Source: Branchipolynoe longqiensis (Eukaryota > Annelida > Polychaeta > Phyllodocida > Polynoidae). Taken from it: a stretch of DNA of 64,000 bases. The translations under genes were made by a program, and so were the position numbers. Below the pieces are notes generated by a model. The model had not been told where the DNA came from. It did not search any database and saw only the letters and a program-made list of their open reading frames with translations. The stretch covers positions 4,030,001 through 4,094,000 of the forward strand of contig CM059203.1 of the NCBI GenBank assembly GCA_030323885.1, written 5' to 3'. Of this stretch, positions 1-64,000 are shown in pieces; within the stretch, counting starts at the first letter, position 1; every line of letters begins with the position of its first letter.

Positions 1-395
1 CTGATATCAACACACTCCCCACGCCTACCTGTCTATGTGGTTACTTGCCTGAGAGGTCAGTGCAGACCACTACACTCGTCCCCCTGGAATTGTAAGTCTT
101 GTAATGCTTACAATTACATACATACAGGCAATGCACTAACACATACATACACAGGGTAGGTTCAACAACCATACAGCGCAAAGCTTGTACAGGATCCTGG
201 TCACGGCAACCAGTGTCATGGGGGTGATGAAAATGGGAAATACTGCGCCTAGAGCGGGACTCGAACCCACATCTCTTTGCATTCCGGGCCAGTGTGCTAA
301 CCATTACACCACCTAGGCTCCCTGATATCAACACACTCCCCACGCCTACCTGTCTATGTGGTTACTTGCCTGAGAGGTCAGTGCAGACCACTACA
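1..395 (-). mobile_element. TRIM-like retroelement with tRNA-bearing LTRs, cut by window edge
   Basis: This is a minus-strand copy of the element seen complete at 38093-38594 and 48333-48835. Seen here: the last 74 bp of one LTR (1-74), an internal spacer (75-213) and a complete 182-bp LTR (214-395). The LTR ends are TGT...ACA when read on either strand. The spacer, read on the minus strand, begins with CTGGTTGCCGTGACC, which is close to the complement of the 3' end of tRNA-His. It ends with a purine tract (AGGGGGACGAG) right at the next LTR. There is no protein-coding capacity, so the element must depend on enzymes supplied in trans. The left target-site duplication lies outside the window. 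Confidence 0.8.
246..318 (-). other. tRNA-like Pol III unit inside the LTR
   Basis: A 73-nt tRNA-like sequence. It has a 7-bp acceptor stem (GCCTAGG with TCTAGGC, one wobble pair), an A box TGGTGTAATGG and a B box GGTTCGAGTCC, both matching the Pol III consensus fully. The D arm and A box resemble tRNA-Gln. The anticodon stem does not pair, so it is unlikely to be a working tRNA. A short T run follows downstream and could end a small Pol III transcript. Confidence 0.75.
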
Positions 396-617
396 CTATC
401 ATTGTCAGCACTAATAACCAAAGAGAGATGAGGATGGTGATGAACCTGAACATATAATGCTCAGAACTATATATGTATGTATATGTATCTCACTTGTAGT
501 ACTCATAGTAGATGGTAAATAAAATCAGGTCATATGTCACTGTTGTTTGTATCTTTGTGGACAATAATCACACTGGAGCCATGTGGAAGGTACTACAACT
601 GAACCTTATTTACTTAA

Positions 618-959
618 AGTTGCATAGTCCGATGAAAACATCAAATTTTCAAAAAACAAAACAATTATCCAGATTTGATTCTACATATCCAAGTTAGATA
701 CTGTTGCACATATTAAGCACTTCTCGCCATATAGAAGGGCATAAAGAGTCGATTTAATAGAACCTGTTACTGCAGAAGTGTATGGTGTCAGAGTGTTGGC
801 GTGCTTGCCAAAATTATTTGTGGATGGTTGCACTTCAAATATCTCAAAAGTTAGAAATTTAAAATAAAAGTTACTTCAAACTAAAGTAAGGGAGGCCATC
901 AATTTAATATATTTAACTCAGAAAATGACAGAAACTCAAGACCATTGGACTATGCAACT
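618..959 (+). mobile_element. MITE1, TTAA-target MITE, full-length copy
   Basis: A 342-bp non-coding element flanked by TTAA on both sides (614-617 and 960-963). It has inverted termini AGTTGCATAGTCCGATG... / ...CATTGGACTATGCAACT. TTAA target sites are typical of piggyBac and Kolobok transposases, so one of these probably mobilised it; the termini alone do not decide which. At least ten full or partial copies occur in this window. Immediately 3' lies an irregular GATTAATGTG-type repeat (about 975-1035). Confidence 0.85.
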
Positions 960-1048
960 TTAATGTAGATATGTGATTAATGTGTCTATTTGATTAATGT
1001 GTATATATATATTTGATTAGATTAATGTGGATGAACATACAAATGAAG

Positions 1049-1277
1049 ATTTCAGGTGCAAAACCACGTAAACGCCGATCCAAAAAATGATGTAAAATGA
1101 CAGATTTTTACCCGAAGCTATTTTTAATTCTCACAAATCACATTTTTCTTATGAAGAGATGGTTATGAAGCAATGAACAAAAATGGGTATGTAAAAGAAT
1201 GATCCTTCTGAAGGTTTTACTCTTATGTTTATCTCCATTTTCCGATTGGCGCTTATGGGGTTTTGCGTCTGAATTCT
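1049..1277. mobile_element. Small MITE with GCAAAACC inverted termini
   Basis: Inverted termini of about 28 bp (TTCAGGTGCAAAACCACGTAA... and the complement of ...GCGCTTATGGGGTTTTGCGTCTGAA) enclose about 170 bp of AT-rich non-coding DNA. No other copy is obvious in the window and the superfamily cannot be assigned. Confidence 0.55.
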
Positions 1278-1349
1278 TCAAATATATCTACATACGTATA
1301 CACATAAATACGGGGCTTAGCATTTGTTTGTTCAGGCTTTAAACATTGG

Positions 1350-1978
1350 TTCCTGGTCTAGTCAAACCAAAGTCATATAAAATTGATATGTGTCGCTTCC
1401 TAGCCTGGCGCTCGACATTTAAGCTGCATAGTCTGATGAAATATCAAATTTTCAAAACCAAACCATTTATCTAGATTTGATTTTACATATCTAACTTAGA
1501 TACTGATGCGGTTATTAAACATTTGTTTCTGCATAGAAGGCAATACTGAGTCAATTTAACAGAACCTGTTACTGCAGAAGTCTATGGTGTCAGAGTTTTG
1601 GTGTGCTTGCCAAAACTAATTTTCCATGTTTGCACTCAAAATATCTCAAAAGTTTACCATTTAAAATAAACGTAACCTTGAACTAATCTAAAGTAAATAC
1701 TAGTGATCGCTCTAATATATTTAGCTCAGGAAAAAATACAGAAATTCAAAGCCATCAGACTATGCAACTTTAATAGGATAGCGCAAGAACTGGTTAGATC
1801 AGTGTCAGGATAATGTGACTGAGTGGGATATCAGGTCATGGTGCTGGTGGCTTGATTTCCGAGTGGGGCAGCACTATAAAGTCATCATGAGCGTGCACTG
1901 TCACAAGTTGGTACCCGTCTTGATATGGCCTTAGATGTTGCCAGGACGTAAAACTTCAACAACCAACCAACCAACCAT
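1350..1978 (+). mobile_element. SINE-A copy split by a MITE1 insertion
   Basis: SINE-A sequence runs 1350-1418 (tRNA head missing) and resumes at 1770-1978. The interval is a MITE1 (1423-1769) flanked by TTAA. Other SINE-A copies read CATTAATAGG at this point, so the empty site contains TTAA and the insertion is directly readable. The tail is a CAAC-rich run, as in other copies. Confidence 0.8.
1423..1769 (+). mobile_element. MITE1 nested in SINE-A
   Basis: Full-length 347-bp MITE1 with termini GCTGCATAGTCTGATG... / ...CATCAGACTATGCAACT, flanked by TTAA (1419-1422, 1770-1773). It lies inside SINE-A and is therefore younger than that SINE. Confidence 0.85.
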
Positions 1979-3407
1979 GTCCAATCAATGTTGGTGCTTT
2001 CATCAGACAATACAGGTTTAACCTACAAATGGCTATGCAAGACCCATAGCATACTTTGCAAATCCCATGCCGCACTGCATGCTAATGGAATCTCGGCTTT
2101 AGGAGTACTTCCGGTTTAGACCTATCTTTGCGGTTGGCTGCACTGTTGCTAGGCATGCTGGGAATGACGGAAGTGGTGGAAGCGATGTGGAGGCAGGGAC
2201 AACTCGCTCGCTACTGTCGGAGAACTATGCAAAATTGGTTTCATTTGACTTGATTTTTTTTGTGTTTTTTTTTGTGATGGGTGTATTTATGCTGCCCATA
2301 ACGGTTAAGTTTAATGACTTGTTTTCGCCGCTACACAGCAATAGCCTTGTGACTCCCCTTCTTTTTTATCACTTTCAGTTGTTGTGTAGCTAACTACTGC
2401 ATGCATTCTTTCTCTGTTTGTAAGCATTCTCCCACATCCCCCGAACCTTTGTGAGTTTGTTCGTTCTACAATCGGATAATTGTTTGGTTACCAATAATGT
2501 CTTCACCTTGCTGTGTTATTGGACATTAGGTTTTGATTTTAAGTTTAAAGTTGACCTTTGGTCTGTATCATACCTAGCATATATACCCTCTAAAACGTTG
2601 CTTGAATTATCAGTGTATTTTCTATTTATTTATTTATTTATTTATCTGTGTTTCTTTTTCTTTTTTAATTCATTTTATTTGCTGTTTTCATTAGTCTAGC
2701 AATGCATTTAGCTCTCTTTTGATTAATGTTTTATATGTTTCTATTGTCCCTGTACTTCCTTCTTCTACTCCCAGTGTATTCCATTCCTTGCCTTCATGTA
2801 CTCGCTACTCCTCTCATATGATCTGTTTTTGGCTCTGTTTATTATCAGGATGTAATTAACTGGGGTATTATGTCTTAGTAGCATTTGAGGGATGGTACAT
2901 TCAGTCAGTTTAGTCCGATGATTGTAAGCTTTGACATAATGTTCATAAATATACCAGGTTTTTTTGGGTTTTTAAAATATTTTTATTGCGGCTGTATTTA
3001 TACTGTCCATAGCATATAAGCCCAGGTACCCAGGCTTGTTTTCAATGCTGGCCAGTTGTAGTGTTGGTGTTATCTTACCACACAGTGGCTGCTGATAAGG
3101 TATTTGATTGCCTGCATTTCAGTAGTAGATAATTGGTTGGTATGGTTAGTTGTGAAGTCCTACTACTAGTATTGGTCCTAGTGCTCGGTATTTTTTAAAA
3201 TTTCTTTTTATCAGAATAACCCACCTTAGTTCAGTTTAGTGTAACCTTTATTTTAAAGGGTTAACTTTGCAAATATTTAAAGTGAAAACATGTCAAGTAA
3301 ATTGTTGGCATGCAGTTTGAAATGCCACATACCGTAGGCTTCAGCAGTGACAGGTTCGATTAAATTAACACAGTATTCTGTCTATGTAGCAATACATAAT
3401 GAGCATA
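1979..3407. other. AT-rich stretch with no recognised gene
   Basis: Mostly T-rich, low-complexity DNA including a TTTA run near 2630. The short open frames here show no recognisable domain, and the T-rich bias explains their hydrophobic translations. No repeat family was recognised. Confidence 0.4.
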
Positions 3408-3654
3408 AAGTTGCATGGTCCGATGAAATATAATTTTGTCAAAATTAAAACAACTACCTACATTTGATCCTATATATCCAACTTAGATACTGGTGTATTA
3501 GCTAATGATTTGGGACAGCATATACAGAATAACCCGTGAATTTATAGCATCACCTCTTTGGACACTCACTTTGAAACACCCATTAGGCAGGGAGGCCATT
3601 AACCAATTAGGCCAATCTCATGACCTCATTATAGCCAAGTAGGCCTACTGTGCA

Positions 3655-4497
3655 GGGCCCATATGCATGGGTCGGTGTTAGCGAGCCAAAACGGTGTTTG
3701 GCGGGAATCCCCCGTTTAGCGGCGAAAAGTGGCATGCAAGCGTAAGTGATAGGCCTAACACCACAAGCTTAAACTAGGTTAAGCTAAGCCAGATACATAG
3801 CAGGTTTACAGGCGGTGTTAGGTATCAATTAGGCCCAAATCTATTCAATGCTATCATATTTAACAGAATTATGCAATAAGTGAAATTTCATCAAATTAAC
3901 CCTAAATTCAAAGCGATATTAACGCCGCAGCTACATCGGCGGGGATAGTAATATTGTCGAATCGACGAATGTACACAAAACAAATAGCAGTGCTCACCGT
4001 GAACAGGCTCAGCAATGACAAGGCTGCTGGTTCCCGGCCACCGAATCGGCGGCGATATTGTGCAATACCGGTGCTCGCCGGCAACAGGCTCACCCGTAAC
4101 AAGGCTGCTGGTTCCCGGCCACCGAATCGGCGGCGATATTGGGAAATAACGGTGCTCGCCAGGAACAGGCTCACCAGTAACAAGGCTAGCCAGTGCCCTG
4201 TGGTCGTAGCTACCGATTAGGCCCAAATCTATTCAATGCTATCATATTTAACAAAATTACATACTCTAAAAGTGAAATTTGATCAAATTAACTGCATATT
4301 CGAACCGATAAAAGCGATATTAACGCTGCCGCTACAGAGGGATTTCCCAAATCTATAAATAGCTGCATGTTTAGCTATCATGAAAGTGTTAGGCGCATCT
4401 ACATACCGCTTGACATAATTCCTGACCTCAGTGATAGCTAAATGGTGTCAGGCTTTAACACCAAATGTCGCTAACACCGCATCATGCATATGGCCCC
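3655..4497. mobile_element. S3 foldback element, copy a
   Basis: Terminal inverted repeats GGGCCCATATGCATGGGTCGGTGTTAG / complement of CTAACACCGCATCATGCATATGGCCCC. The interior is built from GTGTTAG/TTAGCTAT-type words and contains the S3 core (AATTAACCCTAAATTC... with GATATTAACGCCGC). A three-fold tandem repeat of about 85 bp (about 3985-4200) carries GCTGGTTCCCGGCCACCGAA. The open frames across that repeat are artefacts of the repeat. Confidence 0.65.
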
Positions 4498-4519
4498 AGG
4501 GCCATACATAGGATTAGTA

Positions 4520-4556
4520 GGTCATCTCACATCACATGGTCATCGTGAGATGACCA
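4520..4556. repeat. Short inverted repeat between two S3 elements
   Basis: GGTCATCTCAC and its complement GTGAGATGACC form an 11-bp-arm hairpin with about 14 bp between the arms. It sits in the gap between two S3 elements. Confidence 0.5.
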
Positions 4557-4559
4557 TCT

Positions 4560-5295
4560 GGGCCCGTATGCACGAATCGGGGTTAGGCTTAGCCGGAGCT
4601 AAGGCACTAGCCGCGGTTAGCTACCTCGGGGTAGTGGCGGTTGGAGAGGTGTGTGAATTGGTATGCACAAATGTACTAGCCGCGGCGGATAGCTAACCGT
4701 GAGTTTATTTATAGATTTGGGAATTCCCTCCAGTCGACAATATGAATATCGCCGCCGTTACGGCATCAGCGTTAATCTCGCTTCGATTTTAGGGTTAATA
4801 TAATGAAATTTCACGATTTTCCTATGTAATTCTGTTAAATGTGACAGCATTTAATAGATTTGGGCGTAATATATTCCCGCCGATTTGGCAGCGGCCATGT
4901 TTGGTTGAAGTTTGGACAGTATGGATATCGACGTCGCTGCGGCGGCGGCGATTTGTTTACTTTACACTCGTCGATTCGAAAATATTAATATCGCGGCAGT
5001 TACAGCATCAGCGTTAATCTCGCTTCAGATTTAGGGTTAAATTGATCAAATTTCACTTATTGCGTATTTAATTCTGTCAAATATGATCGCATTCAATAGA
5101 TTGAGACCCACACACGCACACTAACCGCACCGGATAGGCCCTAAACCCAACTCAGAAGGTGGTTTAGCTTAGCCGCGGTTAAATCACGCGGTTAGCGCTA
5201 ACTCCGATTGGTGCATACCGAATTTTCACATTTAGCCCTGCGGGGATACCTTAGCCGCGGTTAAGGCCCTAACACCGATTGGTGCATACGGGCCC
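4560..5295. mobile_element. S3 foldback element, copy b
   Basis: Inverted termini GGGCCCGTATGCACGAATCGG... / complement of CCGATTGGTGCATACGGGCC. The interior words are CCGCGGTTAG variants. The S3 core appears twice in direct orientation (about 4730-4865 and 4975-5100), each with TTAGGGTTAA and a GCGTTAATCTCGCTTC block. There is no coding capacity. Confidence 0.65.
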
Positions 5296-5478
5296 AGGGT
5301 GATAGCCGCAGGACTTTTGGCAAGCTTGTCAAAATTATTTTGGGTTCTTTCAGCTCAAATTGGTCCAAAACTAGCCATTTTTCATCAAATTTAATCGGGA
5401 CTAATGCTTATTAGGATATAATGGTCAACCTGAGCTATTTATCTCAAATATGACTAACAAATTCAAACCCCATCAGAC

Positions 5479-5887
5479 TTAGATAAAAGATTCACCCAGT
5501 ACTTGTAGTACACGGGTGAAGGACAACGTAGTGTAAATACGGGCGAAAATAGCGTTAGTATGGAACATGAACTAGAAACTGTGGCTCCAGTATCAAAAGG
5601 CTACCCATATAGGCACAGAGTTGGTGAAATGGGAGAGAATGCAAAAAGACAAGATGGCGGCGCTAGAACGCCGTCGATTTCAATTTTAAATCTTATTAAA
5701 CTAGATATTACATTATATTTTTCAACTCAAAGGTAGCGGGCTATCAATAAGACATATGTAAAGAATAATTGTTGCTTCTTAGATTGTGAAATTAGGCTCT
5801 CATTTCCTTAACCCGCTTTTTCGACTGTTTTTATATAGGGTTGGTATTCACCCGTGTACTGTGAGTACGGGGTGAATACTTTATCTA
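5479..5887. mobile_element. MITE2 (8-bp TSD, hAT-type) inserted in MITE1
   Basis: A 409-bp element with termini TTAGATAAAAGATTCACCC / complement of GGGGTGAATACTTTATCTA. It is flanked by CATCAGAC (5471-5478) and CATCGGAC (5888-5895). These correspond to a single CATCGGAC in the MITE1 consensus, so the 8-bp target-site duplication can be read directly. An 8-bp duplication points to a hAT-like transposase, which is an inference. Confidence 0.75.
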
Positions 5888-6008
5888 CATCGGACTATGC
5901 AGCTTTAATAAGTGCATCAGTATCTAAGTTAGATATAGATCAAATGTAGTAAGTGTCTCGGTTTAGAAAATTTGATATTTTCATTGGACTATGCAGCTTT
6001 AAACAATC

Positions 6009-6353
6009 GTTTGTTGTTTTGTTTGTTGTTGTTTTACTTCCTACCAACATCTATGGTCATATCAGGACGGGTACTGACTTGTGACTGTGCACTCATGGCC
6101 ACTTTATAGTGTTGCCCTACTGGGAGACCAGGCCACCAGCACCTTGACCTGATATCCCACTCAGTCACATTATCCTGACACTGAGCCACTCAGTCCTTGC
6201 CCTATCCTAATAATGCCGAGTGCCAGGCTAGGAAGCGACAATTATCAATTTTTAAGTCATTGGTTTGACTTGACCAGGGTTCGAACCCACGATCCCATGG
6301 TCTACCAACACGGGAGACGGACGCTCTAACTCGATCGGCCATCCTGTCTGGTT
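6009..6353 (-). mobile_element. SINE-A, full-length, minus strand
   Basis: A complete tRNA-derived SINE. Its minus-strand head contains a B box GGTTCGAACCC followed by the SINE-A body and a TTGTTGTT-type tail at the left end. An 11-bp target-site duplication TTTAAACAATC flanks it (5998-6008 and 6354-6364), which supports LINE-machinery retrotransposition. Confidence 0.85.
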
Positions 6354-6505
6354 TTTAAACAATCATAATAAGGCACATTCTGAGAAGGACCCCTTATGTC
6401 TTTGTTCATTTCTCTAACCGACTAATCCACTCGGAGTTGTCTATTTCAGAGATATATTCTAGAACATGTCATTGGCGCTCTTGTAATTATAGAAAATTTG
6501 CCACA

Positions 6506-7045
6506 TTGTCTTGAGGTCGCTCATTCGGTGTCATTGCTGGACACGGCAGGCTCAAGGCCGAAGCCCTCCCCCCACCCCCCTGCCACTACTGTGGTGGTGG
6601 TGGGGGGCGGGTGAGTGATGCGGGGGAGGGAGAGGGGGGGAAGCCATCTTCCCCCCTCCAGCCTATATAACAACTCCTGCCAGCCATCACGGCCAGACAC
6701 TATCCTGGGGTCTTCCGGAGCCACCGAAGCTGGTCAGTCTTCTCCAAACGCCCGCACTGACCACTTCCCACCTCCAATTTCCCCACCTCTACTGTTATCT
6801 CATATTTTTATCATTAACAATTGCTATTGTACTTTAACGTAATTGATTACTCGTTTGTTAAATCGTTCACATGACTCATATGCCCTCATCACATTTCATT
6901 TTCCCAATATATCGGGGCCTTCGCTCGTTCGCTTCTTGCCCGATGATACACAGTCAATGTACATGCCGCCGGGCGGGCAGCGCCTGAATAAAAGCCTTGA
7001 TTAACCCACTCATGCCTCTGAGTCAGCTGTGTCCGTGAGCAATGA
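6506..7045 (+). mobile_element. Putative solo LTR, family L1, copy 1
   Basis: About 540 bp, also present at 25495-26180. It has a TATATAA box at about 6664, followed 300 bp later by AATAAA (about 6988). This is the promoter-plus-polyadenylation layout of an LTR. The ends shared by the two copies are CATTGTCTTGA and GTGAGCAATG. The exact termini and target duplication are unclear. No internal retroelement genes are present nearby. The short open frames on both strands are not genes. Confidence 0.55.
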
Positions 7046-7345
7046 AAAATAATTGCAGAAACCCAAGACTACCAGGCTATGCAACTTTAACACCCCCCCC
7101 CCCACCCTCAGAACAAGATCATTTTGAGTTTCTGCCATATTAAAAATTTAATGTATTAGATTGATCGCTATAATCTACATAATTTATTGTGGAGTAATTT
7201 TTTTTTTTAAAGGATAAATGACTAATTTTGTGTAGATCTATTTTTGAACTGAACACATTAAAAATATTGTTCATGTCTCCCACTGAAATTCTGGCCATCA
7301 TGGGCTTGCATGACTTGCAGCAGTAACAGGTTCTATCAAATTGAT
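7046..7345 (-). mobile_element. Degenerate MITE1 fragments around a poly-C run
   Basis: A MITE1 end (GGCTATGCAACTTTAA, about 7076-7091) abuts a C-rich run (7092-7106). A second, reverse-oriented and degraded MITE1 continues to about 7343, where SINE-A has inserted. Confidence 0.5.
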
Positions 7346-7354
7346 CTAATAGTC

Positions 7355-7695
7355 CTAGCAGATGGGATGGCCGAATGAGTTAGAGCGTCTGTCACCCGTG
7401 TTGGTAGATCGTGGGGTCATGGGTTCGAACCCTGGTCGAGTCAAACCAATGACTTAAAAATTTATACTTGTCACTTCCTAACCAGGCACTCGGCATTATT
7501 AGGACAGGGCAAGGACTGGTGTGCTCAGTGTCAGGATAATGTGACTGAGTGGGATACCAGGTCATGATGCTGGCAGCCTGGTTTCCCAGTGGGACAGCAC
7601 TATAAATTTGCCATGAGTGCGCACTGTTACAAGTCGGTACCCGTCCTGATATGACCTTATATGTTGCTGGGATGTAAAACAACAACAAACAAACA
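7355..7695 (+). mobile_element. SINE-A, full-length, reference copy
   Basis: A 341-bp SINE. Its tRNA-like head has A box TGGCCGAATGA and B box GGTTCGAACCC, followed by a body with conserved blocks GTGTCAGGATAATGTGACTG and CACTGTTACAAGTCGGTACC, and a tail of AACAACAAACAAAC. The 11-bp target-site duplication ATCTAATAGTC lies at 7344-7354 and 7696-7706. It does not encode protein. Confidence 0.9.
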
Positions 7696-7832
7696 ATCTA
7701 ATAGTCATTTAAATGCCCTCGTACCCATGAACTGGGCTCCCAGGTATGGGTTTAATAGCACCACTGCCTTGTGGTTACCATTCGTTTGGTAAAGGCTAAG
7801 GGCGTAAACCCTGAAATAAAATGGAGTGGAGC

Positions 7833-8251
7833 TAGATAAAAGATTCACCTGGTACTTGTAGTACACGGGTGAAGATCAGCCTTATATAAAAACAGTAGAA
7901 AAATCGGGCTAATGAAATGAGTCTTTAGGAGAGCCTAATTTCTCAATCTAAGAAGCAACATTTATTCTTTGTATATGTCTTCATGTTTACCCGCTACTTT
8001 TGAGTTGGAAAATATAATAAAACATATACTTTAATGCAATTTAAAAGTGAAATCGACGGCATTCTCTGGACGCCATCTTGTCTTTTTGCATTCTCGCCCA
8101 TTTCACCAACTCTGTGCCTATATGAGTAGCCATTTGATACTGGAGCCACAGTTTCTAGTTCATGTTCCATACTAAACCTATTTTCGCCCGTATTTACACT
8201 ACGTTGTCCTTCACCCGTGTACTACAAGTACCAGGTGAATCTTTTATCTAG
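7833..8251. mobile_element. MITE2, complete copy
   Basis: A 419-bp element with near-perfect inverted termini TAGATAAAAGATTCACCTGG / complement of CCAGGTGAATCTTTTATCTA. The 8-bp target-site duplication AGTGGAGC is exact (7825-7832 and 8252-8259). The interior is the reverse of the 5479-5887 copy, including an AAGATGGCGGC-like segment. Confidence 0.85.
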
Positions 8252-8558
8252 AGTGGAGCCTGATAGGCAGTCTACCGTTGTACGCAAAACTTCTCTTGCA
8301 GCTCCTGCGGTCGACCTGGTACCAAACAAACTTATTCTTCCTCTCCTTTGGATCATACCAGTTAGACCGAGAGCGGGATTCTGATGTCTGGGCAGCGCAG
8401 TTTCTCCATACACATTGCCCAGGCTAGCGCCCCGGAGAGAAAACTACTCTACTGGCGCTACTCCATAGTCTGCAAAACTGAAGGATGCCAACAAAGCAAT
8501 AGTTTCATATTAAATGCACCAGTATCTAACTTCTATTGATTGATTGGTGGTTGCTTTA

Positions 8559-9328
8559 TGGCCCTGTCACACTACGACGTGACTATGTCAGCGTAACCAC
8601 AACGTGAAAATAATGATATCACGTCGAAGTTATCGGCGTAATATGCAAATTGTGGACGTGAATGCCGCGTAGTTGACGTGAGCGTAACGTGAAAGTAACG
8701 TCGGTGTACGTCGTGATGTTAGCTGTAACGTGACAACGTTAGAGGGGAGGGGTAATTGGCGACGTGACCGGGCGTTAGTGTAACGTGAGCATAACGTCGC
8801 CGTAACGGGTGTGACGTGAACGTAACGTGACCGTAACGTGACCGTAACGTGACCGTAACGTGACCGTAACGTGACCGTAACGTGACCGTAACGTGACCGT
8901 AACGTGACCGTAACGTGACCGTAATGTGACCGTGATGTGACCGTAACGTGACCGTAACGTGACCGTAACGTGACCGTAACGTGCAAAACGCTGCCCACAC
9001 GTTGCTCCCACCCGGGCCGTCGGTCTGATGTGACATAACGTGACTCTAACGTCATTTACGCTGCTATAACGATCGCGGAACGTCTACCTAACGTCATTGT
9101 CACGTCATCCCGACGTAACGGCTTCACGTCGAGATACGTCGAAAGTTTTGAACAGGTTCAAAACCTCGACGCGCGCCGACGTAACACGACGTAACATGAC
9201 GTAGCTCGACGTCACTCTAACGTCATTATGACGTCATCATAACGTAACCCAACGTACGGCAACGTAATGACGAAAAATCATCACGTTAGGCTCACGTTGG
9301 CTCGTTACGTCGTAGTGTGACAGGGGTA
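8559..9328. mobile_element. S1 word-built inverted-repeat element, copy a (ACGT word)
   Basis: Inverted termini GGCCCTGTCACACTACGACGT / complement of ACGTCGTAGTGTGACAGGGG, flanked by TA (8557-8558, 9329-9330). Removing it restores a continuous LINE tail, so the TA duplication is supported. The interior consists almost wholly of CGTAACGTGAC-like words, with a core near-palindrome GTTTTGAACAGGTTCAAAAC (9145-9164). The minus-strand open frames of about 140 aa come from the 11-bp repeat and are not genes. Confidence 0.8.
8814..8984. repeat. 11-bp minisatellite inside S1-a
   Basis: About 15 near-identical copies of CGTAACGTGAC in tandem, period 11 bp. This is a local expansion of the element's own word. 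Confidence 0.85.
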
Positions 9329-9424
9329 TAACGCCGTGTCGGCAGCATAGGCCATATTCACGGCGAGAATTGTTTGTTTTTTTATTCAACCATCGCTTTT
9401 ACACGATGCAAAAGCACAGAATCA

Positions 9425-9515
9425 ATTTTCTGTCAGTAGTCGGATATTTAGGATCAAATGTAAGCAAGTGCTTAGCTTAAAACATTTCACGGTTTTATTA
9501 AATTATGCAGTTTTA
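9425..9515 (+). mobile_element. MITE1 fragment
   Basis: The segment GGATCAAATGTAAGCAAGTG ... TTATTAAATTATGCAGTTTTA matches the MITE1-related stretch at 20560-20640. Both ends are degraded. Confidence 0.4.
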
Positions 9516-9546
9516 CTTTTATAATTCTTCCCCATTCCCCCCACCT

Positions 9547-10105
9547 GCCGTCCCGGTTTCAAATCTCCGCTGGTTTAAAACCTACACTATCGCGCTGCGC
9601 ATACGTCAAAATCGAACGGCATTTCCACCAGATTAGGACTGTTGAGTAAGACAGTTTATGTTAAGATTAAGACAGTTTATGTTGCCAAATGGCTACAATG
9701 TTGCTACAATGGCAGCATTTCCGCCAGATTAAGACCGTTGAGTAAGACAGTTTATGTTAAGATTAAGACAGTTTATGTTGTCACCACAATGATGCCTGAA
9801 CAGTCTCCTTGCCTAATAAGATTTCAGGCCCACACAGAGAATGTGGAACTCCTGATAAAGTATTGAGGACTCGGACAAAGCCAAAAGGCGCAAACAACGA
9901 TGTCAGAAAATTTATAAAACAATAATTAAAATAACCCCCCTCCAAATGCTAAAAACGTGCAAGGCGAATGTGTAGGTTTTAAACCAGCAGACTTTTAAAA
10001 CCGTAACACGCTGCAGTTTGAAAGCGCCGTTTGATGTTGATGTATGCACGGAGCGAAGGTGTAGGTTTTAAACCAGCGGAGATTTAAAACCGCGACACCG
10101 GCCAC
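9547..10105. mobile_element. Inverted-repeat element with CTCCGCTGGTTTAAAACC termini
   Basis: The segment CGGTTTCAAATCTCCGCTGG...TTTAAAACCTACAC at about 9552-9588 is inverted at about 10058-10100. A third, partial copy lies at about 9970-10010. Inside is an approximately 85-bp tandem duplication (about 9626-9780) containing GAGTAAGACAGTTTATGTTA. No coding capacity or superfamily was recognised. Confidence 0.55.
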
Positions 10106-10143
10106 ACGCCACGTGACTCTGGCTGCCTTGTTTTCACCATTCT

Positions 10144-10157
10144 CCGCTAGGCGGCGC
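10144..10157 (+). promoter_or_regulatory. CTCF-like motif (one mismatch)
   Basis: CCGCTAGGCGGCGC matches the animal CTCF core CCRSYAGRKGGCRS at 13 of 14 positions. It lies about 50 bp upstream of a composite E-box/ETS motif. This is sequence resemblance only. Confidence 0.35.
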
Positions 10158-10203
10158 CACCCATTAGCGCCGTGTATACGTCATAGCCACATCATGTACG
10201 CCG

Positions 10204-10219
10204 TCACGTGACCGGAAGT
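10204..10219 (+). promoter_or_regulatory. Composite E-box plus ETS motif
   Basis: TCACGTGACCGGAAGT joins a CACGTG E-box to an ETS core GGAAGT. A partial NRF1-like CATGCGCAGT follows at about 10238. The surroundings are CpG-rich. A near-identical composite lies at 22186-22202, also beside a CTCF-like motif. A promoter is possible but no gene is visible downstream. Confidence 0.35.
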
Positions 10220-10310
10220 GGGCCTTACGGCGGCGAACATGCGCAGTGTGAGTGGCAAAGCGGGTAATGAACACGTGGGCGAGTAAGTGACTGGGGTTTC
10301 AGGTTCTAGC

Positions 10311-10620
10311 AACATCTGAGGTCATATCGGGCCGGGTAGCAAGCTCTGATGGTGCATGGTATTCCACTCGTGCTAGCTTCATAGTGTTGCCAGCACTGGG
10401 ATACCGTGCCTTCACTGACTGGCTTCCGATGTGGGTTTGTTTGTTGGGGTTTTATATACTGACAACATCTAATGTATCAGGATGGGTTCCAACTTGTAAC
10501 AGTGTGCACTCATGGCAACTTTATAGTGCTGCCCCACTGGGAGAACAGGCTGCTGGCACCATGACCCAATATCCCATTTAGTCACATTGTCCTGATGCAC
10601 TCTGATCGATACATCTAACC
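10311..10620 (-). mobile_element. Two partial SINE-A copies, minus strand
   Basis: About 10311-10410 and 10437-10620 both match the 3' half of SINE-A in reverse (AACATCT...ATATC...GGGT then ACTTGTAACAGTGTGCACTC). Heads are missing and no target duplication was found. Confidence 0.55.
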
Positions 10621-10636
10621 AGCTAACCAGTCAACT

Positions 10637-11567
10637 TACAAAATTGAGCCTGGCGCTCAGAATTTATAGGATAGCGCAAGGACTGGTTAGCTCAGTATCA
10701 GGATAATGTGACTGAGTAGAATATCACTATCAGGTCATGATGCTGGCAGCCTGGGGCCATATGCAGGAGTCGGTGATAGTGGCGTTTGGTGTTACAGCCT
10801 GATAGCGTTTAGCTATCTCCGAGCCGGGGAATGCGGTCAAGCCGTATGCAGGAGCGTGTAACACTTACATTACAGCTAAACGTGAATTTATTTATAGATT
10901 TGGGAAATCCCTCTGTGTCTGTACCCATATATTAGACTTAAATATATTAAATGCTATCATATTTAACAGAATTAGATACGCAATAAGTGAAATTTGATGA
11001 AATTAACCCTAAATTCGAACCAATATTAACGCTGCCGCCGTAACGGCGGGGATATTAATATTTATATTTTCGAATCGACGAATCTAAAGTAAACAAATCG
11101 CCGCAGCCGCATCGACGTCGCTTTCCATACTGGCGGCGGTTGCTTGCATTCGTTCGTCGATTCCAAAATATAAATATTAATATCGCTGCCGTTGCGGTGG
11201 CAGTGTTAATATTGCTTCGAATTTAGGGTTAATTTCATCAAAGTTCACTTATTAATATATTTAAGGCCTAATGAACTCGCTATACCTCCTATCTATCAGG
11301 GGTATGCTAACACCGGTTAAGCTTTTGGTGTTAGTCCTATCACCGCCTCGTGCATACCATTTTCCGCCGCTAACCGGGAAATTCCCTCCTACCACCATTT
11401 TGGCTCGCTAACACCGAATACCACCGACTCCTGCATATGGCCCCTGGTCTTTCACTTTCGGTGGGGCAGCATAATAAAGTCACCATGAGTGGGCACTGTT
11501 AAAAGTCAGTAACCATCCTGACCTGACCTTAGATGATGCCAGGATGTAAAACTCCAACAAACAACGC
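10637..11567 (+). mobile_element. SINE-A (5'-truncated) split by S3-c
   Basis: The SINE-A body runs 10650-10754, then resumes at 11443 (CCTGGTCTTTCACTTTCGG...) and ends in AAACTCCAACAAACAAC near 11567. The interval is foldback element S3-c. Joining the halves restores normal SINE order. Confidence 0.75.
10755..11442. mobile_element. S3 foldback element, copy c
   Basis: Inverted termini GGCCATATGCAGGAGTCGG / complement of CCGACTCCTGCATATGGCC. A 5-bp direct repeat CCTGG (10750-10754 and 11443-11447) looks like the target-site duplication. The middle is a long palindrome of about 150-bp arms (about 10935-11265) built from the S3 core, with AATATAAATATTAATATCGC near the centre. There is no coding capacity. 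Confidence 0.75.
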
Positions 11568-11585
11568 TAATGGAATCTTACCTTA

Positions 11586-12193
11586 AAGGCCCTGTCACAC
11601 ATCACCGGATTGGGGTACCGGATAGAAAATGGACACTGTCCGGTGAAATACGTCAATGTCTGTTTTTTATATGGTTGGCACCCGTTGTGTCCGTTATCTG
11701 TCCGGTGTGTATGGTGGGAAGTTTTGAACATGCACAAAGCTTGTACTGGACACAACCGGACTGACGTGTACAGTTGGTGTCTGTTTTAAGTCCGTTTTGT
11801 CGGTTTTGTCCGGTTCATGTCCGTTACCCATCTGTTACGTCTCCGGCTTGCTTCCTGCAGAGTCCGTTTACAGTGTTGCGGGAATTCGGTCAGTATATGT
11901 TTCCGGCACGTCTGTGACAGTCCGGTACGTGTCCGGTTGATGTTAGGCCCATCCGTTTGTCATCCAGTTATCGTCCGGTTATTGTCTGGTTATCGTCTGG
12001 TTATCGTGCGGTTATCGTCGGGTGGCTGTCCGTTTCATGTCCGTTTCATGTCCGTTCATCCAGCACCTGTTGATGCGATAGCGCAACATTTCGACACATT
12101 TCGATACATTTTGATGCTGAACACCACTGGACTAGACAATTCTTTGTCCGGTTTATGTCCGTTGCTTAATCCAGTAAGGTGAGACAGGCTCTT
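11586..12193. mobile_element. S1 element, copy b (TCCGGTT/TCCGTT word)
   Basis: Left terminus AAGGCCCTGTCACACATCACC; right terminus is the complement of AAGAGCCTGTCTCACCTTACT. It is flanked by TA. The interior is built from TCCGGTT/TCCGTTTCATG words. Eight consecutive units of exactly 11 bp lie at 11973-12060. The core GTTTTGAACATGCACAAAGC (11721-11740) corresponds to the GTTTTGAACA..TTCAAAAC core of other S1 copies. Confidence 0.75.
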
Positions 12194-12195
12194 TA

Positions 12196-12712
12196 GGATA
12201 GTATAGGTGTCAGTCTACCCAAGGTCAAATACATGTTAGTGGAAGTAGTTGAACGTAGGTGAACGTAGTGGAAGCTCACACAGGTCAAACGTGGTGTAAG
12301 TATGTTAAACTACGTTGAAATACGCTAAGGTACGGCAGGTTTTGGTATGGATAAATACGTTATGGTACGGATAAATATGTTACGGTATCAATAAATACGT
12401 TATTGTACGGATGCTGGTTCGTTCAACTACATTAGCATCTGCTACGTTCACCTACATCCACTAATGGCTATGCAACCAGGGCTTCGCCCAAGTACGCTAG
12501 AGTACACTAGAGTACATTAGCATCACGGATGCAAATTCAGCCTCTAACATAGCGCTCTTTTGAACATGTCCAAAATTAAATTGGACATCACGGCTCACCC
12601 ACGTTATTACCAAGTTAACATCACAGACAAGTATGGATTTCGGTACGTTCAACTACGTTAGCCTCCACTACGTTCAACTACGTTCACTGACGTGTATGTG
12701 ACCAGGGCATGA
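12196..12712. mobile_element. Probable S1 relative (GTAGTTGAACGTAG word)
   Basis: The interior is made of GAACGTAGTTGAACG/ACGTTCAACTACGTT words on both strands, with a CTTTTGAACATGTCCAAAATT core at about 12556-12576 as in S1. The termini are less clear: GTGTCAGTC near 12207 and the complement of GACGTGTATGTGACCAGGGC near 12708. Confidence 0.5.
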
Positions 12713-13268
12713 CCATGGCTCTGGTCAGTTAGGTGGTCACTGATCTGTGACTGCCGCTACGGCTGAGCGAGCAGCCAGCCCTCATTGGCTGCCCTTTGAC
12801 CTACTTAGGGTGCTTCTGTCACGTGCCTTTACCACGCATTACCCATGCGCGCTGTATTTGCCCAGTGTGTGGCTGCAATGGCTACATTAGAGAGATAACA
12901 GCTAGACCCCTCCACCCCCTTCCACATTTTGACAAACAACTATTTTAACTCAATGACATAATAACATTCAAGACGCACTACCACCACTGAATATAACTAC
13001 ATTTTCAACCAGCATTGCACGTAATATAAACCACTATACATGCACAACATGGCACTATTAAAAGACTAACCATTAATAAAACCAAATCTAACTGATATAC
13101 AAACACAGCATATGATTTAACCACGAGTGTACATTACTGCACACTCTATCTTGATGCATATACCTTGCACTATGTTGACTACCTCTGCTGTACACTATAC
13201 AGCATAGGTTGCTCCCTCACTTTCTTTTTATGTTCAGAATGGGTTGTGCTGCACACAATGCAACACAT
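12713..13268. other. Non-repetitive stretch without a recognised gene
   Basis: A mixed-composition region, GC-richer to about 12880 and AT-richer afterwards. No domain, RNA gene or dispersed family was recognised. Confidence 0.4.
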
Positions 13269-13569
13269 TGTGGCGGAGTGGTTAGAGTGTCTGACTTTTT
13301 TCTAGGTCGGACTCCTAATCTGTAGTCAGTGGTTCGATTCCCCATGCCCCTATCTCTGCCAATTTGGATTTCCACTGCTGTGTATAACTTACAGCGTCAT
13401 CAAAGGCCGGTTGCTCTCATACCATGTCTATGTGGTGTGGGAGGTTAAAAATCCCTTGGGTCGGTAAAAGTGTAGGCTCGGGCTTTCTATCGACAAAACT
13501 GTCTAATTGTGAAAACAAGCCTATTCAGGCTTATCCATGATAGGCAGTATAAATCTTCAACAACAACAC
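13269..13569 (+). mobile_element. SINE-B copy 1 (class II tRNA-like head)
   Basis: The head has A box TGGCGGAGTGG and B box GGTTCGATTCC, both perfect to consensus, with a long variable region as in tRNA-Leu/Ser. The body contains GGAGGTTAAAAATCCCTTGG and GGCTCGGGCTTTCTATCGAC, and the tail is a CAACAACAAC run. Related copies lie at 28.85, 37.42 and 41.10 kb. Confidence 0.85.
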
Positions 13570-13835
13570 ATTCCACTTCCACTATGTACAAATCAAATGT
13601 GATCGCTCCAACGGCTGGAAGCCCAGTGCCTCGGCTGACAAAATATGTATTCAGATGAATAAAAATATTTACAAAAAAAACCTAAAAACTATGACTGTCT
13701 GCATGTATGGATATTGTGCTTGACACTGGACAACTCAGTCTTCCATTACTGGATAACGCAGTCTTCCATTACAGTGGGAATACACCGGAGCCTTTTACAC
13801 ATTTGCACAGTATTACAATCGAGAGACATGATCTA

Positions 13836-14538
13836 AAGGCCCTGTCACATTATGACGCATCTCGCAAGCGTGTGGCCAACACGTAAAATCACTTTTTTAT
13901 GCCGAGAAACATCAAACTTTTCGGCGTGGGGGGCAAAGTTGGACGTATACATACCGTATACATAGCCATACGTATATGGCCAATGTATGACCAATGTATG
14001 GCTAAAGTACCTCCCGGCAAAAAATGCTCGAATTATGCCGGTGAACATTATATATGTTATTCGATCGCCAGAACTACACCTCATGAGTTACATACGTCAA
14101 GACTGGAGAAACGCTAAACGTATGTTAGACTACGATAGGCGTACTTTAGGAATACATTATCCATACGTTGTCAGTATGCAGACTGTACGTTCCCACTCCC
14201 ATTAATGTAGGTCAACATAGTGCAATATAGTGAACAACATTTGTCTAATGTACGTCTAATGTACATCAACATACGCCTAATGCATACATAGCGTACAGCA
14301 GACGTAGAATCCACACATTGTCAAACATTGTCATGCGTCAAAAGTTTGGTGCATGCACCAAACTTTGCCCACCCCTTGACGTGCGATGCCGTATCTCGAT
14401 GAACATCGATGTACATTGACATTTACCAACGAGTGCCTAACGCATACGTAACGCATAACGACGTATCCCGACATAGCGACCAAAAATCAGATACATCGGT
14501 GTACGTTGGCACGATGCGTCGTAATGTGACAGCCCCTT
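13836..14538. mobile_element. S1 element, copy c (CATACG/CAATGTAT word)
   Basis: Left terminus AAGGCCCTGTCACATTATGACG; right terminus is the complement of CGTCGTAATGTGACAGCCCCTT. Flanked by TA (13834-13835, 14539-14540). Interior words include GACCAATGTAT and GTCTAATGTAC, repeated every 11 bp in places. The core at 14341-14366 is a perfect 26-bp palindrome centred on GGTGCATGCACC. The short open frames here are not genes. Confidence 0.8.
14341..14366. repeat. Perfect 26-bp palindrome, core of S1-c
   Basis: Both 13-base arms (AAAGTTTGGTGCA) are exact complements with no loop. It occupies the position taken by GTTTTGAACA..TTCAAAAC in other S1 elements. Confidence 0.9.
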
Positions 14539-14646
14539 TACACATAATGTAGGCATGCATCGACCAGAGTGACCAGAACGAGTGATATCACAAGGGTTGA
14601 AGCTGAAGGCAGAGACCCATTTGAAATCATCAAACCCACCCACTAG

Positions 14647-14990
14647 ATTGGTTGGTTGTTGGAGTTTGACATCCTGGCAATAGCTAAGGTCATATCAGGA
14701 CAGGTTACGACTTGTGGCAATGTCCACTCATAGCGACTTTATAGTCCTGCCCCACTGGGAAATCAGGCCACCAGCACCATGACCTGATATCCCACTCAGT
14801 CACATTCATCCTGGCCCTGAGCCAACCGGTCTTTGCCCTATCCTAATAATGCAGAGTGCCTGGCTAGGAAGCGACAAGTATCAATTTTTAAGTCATTGAT
14901 TTGACTCGACCAGGGTGTTGGACTGCCATGATCTACAAAAACGGGAGATGGACGCTCAACTCATTTGGCCATTCCACCTGGTTTACTCTG
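14647..14990 (-). mobile_element. SINE-A, near full-length, minus strand
   Basis: A complete reverse-oriented body from the GGTTGGTTGTTGG tail to the tRNA-like head ending GGCCATTCCACCTGG. The B box is partly degraded (CCAGGGTG in place of the usual arm), which suggests an old copy. Confidence 0.75.
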
Positions 14991-15130
14991 TTGAATTCAC
15001 ATGGTGCTAGTGCCATTCGACCGATCAAAAGGAATCACTATATATCAAAGGAGACGCATGCGCAATGGGATCTCCTATACTCTGGACATATGATGGAATC
15101 ATAGTCGATGTAAACATGCAACTGTGTGTG

Positions 15131-15360
15131 CTGTTGTTGTTTTATGTCCTAGCAACATCTATGGTCATATTAGGACGGGAACATGCAACTTGACTGAACT
15201 CAAAGAGGAATTACAGAATGGATATTATTACACATGGGCGACATAGTTGATGGTGAGTGAGCTTTAATATGCAGGGTATTATATATTATATTAATGTAGG
15301 CTTTGCTCTTCCATGCCGGCACCATGACCTGATATCCCACTCAGTCACATTATCCTAAAC
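15131..15360 (-). mobile_element. SINE-A fragments
   Basis: 15131-15181 matches the SINE-A 3' end in reverse and 15318-15358 matches its middle block (ACCTGATATCCCACTCAGTC). About 130 bp of unrelated AT-rich sequence separates them. Confidence 0.5.
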
Positions 15361-15426
15361 CGACAACCTCTCTTAAACCGTCTTTATGAACTCGGCAGGG
15401 TTCGAGGATAACTAGCCCATATCGCT

Positions 15427-15747
15427 AATGGGCCGAATGAATTAGAGTGTCCGTCTCCCGGATTGGTAGATCGTGGGTTCGAACCCTGGTCGAGTCAAAC
15501 CAATGACTTAAAAATTGATACTTGTCATTTCCTAGTCATTATTAGGATAGAGCAAGGACTGGTTGGCTCAGTGTCAGGATAATGTGACTGAGTGGGATAT
15601 CAGGTCATGGTGCTGGTGGCCTGGTCTTCCAGTGGGGCAGAACTATAAAGTCGCCATGAGTGCGTACTGTCACAAGTCGGTACCCGTCCTGATATGACCT
15701 TAGATGTTGCTAGGATGCAAAACAACAACAAACAAACAAACAAACCA
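15427..15747 (+). mobile_element. SINE-A, near full-length
   Basis: The head has GGCCGAATGAATTAGAG and B box GGTTCGAACCC, followed by the full body and an AACAACAAACAAACAAAC tail. Confidence 0.8.
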
Positions 15748-15950
15748 CACAAATGCTTATTTATAATTTAACAAAATTAAATTTAAGAGAAAAGAAGAAG
15801 TACGAAGAGACTGGAGAAACTCAGGAGTCCCGTTGTTGTTTATTTATTTGTAGGCGAACATCAAAGTGAGCGAGTGAAGAGGTGAATAAAGACCATATAG
15901 CCTGCCTTTGTGTCAATGTGGTTTCTTCTAACTGGCTATATCGGGTGCGG

Positions 15951-16271
15951 TGGCCTAATCGGTAGAGCGCGGGCCTCGCGAGCGGAAGGTCGGGAGTTTG
16001 GTTCCCAGTCGAGTCAAACCAATGACTTTAAAATTGATACTTGTCGCTTCCTAGCCAGGCATTCGGCATTAATAGGATAGGGCAAGGACTGGTTGGCTCA
16101 GTGTCAGGATAATGTGACTGAGTCGGATATATGAGTCATGGTAGTGGTGGCTTGATTTCCCAGCGGGGAAGCACTATAAATTCGCCATGAGTGTGCACTG
16201 TCACAAGTCAGTACCCATCCTGATATGACCTTAGATTTTGCCAGGACGTAAAACTCCAACAACCAACCAAT
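15951..16271 (+). mobile_element. SINE-A body with a different tRNA head
   Basis: The body is SINE-A from AGTCGAGTCAAACC onward. The head (GGTGCGGTGGCCTAATCGG ... CGGGAGTTTGGTTCCCAGTC) differs from the standard SINE-A head, like the copy at 26204. This may be head swapping between SINE subfamilies, or simply a separate subfamily. Confidence 0.7.
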
Positions 16272-16332
16272 GTAACGGGCTGTGGCCACACAGTCGTTAC
16301 ATAATAAAAGATATATATATATTGTTTATCAG

Positions 16333-16790
16333 ACTGGACGCGATGTCCGAATCAGTAGAGCACAGGTGTGGACTCAAACCAATGACTCACAAAATTGTTA
16401 CTTGTTGCTACCTAGCCTGGCACTCAGCATTACTAGGATAATGAGACCAGGCTGCCGGCACCATGACCTGATATCCCACTCAGTCACATTATCCTGATAA
16501 TGTGCTAACTAGTCCTTTTCCCTATCCTACTACTCCTATTAATGCCGCGTGCCAGGCCAGGTAGCGACAATTATTAATGTGACAGTGCGCACTCATGGTG
16601 ACTTTATAGTGCTGCCTCAGTGGAAGACCAGGCCACCGGCACCATGACTCGATATCCCACTCAGTCACATTATCCAGATACTGTACTAACCAGTCCTATC
16701 CTATTTAATGCCGAGTGCCAGGCTAGGTAGCGACACATATCAAATTTTTAAGTCATTGGTTTTACTCGGCTGGGATTTGAACTATATACT
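16333..16790. mobile_element. Cluster of three partial SINE-A copies
   Basis: 16333-16440 is forward, while 16444-16575 and 16578-16790 are reverse. The forward and reverse copies meet within a few bases, giving an inverted junction. Heads are truncated and no target duplications were seen. Confidence 0.55.
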
Positions 16791-17015
16791 TTTAGCGCAA
16801 AGTGATTTGGCTGCAGTTGGCTCGCAAGTACCACAAACCGGCGGTGGTGGCGTTGCACCCCTGAATCTCGCAGTTTATGAGTAAGCAGCCTAGCTGGTAG
16901 TGTATTGATTAATAATTAAATACAATAAACGCGTATAATTAATGATTGACAAAAATACCTCCCACCGAAGATTTATACCCTTATAATAATATACCTACTA
17001 TATAGTACTATATAT

Positions 17016-17481
17016 ACCGTAAAACCTCTCTAAGCGACCACCTCCATAGATCGACCACTCCCCTATATCGATCGCTATATTTGGGTCCCAACAATACCAT
17101 TGTAAACATATTCTAACTCCTTAAACCGACAACCTCTCTAAATGAACCACTTAAAGTCGGTCCCAAGGTAGGTCGATTTAGAGAGGTTTTACTGTATATA
17201 TATATATTATATATAATCTATTATATACATATAAACGCTTGGAGAATTATTTATTATTATTATTATTCGATTCGACTCGAGTTGATATTGTCCAATCGCC
17301 GTCGTCAGCTGCCTTTGCTGCGGCCCGGCGGCTTTCGACGCTGCTCGAGTGGTTTGAATCGTCACTTGCCTCCAGTTTTTTATATAGATATAAAGTCGGT
17401 CCCAAGGTAGGTCGATTTAGAGAGTTTTTACTGTGTATATATATATATATATATATGTGTATACATATATATATATATATA

Positions 17482-17524
<43 letters not shown>

Positions 17525-17590
17525 ATATATATAGATATAACGTCGGTCCCAAGGTCGGTCGATTTAGAGAGGTTTTACTGTATATATATA
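17016..17590. mobile_element. pogo/Tigger-like MITE ends alternating with (TA)n
   Basis: 17016-17194 has inverted termini CCGTAAAACCTCTCTAAGCG / complement of GATTTAGAGAGGTTTTACTG, flanked by TA-rich sequence. Two further right ends (about 17390-17433 and 17540-17582), each containing GTCGGTCCCAAGGT, are each followed by (TA)n. The CAGTAAAACCTCTCTAA terminus resembles pogo-group elements (inference). The open frames of YIYIYI type are TA-repeat artefacts. Confidence 0.5.
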
Positions 17591-17778
17591 TATAAATTCC
17601 AGGGCTTGAATGACAATAGGAGAGCCACTAGTACAGGAGGAGGCCGAAGGTGGCGCCACGAGTAGCAGTATGTATATATAGGAGGTGAATACATCGAGGA
17701 CAATGGTTGGTAGATAATGAATTAGAATAATATTAACAATAATATTCCCTTCCGTGCTTTATACTCGCATAATATACA

Positions 17779-17779
17779 T

Positions 17780-17836
<57 letters not shown>
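17779..17836. repeat. (TA)n microsatellite
   Basis: Uninterrupted AT dinucleotides. Another long tract lies at about 18098-18152. Confidence 0.95.
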
Positions 17837-17838
<2 letters not shown>

Positions 17839-18097
17839 AGGAAGACAAACAGAGTGATAGCAGAGCAATGGGTGGCTGGAGGTGGGTGGTTGTGCAAGCT
17901 ACACAAAACCGCTCAGATCGGAGACAATGTTCTCATTACCCACCCCCCAGATCACAAGCCGTCTGCTCGGCATTTTGCCGCGCTTTTTCACCATGGTTAT
18001 CTCTTACAAGCAATTCACCGACCAGAACCACAAACAAAGGCAAAGGAAGAGCGACTCGGTGAAAGAGGAAATTCTCTGTGTGCACAAATCTGTCTGT

Positions 18098-18152
<55 letters not shown>
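18098..18152. repeat. (TA)n microsatellite
   Basis: Uninterrupted TA dinucleotides directly upstream of the truncated S1-d element. Confidence 0.95.
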
Positions 18153-18153
<1 letters not shown>

Positions 18154-18186
18154 CCAGGATATACAAAAGTCGTATATGCCGGTGTA

Positions 18187-18498
18187 AAGGCCCAGTCAGA
18201 CCTTACCGGATTGAGCAACGGACATAAACCGGACAAAGAATTTTCTAGTCTGTTGGTGTCCGGTATCAAAATGGATCGAAATGTGTGAAAATATTGCGCT
18301 TTCAACGTACTAGGAACCGTCAACCGACAGGCGAAAAACGAATGTCAAACAGACGGACCGGACACCAACCGGACACCAACCGGACACCAACCGGACACCA
18401 ACCAGACACCAACCGGACACCAACCAGACACCAACCGGACACTTACCGGACTGATCACAGATGCGCCGAAAACAGAAAAGAAAATGACGGACCGAATT
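18187..18498. mobile_element. S1 element, copy d (CCGGACACCAA word), right end missing
   Basis: The left end AAGGCCCAGTCAGACCTTACC matches the right end of S1-b when inverted. About nine CCGGACACCAA units repeat every 11 bp at 18356-18450. A SINE-A 3' end begins near 18500 where the right terminus should be. Confidence 0.6.
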
Positions 18499-18499
18499 G

Positions 18500-18597
18500 T
18501 CACGAGTGCACAAGGTCACAAGTCGGTACCCATCCTGATATGACTTTAGATGTTGCCAGGACGTAAAACACCAACAACCGAGCAACCAACCAACAAG
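18500..18597 (+). mobile_element. SINE-A 3' end
   Basis: The final ~95 bp of SINE-A (GTCACAAGTCGGTACCCATC ... CCAGGACGTAAAACACC) with a CAACCAACC tail, abutting truncated S1-d. Confidence 0.65.
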
Positions 18598-18735
18598 TTA
18601 AATTTAGGAGTCGATTTAATCTGAGTAAATGTGAATATTCGATATGCTAGCTTCAGGAAGGTTTCGGATTCGGGTTTTGGAATTGGGGTTAGTTAGTGCA
18701 GCACTCCACAGAGGCCGCTTCAGGCGGCGATCAAA

Positions 18736-18767
18736 GCGCCCCCTGCAGGACTAACATCCGCCATTTT
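18736..18767 (-). promoter_or_regulatory. CTCF-like motif and YY1-like motif
   Basis: 18736-18749, read on the minus strand, is CCTGCAGGGGGCGC, 13 of 14 to the CTCF core. CCGCCATTTTG at about 18758 resembles a YY1 site. The flanks are GC-rich but no gene is visible. Confidence 0.3.
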
Positions 18768-18828
18768 GTGTTTTCAGGTCTCGCATCACAAAATGTTGCG
18801 CGTGTAGGAAAGTGTGTGTGTATGTAAG

Positions 18829-18863
<35 letters not shown>

Positions 18864-18865
18864 GG

Positions 18866-19223
18866 TTTGTTTGTTTTGTTTGTTGTTTTACGTCCTAGCA
18901 ACATCTAAGGTCATATCAGGACGGGTACCAACTTGTGACAGTGCACACTCATTGTGACTTTATAGTGCTGCTCCATTGGGAGACCAGGCCACCACCACCA
19001 TGACCTGATATCCCATGCAGTCACATTATCCTGACACTGAGCCAACCAGTCCTTGCCCTCTCCGAATAATGCCGAGTGCCTGGCTGGGAAGCGACAAGTA
19101 TCAATTTTTAAGTCATTGGTTTGACTCGACCAGGGCTCGGAACAAAAAATCCCATGTGTTCGGATCCCCCGATCTCCCAAAACAGGAGACGGACGCTCAA
19201 CTCATTCGGCCATCCCATCTGGT
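18866..19223 (-). mobile_element. SINE-A, full-length, inserted in a (GA)n tract
   Basis: A complete reverse-oriented copy. GA repeats flank it on both sides (18830-18865 and about 19225-19250), so the SINE has split one microsatellite. The flanking AGAGAGAGGG copies are consistent with a target-site duplication. Confidence 0.8.
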
Positions 19224-19454
19224 CTGAGAGAGAGGGGGAGAGAGAGTGAGGGTGGGGGATCGGAGGGCAACTAGGTTCAAGATGAATAGTCCGAGGGTTT
19301 TTGAATTGGTAATTTTCTTTTATAGATAAATACATCAGTTTGACCATAATAACCTACTATTCATTAGTCTGGAGTAATTTTGATGAAAAATGACTAATTT
19401 TGGAGCAATTTAATTTGAAACTGACCTTGTATCATGTATGACAGGTTACATTAA

Positions 19455-20520
19455 AGTTGTTTAATCTGATGATTTTGAGTTTCTGTTATTTCCTGAGATA
19501 AAGATATTAGGTTGATCATTATAATCTACCTTACATTCGATTGAAGTAACTTTTATTTTAAATGGCTAACTTTTGAGATATTTGAAGTGGAAATGTGCGA
19601 AATTAATTTTGGCAAGCTTGCCAAAACTCTACCACCATAGGCTTATGCAGTAACAGGTTCTATTAAATTGACTAAGTATTCCCTTATATGTGATAACAAA
19701 GGTTTGGTCGTAATGCGAAGCATTACGTTTGATGCGAGGAGAGGAAGAGACCCTCCCCCGCCCCGCTGTCGCGCTGCCTGTCACCTCGGCAGATGGCGCG
19801 GCACGTCGCCACCTCCCCCGCCCCCCGGGCCGCGCAGCATTCGCGCCTCACCCGACGCCCGCTGCTCGCCACCTGTTGCCCTCCCCCTGGCCGCCAGCTC
19901 TCACACCTCAGCTGCTGTCCCCGCCCTTCCCTTCCCTTATAAGGCCGCCGCCGGCCTCCCTCAGGCACTCACCATCCAGCCGCCTTCCTGCTCCCTGCCT
20001 TTTTTCTCCGCCCACCCACCCAACTCTTCCTCTAAACCTTTCTTCCAGCGGTGGAGGGCTCCTCGGCACCCCCTCACTCTCATGACATTTAACTACCGAA
20101 CTTTACTCATATCTCCGCTCCTCATGAGCTTGCTTACTCTTATTATGTACATTTGTTGCTCCCTCTGAGCTTTTTACTCCTCCCTGGAGCTTTATTTACT
20201 TTTACCTCTGCTCCTTATGAATTTATCACTGTGCTCCCTGGAGCTGTTCCTTACTCTGTATGTTCCTCTGGAGCTTTATCTACATTTACCTCTGCTTTTA
20301 CCTCTGCTCCTTATGAGTTTTCACTGTGCTCCCTGGAGCGGCTCCTTACTCTGTATGTTCCTGTTGAGGCGTTAAATAAACGCCTTATTTCCCACCCCCG
20401 CCTTCTTCTTCCTTTTCGCGCATCAATAAGTGCATCAGTATCAACGTTAGATATGCAGAATGAAATCTAGATAATTGTTTTCGTTTTGAAAATTTGATGT
20501 TTTGATCGGACCATGCAGCT
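19455..20520 (-). mobile_element. MITE1 (minus) interrupted by a GC-rich solo LTR
   Basis: TTAA-flanked (19451-19454, 20521-20524). The left part runs to about 19702 and the right part resumes at about 20425 with AATAAGTGCATCAGTATC. The interval is the LTR-like insert described next. Confidence 0.75.
19704..20424 (+). mobile_element. Putative solo LTR, family L2
   Basis: About 720 bp, much more GC-rich than its host MITE. It has a TATA-like CCTTATAAGG (about 19935) and AATAAA (about 20376). An imperfect approximately 130-bp internal duplication covers CTCCTTATGA...CTGGAGC motifs (about 20210-20365). An early hairpin (CGTAATGC/GCATTACG) lies near 19710. Open frames of up to 166 aa are proline-rich composition artefacts. 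No exact target duplication was found. Confidence 0.55.
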
Positions 20521-20639
20521 TTAAATTAATCTGATATTCCTTCTTTACAGCAATAATTTTGTATTGAATGCACCAGTATCTAGGTCGAATATGTAGGATC
20601 AAATGTAAGAAAGTGGTTTCATTTCATGGTTTTATTTAA

Positions 20640-20986
20640 AGCTGCATAGTCCGATGAAATATCAAATTTTCAAAACCAAACCAATTATCTAGATTTGATT
20701 TTATATATCTAACTTAGATACTGATGCACTTATTAAGCATTTGTTTCTGCGTAGAAGGCAATACGGAGTCAAGTTAACAGAACCTGTTAGTGCAGAAGTC
20801 TACGGTGTCAGAGTTTTGGCAAGCGTGCCAAAACTAATTTTCCATGTTTGCATTCAAAATATCTCAAAAGTTTACCATTTAAAATAAAAGTCACTTTGAA
20901 CTAATGTAAAGTAGATACTAGTGATCGATCTAATATATTTATCTCAGAAAAAATACCGAAATTCAAAACCATCGGACTATGCAACT
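20640..20986 (+). mobile_element. MITE1, full-length
   Basis: A 347-bp copy flanked by TTAA (20636-20639 and 20987-20990). Its right end lies about 40 bp from a long purine minisatellite. Confidence 0.85.
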
Positions 20987-21029
20987 TTAATTATGCATTT
21001 ATGATGTTATGAATTTCCCCCTAATTCCC

Positions 21030-21990
21030 TCTGAACTGGAGGGGAGATGGGGAGGAGAGAGGGGGAGGGAGGTGGAAGGAATGAACTGGAGGAGAGAGGG
21101 GGAGGAGAGAGGGGGGAGGGAGGTGGAAGGAATGAACTGGAGGAGAGAGGGGGAGGAGAGAGGGGGGAGGGAGGTGGAAGGAGTGAACTGGAGGGGAGAG
21201 GGGAGGAGAGAGGGGGGAGGTGGAAGGAATGAACTGGAGGGGAGAGGGGGGAGAGAGGGGGGAGGGAGGGGAAGGAATGAACTGGAGGGGAGAGGGGGAG
21301 GAGAGAGAAAGGGAGGGAGGTGAAAGGAATGAACTGGAGGGGAGAGGGGAGAGAGAGGGGGGAGGTGGAAGGAATGAACTGGAGGGGAGAGGGGGAGGAG
21401 AGAGGGGGAGGGAGGGGAAGGAGTGAACTGGAGGGGAGAGGGGGAGAGAGAGAGGGAGGGAGGTGGAAGGAATGAACTGGAGGGGAGAGGGGGAGGAGGA
21501 GAGGGGGGAGGTGGAAGGAATGAACTGGAGGGGAGAGGGGGAGGAGAGAGGGGGGAGGTGGAAGGAATGAACTGGAGGGGAGAGGGGGGAGAGAGGGGGG
21601 GAGGTGGAAGGAATGAACTGGAGGGGAGAGGGGGGAGGAGAGAGATGAGGGAGGTAGAAGGAATGAAATGGAGGAGAGAGGCGGGGAGAGAGGGGGAGGT
21701 GGAAGGAATGAACTGGAGGGGAGAGGGGGAGGAGCGAGCTGGAAGGAATGAACTGGAGGGAGAGGGGAGGAGAGAGGGGAGAGGGAGGTGGAAGGAATGA
21801 AATGGAGGGGAGAGGGGGGGAGGGAGGTGGAGGAATGAACTGGAGGGGAGAGGGGGAGGAGAGAAGGGGGAGGGAGGTGGGAGGAGTGAACTGGAGGGGA
21901 GAGGGGGAGGAGAGAGGGGGGAGGGATGTGGAGGAATGAACTGGAGGTGAGAGGGGGAGGAGAGAGGGGGAGGGAGGTGGAAGGAATGAG
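21030..21990. repeat. Purine-rich minisatellite
   Basis: About 20 imperfect repeats of roughly 40-55 bp with the shared block GGAATGAACTGGAGGGGAGA followed by G/A-only sequence. One strand is almost pure purine, which favours triplex formation. Long proline/serine or glycine/arginine open frames (up to 362 aa) exist on both strands, but repeat composition explains them. Confidence 0.9.
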
Positions 21991-22163
21991 CTGCTGCTAT
22001 CTGCCCGTTCACCCACCAGCGAGTACCGGCCGCGTCCATGCGGGGTCGTAGGCTCTTCCTGATTGGTCAATGACAGACCACGTGCTCGGTCACGTGGCGT
22101 GTGAGCCATTTGACACTGCGCCAGAAGTAGTTGGTTAAAGCGGCGCCGTCATACCCCGCTACC

Positions 22164-22202
22164 CCGCTAGGTGGCGGGTCGATTGTCACGTGAACCGGAA
22201 GT
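22164..22202 (+). promoter_or_regulatory. CTCF-like motif followed by E-box/ETS composite
   Basis: CCGCTAGGTGGCGG (22164-22177) matches all 14 positions of CCRSYAGRKGGCRS. TCACGTGAACCGGAAGT (22186-22202) repeats the composite seen at 10204. The region is CpG-rich and promoter-like, but no coding exon was recognised downstream. Confidence 0.4.
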
Positions 22203-22770
22203 TGACGTATGGATCGGAAGTTGATGTGTGCCATCGCCTGTGTGCCATTCCCCCTCTTTTTTCCTCTCTACCCACTGCCATCACACATACACACATACAC
22301 ACACATACATAGATACATACACACAGGCACATATCTCAGTATTTTGTGTTGCGGTATGCAATGTCCGTACATATGTGAAGATATGGAATTCAAGGCTTTC
22401 AAACGCTGTTTTGTTTATAGGAATTCAAGACTATTTTCATGTGGATTTAAGGGGAAAAAATCAACGATGGTGAATGCCAATTTCAGACTAATTAAAATCA
22501 GTGTGGGTAGTTTAATGGAATTCAAGGCTTTTCAAGATTAATTACCCAAAATAGGTTATATTCAAGTTGTTCAAGGCCTTGAAATGGGGCAAATGAAGTT
22601 CAAGACTTTTCAAGCCCCGAGTGAACCCTGAGTATGTGTGCTTGATGTGTTTTTTTTTGGTTTTTTGGTTCTTTTTTGGTGGGTGGGGTGATGTGAATGG
22701 GGATTTGGGCCGTTTGGCGGGGGTGTTAGGGTTTGAGGCTTGAGTGATTAATGAATATTATTAACCTACT
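22203..22770. other. No gene recognised; CACATA repeat and TTCAAGGC blocks
   Basis: A short (ACACATAC)n run at about 22265-22325, then repeated TTCAAGRCTTTTCAAG blocks (about 22388-22615). The latter resemble termini of a DNA transposon family also seen at 24.6 and 25.3-25.44 kb. Confidence 0.4.
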
Positions 22771-22827
22771 TACTAATTCAATAGGACCCACATTCCTCTG
22801 CGGATGTACCAAGGACTAGCCAGATGT

Positions 22828-23690
22828 CATGAGATTCCATGAGGCCAGTTCTGGGTCAAGCGTAGCCACACCTCTCCAGTATACACTGATGCAGTTCGAA
22901 AGACCAAAGACCGGGTTGGATGCCGTAGCTGCTGCGGCAGTCTGCCGACAGGAAAAATTTGGTGTACGTTTGCCCCGATCAGAGCTCGATTTTCACTGCA
23001 GAAGCCCCGAGCACGCCTTCTCGCATTGGAGTGTATCGAGGTATCCAACCACACTAACTATGTTATATACAGTGATTCGTATTCTCTGCCTCCTGGCTGT
23101 TGCTGGACTGAAAACGAATCACCCTATTCTAGCAACGGTCATTTATAAAATGAACCAACTGACAACGGATGAGTATGACATCCACCTGTGCTGGGTGCCT
23201 GGCCATGCCAGCATACAAGGAAACGAACGAGCTGATCGGGCTGCGAAGAAGGCCCTGAACTGTGATCTTGAACCGTGTCTGATCCCTCACTCTGATCTGA
23301 AACCACTAATAGCCACCCACATAAAATCCAAATGGCAACATGAGTGCGATGAAAACATTAATAAACTTAAAGAATTTGAACCATCTGTGGGAAAGCCACC
23401 ACAGACTCATGCGGGAGGTAGGCGGGACCAAGCGGTCCTTAGCCGCTGCCGTATTGGCCACTCGTGGCTTACACATGCTTTTCTGCTCAAGGGGGAACCT
23501 CCCCCTGAATGTATTGGGTGTCAGTCCCCGCTGACACTCAAACACATTTGACTAAGTTGCGTTGATTTTTTGGCCCTACACCAACAGTTCTACACTGCAG
23601 ACAGTATGCATGACCTTTTTACTAAGGTAAAACAGGAAAACATTTCAGCCTTTTTGAGGGCAGCTGGACTGTACCACCTCATATAGTTTA
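22828..23690 (+). pseudogene. RNase H domain of a Jockey/I-type LINE, frameshifted
   Basis: The translated blocks fit an RNase H fold with its catalytic positions: YTD (about 22879-22890), a glutamate in FTAEA-type context (about 23000), YSDS (about 23060-23075) and the downstream GNERAD motif with WVPGHASIQGNE before it. The RNase H domain degrades RNA in RNA-DNA hybrids during target-primed reverse transcription. The blocks lie in different frames. A one-base shift follows YSDSYS, an in-frame TGA follows LKHI (about 23549), and the C-terminal block continues to a TAG near 23688. The continuous 240-codon frame at 22829-23551 is therefore not an intact protein. The reverse transcriptase and endonuclease parts are absent, so this is a 5'-truncated copy. 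Confidence 0.8.
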
Positions 23691-23914
23691 CTAAATAGAT
23701 TCTATCAATTATTAATAAAACTTTTCTTTTTCTATGGGAATTTGTTTCCCTTGACCACAAATATATGATTGTGAGCTTTCTAATTTAATGATTGTCTATT
23801 GGCACATAATTGATTGTCTGCTTTTACATGTAAAAGCGATGGTTTGAACAAAAAACAAACATTTGTCACCGACACGGTGTAAAGCAACCACCAATCAATC
23901 AATCAATCAATCAG
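23691..23914 (+). mobile_element. 3' UTR and (AATC)n tail of the LINE
   Basis: AT-rich sequence after the stop, then GGTTTGAACAAAAAACAAAC, CACCGACACGGTGTAAAGC and a CAATCAATCAATCAATC tail at about 23890-23914. The same 3' end occurs in reverse at 8532-9400, so this LINE has at least two copies here. Confidence 0.7.
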
Positions 23915-23924
23915 TTCAATCACA

Positions 23925-24093
23925 AAGGCGTGCTTGCCAAAACTAATTTTATGCTTACATTTCAAATAGCTCAAAAGTTAGCGTTTTAAAATAAAAGTTA
24001 CTTCAAATTAAAGTCAGGTAGATTATAATAATCAATTCGATATATTTATCTCAGAAAAATTTCAGAAACTCAAAACCATCGGACTATGCAACT
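23925..24093 (+). mobile_element. MITE1 3' half
   Basis: From GCGTGCTTGCCAAAAC to ...CGGACTATGCAACT, followed by TTAA. The 5' half is missing. An (AAT)n tract begins within a few bases of the end. Confidence 0.7.
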
Positions 24094-24102
24094 TTAATAA
24101 CA

Positions 24103-24108
24103 ATGATG

Positions 24109-24150
<42 letters not shown>

Positions 24151-24151
24151 C
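24103..24151. repeat. (AAT)n microsatellite
   Basis: About 15 ATA/AAT units directly after a MITE1 end. Confidence 0.95.
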
Positions 24152-24496
24152 GTCTGACACAGAAAATCATAACAATTTATATAAACACTGTCATAAAAAA
24201 AAGCACCTGCCCTTTTTTTCCCCCCACTGGTTGTTGGTCACAGCCGGGGTCAATAAGTGACAATGCCTGTCGATATGCCGTCCCCTTTATTGACTTTTCT
24301 GGGGCCTGGGACGGGTAAGACACTAGGGCAGGGGTCAAGGTCAAATGAAAGAGTAGACAGAGGTGAAGGTCATCATCAATTCTGATTTCAGCAGCAAACA
24401 CTCTAGGGAACCAGTGTTAAAAATAAAGCCTTCCTATTGGACACAAACTTGTATTCTGTCGCCTCTATAACAGACAATGTCTGCCACCAACCCCAC

Positions 24497-24510
24497 CCGC
24501 CCTCTGGCGG
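24497..24510 (-). promoter_or_regulatory. CTCF-like motif, minus strand
   Basis: On the minus strand this reads CCGCCAGAGGGCGG, matching all 14 positions of the CTCF core consensus. It faces the motif at 22164. Confidence 0.35.
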
Positions 24511-24589
24511 CAATGGAAGGGACTTGTGTTCTGGGTAGAACTTCAGAACTAATTGGATAATACAAAGTTCATATTCATTTTGACATATC

Positions 24590-25445
24590 TGATTCTAGGA
24601 CTTTCCAGGACGTTTCAATTAGGAATTCCAGGACGTTTTTAACAACTTTATTACATTAAAGTGATGTGAAACATGGCCATATTCATAGTCGATTCACTGT
24701 GTAAGATGTGAAATGTAAATATGCATACAAAATAACAATAAACATATGCGTAGTTTTATTATAAAAATCATCATCATCATCATCATGCTGTCAGTCGCAA
24801 TGCGACAAAGACTGCTTTCATTACTTAACCGCCACTTTGTGCGGTTGTACATTTAATAGAAGCTGCTTGCAAAGTGTTGAAGTGCTGCTGGCTTTTGCAA
24901 GTTACCAGCGGCACTCTCTCAGGGAGCAAATAGAGGTCTCACACTGGCAAGAACATGTCAAGACAGGCACAAACTATTTGTCCCTGCAGTGGCTGGTCGG
25001 GAGATGTTGGGAGTTCCATTCATCACCGCCCTTAATGCTACCACGATAACATGGTTTTCTGTTAGGGTTTGCTCCCTTGTCTTTGATTCTATCAAGAACC
25101 AGAACTTGTAACAACAGGGCAGTGGTTTACAACTTTGCAAGGCAGGGGCGTCAAACTCCCTGAGGTATTTTAGCACCTAAGGTATCCGAGGTACTGCATT
25201 ACCCGCATACCACAATAAAAATCAAGAGGCAGGAAAACAAACTTATGAAAATCAATTTAAATACAAAACATCACTGATTAAAATTTGAGCATTTTGGAAA
25301 ATATATGCTAAAATAATAACAATTGTATTCAAGATTTTCAATTTTCCAGGATCTTTAGACAAATTCCAGGACTTTCCAGGCTTGAAATCCTGAATGATGA
25401 AATTCAATGACTTTCCAGGTTTTCAAGGACCTGTATAAACTCAGT
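24590..25445. mobile_element. DNA-transposon-like ends enclosing repeat U1
   Basis: CTAGGACTTTCCAGGACGTT at about 24595 and a dense CAGGACTTTCCAGG ... TTTTCAAGGACCTGTATAAAC block at about 25324-25442 resemble termini of a widespread DNA-transposon family (from memory). Between them lies U1 and AT-rich DNA. Whether the two ends belong to one element is not proven. Confidence 0.35.
24838..25185 (+). repeat. Unclassified dispersed repeat U1, copy 1
   Basis: It shares blocks with 29443-29832 in reverse, including GCTGGCTTTTGCAAGT, ATGTCAAGACAGGC, TTGTCCCTGCAGT, TTAGGGTTTGCT and CCCTGAGGTATT. The order is conserved over about 350 bp. Neither copy has a long open frame. Confidence 0.6.
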
Positions 25446-25494
25446 GATGATGACCAATGCACAGAAGTCAGCACACAAACTATGTGAACATTGT

Positions 25495-26180
25495 CTTGAA
25501 TGAGTGAGGTCGCTCATTTGGTGTCATTGCTGGACATGGCAGGCTCAAGGCCGAAGCCTCCCCCCCTGCCACTACTGTGGTGGTGGGTGGGGGGGTGAGT
25601 GATGTTGGGGAGGAGGTGGGGGGGGGAGGGGGGAAGCCATCTTCCCCCCTCCAGCCTATATAACAACTCCTGCCAGCCATCACGGCCAGGCACTATCCTG
25701 GTGTCTTCTGGAGCCACCGAAGCTGGTCAGTCTTCTCCAAACGCCCGCACTGACCACTTCCCACCTCCAATATAAATCAATTAATTCCTCAGAAAATCAA
25801 CAAAACCAAAAACCAATCAAGCATTTAAACTAAAAAGTAAAAAATACCATCTAATGAGCGACTGACACCCGCGCAGTTCACAGATCACACCTACTTAAAT
25901 GTCACATTTCTGATGATTTACCCTCTACTGTTATCTCATATTTTTATCATTAACTATTGCTATTGTACTTTAACGTAATTGATTACTCGTTTGTTAAATC
26001 GTTCACATGACTCATATGCCCTCATCACATTTCATTTTCCCAATATATCGGGGCCTTCGCTCGTTCGCTTCTTGCCCGATGATACACAGTCAATGTACAT
26101 GCCGCCGGGCGGGCAGCGCCCGAATAAAAGCCTTGATTAACCCACTCATGCCTCTGAGTCAGCTGTGTCTGTGAGCAATG
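25495..26180 (+). mobile_element. Putative solo LTR, family L1, copy 2
   Basis: Colinear with 6506-7045, including TATATAA (about 25660) and AATAAA (about 26123). An extra ~150 bp (about 25771-25920, AT-rich) interrupts it after CACTTCCCACCTCCAAT. The two copies differ by few substitutions elsewhere. Confidence 0.6.
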
Positions 26181-26203
26181 GAATAGAAATGCCAAATTTA
26201 ATA

Positions 26204-26529
26204 CCAGGCGTGGTAGTATCAGTAGAGCGCATGCCTCACATGCGGGAGAATGGGAGTTTGATTCACAGTCGAGTCAAACCAGTGACTTGCACAATTTATA
26301 CTTGTCTCTCTCTAGCTTGGTTTTCGGCATTAATAATATAGGGCAAGTACTGGTTAGCTCAGTGTTGGATAATGTCACTAAGTGAGATATCAGGTCATGG
26401 TGCTGGCGGCCTGATATCCCAGCAGGGCAGCCCAATAAAGTCTCCATCAGTGTGCACTGTCACAAGTCGGTACCCGTCTCCATATGACCTTAGATGTTGC
26501 TAGGACGTAACAATTCCAGCAACCAACAA
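26204..26529 (+). mobile_element. SINE-A body with variant tRNA head, full-length
   Basis: The head GGCGTGGTAGTATCAGTAG... has a weak A box and B-like GAGTTTGATTC. The SINE-A body and a CCAGCAACCAACAAC tail follow. A 12-bp target-site duplication CCAAATTTRATA lies at 26192-26203 and 26530-26541. Confidence 0.8.
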
Positions 26530-26668
26530 CCAAATTTGATAACACATTTTCAGAAATACACAGTGTTTCCATTCAGAGTCAGCTTTAAAGGATTGCGGTG
26601 AAACAAGGTCCTGTCGCCACATTTGTATTTACATCTTCCTTGTTTTCTTCATCATGTCTTCAGAAGAT

Positions 26669-27003
26669 TGTTTTAATTTAACAACGCCTCTAGAGAACAT
26701 TGATTTTTTATCATCGGCTATTGGACATAAAATATTTGGTCATTCTGACACATTTCTTTAGAGGAAACCTGCTGCCGCCATATAGGCTACTCTTTCCGAT
26801 AAGCAGCAGCAATGGGTCTTTTATATGTACTTTCCCACAGACAGGACAGCACACACCACAGCTTTTGATGAACCAGTTGTGGACCACTGGTTGGAGGGGA
26901 AAATAGCCCAAACTGCAAATGGGTCCACTGAGCAGGATCGGTAAGATGACCAACACCGTCACAGGCGGATACTCTACCGCCTGATCTACGTCACGCTCCC
27001 TTT
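26669..27003 (-). mobile_element. SINE resembling a widespread molluscan family
   Basis: On the minus strand a tRNA-like head (GACGTAGATCAGGCGGTAGAG) leads into a body whose complement contains AGGCTACTCTTTCCGAT, TTTTATATGTACTTTCCCACA and ACAGACAGGACAGCACA. The end near 26670 is ACAACGCCTC/TTTAATTTAAC. From memory this matches a SINE abundant in molluscs, which is the main basis for the guess about the organism. Confidence 0.55.
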
Positions 27004-27065
27004 ATTCATGTCTTCAGTCTTGATCATAGTTCACAACAAATAGGGATAATATGTATGATCCAGCA

Positions 27066-27128
27066 GCCCTAGCCCTAGCCCTAGACCTAGCCCTAGCCCT
27101 AACCCTAACCCTAACCCTAACCCTAACC
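27066..27128 (-). repeat. Interstitial telomere-like repeat
   Basis: About ten hexamers: CCCTAG variants on the left, then five CCCTAA units on the right (TTAGGG on the minus strand). Sequence continues on both sides, so it is not a chromosome end. Confidence 0.9.
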
Positions 27129-27521
27129 AAGATGGCCTGTCACATGACCAGATCCTCCAATCAACAGTGAACATCCCCATATCTACCAATGAACAGCAAG
27201 CATGCTTGTAACCATGCCTTTGTTGTTTTGGCCTCATTGCCCTGTTGTGTCTGGGTGTGCAGTGATCTGTATCTAACGGTTGGGGGGAAGGGGTTGTGAG
27301 TGGAGCTGCTAAGGCCCTATCACACTAACAGTAGTGCCCCTCTCACACTATCTATCGGATACACAATGTCTATTTAATCTCAGTAAAGGATCACCAACAC
27401 TACACAATACCAGATGCATTTGGTCACATTACATCATTTACCCTTTATATAACATTTGTAATCCCTTATAGACCAGTGCACATCTCCCACCAATGTATAA
27501 TTATCGGAATATTTTACACAA

Positions 27522-27760
27522 TGACAAAGATTTATACATGTCGCTTCCTAGCCAGGCACTCATCATTATTAGGATAGGGCTGGTTGGTTCAGTGTCAGGA
27601 TAATGTGACTGAGTAGGATATCAGGTCATCTGGTGATCTGGTATCCCAGTTGGGCAACACTATAAAGTCACCATGAGTGTGCACTGTCACTAGTCGGTAT
27701 CCGTCCTGATATGACCTTAGATGTTGCCGGGACGTAAAACTCCAATAATCAACCAAACGC
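27522..27760 (+). mobile_element. SINE-A, 5'-truncated
   Basis: Begins inside the body (TTTATACATGTCGCTTCC) and runs to the AAACTCCAATAATCAACC tail. There is a small deletion in the middle block. Confidence 0.7.
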
Positions 27761-27895
27761 ACTGGTGGTCACTTTCTTATTCTTTTTTTTTTTTACAGTG
27801 TGGTTCAATAATCATTGCATTAAATGATACCTCTACACAAACTTAGCACTTGCTTCCGGAGTTGACCTGCAACCCAAGTTTGAGCTGACTGCGCA

Positions 27896-28280
27896 CAAAG
27901 ACCCTATAACACTAAGACGGCTCACTCAGCCTGTACTGTGTAATCAAAATGATCAAACCCACCACTTGGTGCGCTGGCTGTTCTCTTGGTTAAACAGGTG
28001 CTGTATTATATGTATAAATGTATATATGACATGTGAAAGATGTGTGATGATGGCGATGAAGATGACGATGCTGATGAGATGTGTAAATGTTCAAAGCAAT
28101 TTACTATTGATGTGTATTCATACTTATCCTATCTCAATGTATAATATAATTGATATGTTTACATGTGAAACACCAACCAGCAGCTGGGTTGATCAAACCC
28201 ACCACAAGGTGGCACTGCGAAATGTACATTACCATGGAAGAGATAGGGAGTGAGCCATCTTAGTATTATAGGGTCTTTGC
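27896..28280. mobile_element. Inverted-repeat element, AAAGACCCTATAA termini
   Basis: Termini CAAAGACCCTATAACACTAA / complement of TTAGTATTATAGGGTCTTTG, with a subterminal GGCTCACTC on both sides. GATCAAACCCACCAC occurs twice inside (about 27951 and 28191). No coding capacity. Confidence 0.65.
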
Positions 28281-28848
28281 TGTGCATGCCCCATCCAGTG
28301 GCCTAGTTAGGGATTTTCAGGTGGTACACAGATGGAATAAAGCGCTATTGGAATAAAATGCGATGGAATGAAATGCTATAAATATCATATATTCTTATAT
28401 TATTATTACATTACATAAGGAACACAAGACAGGAAGTTGGATCGAGCCAATAACTCTGGCTGGCCCCCTAAAAAGACCTACCGCATACTTTATTGAGCAA
28501 AAATAAGAGGGGGATTGGGACAGAAGGAGGTGTGAGTAGGAGGCCACGCTGGAGGAAAGGCGGGGAGTAGGGCTGCTTGGAGCAGCTACCTGCCCTCCAG
28601 GCCGCACACCACCACCAGCTCCACTACCCAACACACTAAAGTTATACAATTTGTCAAGGTGTTGGGGGAAGACAATAGAGAACAGGATAATTACAGGATA
28701 ATTACATTGCATGAATAATATACGCATAAGAGTTTATACATAACATAAGTATATTTGCAATCTGAGATGGTGCTTACTTTACACACATATACATACACAC
28801 ACATATATAGATATATATACACACATACATATTATATATATATTTGTG
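28281..28848. other. No gene recognised
   Basis: Includes a GGAATAAA/GGAATGAAA run (28335-28375), moderately GC-rich sequence to 28640, and a short CACATA/TATA microsatellite at 28770-28845. Confidence 0.4.
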
Positions 28849-28849
28849 G

Positions 28850-29120
28850 TGTTCTGTGTGGCGGAGTGGTTAGAGTGTCTGACTTTTTTCTAGGTCAGAC
28901 TCATAATCTGAAGGTTGGTGGTTCTTCCAGTGCCCCACTCTGCAATTTGGATTTCCACCGCTGTGTATAACTTACAAGCATCATCAAAGGCCAGTTGCTC
29001 TCATACCATGTCTGTGTGGTGTGGGAGGTTAAAAATCCCTTGGGTCGGTAAAAGTGTAGGCTCGGGCTTTCTATCGACAGTCTATTCAGGCTTATCCATA
29101 ATAGGCAGTATAAATCTTTA
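28850..29120 (+). mobile_element. SINE-B copy 2
   Basis: The A box TGGCGGAGTGG is intact. The B box is damaged (GGTTCTTCCAG) and a short deletion affects the 3' part. Body blocks match copies at 13.3 and 37.4 kb. Confidence 0.75.
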
Positions 29121-29440
29121 AAAAAAATAATATATGTATAATAATATAAATATATATAAATATATATATATAACCTACACTCCCCAGCCCTCCTCCCCCA
29201 TCATTGTCTGCCTTCCTTACTCTGCTGCTTACATTATAAATTATATATCTGTACTATATATTTAATATAATATATTTATAATACTATATAATATTCCTTT
29301 TATAATAAATATATCAATAATATATAATATATATATCATATTATATAATATACATATAATATATATATCTACACCATAAAGTATGCATATATAAAATAAC
29401 ATAGACTTAAAACTGATATCTATAATTTGCATGCAGGTTA
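29121..29440. other. AT-rich microsatellite-like DNA
   Basis: TATA-rich simple sequence without a clear unit. A similar block lies at about 30185-30325. Confidence 0.6.
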
Positions 29441-29442
29441 AT

Positions 29443-29832
29443 GCAGGTTATAGTAATACCTCAGGGAAAGGTATAACGGCCTCACTGGCCCTGCCCAGAG
29501 TGTTGTAATACACATGCCTTTGTAGGATACACGTTCTTGAACGATAACGTAAGGCTAAGGATGCAGCAAACCCTAAGACAGGATTAAAAACCTTGTCACT
29601 GTGGCGAGCGATTAAGCCATAGAGCGCGGTTCGATGTATGGAACTGCCCAACATCATCACCGACCCAGGGCAACTGCAGGGACAAATCGTCTTGCGCCTG
29701 TCTTGACATTGGTCTCTTGCCGGTGTGAAGGCCTCTAATTTGACTCTCTCGAGAGAGTGTCCGCTAAGGTTACTTGCAAAAGCCAGCTAGGCTACTTCAA
29801 CACCTCTGCAGGCAGCTTTCATGAAATGTGAG
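29443..29832 (-). repeat. Unclassified dispersed repeat U1, copy 2
   Basis: Reverse-oriented relative of 24838-25185 with the same block order. An insertion of about 25 bp containing a CTCTCGAGAG palindrome distinguishes it. Confidence 0.6.
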
Positions 29833-30070
29833 AAAATACTCGAACGGTACTGGGGCCTGCCCTCTATGGTAAGTATCTTGTGATCAAAAAGTCTCTCCGG
29901 TGGGAACATGGACACCTCATGAGGATGTCTTCAGACAGGCTACCAAAGCAGCATTCCTCGTATTCTCATACTTGTCTTTCCTGGTTTCAGAAAGAGGAAG
30001 TGGCTCACCTCTGGTCACCGGTTCAAGTGATTCCTATCAAGAGAAACCTGAAGCTGAAGTTGACTATTAA
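29833..30070 (+). other. Candidate exon-intron-terminal exon
   Basis: A strong 5' splice donor (ATG|GTAAGT at 29869) and a pyrimidine-rich acceptor (TTTCCTGGTTTCAG ending 29990) define a 122-bp candidate intron. Splicing joins ...LGPALY in phase to ERGSGSPLVTGSSDSYQEK..., with an acidic C-terminus EVDY and a TAA at 30068-30070. The upstream part runs into repeat U1 and an in-frame stop at about 29829, so only about 36 codons can be read. No family was recognised. This could be chance or part of a mobile element. Confidence 0.2.
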
Positions 30071-30339
30071 ATGAACCCGACTCATGGACGCATACTCCGC
30101 CACAGCAGAGAGCTAAATGGAGAGCCGGTCCGTCAAGTAATGAAAAGCACGTCTTTTGTTGCATCACCGAACCGACTTGATGATGACGGTGAATTATATA
30201 ATAGATATACATTTGTTATATAATATACTATAATTATATACATTAGATAACTATGGATACTATACTGAATATATATATACTATAATACATATACTAATAT
30301 AATATAATAGATATATATATATAGAGTTCCACCTGGTTA

Positions 30340-31470
30340 TCCCCTGCCCTCCTACCTCCGGCCTCGCCTCCCCCATCTCCCCCACCCTCAATCCTCCACC
30401 TCCACCCCCATCCCGCCACCCCCCACACGCCCACCCCTCACCCCACCCCGCCCTCTGCCAGACATATCGACAACGTACAGGCCAGGGACCATCCCCGTAA
30501 CACTGATGTTTGCTCGACTATTAACTTGACAGCTGCGGCCGGATGTGGGCGTGGCCTCAGTCCGACGTGCACCGAGCCAGGCTGAAGGGACCCGACTCAT
30601 CACGCCGCCCAGCGGGGGACATTCATCTCACGTGTGAAAGAATTTACACGTCACGTGTGACGGGAATCCCTCTCTCCCATGTCTCACATTGCTGATCGGT
30701 CGCAGGCGCATGGCGAGGGGGTCTCATTAACAGGCAGGTCTGGTTGTTGGACGGGGGAGTTCAGGTAGTGTGCAGTGGAGAGGGGGAATTGGTAGTGCGG
30801 AGGCGGGCCCTGGGGAAGTGGTTAAGGGAAGCGAGGGCGTGGGAAGGGGGATGGGGGCCTAGGAGGGGAAGGCCAAGGGGAAGGGGAATGAGGGAACTGA
30901 GGAGGATGGGGGAGGCGGAGAGGAGAGGGGGAAATGGAATGGGAAAGGGTGAGGTGCAAGGGAGAAGGGCGAGGGGAAGAGGGGAATGGGAGGAGTGGTG
31001 GAAGGTGAGAAGGGGTGGATAGTGACGTGGAAGAGGGAAGGAAGAGGGTTTTGATGGCAAGGGAAGGAGGGGGTTGAGATAGGCGGTGGGGAGAACAGGG
31101 TAAATAGGAACGGGGTGGAAACTGGAGATAATGGGGTATGGTGGGAGGAGGGGAAAATGTTTACAGGGAAATGGGGTAGGTGGGAGGGGGTCGGAGGAAC
31201 TGGAGTAAGGTGGGAGGAGATGGGATTAGCATGAGGAAGTGGGTTGGCAAGGGAATGAGTAGATGGAAGTGTGGGAAAAGCAGGTGAAGGAGAGGTAGTG
31301 GAGGGAGGGAGAGGACCGGAGGAGGTGGGAGAGGGGGCTGGGAAGGGAAGGGGAGGAAAAGGGGAGGGAGGAGTGAAAGGAGGTAGGAAGGGAGGGGTGG
31401 AGTGTAGGTAGGTAGGTAGGGGAGGGGTGTAGGAGAGGGAGGGGGGGGGGGGAGGAGGTGGCTGTGTGTC
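30340..31470. repeat. Purine/pyrimidine-skewed block
   Basis: Pyrimidine-rich from 30340 to 30460, GC-rich mixed sequence to about 30740, then strongly purine-rich (GGGGAAGG-type) to about 31470 without a clear tandem period. The arginine- or proline-rich open frames are compositional. Confidence 0.6.
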
Positions 31471-31559
31471 GGTTCGTTGCTGTGATGCTGCTTTCTTCTT
31501 CGTGCTTTGATGTCGTCGGGCTGTGTTATTATGTCGTTTCTGCCTTGTTCATGTGATTC

Positions 31560-32155
31560 TGCTTGAGACTGTTAGGCTTCTTGGCTTCCGGTTCTTTGTT
31601 GAGTTCTTTAGTCTTTTCTTCTTTTCAGTCATTTCTTCATTCTTTTTATTCTGTCTGTGCTTATTCCCGCTTACTTGCTTTTCGTTTTAGTTCCTTGCTT
31701 TTCTTCTTTTCTTCTGTGCCTTGTTATCTTCTGTTTCTTCTTTTCTTTTATTCTCTTTCTTTTTATTCTTCGATCTGTTCGTCTTTTCTTCTGTTCTTCT
31801 CTTCTCATTTTCTGTTATTCTTCTTTTCGTTTTATTCTTCTTGTCTGTTTTCTTCTTTTTTCGGCTTTGCGTTTGGCTTTGTCTTCTTTGCTTTTATTCT
31901 TCCTCTTTTGTTTCTTTTATTGCTTCCTTTCCCAAACTTACTCTTGCTTTTATACTTGTTCTTCTTGTCTTCTTTGCTCCTTGTTTGCCTGTTATGCTAC
32001 TTGGTTCGTTTATTCGTATTTTCGTATATTCTTTTCTTCTTTTCTTCTTTCTGCGTTTCGTCTTGGCCGTCGTTTCGCGTTTCTGGCCTTTCCTGCGTTT
32101 CTTTTATTGCGTTTCGTTTGGCGTCTGTTATTGCTTTTTCTTCGGGGCGGGTGCC
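31560..32155. repeat. T/C-rich low-complexity block
   Basis: TTCTTCTTTT-type sequence lacking a regular period. Three overlapping open frames of 148-213 codons translate to Phe/Leu/Ser-rich sequences in all three forward frames, as expected from composition rather than coding. Confidence 0.75.
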
Positions 32156-32417
32156 GTCTCGACCTAGTGTCTAAACCTGACCAGTACACCACACACGCCG
32201 CAACAGGAGGCCAGTGGGGGAGGTGGAGTGGCAGCGAGACTCGACTCCCAAACCCAGGACGCCCACCAAGCCCGCACACTATGCCATCCCCCCATTGATA
32301 GATTTATTCCCTAATAAGCGAAATAAAAAAACTTATCCCACGTCGCAATGTCCATGTGGACAAAACACACACAATAAGCAGACAAGGGGCCACATCTGAT
32401 CCAATACACGGGGTTTT

Positions 32418-32470
32418 TTTGTTTGTTGTTTTACGTCCTAGCAACATCTAAGGTTATATCAGGACTGTCC
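32418..32470 (-). mobile_element. SINE-A 3' fragment
   Basis: TTGTTTGTTGTTTTACGTCC followed by AGCAACATCTAAGG, the reverse of the SINE-A tail, next to the 82-bp satellite. Confidence 0.55.
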
Positions 32471-32579
32471 TATATCGGTTATTAGGCTGATAAAGCTGTA
32501 TAAATGAAGACAGTACACTATTTGATATTCCTGACTGAGGCACATTTTACGCTATTTCAGTTGTTTGGAAATTGTAGAT

Positions 32580-35500
32580 GTCACTGGTGGAAATACTCTA
32601 ACCGATATCCATGCGACTGCAGCACGGACTAGTACATCTATACCCATATTTCGGTTAATTGGGCGATCCAAGATGTTTGTGACATGTCCGCTATTACTCT
32701 AACCGATATCCATGACTGACGTACATTCTCCACTATATTGGAGTTACTTGGGCAATCCAGATGTATCAACAGGTGTGCAATGTTAACTCCGCTAACCGAT
32801 CTCCATGACTGACGCACGATTTCTACCGCTACATTGGTTATTGGGCAAAGCCAAAATAGTGACGTCCCAGAAGGCAATACTCTAACCGATATCCATGACT
32901 GATCGGCACATTCTACTCTGATATTGGTTCTTGGGCAGGGCAAGCAGTGATGTGTCTCAGAATGCACATACTACTAACCGATATCCATGCCTGAGGACAC
33001 TCATTCAAACGCATGTTTTGTAGGTTATTGGGCAACTCCAAGATGTGGTCCACAGATGGCAATCTACTCCTAACCGATATCCAAGGACTGACGGGGGGGG
33101 GGGCAACATTCTACTCTATATTGGGTTATTGGGCAATCCAAGATGTGCTTGCACAGAAGGCAATACTCTACCGATACCCATGACTGGACTCACATTGTAA
33201 CACTATGATTGGTTATTAGGGCGCTCCAAGATGTGTTCACTGATGAGCAATCCTCTAACCGATAACCATGACTGACTCACACATGCTACACGCTATTTTG
33301 GTATTGGGCCAATCCATAGATGTGTTGACAGGTGGCGCACTACTCTATACCGCTCACCAGTGACTGGACTACACTTCTAACACTATTTGTGGTTTATTGG
33401 GCAATCGCAAGCTGTGTCACAGCTGGCAATCACTCTAACCGATATCCACGACTGTGACGCACATTCTATACTATATTTGGTTATTGGGCAATCTCAAGGA
33501 AATTTGTGTATCGACAAGTGGCAATACTCTAATTCCGATATACCATGGCTGATGCACATATACTATACTATATCGGTTTATGGGCAATCCAGATAGTGTC
33601 CACAGAAGGCAATACTCTAACCGATATCCCATGACTGACGCACATTCTACGCTATTATTGGTTATTGGGCAATCCAAGATGTGTACAGATGGCAATAACT
33701 CTAAACCGATATCCATGACTGACGCACATTCTACACTATATTGGTTATTGGGCAATCCAAGATGTGTCACAGATGGCAATACTCTAACCGATATCCATGA
33801 CTGACGCACATTCTATACTATATTGGTTATTGGGCGATCCAAGATGTGTCACAGATGGCAATACTCTAACCGATATCCATGACTGACGCACATTCTACAC
33901 TATTTTGGTTATTGGGCAATCCAAGCTGTGTCACAGATGGCAATATACTCTAACCGATATCCATGACTGACGTACATTCTACACTATTTTGGTTATTGGG
34001 CAATCCAAGATGTGTCACAGAAGGCAATACTCTAACCGATATCCATGACTGACGCACATTCTACGCTATATTGGTTATTGGGCAATCCAAGATGTGTCAC
34101 AGATGGCAATACTCTAACCGATATCCATGACTGACGCACATTCTACACTATATTGGTTATTGGGCGATCCAAGATGTGTCACAGATGGCAATACTCTAAC
34201 CGATATCCATGACTGACGCACATTCTACACTATATTTGGTTATTGGGCAATCCAAGATGTGTCACAGATGGCAATACTCTAACCGATATCCATGACTGAC
34301 GCACATTCTACACTATTTTGGTTATTGGGCAATCCAAGATGTGTCACAGATGGCAATACTCTAACCGATATCCATGACTGACGCACATTCTACACTATAT
34401 TGGTTATTGGGCAATCCAAGATGTGTCACAGATGGCAATACTCTAACCGATATCCATGACTGACGCACATTCTACACTATATTGGTTATTGGGCAATCCA
34501 AGATGTGTCACAGATGGCAATACTCTAACCGATATCTATGACTGACGCACATTCTACACTATATTGGTTATTGGGCAATCCAAGATGTGTCACAGATGGC
34601 AATACTCTAACCGATATCCATGACTGACGCACATTCTACACTATATTGGTTATTGGGCAATCCAAGATGTGTCACAGATGGCAATACTCTAACCGATATC
34701 CATGACTGACGCACATTCTACCCTATTTCGGTTATTGGGCAATCCAAGATGTGTCACAGATGGCAATACTCTAACCGATATCTATGACTGACGTACATTC
34801 TACACTATTTCGGTTATTGGGCAATCCAAGATGTGTCACAGATGGCAATACTCTAACCGATATCCATGACTGACGCACATTCTACACTATTTTGGTTATT
34901 GGGCAATCCAAGATGTGTCACAGATGGCAATACTCTAACCGATATCCATGACTGACGCACATTCTACACTATATTGGTTATTGGGCAATCCAAGATGTGT
35001 CACAGATGGCAATACTCTAACCGATATCCATGACTGACGCACATTCTACACTATTTTGGTTATTGGGCAATCCAAGATGTGTCACAGATGGCAATACTCT
35101 AACCGATATCCATGACTGACGCACATTCTACACTATTTCAGTTATTGGGCAATCCAAGATGTGTCACAGATGGCAATACTCTAACCGATATCCATGACTG
35201 ACGCACATTCTACGCTATATTGGTTATTGGGCAATCCAAGATGTGTCACAGATGGCAATACTCTAACCGATATCCATGACTGACGCACATTCTACACTAT
35301 ATGGTATTGGGCAATCTAATGTGTCACAGTGGCAAACTCACGATCAGACTGTGCAATTCTACAATTGGTAGGCATCGGGTCACATCAAATACTCTAACCG
35401 ATATCCATGACTGACGCACATTCTACCCTATTTTGGTTATTGGGCAATCCAAGCTGTGTCACAGATGGCAATACTCTAACCGATATCCATGACTGACACA

Positions 35501-36300
35501 CATTCTACACTATTTTGGTTATTGGGCAATCCAAGATGTATCACAGGTGGCAATACTCTAACCGATATCCATGACTGACACACATTCTACACTATTTTGG
35601 TTATTGGGCAATCCAAGATGTATCACAGGTGGCAATACTCTAACCGATATCCATGACTGACACAATCTACACTATTTTGGTTATTGGGCAATCCAAGATG
35701 TTCACAGATGGCAATACTCTAACCGATATCCATGACTGACACACATTCTACACTATTTTGGTTATTGGGCAATCCAAGATGTATCACAGGTGGCAATACT
35801 CTAACCGATATCCATGACTGACGCACATTCTACACTATTGTGATGGCCCACAGTCTTCCCACAGTGTCACACACTCACGGAAGAACGCCAAGATTCAGTT
35901 TCAGTACGCTTCAACCTGGTTTATTACAAAACCTCTCTGCTCTCCGTGGCGTCAACCGTCAATTGACCCGCCCCCTAACTCGCCAGGTCCCACGTCATCT
36001 CTATAGGTGGGTGGGGGGTGAGCTAGCCACATGCAGTAGAGGGCAGCCCGGTCGGGGCTCTGCCCAGTGGCTAGCCTGCCTCCACCTAGCGCAGTTCAGT
36101 GTAACTGCGTAGGTGCACGGCGTAGTGTCTGCCGCCACCGCGTGGTAGTGGGGATCATGTACAGACTACTACAATATTTTGGTTATTGGGCAATCCAAGA
36201 TGTGCCACAGGCGGCAATACTCTAACCGATATCCATGACTGACGCACATTCTACACTATTTCGGTTATTGGGGAATTGGAGATAATGTATCATTGGTGGA
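32580..36300. repeat. 82-bp satellite array
   Basis: About 40 head-to-tail units of 82 bp containing ACTCTAACCGATATCCATGA, CTGACGCACATTCTACACTA and GGTTATTGGGCAATCCAAGA. Copies from about 33.6 to 35.3 kb are nearly identical. The left ~1 kb is riddled with single-base insertions and deletions. A scrambled unit lies at 35300-35395, and an LTR-like insert interrupts the array at 35839-36174. The open frames do not persist across units. Confidence 0.95.
35839..36174 (-). mobile_element. Putative solo LTR inside the 82-bp satellite
   Basis: A 336-bp insert beginning TGTGATGG and ending ACTACTACA. On the minus strand it starts TGTAGTAGTCTG, the same 12 bases as the TRIM LTRs, and contains AATAAA (GTAATAAACC, about 35930). 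The satellite sequence CTAT/ATAT flanks it, close to a 4-bp duplication. It has no tRNA-like unit. Confidence 0.6.
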
Positions 36301-36401
36301 AATACTCGAACCGATATCTGGGACTGAGCCACATTTGATTCTATTTTAGTTCCTTCAAAATCCAGTAAAACTAATATTTCTTGGCCACTCATAGCAGTAT
36401 A

Positions 36402-36962
36402 AAGCCGTGTTTACACGGGAGAGTTAAATCGCTTCATATAAATCGCCTTGCCTAGTTCGCCTCACATTCGCCGTGTAAACGCGACTCTGAGGCGGATTAG
36501 GGCTGATTCGCTTCATATGATTCACTTTATGTAAACCACCTTGCGAGGTGGTTTATATGAAGCGATTCTGCTGGTTCCCGGGCGGTGATAGTATAAAATA
36601 CTAGCGCTTGCCAGCTACAGATGGAGCAGTAACTAATCGCTGGTGCCCAGCAGTGTTAGGGCCCGATTAGGCCGAAATCTATTAAATGTGATCATATTTA
36701 ACAGAATTACATACTCAAATAATGAAATTTAATTAAATTAACCCTAAATTACAAGCGATATTAACGTAGCAGCTGCATCGGTGTCGAATCGCCGAGTGTA
36801 AAGTAAACAAATAGCAGTGCTTGCCGGCTACAGGTGGAACTAAGGCTGCTGGTTCCCGGCGCCGAAACACTTTCAAACACGCTTCGTGTAAACGCGCCGC
36901 TACTTCGCTTCATATGAATCGCTTTGTCTAATTCGCTTCACAATTGCCCTGTAAACACGGCT
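36402..36962. mobile_element. S2 word-built element, copy a (CATATGAA word)
   Basis: Termini AAGCCGTGTTTACACGGG / complement of CCTGTAAACACGGCTT, flanked by TA. The interior words are GATTCGCTTCATATGA variants. The core is a near-perfect palindrome AAACCACCTTGCGAGGTGGTTT-like (36534-36555). The middle (36650-36790) holds the S3 core with TTAGGCCGAAATCTATTAAA and ATTAACCCTAAATTACAAGC, so this copy is a chimera. Confidence 0.75.
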
Positions 36963-37094
36963 TATCATACTCGTTGGATCCAGCTGACAATTGTGAGCAG
37001 AGTTCAGTTGAGATTCTCGGGTCTGAATATCTTATGAAGCTATAACGAATATTCTTGTCAGTAATAAACACTGAAAGCAGATGATGGAGTCTGT

Positions 37095-37380
37095 AAGTAG
37101 AGGCATTGGGAATCGTGAATCTGGAACGTGGATCGCCAATCGTGGATCGGGAATCGTGGAGAAGGAATTGGGAATCGTGGATCAGGAATCTGAGGTCATG
37201 AAGCGGTAATCGTAGATATGGTATCACGATTCAGGAATCGGGAATTGCGGATAGGGAATCGCAGATAAGGGATTCTGGGATAAAGAATCAGAACTTGTGC
37301 ATATGGTATCATGGCTCGAGAATCGGGAATTGCAGAAATGGAATCACGGATAAGGATTCGGGGATTTGGAATCAGACTGT
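37095..37380. repeat. Irregular GGAATCGTGGATC minisatellite
   Basis: Degenerate units of roughly 14-30 bp with GGGAATCGTGGAT and GGATAAGG. Similar units resume after SINE-B at about 37740-37765, so the SINE inserted into it. Confidence 0.6.
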
Positions 37381-37412
37381 CATTGATTGAGATTTTTGTG
37401 GAGAATTTTAGT

Positions 37413-37713
37413 GGTGTTCTCTGTGGCCGAGTGGTTAGAGTGCCTGACCTTTTTCTAGGTCAAACTCCTAATCTGAAGGTTGGTGGTTCGATTCCCCGTG
37501 CCCCTACCTCTGCCAATTTGGATTTCCACTGCTGTGTATAACTTAGAGCGTCATCAAAGGCCAGTTGCTCTCATACCATGTCTATGTGGTGTGGGAGGTT
37601 AAAAATCCCTTGGGTCGGTAAAAGTGTAGGCTCGGGCTTTCTATCGACAAAGTGCCCAATGGTGAAAACAAGTCTATTCAGACTTATCCATAATAGGCAG
37701 TATAAATCTTCAA
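37413..37713 (+). mobile_element. SINE-B copy 3, near full-length
   Basis: A box TGGCCGAGTGG and B box GGTTCGATTCC are intact. The complete body ends in CTTCAAGAAAAAAAAAAC. Confidence 0.85.
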
Positions 37714-38169
37714 GAAAAAAAAAACAAAGAAAAAACAACTCCGGATCAAGGATCGGGGATCCAGCTTTTGGTTTTGAGCTTCCTTTTTTTGTAAATATTA
37801 TTGATTAGTGTGAGGCGGACTTCAAGAATCGATCGCAAGGACAGTCTGCATGTGGGTTGTAAGAGAGCTCTCTGTGAGAGAATGCGAAGCAGACAATAAA
37901 GGTAGGCGTACACTACATAACATTTCCTTGGCTTGACTTGGATGGAGGATGGAATGTACTATCCACTCCACCGTTCAGCCCAGCTCACAAACTATTGCGC
38001 AATAATTTGTGCATTACTGCTACAACGCTTGTAATCGGAAACGATTGCGCACACAATCAATTTTCTATGGGTAGACCTAGTTGCGAAACATGTGTAGTAG
38101 TCTGCACTGACCTCTCAGGCAAGTAACCACATAGACAGGTAAGCGTGGGTAGTGTGTTGATATCAGGGA

Positions 38170-38242
38170 GCCTAGGTGGTGTAATGGTTAGCACACTGGC
38201 CCGGAATGCAAAGAGATGTGGGTTCGAGTCCCGCTCTAGGCA
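38170..38242 (+). other. tRNA-like Pol III unit in the 5' LTR
   Basis: Acceptor stem GCCTAGG/TCTAGGC, A box TGGTGTAATGG, B box GGTTCGAGTCC and a five-pair T stem. The anticodon arm cannot fold normally. A CCCATTTTC stretch 17 nt downstream could terminate Pol III. Confidence 0.75.
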
Positions 38243-38489
38243 CAATATTTCCCATTTTCATCATCCCCACGACACTGGTGCCATGACCAGGATCCTGTAC
38301 AAGCTTTGCGCTGTATGGTTGTTGAACCTACCCTGTGTATGTATGTGTTAGTGCATTGCCTGTATGTATGTAATTGTAAGCGTTAAAAGACTTATAATTC
38401 CAGCGGGACGAGTGTAGTAGGCTGCACTGACCTCTCAGGCAAGTAACAACATAGACAGGTAGGCGTGGATAGTGTGTTGATCTCAGGGA

Positions 38490-38562
38490 GCCTAGGTGGT
38501 GTAATGGTTAGCACACTGGCCCGGAATGCAAAGAGATGTGGGTTCGAGTCCCGCTCTAGGCA
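38490..38562 (+). other. tRNA-like Pol III unit in the 3' LTR
   Basis: Identical over its 73 nt to the 5' LTR copy, as expected if reverse transcription copied both LTRs from one template. Confidence 0.75.
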
Positions 38563-38989
38563 CAATATTTCCCATTTTCATCATCCCCACGACACTTGCT
38601 TCGCATATGGCGGATTTAGGAAATGATTGTGGTTAGGCACAGTGACTAACTGAGAAGGTCACACCTCACAAAATATTGAATAATAATTTATGGCATTGCT
38701 GCTATGACAATGTAAACGGAAATGATTGCAAACACAACTAATTTTCTGCTGGTGGACCTAGTTGCGAACCATGCTTCGCATATGGCAGACTTCAGAGATG
38801 ATTGTGGTTAGGCGCACTGACTGACTGGGAGAGTCATGGTGCACCAGGGATGCGGTTCCATGACCCCAGATGCATTATGGGCGATTATGGACAATTATGG
38901 GGCGCTTAAATCCATGGGGTGATGATAGGTGGGTGGGTGGCAGAATATCTGCATTAACTATGAGTGTTAGCAGTGAGGGGTTGCAGCAG

Positions 38990-39635
38990 AAAGTAGGTCA
39001 TTGAGAGGAGAGTAGGTCAGAGTATTCAGGCAAAGTAGGGCATTGATGGTAGTGGAGAGTAGGTCAGGATAGTAAGGCAAAGTAGGTGATTGATGGTAGT
39101 GGAGGGTAGGTTATTGAGTGTAGTGGAGAGTAGGTCAGGATAGTCAGGCAAAGTAGGTCATCGATGGTAGTGGAGAGTAGGTCAGGGTAGTCAGGCAAAG
39201 TAGGTGATTGATGGTTGTGGAGAGTAGGTCATTGAGTGTAGTGGAGATTAGGTCAGGATAGTCAGTCAAAGTAGGTCATCGATGGTAGTGGAGAGTAGGT
39301 CAGAATAGTCAGGCAATGTAGGTCATCGATGGTAGTGGAGAGTAGGTCAGGGTAGTCAGGCAAAGTAGGTCATTGAGTGTAGTGGAGAGTAGGTCAGGAT
39401 AGTCAGGCAAAGTAGGTCATCGATGGTGGTGGAGAGTAGGTCATGATAGTCAGGCAAAGTAGGTCATCGATGTTAGTGGAGAGTAGGTCAGGATAGTTAG
39501 GCAAAGTAGGTCATCGATGGTAGCGGAGAGTAGGTCAGGATAGTCAGGCAAAGTATGTCATTGAGTGTAGTGGAGAGTAGGTCAGGGTAGTCAGGAAAAG
39601 TAGGTCATCGATGGCAGTGGAGAGTAGGTGCAAGG
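38990..39635. repeat. 47-bp minisatellite
   Basis: About 13 imperfect units with GTAGGTCATCGATGGTAGTG and GAGAGTAGGTCAGGATAGTC. Some units lack part of the repeat. Confidence 0.85.
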
Positions 39636-40197
39636 ACCTCTCTATCACCAGGTAGGCCTATATGTGATGGTCTGAAAGTGTTTGTTTTTAAACATTAAAT
39701 ACTACTAATCATAATAATAATTAGAAACTCTTTTTTTGTTTTGTTAGGCCCATCACCTCAACACTGAAAAATGATTCAGTAAATACTGCTAAGCAAACCA
39801 TTAGAAAAACTGCCGGGAAGCTGAGTTATGGATATATAGCCACATAAATTTGCGGACTAAATACATAACAAAGTGCCAAATATATAGATCAAATGATTAT
39901 CTACCATAAGCCGAGACATTTGATTTGGGGTGAATAATTGATTAAATCATTCCTTGATACCTTGATACCAAATCTATATACAGAATTTGGTACGCAGGAT
40001 GATTGCCTGTTGTTATTCTGGTCTTCCAATAAATAACTTTTCCGACGCCTATGGTAATCTGTAAATTAATAGACTATAACAGTCAAAATGAGAGCTTTCT
40101 GTGGTCACCATCTTCTTTTCTTGTTTTCTTTCTGTTTTTTTTTGCATTCTCTCATAATTTCTGAAACTTTAAGTCAATATAGATATAAGCCGTGTTC
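39636..40197. other. AT-rich, no gene recognised
   Basis: Ordinary AT-rich sequence with short T runs. No repeat family or domain was recognised. Confidence 0.4.
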
Positions 40198-40772
40198 ACA
40201 CACGGGCGTTAAGTCGCCTCAACTATTTCGCCTTGTCTAGTTCGGCTCACATTCGCGGTGTGGATGTGATGCTGAGGCGGATTAGGGCTGATTCGCCTCA
40301 TCTAATTCGCTTCAAGTAAACCACGTCGCGAGGTAGTCCAGATGAACCAAACTAGCTTAAGTCAGCCCATATTGCCTGTGTGGACGGTAGTGGTTTAGAT
40401 GAGGCGGATTAACGACGTCATAGTCGAGACCTGAGTTTGTTGACTTTCCGGTAAATTTGCTCTATGAAACTGCTAGCTGTGCACAGATATTTTTTTCATC
40501 ATTTATTTTTAGGGTTTCACTGCCCAGCAGAAGTTTTGACCGTTCCAAAACAATACGATTCAGTCGAAACAGATCTAGGTCGAACCCACACTCTCTCATG
40601 CCGACGTCGACTAACCGAAACTTGCGCTGGTTAGTATGGACTTGCTCATGCGCAGATATCGATTTCCGGCTTAAACCGCCCAATACTCGGTGTGTGTGAA
40701 TGCGCCACTAATTCGCTTCATCTAATTCACCTTATCTAAGTCGGCCTAAAGTTGTGTGTGTGAACACGGCTT
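40198..40772. mobile_element. S2 element, copy b (CTCATCTAATTCG word)
   Basis: Termini AGCCGTGTTCACACACGGG / complement of GTGTGTGTGAACACGGCT, flanked by TA. Words are ATTCGCCTCATCTA variants, about 14 bp apart. The core AAACCACGTCGCGAGGTAGTC (about 40317) is the counterpart of the palindrome in copy a. A non-word segment (about 40425-40690) with GCTCATGCGCAGATATCG fills the right half. Confidence 0.75.
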
Positions 40773-41095
40773 TATAGACATAGACTACACACTGGAACCA
40801 GCACACCCATAGCTAATTCCTACTGAAACAGTTTGCACTTGGATTAAAGCAGGGCTGTCATGTAGGCCTATCTTTTAGTTTGATCTAGATAATAGATGAT
40901 CACAGCAGAATTCAGATCATTTGAAAACGCCAGTTTTTAAACGTGAAATTAGTATCGACCTATTGAATATTAAGTTGAAAATCCAATTTGATCAAAATGA
41001 AAGTCATAAAAGTAAATAATAAAGTACCGATACCTAATAATTATTGACAATACTATTTTAGGACTAGATATATAGGGTGAAATCGACATTCACAT

Positions 41096-41335
41096 TGCGT
41101 TCTCTGTGGCGGAGTGATTAGAGTGTCTGACTTTTTTCTAGGTCAGACTCCTAATCTGAGGGTCAGCGGTTTGATTCCCCGTGCCCCCAGCTCTGCCAAT
41201 TTGGATTTCCACCGCTGTGTATAACTTACAGCGTCATCAAAGGCTGGTTGCTCTCATACCATGTCTATGTGGTGTGGGAGGTTAAAAATCCCTTGGGTCA
41301 GTAAAAGTGTAGGCTCGGGCTTTCTATCGACCAGC
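41096..41335 (+). mobile_element. SINE-B copy 4
   Basis: The head has GTGGCGGAGTGATTAGAG and B-like GGTTTGATTCC. The body is complete to CTTTCTATCGACC, but the 3' tail is missing. Confidence 0.8.
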
Positions 41336-41364
41336 AGTGGAATGAGGAAGACCAGTTGTCTATA

Positions 41365-41630
41365 GCCGTGTTCACACGGACAAAATGTGAGGCGTATCAC
41401 ACAAATCGAATCAGGTGAGGCGAATTGGTTGCGTTCACACGGGCAAAATTATCCGCATCACAGGAATCGATTCACGTAGACTACCTCGCTTAGGTGGTTT
41501 ACACGATCCGCATCACGTGAATCGAATCAGCCCTAATCCGCATCAGACGTGCGTTCACACGAGAAATGTGATGCGAACTATACAAGTCGCTTTCTACGAA
41601 TCGATTTACATCGTCCGTGTGAACACGGCT
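41365..41630. mobile_element. S2 element, copy c (CGCATCACGTGAATCGA word)
   Basis: Termini GCCGTGTTCACACGGACAA / complement of GTCCGTGTGAACACGGC. Words are CGCATCACGTGAATCGA variants. The core CTACCTCGCTTAGGTGGTTTA (about 41480) matches the S2 palindrome. At 266 bp it is the shortest complete S2 copy. Confidence 0.75.
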
Positions 41631-41680
41631 CATGACTGAAATTTCCCCTGCTTAAACAACTCATGGACCAAACAAAAGCC

Positions 41681-41772
41681 TAGATAGAAGATTCACCCCG
41701 TACTTGCTGTAGCCCTACTGCAACTTGCAACTACTATTACACTATGTTTGTATGAGGTGAATCTTTGATCTA
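41681..41772. mobile_element. MITE2 deletion derivative
   Basis: Only the termini remain: TAGATAGAAGATTCACCCC and the complement of AGGTGAATCTTTGATCTA, within 92 bp. Confidence 0.6.
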
Positions 41773-41929
41773 ATTTCAACCAGACATTTCAACGTGGAGC
41801 GACTTTTCGTTTGTGCTCAGAGGAAATGAACACGATCCGTTAAGTAGCATTGTATGCTTAAGTTTAAAGCTGCATAGTCTGATGAAAACATCAAATTTTC
41901 AAAACCAAAACAATTATCTATGTGGACTA

Positions 41930-42569
41930 GTCAACATACGCAATTTACGCACACGGACAAACAAGAGCGAAAGAGTAAGTAATTTAAACAATTTTAATTT
42001 TGGAGTACATAACCTGCAGGCAGGTCGAGCAAGTGGAGTACGTGATCGTGATTGGTTATCGTATCATGAGGCAGGTCACAGTGTAGGTATACCAAGTATC
42101 ATGAACAGTGGAATAACTGTTGATATGAGCAAGTATAAGTGGAATCAGGATAAGTAACAAATAACAGGATAGTTAGTGGAGTACATGATCGTGATCGGTT
42201 ATCGTATCGTGAGGCAGGTCACAGTGTAGGTATAACAAGTATCATGAACAGTGGAATAACTGTTAATATGAGCAAGTATAAGTGGAATCAGGATAAGTAA
42301 CAAATAACAGGATAATTAGTGCTAGGAAAAGTTAAATGTTGTAGCGAAGGAATACTTGCTAGCTGAGGAGAAAAGGAGAATAGTGGAGATGAGGAGACTT
42401 AACACAACCAGCAGCCCTCAACCCCTCTAGTATCAGGAGGGTGGGTGGGTGAAGCGACTGGCACGGTCGGGTGAAAGCGGAAAAGTGAAGAAACCAGACC
42501 GTCATACGCCGAAAGTTGTGCAGCGTTGGTAAGTAGTCCGTGAAAATAGTGCGAGTATCCACGTTCGTA
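41930..42569. mobile_element. Unclassified insert in MITE1 with a 148-bp tandem duplication
   Basis: Ends TATGTGGACTAG... / complement of CTAGTATCCAC-like TACGAACGTGGATACTCG, weakly inverted. Two near-identical tandem units (about 42025-42172 and 42173-42320) contain GAGGCAGGTCACAGTGTAGG and AAGTGGAATCAGGATAAG. No domain was recognised in its short open frames. Confidence 0.5.
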
Positions 42570-42666
42570 AATTATCCAGATTTGATTCTACATATGCAAC
42601 TTAGGTACTGTTGCACATTTTAAGCACTTGTCACCATATAGAAGAGCAGACAGAGTCAATTTAATA
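42532..42666 (+). repeat. Duplicated MITE1-insert junction, copy 1
   Basis: The last ~38 bp of the insert plus ~97 bp of MITE1. An almost identical copy lies at 43911-44045. Confidence 0.85.
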
Positions 42667-42875
42667 GAACCTGTTACTGCAGAACCCTATGGTGTCAGAG
42701 TTTTGGCGTGCTTGCCGAAATATTTGTGGATGGTTGCACTTCAAATATCTCAAAAGTTAGACATTTAAAACAAAATTTACTTCAAACTAATGTAAGGGAG
42801 GCTAGAACAATCAACTTAATATATTTAACTCGGAAAATGACAGAAACTCAAAACCATCGGACTATGCAACTTTAA

Positions 42876-43701
42876 TCATCTGTTATTGTCATCACTTGTT
42901 TATTCACATCATGGAGACCAGCTAGATAAGCATCGCTTTTCTGGGATCCTTTCTGTCTGTAAGGAATTTGTATGCATTTATTGTATCACCTCAGTTTATT
43001 GTAAACATACCTTACAGAGAATTAAAATAAAAGAATTGAATTGAATAGTTAGACTTAGAGGTAAATCTTTTATCTAGGAAAGAAAAAGGTCTGCGTCATT
43101 GTTAAATGCAGTTGTTCACATTTTTGATTGGTTGATTTTATGTGGTTGAAATAAATAGTATAACAATTAATCACAAAGATTTTCTTGAGATGCATTCCGC
43201 TGTTTAAAAACGAATTTCGGGATAATTTACGACACAAACAAGCAGCTTCTTTGACATGGATTTATTCAAGTAGTAGTCAGGTATAGTAGTAATGTTCACA
43301 AGGTCAAAAGTTCACAGGTCAAATGTTTGTCGATTCCAACTCTCAACCCTTTCATGTGTAGTGTCTTGTTCGTCATTTGTAGGGATGGGTGGGCGACCGA
43401 GTAAAGCTGGTGGTGTTGGTGGTTCGGCTGCTGGAGGCGTAGTGATGGAAGTAGGATCTGGCAAGCCGACGATCACCAGGTGTGATGTCACAAGTCTCGC
43501 GTGCGAGAGTTAGTTCACGAGAATTCCGGCAGGAGGTGTGGTGGTTAGCGGGATCGAACCCAGGTGGTGCCACCGCAGTACCTCCTTGTTCGCGCGCAAA
43601 TTACCCATGTTGACGAACCAACATGAACAATGCGTGACTTTCGGTTAGAGAGGTCTTACTGTAGTAAGCTAACGCTGACTTCCTTGTCCACCTTGTCCAA
43701 G
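42876..43701. other. No gene recognised upstream of a candidate exon
   Basis: Includes a fragment of MITE2 end (AAATCTTTTATCTAGG, about 43063-43078), moderately GC-rich sequence at 43380-43600 with GGTTAGCGGGATCGAACCC (minus-strand B-box-like), and a GGTTAGAGAGGTCTTACTG end of pogo-like type near 43643. Confidence 0.35.
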
Positions 43702-43845
43702 GTGAAAATGATTGATTACGGGCAGGCCACCTACAAGACTGATTTCTACTATTTTTCAAGTAAGGCTGCAAATAAAAATATCAAGAAATACCCACAGATA
43801 GTGCCAGAACTGGCTGACTACATCCCAACAACGAAAATGACAGAG
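43702..43845 (+). CDS. Candidate internal exon of an unknown gene
   Basis: A 144-nt segment, exactly 48 codons in phase 0. It lies between a pyrimidine-rich CTTGTCCACCTTGTCCAAG acceptor-like sequence and a GAG|GTATAC donor-like sequence. The reading frame gives VKMIDYGQATYKTDFYYFSS... and ...QIVPELADYIPTTKMTE, with balanced amino acid use and codon choice unlike the surrounding AT-rich DNA. I do not recognise the family. There is no visible neighbouring exon in the window. It may be a real host exon, a captured exon or chance. Confidence 0.35.
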
Positions 43846-43910
43846 GTATACTCACATAATAATTTCAAGTCTTCACCGTAAAAAAAATTAATTCATAATC
43901 TCAGGTGGTA

Positions 43911-44045
43911 CGTAGTCCGTGAAAATAGTGCGAGTATCCACGTTCGTAAATTATCCAGATTTGATTCTACATATGCAACTTAGGTACTGTTGCACATTTT
44001 AAGCACTTGTCACCATATAGAAGAGCAGACAAAGTCAATTTAATG
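43911..44045 (+). repeat. Duplicated MITE1-insert junction, copy 2
   Basis: Matches 42532-42666 with very few differences and includes the same insert/MITE1 boundary (GTTCGTAAATTATCCAG). It stops at AGTCAATTTAATGGG. Confidence 0.85.
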
Positions 44046-44644
44046 GGTCGTTCTCAGAAACACTGTACCATTTTTGTGACATGGAATTGAAAAGTGAAAA
44101 CATTCTAAATAATAGCAGAAAACATAAAAAATAATGACAGAATTCATATTGATATCAAGCTTTATATGTTGTGCATATGTCAGAGTTGAAATTTAGTTTT
44201 TTCACCTTTTGATGTTGATCATATAGAAGCTGAGAAAGCTGTTAAAATTAACCGTGTAACATCCATCCAGAGCATCATTTTAACACACATCCATAGCGTC
44301 ATTCTGACACACAACAAATTCAAATAAGATTTGATTGATTACAGTTAAGCCAAAAGAATTATTTCCTACAAGAAAAAGATTGAAAAAAACATCTGGAAAT
44401 GTATGGTGTCGATATGCAAATCTTCATATTTTCACTTTAGCACAAAATTATATAAGCATATTTTTTATACATTTTGTGGGATAGATTAAATACATATAGT
44501 ATTGCTAACAATGTAACGTGGAAACCAAAAATGTGGTACACCCTTTCTGAGAATGACCCATATGGGAGCAAGGCCTCTGTCTATTTATACCCATCATTTG
44601 TCCAGCCCTCCCCACTAGGGCAGGGTACCCACAACACATGCCTA
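44046..44644. other. AT-rich, no gene recognised
   Basis: No recognisable domain. Two TTCTCAGAAA/TTTCTGAGAATGACCC motifs at 44046 and 44545 are inverted relative to each other (GGGTCGTTCTCAGAAA and its complement). They suggest an AT-rich ~510-bp inverted-repeat element between them. Confidence 0.4.
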
Positions 44645-45315
44645 ATACCCCTGTCACACTATGACGTAACGAGCCAACGTAAGTCTGACATGCTCACGTT
44701 TTGCCATTACGTTGACGTACATTGGGTAACGTTATGATGACGTCAGAATGACGTTAGACTGACGTCGAGCTACGTCACGTTACGTCGTGTTACGTCGGCA
44801 TGCATCAAGGTTTTGAACCTGTTCAAAACTTTCGACGTAACTCAAATGTAAGGGTTTACGTTCACCATACGTTCTGTACACGTTCGGCGAACGTCAATGA
44901 TGTTAGATGGACGTTACGCAAATGCTGCTCACTATGTTGCACTACGTTCCACTACGTTGACCCACATTAAAGCCGGTGGAAATGTCCATGTGGCGTAATG
45001 GGAACGTCAGGAGAACGTACGCAGAACATATGTCCAATGTTCGTTCAGTGTTTCGCCACCATGTAATGACATATGTAACGTCACATAACGTAGTTCTGGC
45101 GATGGAATAACGTACATAACGTTTCGTGAGCGTAATGACATTGTCCTCTCTTGTTGAATGACGCTATCACTATGCTTTACCGACGTTACGCTCTCGTCAA
45201 CTACGCTGCATCCACATTCAACTTGTGCCCAAATTTGCATACTACGCCGAGAAGTTCGACGTTTTTCACGTTCTCCCTACGCTGACATCGTTACGTCATA
45301 GTGTGACAGGGCCTT
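44645..45315. mobile_element. S1 element, copy e (ACGT word)
   Basis: Termini ATACCCCTGTCACACTATGACG / complement of CGTCATAGTGTGACAGGGCCTT, flanked by TA. Core GTTTTGAACCTGTTCAAAAC (about 44810-44829). It is the same subfamily as S1-a but in the opposite orientation. Confidence 0.8.
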
Positions 45316-45499
45316 TAGGTCCATCCATGGGTTGCACCCACCCTCACGGTAACATCACCTAATGCTGTCTGTCTTCCTCTGTTACAGAAGTATAACGGCA
45401 GCAGAATGTCTCTGGTCATGTATGTTTTCTAATAAGTTGGTTAATATTTGACTAGTACTAAGAGTAGTCTAACAACAAATTACAATATTATCCATTCAC

Positions 45500-46230
45500 C
45501 ATTATTCTGTTTGATTATGTGTTTGATTCTGATTGATTTTCTGTTTGATTTTCTATTTTAGTCTGTGTTTTATTCTATGCTTGATTCTATCCTTAATTCT
45601 GTGTTTGATTCTGTGTTTGATTCTGTGTTTGATTCTGCTTGATTTTCTGTTTGATTTTCTATTTTAGTCTGTGTTTTATTCTATGCTTGATTCTATCCTT
45701 AATTCTGTGTTTGATTCTGTGTTTGATTCTGCTTGATTTTCTGTTTGATTTTCTATTTTAGTCTGTGTTTTATTCTATGCTTGATTCTATCCTTAATTCT
45801 GTGTTTGATTCTGTGTTTGATTCTGCTTGATTTTCTGTTTGATTTTCTATTTTATTCTGTGTTTTATTCTATGCTTGATTCTATCCTTAATTCTGTATTT
45901 GAGTCTGTGTTTGATTCTGCTTGATTTTCTGTTTTATTTTCTATTTTATTCTGTGTTTTATTCTATGCTTGATTCTATCCTTAATTCTGTGTTTGATTCT
46001 GTGTTTGATTCTGTGTTTGATTATGTCTGATTTTCTGTTTGATCTTCTGTTTGATCCTCTGTTTGATCCTACGTGTGATTCTCTGTTTGTTCCTATGCTT
46101 GATTCTATGCTTGATTCTATGCTTGATTCTATGCTTGATCCTATGTTTGATTATATCCTTTATTCAAAGTTTGATTCTCCCTTTGAGTCTCTCTTCGATT
46201 CTCTCTGATTTTGTGCTTGATTTAATGTCT
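45500..46230. repeat. 94-bp / 12-bp tandem repeat
   Basis: About five 94-bp higher-order units (starts near 45641, 45735 and 45829) are made of TTGATTCTGTG-like subunits. They degrade to CTATGCTTGATT units at the right end. The Leu/Ile/Cys/Phe-rich open frames are repeat artefacts. Confidence 0.85.
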
Positions 46231-46254
46231 GTTTTATATGTCATATATATACAC

Positions 46255-46492
46255 GGGTGTAGCTAGACCTTTAACGATGCGTACTCCTAATTTCGGCAGG
46301 GGGTTTAGGGGGCCGCTTAAGCTTAAGCTTAAGCTGGTGGATTTTACACATTTTAGACTTGAGTTTTTGACACTCCGGACTACTACATGCCTCCTCTCTC
46401 TCTCTCTCTCTCTTTAGTATTTTTTAATTAAAATTTTTGTTGACAAAACGAGGTGGACGTTTTGGCATACGCGTGTACGCCTAGCTACGCCC
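46255..46492. mobile_element. hAT-type MITE with GGGGCGTAGCTAGG terminus
   Basis: Termini CACGGGTGTAGCTAGACC / complement of CGCCTAGCTACGCCCCTG, flanked by ATATATA on both sides. The CAGGGGCGTAGCTAG type of terminus is familiar from hAT elements (from memory). A (CT)n tract (46393-46413) is internal. Confidence 0.6.
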
Positions 46493-46496
46493 CTGA

Positions 46497-46985
46497 TATA
46501 TATGGGTCAGGATCACGAAAAGAGGCCAATTGGTGGAAGTTGTCGGCTTCGAGCATGGATGTCGGCGTCGATCGGTATAATTATAATTTAGCATTGACAG
46601 AGGTGTTGGAAAGTCTTTAAATTTATCCTGAATGTAAAGGTCGAGAAAATACAACAACCTGATTTGTTTCTAGGATAATTTAATATAAAACAAAGAAATG
46701 CACGAGACTTTAAGAATTGCGACGCCGACATCTGTTAAAGTTGTCGGCGTCGATCATTGGATGTCGGCGTCGATCGGTATAATTATAATTTAGCATTGAC
46801 AGAGGTGTTGGAAAGTCTTTAAATTTATCCTGAATGTAAAGGTCGAGAAAATACAACAACCTGATTTGTTTCTAGGATAATTTAATATGAAACAAAGAAA
46901 TGCACTACACTTTTAAGAATTGCGATGCCGACATCTTCACTTGACCACCGATTGGCCCGTTTTCGTGAGGCTGACTCATATATAT
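46497..46985. mobile_element. Inverted-repeat element with duplicated 203-bp palindromic unit
   Basis: Outer termini ATATGGGTCAGGATCACG / complement of CGTGAGGCTGACTCATAT. Inside, a unit bounded by GATGTCGGCGTCGATC and GCGACGCCGACATC occurs twice in tandem (starts about 46556 and 46759, period 203). Confidence 0.65.
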
Positions 46986-47940
46986 ATATATATATTATAT
47001 ATATTATATATATGAAGTGGGCGTGTCTACTCGCCTTGAGCAATTTGCGCACTCGTCCAACGGGCGCGCAAATTGCTTCCGCATGTGCACGCGAGGGTTC
47101 GCGGGGGTTAAAGCGTTGCTTAGCGACTAGCTAAGCAACGGAAGAAGGTCGGGCGTTCGGGGCCTGACCCGGCAGACGTGTTTATGCGCGCTCTGTCATT
47201 TCAGCCGATATTTGGTCTTTTTCTTATCTAAATTCTAAAACTAATGTAATCAAACCACACGGGAGGGAAAGGGAGTTATCTGCTCCTTTAATAGGTATAC
47301 ATATTTCGCTGGTATCCTTGTTAGTTATGGTAAGAATAAAGTCGTGAGCTCTTGTGAAGGTGGACTGGGACGTTCCTTGCATCTTTACTATCCTCCAGTA
47401 TTACTGTAGATTAACCGCTATGGAAAACCTGATATTCGATTGCTTTATATGTAATTAAGGGCCTTAAGCCTAAGCAGGCCTTATGCAGTTACTTAACCCA
47501 TCTGCGGGAATACAATGACAAACTCTAACCGAATCTAACGTAGTGTTACTTTAGGGCGGAAATTAACGACATTAACTTAGAACTGATTATCAGTGACAGC
47601 GGCGGCATCCCTAGCCGTACGCGTACTTCTGGAATTATTCAGTAACATAATTAATATACCGAAATGCGAAGGGGACAGCCAGTTAGTTGAAATAACCTAA
47701 CTTATGGAAGTAGGGAAACTTTAGGCCTATAAATGCGCTCGACGGCAAATTGCGTATGTAGACGAAACTCTGGCTTTCCGCCTTAAGCACGGGGAGGACA
47801 CCGACGGCGACGGACTAACTGCAGACGGGAGGAGGAGCCGCAGCAGCCCGCGGCAGGCCCACATGGAAATTATTACATAATATTACATAAAATTAACACG
47901 TTAGGCTCGCCTTAAGCGGGGGCAGAATAGCCGAACGGTT
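46986..47940. other. Apparently unique stretch, no gene recognised
   Basis: GC-rich at 47040-47180 and 47750-47870, otherwise mixed. A perfect stem-loop with 10-bp arms lies at 47115-47139 (GTTGCTTAGC, 5-nt loop). No domain or known RNA was recognised. Confidence 0.35.
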
Positions 47941-48364
47941 AAATATATATATATATGTAGGACATAAAACCCCAACAAGCAAACGACATCCTGACACTGA
48001 CTCAGCCCATCCTTCTCCCATCCCTAGTAATGCTACCTGCCAGGCAATATGTTTCTAATGCAGCATGTCATGGAATTATCTGAATGCAATATTTTACATT
48101 AGATAAAATACCACTTTGTGTCCGTCTATTCACCACCTCCACCACTTTTCGCGGTGTAAGCTGAAGCTGTGACCTGGTGTACTGGGTCAAAGCTTCAATC
48201 CTTCTACTGTGACCCGCGGAACTCGGAACATGCCTATTCATCGTCTCGTCTCAGTATCAGCGAATTTAAACCTAGAAATAGAATGAAACCAGAAACTCAA
48301 ATTGATCATTCATAGAGTGGAATATATAATATTGTCATGGGGGTGATGAAAATGGGAAATATTG

Positions 48365-48437
48365 CGCCTAGAGTGGGACTCGAACCCACATCTCTTTGCA
48401 TTCTGGTCCAGTGTGCTAACCATTACACCACCTAGGC
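48365..48437 (-). other. tRNA-like Pol III unit in the LTR
   Basis: Intact A and B boxes and acceptor stem, as at 38170. Confidence 0.7.
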
Positions 48438-48685
48438 TCCCTGCTATCACTACACTACCCACGCCTACCTGTCTATGTGGTTACTTTCCTGAGAGGTCAG
48501 TGCAGACTACTACACTCGTCCCCCTGGAATTGTAAGTCTTTTAATGCTTAGAATTACATACATACAGGCAATGCACTAACACATACATACACAGGATAGG
48601 TTCAACAACCATACAGCGCGTAGCTTGTAAAGGATCATCGTCACGGCAACCAGTGTCATGGGGGTGATGAAAATGAGAAATATTG

Positions 48686-48758
48686 CACCTAGAGTGGGAC
48701 TTGAACCTACATCTCTTTCCATTCCGGGCCAGTGTGCTAACCATTACACCAACTAGGC
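48686..48758 (-). other. tRNA-like Pol III unit in the second LTR, mutated
   Basis: Same layout but with changes in the acceptor (CTAGTTG), B box (GGTTCAAGTCC) and acceptor 3' strand. Confidence 0.65.
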
Positions 48759-48881
48759 TCCCTGCTATCACCAAACTACCCACGCCTAGCTGTCTATGTG
48801 GCTACTTGCCTTAGAGGTCAGTGCAGACTACTACAATATCTCTGCACTGGAGGAATAAAGTCTGACTTCCTTCAAACCTTA

Positions 48882-49298
48882 AGCAGCTGTCACACATCAC
48901 CGGATTGAGCAACGGACAGAATTGTCTAGTCCGGTGGTGTTTCGGAGTGATAAGTATCAAAATGTATTAAAATGTGTCAAAATGTTGCGATATCGGGACA
49001 AGGGGCCTGGACGAACGGACATGAAACGGACATGAAACGGACATGAACGGATAACCAACGGATGGTAAGCAGACTAAATGGACTCAAACCAGACAAGAAC
49101 CATAGACGTCAATCCGGCGGCATCTGTTCCAAGTTTTCTGCATGTTCAAAACATGTACCGGATCGGGCCGGATATCAATGGATATCAATGGATGTGCAAC
49201 AGATATGCAATGGACACAAACCGGACTTTGCCGGATATAAACGGACTTTGTTTGGTTTCTTTCTGTTTCACCAATCCGGTGATGTGTGATAGCCGCTT
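48882..49298. mobile_element. S1 element, copy f (ACGGACATGAA word)
   Basis: Termini AGCTGTCACACATCACCGG / complement of CCGGTGATGTGTGATAGC, flanked by TA. 11-bp word units lie at 49018-49062. The core GTTTTCTGCATGTTCAAAAC lies at about 49133-49152. It is the same subfamily as S1-b, inverted. Confidence 0.75.
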
Positions 49299-49649
49299 TA
49301 GAATCGCTTTGTATTTTTCATTCAGGTCAGATTCAGGGGGAATATGAATCATGTGGATAACAGTCTCATGGTGATTCTAGGACTGAGTTATGGTGATGGG
49401 TAGGTGGGAGAATGTGTTCGATGATGTACAGAGTGTGGCATTCGGCTTCAAGAGGCATTTGTAGACCATGATGGTGGAGACTGATCTGTGTTCGGGGACT
49501 GGGTGAGGATTACTGAGGCGCTGAGGTTTCAAGTCTTTCGCAGGTCAAACACAAAACTGGAGTTTGCGGATCGCATTGCTTTCCTATTTTCTGGAGCTGC
49601 GGTCAACCCGGATGTCATTTGTATTGGGCATGTTGGAACAGCCATGGCA

Positions 49650-51315
49650 GGGTGAGGAGTCATGACAGTGTGACCAGTCATGCTAGTGTGACCAGTGATG
49701 ACAATGTAACCAGTCATGATATTGTGACCAGTCATGACCATGTGACCAATCATGACAATGTGACCAATCATGACACCATGACCAGACATGGCAGTGTGAC
49801 CAATCATGACAGTGTGACAAATCATGACAGTGTGAACAATCATGACAGTGTGAACAATCATGACAGTGTGAACAATCATGATACCATGACCAATCATGAC
49901 AGTGTGACCAATCATGGCATTGTGACCAATAATGACAGTGACCACTCATGACAGTGTGACTAATCCTGAAAGTGACCAATCATGACAGTGTGACAGATCA
50001 TGACAGTGACCAGTCATGACACCATGACCAGTCATCACAGTGTGACCAATCATGACAATGTGAACAATCATGAGAGTGTGAACAATCATGAGAGCATGAC
50101 CAATCATGATAGTGTGACCAATCATGGCCTTGTGACCAATCATGACAGTGAGCAGTCCTGACATAGTGATCAGTCATGACAGTGTTACTAGTCATGACAG
50201 GGTGGCTAATCCTGAAAGTGTGACCAATCATGACACTTGACAGTGTGGCCAATCATGACAGTGGCCCTTCATGGCAGTGTGACCAATCATGACAGTATAG
50301 CCCATCATCACAGTGTGACTAGTCATGTCAGTGTGACCAATCATGAAATTGTGACCGATCATGGCAGTATGACCAATCATTATGGTGACCAGTCATAACA
50401 GAGTGACCAGTCATGACAATGTGACTAGTCATGACAGTGTGACCAACCATGACAGTGTGACCAATCATGACAGTGTGACCAGTCATGACAGAATGACCAG
50501 TCACCACAGTGTGACCAATCATGTCGGTGTGACCAGTCATGACTGTGACTAGCCATGACAGTGTGACCAATTATGAAGGTTTGACCAATCATGGAAGTAT
50601 ACCCAATCATGACCTTTTGACCAATCATGAAAGTGACCAGTCATGACAGTGCGACCAATCATGAGAGTGTGACGAGTCATGACATTGTGACCAGTCATGT
50701 CAGTGTTTACCAATCATGACAATGTGACCAATCATGACAGTGTTAGCAATCATGATAACTAGACCAAGCATGAGAGTGTGACAATCATGACAGTGTGACA
50801 ATCATGACAGGGAGACCAATCATGACAGAGTAGCCAATCAGGACAGTCAGACAATCATAACAGGGCGACCAATCATGTCAGTGTGACCAATCAGGACAGT
50901 GTGACCAATCATCAGAGTATTAGCAATCATGATAACTAGACCAAGCATGAGAGTGACAATCATGATAGGGCAACTAATCATGACAGTATGACCAGTCATG
51001 GCAGTTATACCAAGTGTGACAGTGTTGCCAATGATGACAGTGTGAATAATAATAATAGCATAACCAGTCATGTCAGTGTGAGCAATTATGACAGCTAGAC
51101 CAGTCATGATGTCTAGACCAAGGATGACCGTGTGGCAATCATGACAGCGAGACCAAGTGTGACAGTGTAAACAATCATGACAGTGTGACTAATCATGACA
51201 GTGTAGCAAATCATGTGAGAGAGACCAATCATGACAGCATGACAGTGTGACCAATCATGACAGCATAGGTAATCATGACTATGACTAATCATGACAATAT
51301 GACTAATTGTGAGTG
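49650..51315. repeat. 18-bp minisatellite (CATGACAGTGTGACCAAT)
   Basis: About 90 imperfect units. Because 18 is divisible by 3, both strands keep open frames such as HDWSHC or HDSVTN repeats. Frame-breaking variants and absence of any other domain argue against coding. Units degrade toward the right end. Confidence 0.9.
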
Positions 51316-51319
51316 TGGT

Positions 51320-52440
51320 CAATACTTGCTTTAGCTTGAAGTAACTTTTTAATTATAAACGGCTAACTTTGGAAATATTTGAAGTGAAAACATGCAAAAT
51401 GATTGTAGGTGATCATGTACAAATTGTGACACCCCATCGCTTCCTCACTAACAGATTTAGTATTGCGTTCTGTGCATCAACAACGGCTTAATAAATAATA
51501 AGTGCACCATTATCTAAAGGGCCTGTCACACTACGACCTATGGCGTTAGCGTATGCCGGCGTATGCGGTTTTTGACCATACACCATCAGAGGTTACGCAT
51601 AGGTTACGCATCGGTTGGGCATAGGTCATATACGCTCTTCATAGGTTGTCATAGGTCGGCATAGGTCGAGTGGCAAAAAGAAATTGTGCATGTTCAAAAT
51701 GTTCAACTTATGCCAGCGTGTGGCCCATACGGTTCTCATAGGCTGGATGTACGCTGGGCATACGTCAGCGTGTGTTATGCACACATAAGGGGTAATTCGG
51801 CATAGGTTAGCCGTACGTGGAACGACACCCTCCGGGTGTCTCTGGCATACTCACAACGTTCTGTAAATGGGCTGTCACACTACGGTGTATAGCCACAGCA
51901 TATACCAACGTATTTGATTTTCGACCGATACGCCGTCGTACGCCATCATACATCATGCATAGGCTGGGCATATGTCATATGCGCTTGTCATAGGTCATCA
52001 TAGGTCAGCGTAGGTCGAGCCGCTGAAACAGTTTTGTGCATGTTCAAAACTTTCAACCTATGCCGGCGTGTGGCTCATACGTTCCTCATACGCTACATGT
52101 ACGTTAGAGGTAAGTCGGAATATGTTAGGAGCACGTTCGGTATATGCCGGCCTACGTTACTCATATGCTGGTCCTGTCGTCTCCAACCGCCAAATTACGT
52201 CCCAATACACCGAGTATACATCGTCATATGCTCTGCATATGTCGCTATATGGTAGGGATATGGTAGCCATACGCCAGGCGTATGCTACGCGTATGCTTCA
52301 TATGCCACTGGGACCTCCCACAGTGGACAAAGGTTGGCTTATCTTGACCTATAACGTTTTTCGCCACGTTACGCGTATGCTGCCGCCATACGCCGTAGTG
52401 TGACAGGCCCTTTAGTTGGACATGTGAGGTAAGATCTATG
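51320..52440 (-). mobile_element. MITE1 fragment split by S1-g
   Basis: GAAGTAACTTTTTAATTATA ... CACCATTATCTA on the left and TAGTTGGACATGTGAGGTAA on the right fit the reverse MITE1 consensus at ATCTAAGTTGGATATG. This shows a TA target for the S1 insertion. Confidence 0.6.
51517..52412. mobile_element. S1 composite, copy g (CATAGGTCGG/CATACG word)
   Basis: Outer termini AAGGGCCTGTCACACTACGACC / complement of GCCGTAGTGTGACAGGCCCTT, flanked by TA. A second left terminus at 51866 (GGGCTGTCACACTACGG) shows two related elements side by side or one nested in the other. The cores TGTGCATGTTCAAAATGTTC (51685-51704) and GTTTTGTGCATGTTCAAAAC (about 52031-52050) are shared with other S1 families. Words repeat every 10 bp. 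Confidence 0.75.
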
Positions 52441-52473
52441 TTATATTATGTCATGTAGCTACTGGACGAAGGC

Positions 52474-52782
52474 TTACGCCTGTATGTCCAGATCTCCATC
52501 TGTATCTGATAAATACGTATAGGAGTTATCCGTATTTCTCAGAGCCCCCTCATAGTTGTACACCAGGTCCTGATTTGTCCACAGTTTGTCGAGTCTCCGT
52601 TCAAAAGCCTTAACACTTGGTACGTGGACAACGGCACTTGGCAGGTTGTTCCACATCTTGGGTATTCTCTGCGTGAAGAAGTGTTGTCGGAGTCTGACAA
52701 TTTGATGTTTCGGTGTTGACAATTTGATGTTTTCATTTTGATGATTCCAGACTGAAGCTTTTAACACAAAACCCGTTGGCAA
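52474..52782 (-). pseudogene. C-terminal end of a CR1/L2-type LINE reverse transcriptase ORF
   Basis: A 102-codon open frame. It includes IKLSTPKHQIVRLRQHFFTQR, then KMWNNLPSAVVHVPSVKAFERRLDKLW. This is the characteristic tail of CR1/L2/Rex-type ORF2 proteins: FFxQRxxxxWNxLPxxVVxxPSVxxFxxRLDxxW. In a full element it follows the reverse transcriptase domain. Here the endonuclease and polymerase parts are absent, so it is a 5'-truncated copy. The ATG is incidental. It lies beside S1-g and the MITE1 fragment. Confidence 0.75.
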
Positions 52783-52852
52783 TAAATAATAAATCTTGTA
52801 TGACCGTAAATGTTCCTAGGCTGTAAACCTCTAGCAAACAAACCCAATTAAT

Positions 52853-52935
52853 ACTTTACAACCCCAATGCCCTTAATAAGGCAATAGTCCATGGTGTGTC
52901 AAATCGTGTGTGTGGAACGTAACCTTGGACTAGGC
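52853..52935 (+). repeat. Direct repeat flanking the 124-bp satellite, left copy
   Basis: CTTTACAACCCCAATGCCC then TTAATAAGGCAATAG and GTCAAATCGTGTGTGTGGAA. It matches 58862-58940. Confidence 0.65.
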
Positions 52936-53180
52936 GCGGTGACTTATAAAATTGGTACTTGTCGCTTCTTAGCCTGGCCCTCGGCATTAATAGGATAGGG
53001 CAAGGACTGGTTAGCTCAGTGTCAGGATAATGTGACTGAATGGGATATCGTGTAATGGTGCCAGCGGCCTGATTTCCCAGTGGGACAACACTATAAAGTC
53101 GCCATGGGTGCGCACTGTCACAAGTTGGTACCGGCCCGGATATGACCTTAAATGTTGCTAGGCTGTAAACTTCCAACAAA
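52936..53180 (+). mobile_element. SINE-A, 5'-truncated
   Basis: Body from GGTGACTTATAAAATTGG to AAACTTCCAACAAACC, with all middle blocks present. Confidence 0.75.
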
Positions 53181-53740
53181 CCAACCCAATAGACTAGATC
53201 GCCATTCCAGCCGCGCGGTGCATTGTGGGATGCGTGGAAGAAAACCAAACCCCATGAAGCACATGGCTAATGCTAAGACTCATCTCAGCTCTTGTTTCAA
53301 ACATAGAATACCAACTAAAAAAATATATATATAATAAATTAAAATATTAATCTTTTATCTAACATTGTAATTACATCAACCTAATCAGCACATCTTATGC
53401 CATGTGCATTTAGATTTAGACAAATCTGGGCACTCGGACTAGTGTTAGAGCCATAGCCAGAGTCAGTTTTACTTATTTATTCATGTTTATATTTATATCC
53501 TATGGTTAATAACATCTGTAGTGCTAGGAAAAGGGTAGGGTTAATCAGGCATTGGTTAGATATTTCTTTGAAACAAGTTTTTGTTGACACATTTGACATT
53601 TTAATATTTAGAACAATAATTACTAATCAATGGTGATGTAAACACCAGCCTGTAAAGTGACTGAAATTGTATGTTTCTTAGCTCAAAATGCCTAATTATT
53701 GAGAGTTGTGTCTTAAACTGTTTTGTTTGATATATCTGAC
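53181..53740. other. AT-rich, no gene recognised
   Basis: AT-rich sequence leading into the satellite. No repeat family was recognised apart from short A and T runs. Confidence 0.4.
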
Positions 53741-53744
53741 TCCA

Positions 53745-56700
53745 GCCAGATTAGGGTCACTTACATGGTACGACACTACCCACACGTTCTTAGAGGACTC
53801 CATCCATATTAGGGTCACATACATGGTACGTCACTACACACACGTTCTTAGCAGACATGGGGACTCCATCCATATTAGGGTCACTTACATGGTACGACAC
53901 TACACACACGTTCTTAGAGGACTCCATCCAGATTAGGGTCACTTACATGGTACGTCACTACACACACGTTCTTAGAGGACTCCATCCATATTAGGGTCAC
54001 TTACATGGTACGTCACTACACACACGTTCTTAGAGGACTCCATCCAGATTAGGGTCACATACATGGTACGTCACTACACACACGTTCTTAGCAGACATGG
54101 GGACTCCATCCATATTAGGGTCACTTACATGGTACGTCACTACACACACGTTCTTAGCAGACATGGGGACTCCATCCATATTAGGGTCACTTACATGGTA
54201 CGACACTACACACACGTTCTTAGCAGACATGGGGACTCCATCCATATTAGGGTCACTTACATGGTACGACACTACACACACGTTCTTAGAGGACTCCATC
54301 CAGATTAGGGTCACTTACATGGTACGTCACTACACACACGTTCTTAGCAGACATGGGGACTCCATCCATATTAGGGTCACTTACATGGTACGACACTACA
54401 CACACGTTCTTAGCAGACATGGGGACTCCATCCATATTAGGGTCACTTACATGGTACGTCACTACACACACGTTCTTAGAGGACTCCATCCAGATTAGGG
54501 TCACATACATGGTACGTCACTACACACACGTTCTTAGCAGACATGGGGACTCCATCCATATTAGGGTCACTTACATGGTACGACACTACGCACACGTTCT
54601 TAGAGGACTCCATCCAGATTAGGGTCACATACATGGTACGTCACTACACACACGTTCTTAGCAGACATGGGGACTCCATCCATATTAGGGTCACTTACAT
54701 GGTACGACACTACACACACGTTCTTAGAGGACTCCATCCAGATTAGGGTCACATACATGGTACGTCACTACACACACGTTCTTAGCAGACATGGGGACTC
54801 CATCCATATTAGGGTCACTTACATGGTACGACACTACACACACGTTCTTAGAGGACTCCATCCAGATTAGGGTCACATACATGGTACGTCACTACACACA
54901 CGTTCTTAGCAGACATGGGGACTCCATCCATATTAGGGTCACTTACATGGTACGTCACTACACACACGTTCTTAGAGGACTCCATCCAGATTAGGGTCAC
55001 ATACATGGTACGTCACTACACACACGTTCTTAGCAGACATGGGGACTCCATCCATATTAGGGTCACTTACATGGTACGTCACTACACACACGTTCTTAGA
55101 GGACTCCATCCAGATTAGGGTCACATACATGGTACGTCACTACACACACGTTCTTAGAGGACTCCATCCAGATTAGGGTCACATACATGGTACGTCACTA
55201 CACACACGTTCTTAGCAGACATGGGGACTCCATCCATATTAGGGTCACTTACATGGTACGTCACTACACACACGTTCTTAGAGGACTCCATCCAGATTAG
55301 GGTCACATACATGGTACGTCACTACACACACGTTCTTAGCAGACATGGGGACTCCATCCATATTAGGGTCACTTACATGGTACGTCACTACACACACGTT
55401 CTTAGAGGACTCCATCCAGATTAGGGTCACATACATGGTACGTCACTACACACACGTTCTTAGCAGACATGGGGACTCCATCCATATTAGGGTCACTTAC
55501 ATGGTACGTCACTACACACACGTTCTTAGAGGACTCCATCCAGATTAGGGTCACATACATGGTACGTCACTACACACACGTTCTTAGCAGACATGGGGAC
55601 TCCATCCATATTAGGGTCACTTACATGGTACGTCACTACACACACGTTCTTAGAGGACTCCATCCAGATTAGGGTCACATACATGGTACGTCACTACACA
55701 CACGTTCTTAGCAGACATGGGGACTCCATCCATATTAGGGTCACTTACATGGTACGTCACTACACACACGTTCTTAGAGGACTCCATCCAGATTAGGGTC
55801 ACATACATGGTACGTCACTACACACACGTTCTTAGCAGACATGGGGACTCCATCCATATTAGGGTCACTTACATGGTACGTCACTACACACACGTTCTTA
55901 GAGGACTCCATCCAGATTAGGGTCACATACATGGTACGTCACTACACACACGTTCTTAGCAGACATGGGGACTCCATCCATATTAGGGTCACTTACATGG
56001 TACGTCACTACACACACGTTCTTAGAGGACTCCATCCAGATTAGGGTCACATACATGGTACGTCACTACACACACGTTCTTAGCAGACATGGGGACTCCA
56101 TCCATATTAGGGTCACTTACATGGTACGTCACTACACACACGTTCTTAGAGGACTCCATCCAGATTAGGGTCACTTACATGGTACGTCACTACACACACG
56201 TTCTTAGCAGACATGGGGACTCCATCCATATTAGGGTCACTTACATGGTACGTCACTACACACACGTTCTTAGAGGACTCCATCCAGATTAGGGTCACAT
56301 ACATGGTACGTCACTACACACACGTTCTTAGCAGACATGGGGACTCCATCCATATTAGGGTCACTTACATGGTACGTCACTACACACACGTTCTTAGAGG
56401 ACTCCATCCAGATTAGGGTCACATACATGGTACGTCACTACACACACGTTCTTAGCAGACATGGGGACTCCATCCATATTAGGGTCACTTACATGGTACG
56501 TCACTACACACACGTTCTTAGAGGACTCCATCCAGATTAGGGTCACATACATGGTACGTCACTACACACACGTTCTTAGCAGACATGGGGACTCCATCCA
56601 TATTAGGGTCACTTACATGGTACGTCACTACACACACGTTCTTAGAGGACTCCATCCAGATTAGGGTCACATACATGGTACGTCACTACACACACGTTCT

Positions 56701-58465
56701 TAGCAGACATGGGGACTCCATCCATATTAGGGTCACTTACATGGTACGTCACTACACACACGTTCTTAGAGGACTCCATCCAGATTAGGGTCACATACAT
56801 GGTACGTCACTACACACACGTTCTTAGCAGACATGGGGACTCCATCCATATTAGGGTCACTTACATGGTACGTCACTACACACACGTTCTTAGAGGACTC
56901 CATCCAGATTAGGGTCACATACATGGTACGTCACTACACACACGTTCTTAGCAGACATGGGGACTCCATCCATATTAGGGTCACTTACATGGTACGACAC
57001 TACACACACGTTCTTAGAGGACTCCATCCATATTAGGGTCACATACATGGTACGTCACTACACACACGTTCTTAGAGGACTCCATCCATATTAGGGTCAC
57101 TTACATGGTACGTCACTACCCACACGTTCTTAGAGGACTCCATCCAGATTAGGGTCACTTACATGGTACGTCACTACACACACGTTCTTAGCAGACATGG
57201 GGACTCCATCCATATTAGGGTCACTTACATGGTACGTCACTACACACACGTTCTTAGAGGACTCCATCCAGATTAGGGTCACATACATGGTACGTCACTA
57301 CACACACGTTCTTAGCAGACATGGGGACTCCATCCATATTAGGGTCACTTACATGGTACGTCACTACACACACGTTCTTAGAGGACTCCATCCAGATTAG
57401 GGTCACATACATGGTACGTCACTACACACACGTTCTTAGCAGACATGGGGACTCCATCCATATTAGGGTCACTTACATGGTACGTCACTACACACACGTT
57501 CTTAGAGGACTCCATCCAGATTAGGGTCACATACATGGTACGTCACTACACACACGTTCTTAGCAGACATGGGGACTCCATCCATATTAGGGTCACTTAC
57601 ATGGTACGTCACTACACACACGTTCTTAGAGGACTCCATCCAGATTAGGGTCACATACATGGTACGTCACTACACACACGTTCTTAGCAGACATGGGGAC
57701 TCCATCCATATTAGGGTCACTTACATGGTACGTCACTACCCACACGTTCTTAGAGGACTCCATCCAGATTAGGGTCACATACATGGTACGTCACTACACA
57801 CACGTTCTTAGCAGACATGGGGACTCCATCCATATTAGGGTCACTTACATGGTACGTCACTACACACACGTTCTTAGAGGACTCCATCCAGATTAGGGTC
57901 ACATACATGGTACGTCACTACACACACGTTCTTAGCAGATGGGACTCCATCCATATTAGGGTCACTTACATGGTACGTCACTACACACACGTTCTTAGCA
58001 GACATGGGACTCCATCCATATTAGGGTCACTTACATGGTACGTCACTACACACACGTTCTTAGAGGACTCCATCCAGATTAGGGTCACATACATGGTACG
58101 TCACTACACACACGTTCTTAGCAGACATGGGGACTCCATCCATATTAGGGTCACTTACATGGTACGTCACTACACACACGTTCTTAGAGGACTCCATCCA
58201 GATTAGGGTCACATACATGGTACGTCACTACACACACGTTCTTAGCAGACATGGGGACTCCATCCATATTAGGGTCACTTACATGGTACGTCACTACACA
58301 CACGTTCTTAGAGGACTCCATCCAGATTAGGGTCACATACATGGTACGTCACTACACACACGTTCTTAGCAGACATGGGGACTCCATCCATATTAGGGTC
58401 ACTTACATGGTACGTCACTACACACACGTTCTTAGAGGACATGAGGACTCCATCCATATTAGGTA
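53745..58465. repeat. 124-bp higher-order satellite (58 + 66 bp half-units)
   Basis: Half-unit A (58 bp) carries GAGGACTCCATCCAGATTAG. Half-unit B (66 bp) carries GCAGACATGGGGACTCCATC and TATTAGGGTCACTTACATGG. Both share GGTACGTCACTACACACACG. The A-B alternation is almost perfect over most of the array, with A-A or B-B irregularities near both ends and at 55080-55200 and 57000-57170. 124 is not a multiple of 3, so the 67-codon open frames found in every unit do not join into a protein. Confidence 0.95.
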
Positions 58466-58499
58466 CCTTACACGCACCACCACCACCTGGCGTATGGCT

Positions 58500-58729
58500 A
58501 CCGTATCCCTACTGTAGCCGGCGAGCATCACTATTTTACACTATTGCCACCCGGGAACCAGCTGAATCGCTTCATATAAACCACCTCCCGAGGTGGTATA
58601 GATGAACCGTTTCATATGAAGCGATTCAGCCCTAAAACGCCTCAGAGTCGCGTTTACACGCCAAATGTGTGTCGATCTAGGCAAGTGGTTTCATATGAAA
58701 CGTTTTAAATCGCCCGTGTAAACACGGCT
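58500..58729. mobile_element. S2 element, copy d, truncated at the satellite
   Basis: Right terminus is the complement of AAGCCGTGTTTACACGGGCG. Word GCTTCATATGAA and core AAACCACCTCCCGAGGTGGT (about 58578) are as in S2-a. The left part (CGGCGAGCATCACTATTTTACA ... CCCGGGAACCAGC in two blocks) matches S2-a in reverse. No left terminus was found before the satellite. Confidence 0.65.
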
Positions 58730-58823
58730 TATCTTTGTGCCAAATAAAACCGAAGTTTTGCCCTACGCGTATCAGCAAACTCAATGGCCGAGCGCCTTTG
58801 TTTTTCTCTCGACACCCTTTTCA

Positions 58824-58834
58824 GCGCATGCGCA
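58824..58834. promoter_or_regulatory. NRF1-like palindrome
   Basis: GCGCATGCGCA matches the NRF1 consensus. It is isolated, with no visible gene. Confidence 0.25.
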
Positions 58835-58861
58835 GTCGGAATGGCGATATCGTCTATAAGT

Positions 58862-58940
58862 GCTTTACAATCCCGATGCCCTTAATAAGGCAATATGTAC
58901 AAGGTTTGTCAAATCGTGCGCGTGGAAGGTAAACTTGAGG
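58862..58940 (+). repeat. Direct repeat flanking the 124-bp satellite, right copy
   Basis: CTTTACAATCCCGATGCCC then TTAATAAGGCAATAT and GTCAAATCGTGCGCGTGGAA. It is homologous to 52853-52935 in the same orientation. Confidence 0.65.
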
Positions 58941-59062
58941 CTAGGGTTTGTCTCCTCGACCATTCTCTGCCTTCTGAATTACTCTGCCCTTCAGGCTATC
59001 TTAACCCTGCAGGCTGCTGGGCAACCTCCCAAGGGCCTCGCTACAATGGACATTGTCCCACT

Positions 59063-60140
59063 GATCCATACAAGGGGCGTGGCACCAACAATCCACACAC
59101 AAAAACCACCATCTTATTTTGATTTCTTTGGTACATTAGTTGATTAAGCAAGGGAAATTCCAATAGGGGACAGTTGGTCTTCCTCATTTCTACTGCACCT
59201 TCACTCAGTCACATTATCCTGTCACTGAGCAAATCAGTCATTGCGCTATCCTGATCCATACAGGGGGCGTGGCACAAAAAATTCACACACAAAAGCGCCA
59301 TTTTATTTTATTTGTTTGGTACATTAGTTGATTAAGCAAGGGAAATTCCAATCGCGGACAGTTGGTCTTCCTCATTTCTACTGCACCTTCACTCAGTCAC
59401 ATTATCCTGTCACACTGAGGCAAATCAGTCCATTGCCGCTATCCTGATCCATATACGGGGGCGTGGCACAAAACATCCACACACAAAAACCACCATTTAT
59501 TTGCTTGTTTGGTACATTAGTTGATTAAGCAAGGGAAATTCCAATCGCGGACAGTTGGTCTTCCTCATTTCCACTGCACCTTCACTCAGTCACATTATCC
59601 TGTCACTGAGCCAACCAGTCATTGCGCTATCCTGATCCATACAGGGGGCGAGGCACAAAAAATCCACACATAAAACCACCATTTTATTTGATTTGTTTGG
59701 TACATTAGTTGATTAAGCAAGGGAAATTCCAATCGCGGACAGTTGGTCTTCCTCATTTCCACTGCACCTTCACTCAGTCACATTATCCTGTCACTGAGCC
59801 AACCAGTCATTGCGCTATCCTGATCCATACAGGGGGCGAGGCACAAAAAATCCACACATAAAACCACCATTTTATTTGATTTGTTTGGTACATTAGTTGA
59901 TTAAGCAAGGGAAATTCCAATCGGGGACAGTTGGTCTTCCTCATTTCTACTGCACCTTCACTCAGTCACATTATCCTGTCACTGAGCAAATCAGTCATTG
60001 CGCTATCCTGATCCATATACGGGGGCGTGGCACAAAACATCCACACACAAAAACCACCATTTTATTTGATTTGTTTGGTACATTAGTTGATTAAGCAAGG
60101 GAAATTCCAATCGGGGACAGTTGGTCTTCCTCATTTCCAC
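59063..60140. repeat. 188-bp tandem repeat derived partly from SINE-A
   Basis: Units start near 59063, 59253, 59446, 59634, 59822 and 60010. Each has GATCCATACAGGGGGCGTGG, TTGATTAAGCAAGGGAAATT and CACTCAGTCACATTATCCTG. The last block is reverse SINE-A sequence and runs straight into a SINE-A copy at 60140. The third unit has several single-base insertions. Confidence 0.85.
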
Positions 60141-60330
60141 TGCACCATCACTCAGTCACATTATCCTGACACTGAGCCAACCAGTCCTTGTGGTTTCCTA
60201 TTAATGCCGAGCGCCAGGCTAGGTAGCGACAAGTATACATTTTGGTTTGATTTGGCCAGGGTTCGAATCGCACCACCTACTTAAATGGGAAGCGGACGCT
60301 CAACTCATTCGGCTGTCGCGCCTTCGAAGT
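60140..60330 (-). mobile_element. SINE-A, 3'-truncated, minus strand
   Basis: Middle block to tRNA-like head (GGTTCGAATCG, CTCATTCGGC) in reverse. Its 3' part has been replaced by the tandem repeat. Confidence 0.7.
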
Positions 60331-60495
60331 CCCCAAATTAACCAAATTAAAAAGTGGATTAATAATTGTCAACTGAATGCATGCCTTGCTATCTATGCTG
60401 TCTTTAGTGTTTGATAACGGTGTTTTATGGTGGTGGATGGAGTTGAGCTATATTTTCAAGGATTTATTTTTTAATTTGTGAATATTATTCATGGA

Positions 60496-60755
60496 ATTGT
60501 GTAAAATAAAATTGCCTAGTCTGATGGTTTTGCGTTTCTGTCATATTTGGACATTAGTTTTGTCATTATAATCTACCTTACTTTACATTGAAGTAAATTT
60601 ATTTTAAATGACTAATTTTGGAGATATTTGAAGTGAAAAAATGCGAAAGTAATTTTAGCATGCACATGACAATTCCGAAACCATTATTTTCAGTAGTGAC
60701 AGATTCTATCAAATTGACTTAGTATTCCCTTCTATGCGGCAACAAATGCTTAACA
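60496..60755 (-). mobile_element. MITE1 fragment, minus
   Basis: From TTGCCTAGTCTGATGG to GGCAACAAATGCTTAA, ending where a SINE-A fragment begins. Confidence 0.6.
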
Positions 60756-60990
60756 GTTGCTGGAGTCAAACCAATGACTTAAAGATTTATGTTTGTCGCT
60801 TCCTAGACAGGTGCTCGGCATTATTAGGATAGGGCAACGAGTGGTCGGCTCAGTGTCAGAATAATGTGACGGAGTATGATATCCAGTGGGGCAGCACTAT
60901 AAAGTCGCTACGAGTGCGCACTGTCATAAGTCGGTACCCCTACTGATATGACCTTAGGTGTTGCCAGGACGTAAAACCCCAACAACAAAC
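60756..60990 (+). mobile_element. SINE-A, head-truncated
   Basis: Body from GGAGTCAAACCAATGAC to AAACCCCAACAACAAACC, with a deletion in the middle block (GAGTATGATATCCAG). Confidence 0.7.
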
Positions 60991-61680
60991 CAACTTTAAT
61001 ATTAGAACTAGCCCTAAAATTAAATAATTGATTATACCCCTCCCCCTGAAAGAAAGGACAATGAATATGGTAATAGCATTTCGACATCGGTTCGATGTCT
61101 CAGTTCACAAGCACACAACCAATATTTAAACGAACACAAACCAAACGCAGAAAATCCCTCCCACCGCTACAACAATCAAATAGAAATTGCAGAAAAAAAT
61201 CATGTTTCAATTGCTCATCTCAGTAGTTTTTTCATGAAGCAGGACAATTGAAAATTTTTCCTATTGGGGGCTAGGAGTTAAGGTCAGGGGGGTCAGGCTC
61301 TCACAACTGCTCAGACCGAGGCCTATTCCAGCTTCCCTTTGCATAAATGCGGGCAATCAAGAAGCCATTGACATAACGTGAAGTGCCAGTAACAAGCGCC
61401 AGACTATTTTTGGCGGGAAAAAAATGGAACAAAGAAAGAAGGCGAAAGTCGTCTGCTCGACGTGGAAGCGTTCGTTGTCTCGTCATTGGTGAGACTTCTC
61501 CGGTGTCGGATCTAGGAAGGAGTGAGGGAATCGGCGGGGGAAGGGTGGGGGTGGGGCGGGGCTAGGGGGTGGGTGTGGGGGCCGGGGAGAGGAGGAGGGG
61601 CCTTACCCCACTTCAACTGATCCTCGCCAACTCTCCAGTACTCTATTTCCGGTTTTGCTCCAATACATTGTGGACAAATG
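60991..61680. other. No gene recognised
   Basis: Mixed-composition sequence. It becomes G-rich at 61500-61600 (GGGGTGGGG-type), which could form G-quadruplexes. Confidence 0.4.
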
Positions 61681-61684
61681 TTAA

Positions 61685-62030
61685 AGTTGCATAGTCCGAT
61701 GCCTTTGAGTTTCTGCTATTTTCTGAGATGAATATATTATACCAATCGTAATAATCCACTTTACTTTATTTTGAAGTAACTTTAATTTGAAATGGCTAAG
61801 TTTGGAGATATTTGACAGCAAAACATGCCAAAATAATGTTGGCAAGCACGCCAAAACTCTGACACCATAGACTTCAGTAGTAACGGGTTCTATTAATTGA
61901 CTTATTATGCCCTTCTATGCAGCAACAAATGCTTAATAAGTGCACCAGTGCCTAAGTTGAATATGTAGAATCAAATCTAGATAAGTGTTTTGGTTTTGAA
62001 AATTTGATGTTTTCATCGGACTATGCAATT
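61685..62030 (-). mobile_element. MITE1, full-length, minus strand
   Basis: A 346-bp copy with TTAA on both sides (61681-61684, 62031-62034). Its end lies within 10 bp of the pyrimidine tract. Confidence 0.85.
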
Positions 62031-62040
62031 TTAACATGTC

Positions 62041-64000
62041 ACACCTTCCCCGTGTTCTACCATCAATTCCGCCTTCTCCTTCTCCTTCTACCCTCCCTCC
62101 CATGCCCTGGTTGCCTTCCCTTCTCATCCCTCAATTCCCTTCCCTCTCCTCCTCCCCTGCTCCCCTCCTTCTCTTCTCCTCCCTGCCCCTAGCCCTCCCT
62201 TCTTTTATCCTTTCATCCTCAACTTGCCTTTAATCCATTCCTTCCCCACACCTCACCTCCCTTCCCCACAAACTTACCTTCCCCTCCCACACTTCCTTTC
62301 TCTCGCCTCTTCCCCTCCTCCCCCTCCTCCCCCTCCTCATCTCCTCCCTTCCTCCATCCATCCCCTCTCTTACCCTTTCATACGCAACTTGTCTCATATC
62401 CCTCTTCTCTTCCTTACTCCCCATCTCACCCTCCTTCTCCGATACCCATCCCCAACTCTCCTCTCCTCCCCCAGCCCTCCTCTCCTCCCCAACTCTCCTC
62501 TCCTCCCCCAGCCCTCCTCTCCTCCCCAACTCTCCTCTCCTCCCCAGCCCTCCTCTCCTCCCCAACTCTCCTCTCCTCCCCCAGCCCTCCTCTCCTCCCC
62601 AACTCTCCTCTCCTCCCCCAGCCCTCCTCTCCTCCCCAACTCTCCTCTCCTCCCCCAGCCCTCCTCTCCTCCACAGCCCTCCTCTCCTCCCCCAGCCCTC
62701 CTCTCCTCCCCCTAGCCCTCCTCTCGTCCCCAGCCCTCCTCTCCTCCCTAGCCCTCCTCTCGTCCCCCACCCTCCTCTCCTCCCCGCCCTCCTCTCCTCC
62801 CCCAGCCCTCCTCTCCTCCCCTCCTCTCCTCCCTCCCCCACCCTCTCCTCCCTCCCTCCCAGCATTCCTCTCCCCGCCACCCTCCTCTTCTCCCTCCCCT
62901 CTCTCCTCTCCTCCCCTCCTCTCCTCCTCCCCCCATCCCTCCTCTCCTACCTCACCCTCCTCCCTCCCCCTAGCCCTCCTCTCGTCCCCCCGCCCTCCTC
63001 TCCTCCCCCGCCTTCCTCCCCTCCTCCCACGTCCTCTCCCTCGCCCGCCCTCCTCTCCTCCCCCAGCCCTCCTCTCCTCCCCCAGCCCTCCTCTCCTCCC
63101 CCTGCCCTCCTCTCTCCCCCAGCCCTCCTCTCCTCCCACCCTCCTCTCCTCCCCACCTCTCTCCCCCCCAGCCCTCCTCTCCTCCCCCAGCCCTCCTCCT
63201 CCTCCCCCACCCCTCCTCTCCTCCCCCAGCCCTCCTCTCCTCCCCCACCCTCCCTCTCCTCCCCCAGCCCTCCCTCCTCCCTCCCCTCCTCCCTCCCCCA
63301 TCCCCTCCCTCCCCCTCCCTCCTCTCCTCCCCCCCCCCTCCTCTCCTCCCCCCCTCCTCTCCTCCCCCAGCCCTCCTCTCCTCCCCCAGCCCTCCCTCCC
63401 TCCCGCCCTCCTCTCCTCCCCCAGCCCTCCTCTCCTCCCCCAGCCCTCCCCTCCTCCCCCTCCCCTCCTCCCCCTCCCCCCTCCTCTCCTCCCAGCCTCT
63501 CCTCTCCTCCCCCCCTCCTCCTCTCCTCCCCAGCCCTCCTCTCCCTCCCCCGCCCTCCTCTCCTCCCCCCCTCCCTCCCTCCTCCCCCCACCCTCCTCTC
63601 CTCCCCCACCCTCCCTCCCCCCAGCCCTCTCTCCTCCCCCCCCTCCTCTCCTCCCCCTCACTCCCCTCCTCCCCCCATCCCTCCTCTCCTCCCCAGCCCT
63701 CCTCTCCTCCCCCCTCACTCCTCTCCCTCCCCATCCCTCCTCTCCTCCCCCAGCCCTCCTCTCCTCCCCCACCCTCCTCTCCTCCCCCAGCCCTCCTCTC
63801 CTCCCCAGCCCTCCTCTCCTCCCCAGCCCTCCTCTCTCTCCCATCCCTCCTCTCCTCCCCATCCCTCCCTCTCCTCCCCCAGCCCTCCTCTCCTCCCCCT
63901 CCTCCTCTCCTCCCCATCCCTCCTCTCCTCCCCCACCCTCCTCTCCTCCCCCCAGCCCTCCTCTCCTCCCCATCCTCCCTCCCTCCCCCTCCTCTCCTCC
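62041..64000. repeat. Pyrimidine-rich minisatellite running off the window
   Basis: Irregular CT-rich sequence to about 62450, then CTCCTCTCCTCCCCCAGCC-type units of about 15-19 bp to the window end. Minus-strand open frames of up to 515 codons are Gly/Arg/Glu-only and arise because purine-only sequence rarely forms stop codons. Confidence 0.95.

Follow-up and report, generated by a model that had tools for sequence, protein, structure and literature searches.

The 64-kb window (the whole stretch of 64,000 nucleotides that was analyzed) contains three copies of a short element that we interpret as a Helenus-type TRIM, that is, a miniature, protein-free LTR retrotransposon, in which a tRNA-like unit within the LTR would act as an internal RNA polymerase III (Pol III) promoter. 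We put the probability of this whole explanation, the Pol III step included, at about 0.75. Taken by itself, the TRIM structure with the Helenus anatomy is nearly certain, and an internal Pol III start at the tRNA-like unit is plausible.

The element was compared with the window by BLAST (E values up to 0.01), which located copies at positions 1-395 (copy 1), 38093-38594 (38-kb copy), and 48333-48835 (48-kb copy), the second on the plus strand and the other two on the minus strand. Alignment of the copies gave exactly the arrangement that the first-pass annotation had claimed, with 182-bp direct repeats flanking a middle of 138 or 139 bp and ends of TGT...ACA, and its coordinates were likewise exact for all three copies. 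With lengths of 502 and 503 bp, i.e., below 1,000 bp, and direct repeats at both ends of a short middle, the element has the makeup by which a TRIM is recognized. Copy 1 is truncated by the window edge, which leaves 74 bases of its second repeat; all 74 of these retained 3' LTR bases are identical to its 5' LTR. Two of the copies are crossed by frames of 106 and 86 codons, counted from stop to stop; the copies are too short for retroelement proteins. The same BLAST search found no solo repeat, array, or further copy in the 64-kb window. Tandem arrays of the 182-bp repeat, which the annotation had regarded as contrary to a retrotransposon, were thus absent from the window, where the repeat occurs in three dispersed copies. 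The main parts of the element are as follows.

38093 to 38274, plus strand: 5' LTR of the 38-kb copy, 182 bp, TGT...ACA (BLAST and alignment)
38276 to 38293, plus strand: primer-binding site of the 38-kb copy; 15 of its 18 bases are complementary to the 3' end of human tRNA-His
38402 to 38412, plus strand: purine-rich tract before the 3' LTR of the 38-kb copy, AGCGGGACGAG, interrupted by C
38413 to 38594, plus strand: 3' LTR of the 38-kb copy, identical to the 5' LTR at 177 of 182 positions
48333 to 48514, minus strand: 3' LTR of the 48-kb copy, identical to its own 5' LTR at 168 of 182 positions
48515 to 48653, minus strand: internal region of the 48-kb copy, with primer-binding site (TGGTTGCCGTGAC) and purine tract (alignment and primer-binding site scoring)
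48654 to 48835, minus strand: 5' LTR of the 48-kb copy (BLAST and alignment)
1 to 395, minus strand: copy 1, with 5' LTR at 214-395, tRNA-like unit at 246-318, internal region at 75-213, and the remaining part of the 3' LTR at 1-74

The primer-binding site begins one base past the end of the 5' LTR, and a single extra T is inserted in it in copy 1 and the 48-kb copy. Scored against ten human tRNAs printed in the excerpt of PMC12217144 used here, the sites of all three copies fitted tRNA-His best and tRNA-Glu second (12 versus 11 in two copies and 10 versus 8 in the third). This bears out the earlier proposal that the site is close to the complement of tRNA-His. Per 15,000 stretches sampled from the window, which still included the elements themselves, the His score was reached by 3 for the 38-kb copy, 3 for copy 1, and 9 for the 48-kb copy; when the best of the ten tRNAs was allowed for each stretch, 4, 4, and 27 did as well, respectively. 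The purine tract that had been described at the 3' LTR is present in all three copies, with the sequence AGGGGGACGAG in copy 1 and the 48-kb copy, and is imperfect in that a C interrupts it.

Target duplications could be assessed in two of the three copies, both ends of which lie inside the window.

38089 to 38092, plus strand: left target duplication of the 38-kb copy, CATG
38595 to 38598, plus strand: right target duplication of the 38-kb copy, CTTG, with one mismatch
48329 to 48332, minus strand: target duplication of the 48-kb copy, ATAT
48836 to 48839, minus strand: target duplication of the 48-kb copy, ATAT
38674 to 38836, plus strand: element-free paralogous flank, an empty site with a single CATG, identical to the joined flanks at 131 of 164 aligned positions

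The ATAT duplication of the 48-kb copy is exact, as first reported. For the 38-kb copy the annotation had named no duplication; the pair CATG/CTTG is backed by the empty paralogous site. Absence of duplications at the LTR ends had been named as an argument against the retrotransposon reading; within the window, both assessable copies have 4-bp duplications, one exact and one mismatched. Random pairs of 4-mers from the window were identical in 95 of 20,000 draws and had at least three bases alike in 1,072 of 20,000. The flanks of the 38-kb copy belong to a diverged pair of repeat units (37981-38092 and 38662-38773, about 79%), one of which took up the element, giving a filled and an empty site.

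Since both LTRs of a retroelement are expected to be copied from one RNA template, their variants should pair by element. We classified the variable sites of the five complete LTRs accordingly, a site being scored as by element when a variant was common to both LTRs of one element and absent from the others. Among 28 variable sites, 6 paired by element, none by side, and 22 were singletons. Such pairing points to a TRIM-type LTR retroelement and not to a dimeric tRNA-derived SINE, in which two tRNA-like monomers joined by a linker would have been moved by a LINE via target-primed reverse transcription. Dimeric tRNA SINEs exist, the units here have A and B boxes, and the window holds a LINE-like RNase H reading frame, all of which would suit such an origin. 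Nonetheless, the repeats reach well past the tRNA-like unit and end in TGT...ACA without an A-rich or simple-repeat tail, a tRNA-complementary site follows the first repeat, and 0 of 28 variable sites split the left from the right repeats. Moreover, the duplications here measure only 4 bp, and SINE target duplications are usually longer than this. On its ends, duplications, and variant pairing, we rejected the dimeric SINE, which we regard as very improbable. Less credible still is a local duplication or assembly product, i.e., a tRNA gene region that was copied in tandem or segmentally and is not mobile. The abundance of tandem repeats in the window would favor such an event; however, the three copies are dispersed, lie in both orientations, form no array, and show 4-bp duplications and an empty site. 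We rejected local duplication on account of this empty site and the dispersal of the copies, and assign practically no weight to it. The TRIM reading is thus supported by the layout, the primer-binding site, the 4-bp duplications, the empty site, and the pairing of variants.

We then consider the tRNA-like unit. The Rfam tRNA model (RF00005) gave five matches in the 64 kb, every one within these LTRs, with scores of 36.3 to 48.4 bits against a gathering score of 29; all five complete LTRs therefore carry tRNA-derived sequence above the gathering score. ARAGORN called four of the five units, three as tRNA-Ser(GGA) and one as a tRNA of undetermined type. The units of the 38-kb and 48-kb copies and the candidate Pol III stops of the 38-kb copy are listed below.

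38170 to 38242, plus strand: tRNA-like unit in the 5' LTR of the 38-kb copy (Rfam RF00005, 48.4 bits; ARAGORN)
38177 to 38187 and 38221 to 38231, plus strand: A-box stretch and B box, respectively, of that unit
38255 to 38258, plus strand: TTTT, candidate Pol III stop in the 5' LTR of the 38-kb copy
38490 to 38562, plus strand: tRNA-like unit in the 3' LTR of the 38-kb copy (ARAGORN and Rfam)
38575 to 38578, plus strand: TTTT in the 3' LTR of the 38-kb copy, a candidate site at which Pol III would terminate the full-length RNA
48365 to 48437, minus strand: tRNA-like unit in the 3' LTR of the 48-kb copy (Rfam)
48686 to 48758, minus strand: decayed tRNA-like unit within the 5' LTR of the 48-kb copy (one change in the B box; 36.3 bits)

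The A-box stretch, TGGTGTAATGG, is invariant in all five complete LTRs, and the B box, GGTTCGAGTCC, is kept in four of them. The annotation had placed a 73-nt tRNA-like unit with perfect A and B boxes in every LTR; the unit is indeed present in each of the five complete LTRs, and the perfection of both boxes was slightly overstated because the B box in the 5' LTR of the 48-kb copy reads GGTTCAAGTCC. The paired acceptor stem that it described was confirmed in the 38-kb unit, with seven of seven pairs, one of them G-U, and the D and T stems of this unit are also fully paired (4/4 and 5/5). The anticodon stem, on the other hand, reaches 3 of 5 pairs in the best of 12 registers, which makes a working tRNA unlikely. 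When the five units were folded, none had the tRNA cloverleaf as its minimum (z-scores of -1.21, -1.21, -2.76, 0.12, and -1.29). We judge that the unit still has what matters for a Pol III promoter, whereas the parts needed for tRNA function have been lost; this is a judgment because ARAGORN accepts four of the five units as tRNA genes, and these calls count against certainty. As to the parent tRNA, ten tRNAs were compared: Arg and Gln share first place for the 38-kb unit, with 47 identities each, and Arg is ahead by one for the unit of copy 1 (48 versus 47). Across the five complete LTRs, variable sites number 9 of 73 in the unit, 15 of 77 upstream, and 4 of 32 downstream; the unit is not clearly less variable than the rest of the LTR, and the copies give no clear signal of selection on it.

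How such an element might be transcribed and copied can be outlined from the order of its parts. Given its poor anticodon stem, the tRNA-like unit would serve as a promoter rather than a functional tRNA. Pol III would start near the unit of the 5' LTR, at about LTR position 78, and would often halt at the TTTT of the same LTR, giving a product of about 89 nt; occasional read-through to the TTTT of the 3' LTR would give a product of about 409 to 410 nt. Each of the five complete LTRs has a single TTTT, at positions 163-166, and there is no other on the sense strand of the copies. The lack of TTTT in the body of the transcript does not exceed chance, as 1,425 and 1,395 of 2,000 shuffles were also free of it. 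With these limits, U3 would span about 1-77, R about 78-166, and U5 167-182, so that the RNA would have the repeated ends needed for template switching. The awkward point of the scheme is that a full-length RNA can be made only if Pol III sometimes passes the stop in the 5' LTR. Pol III termination can be leaky; even so, the 5' LTR TTTT could truncate most Pol III transcripts, and this counts against the scheme. First-strand synthesis would be primed by a tRNA, for which His is the best fit. Reverse transcriptase and integrase would be supplied in trans by an autonomous element, probably of the Gypsy type, as proposed for animal Helenus elements by Kojima (2024; PMC10886601, cited here and below from excerpts). 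Pfam searches of 18 reading frames in the window yielded RNase H as the one match over the curated cut-off, plus a single weak one under it, and no autonomous partner was seen among these frames.

The same anatomy could belong to a Pol II-transcribed TRIM that carries the tRNA-like unit along passively; the unit could, for example, stem from a SINE that once inserted into an ancestral LTR. In accordance with this view, no extra conservation of the unit is detectable among the copies, and the animal TRIM PbTRIM is described, in the excerpted text of PMC3532108, without a tRNA-like unit. By contrast, the A-box stretch is kept in 5/5 and the B box in 4/5 LTRs despite the poor anticodon stem. The sense strand of the three copies has no AATAAA, and the LTRs contain neither TATAA nor TATATA; one TATAA occurs, in the internal region of the 38-kb copy. 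Furthermore, Kojima 2024 (PMC10886601) reports conservation around both boxes across Helenus families. A passenger unit in a Pol II element is thus improbable, and we prefer an internal Pol III promoter.

This design has been described before. In the excerpts of Kojima 2024 (PMC10886601), the name Helenus is given to TRIMs with tRNA-derived sequences in their LTRs, from fungi, a plant, and six animal phyla, and Helenus, Ajax, and Cassandra are grouped as TRIMp3. Animal Helenus families have 4-bp target duplications, and tRNA-His is among the primers of some bivalve and vertebrate families. Most families are judged incapable of forming a functional tRNA, the Pol III function of Helenus is stated as unproven, and Table 2 of that paper shows that tRNA gene predictions are inflated by Helenus elements (PMC10886601). 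The parallel between Helenus and Cassandra is also drawn there, and that the animal counterpart of Cassandra suggested in the first-pass annotation would be an undescribed convergent design is accordingly not supported, the Helenus design having been published in 2024. Among the 20 matches listed, of 1,126 for the literature from 2023 on, Kojima 2024 was the only paper to use the name Helenus, and of four papers containing the string TRIMp3 it was also the only one to use it in this sense.

The present copies share with Helenus the tRNA-derived LTR sequence, the 4-bp duplications, and the fit to tRNA-His (PMC10886601, as excerpted). They also share the retention of the A and B boxes (5/5 and 4/5) and a doubtful tRNA function, though ARAGORN calls four of the five units. 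No Helenus feature that gave a clear outcome failed in these copies; the purine tract, interrupted by C, is an ambiguous case. The assignment to Helenus is by design features, compared with the published description. What is gained is one more family in a group already described, with clean insertion evidence inside the window.

Other TRIMs resemble the element in part, as far as the excerpts of the respective papers describe them. Cassandra likewise carries the Pol III promoter of a small-RNA gene within its LTR; however, it is a plant element and its sequence derives from 5S rRNA, whereas that of the element here is tRNA-like (PMC7215508). Ajax, from nemerteans, is an animal TRIM whose LTR bears a promoter of the Pol III type but differs in having partial 5S rRNA sequence, 5-bp duplications, and a tRNA-Leu primer (PMC10886601). 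PbTRIM of the harvester ant is close in dimensions (480-781 bp, with LTRs of 152-184 bp) and has 4-bp duplications, ATAT being the commonest, whereas it uses a tRNA-Leu primer and, as noted, has no tRNA-like LTR unit in the described text (PMC3532108). biv-TRIM of bivalves is an animal TRIM with two terminal repeats; unlike the element here, it is described in the excerpt without a clear primer-binding site, and it occurs in tandem arrays, of which none was found in this window (PMC6934838).

A bolder and rather doubtful proposal is that the copies represent a Helenus family in an animal lineage beyond the published hosts, dense in the genome (three copies per 64 kb) and with one terminator per LTR that sets an R region of about 89 nt. 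If this is true, each insertion would produce two RNAs, a short tRNA-like one in abundance and a full-length one more rarely, and retrotransposition would hinge on Pol III reading past a leaky stop in the 5' LTR. Helenus offers a case in which an LTR element would be expected to depend on Pol III. With their empty site and one candidate terminator in each LTR, the present copies allow a concrete test of whether Pol III read-through supplies the full-length template.

One exact pattern from the element was searched against viral contigs and another against prokaryote genome contigs, with 0 matches each. Elsewhere in the window, the frame at 22820-23551 has an RNase H domain and is probably part of a LINE-like retrotransposon; its closest database protein is 91% identical over 55% of the query and lies on a contig of 1,148 bases. 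Protein searches with two window reading frames returned 67 and 39 proteins, and the sole annotation, carried by one of them, was "hypothetical protein." Reading-frame fragments at 52859-53266 (minus strand), 7395-7697 (minus strand), and 10291-10578 (plus strand) are alike by eye and recur in the window; they are probably another dispersed repeat. The 39 relatives of the 52859-53266 frame are all on contigs shorter than 2,000 bases. The window is rich in minisatellites, among them long arrays at 33106-35839, 53738-58463, and 59061-60190 whose tandem units measure 82, 124, and 188 bp.
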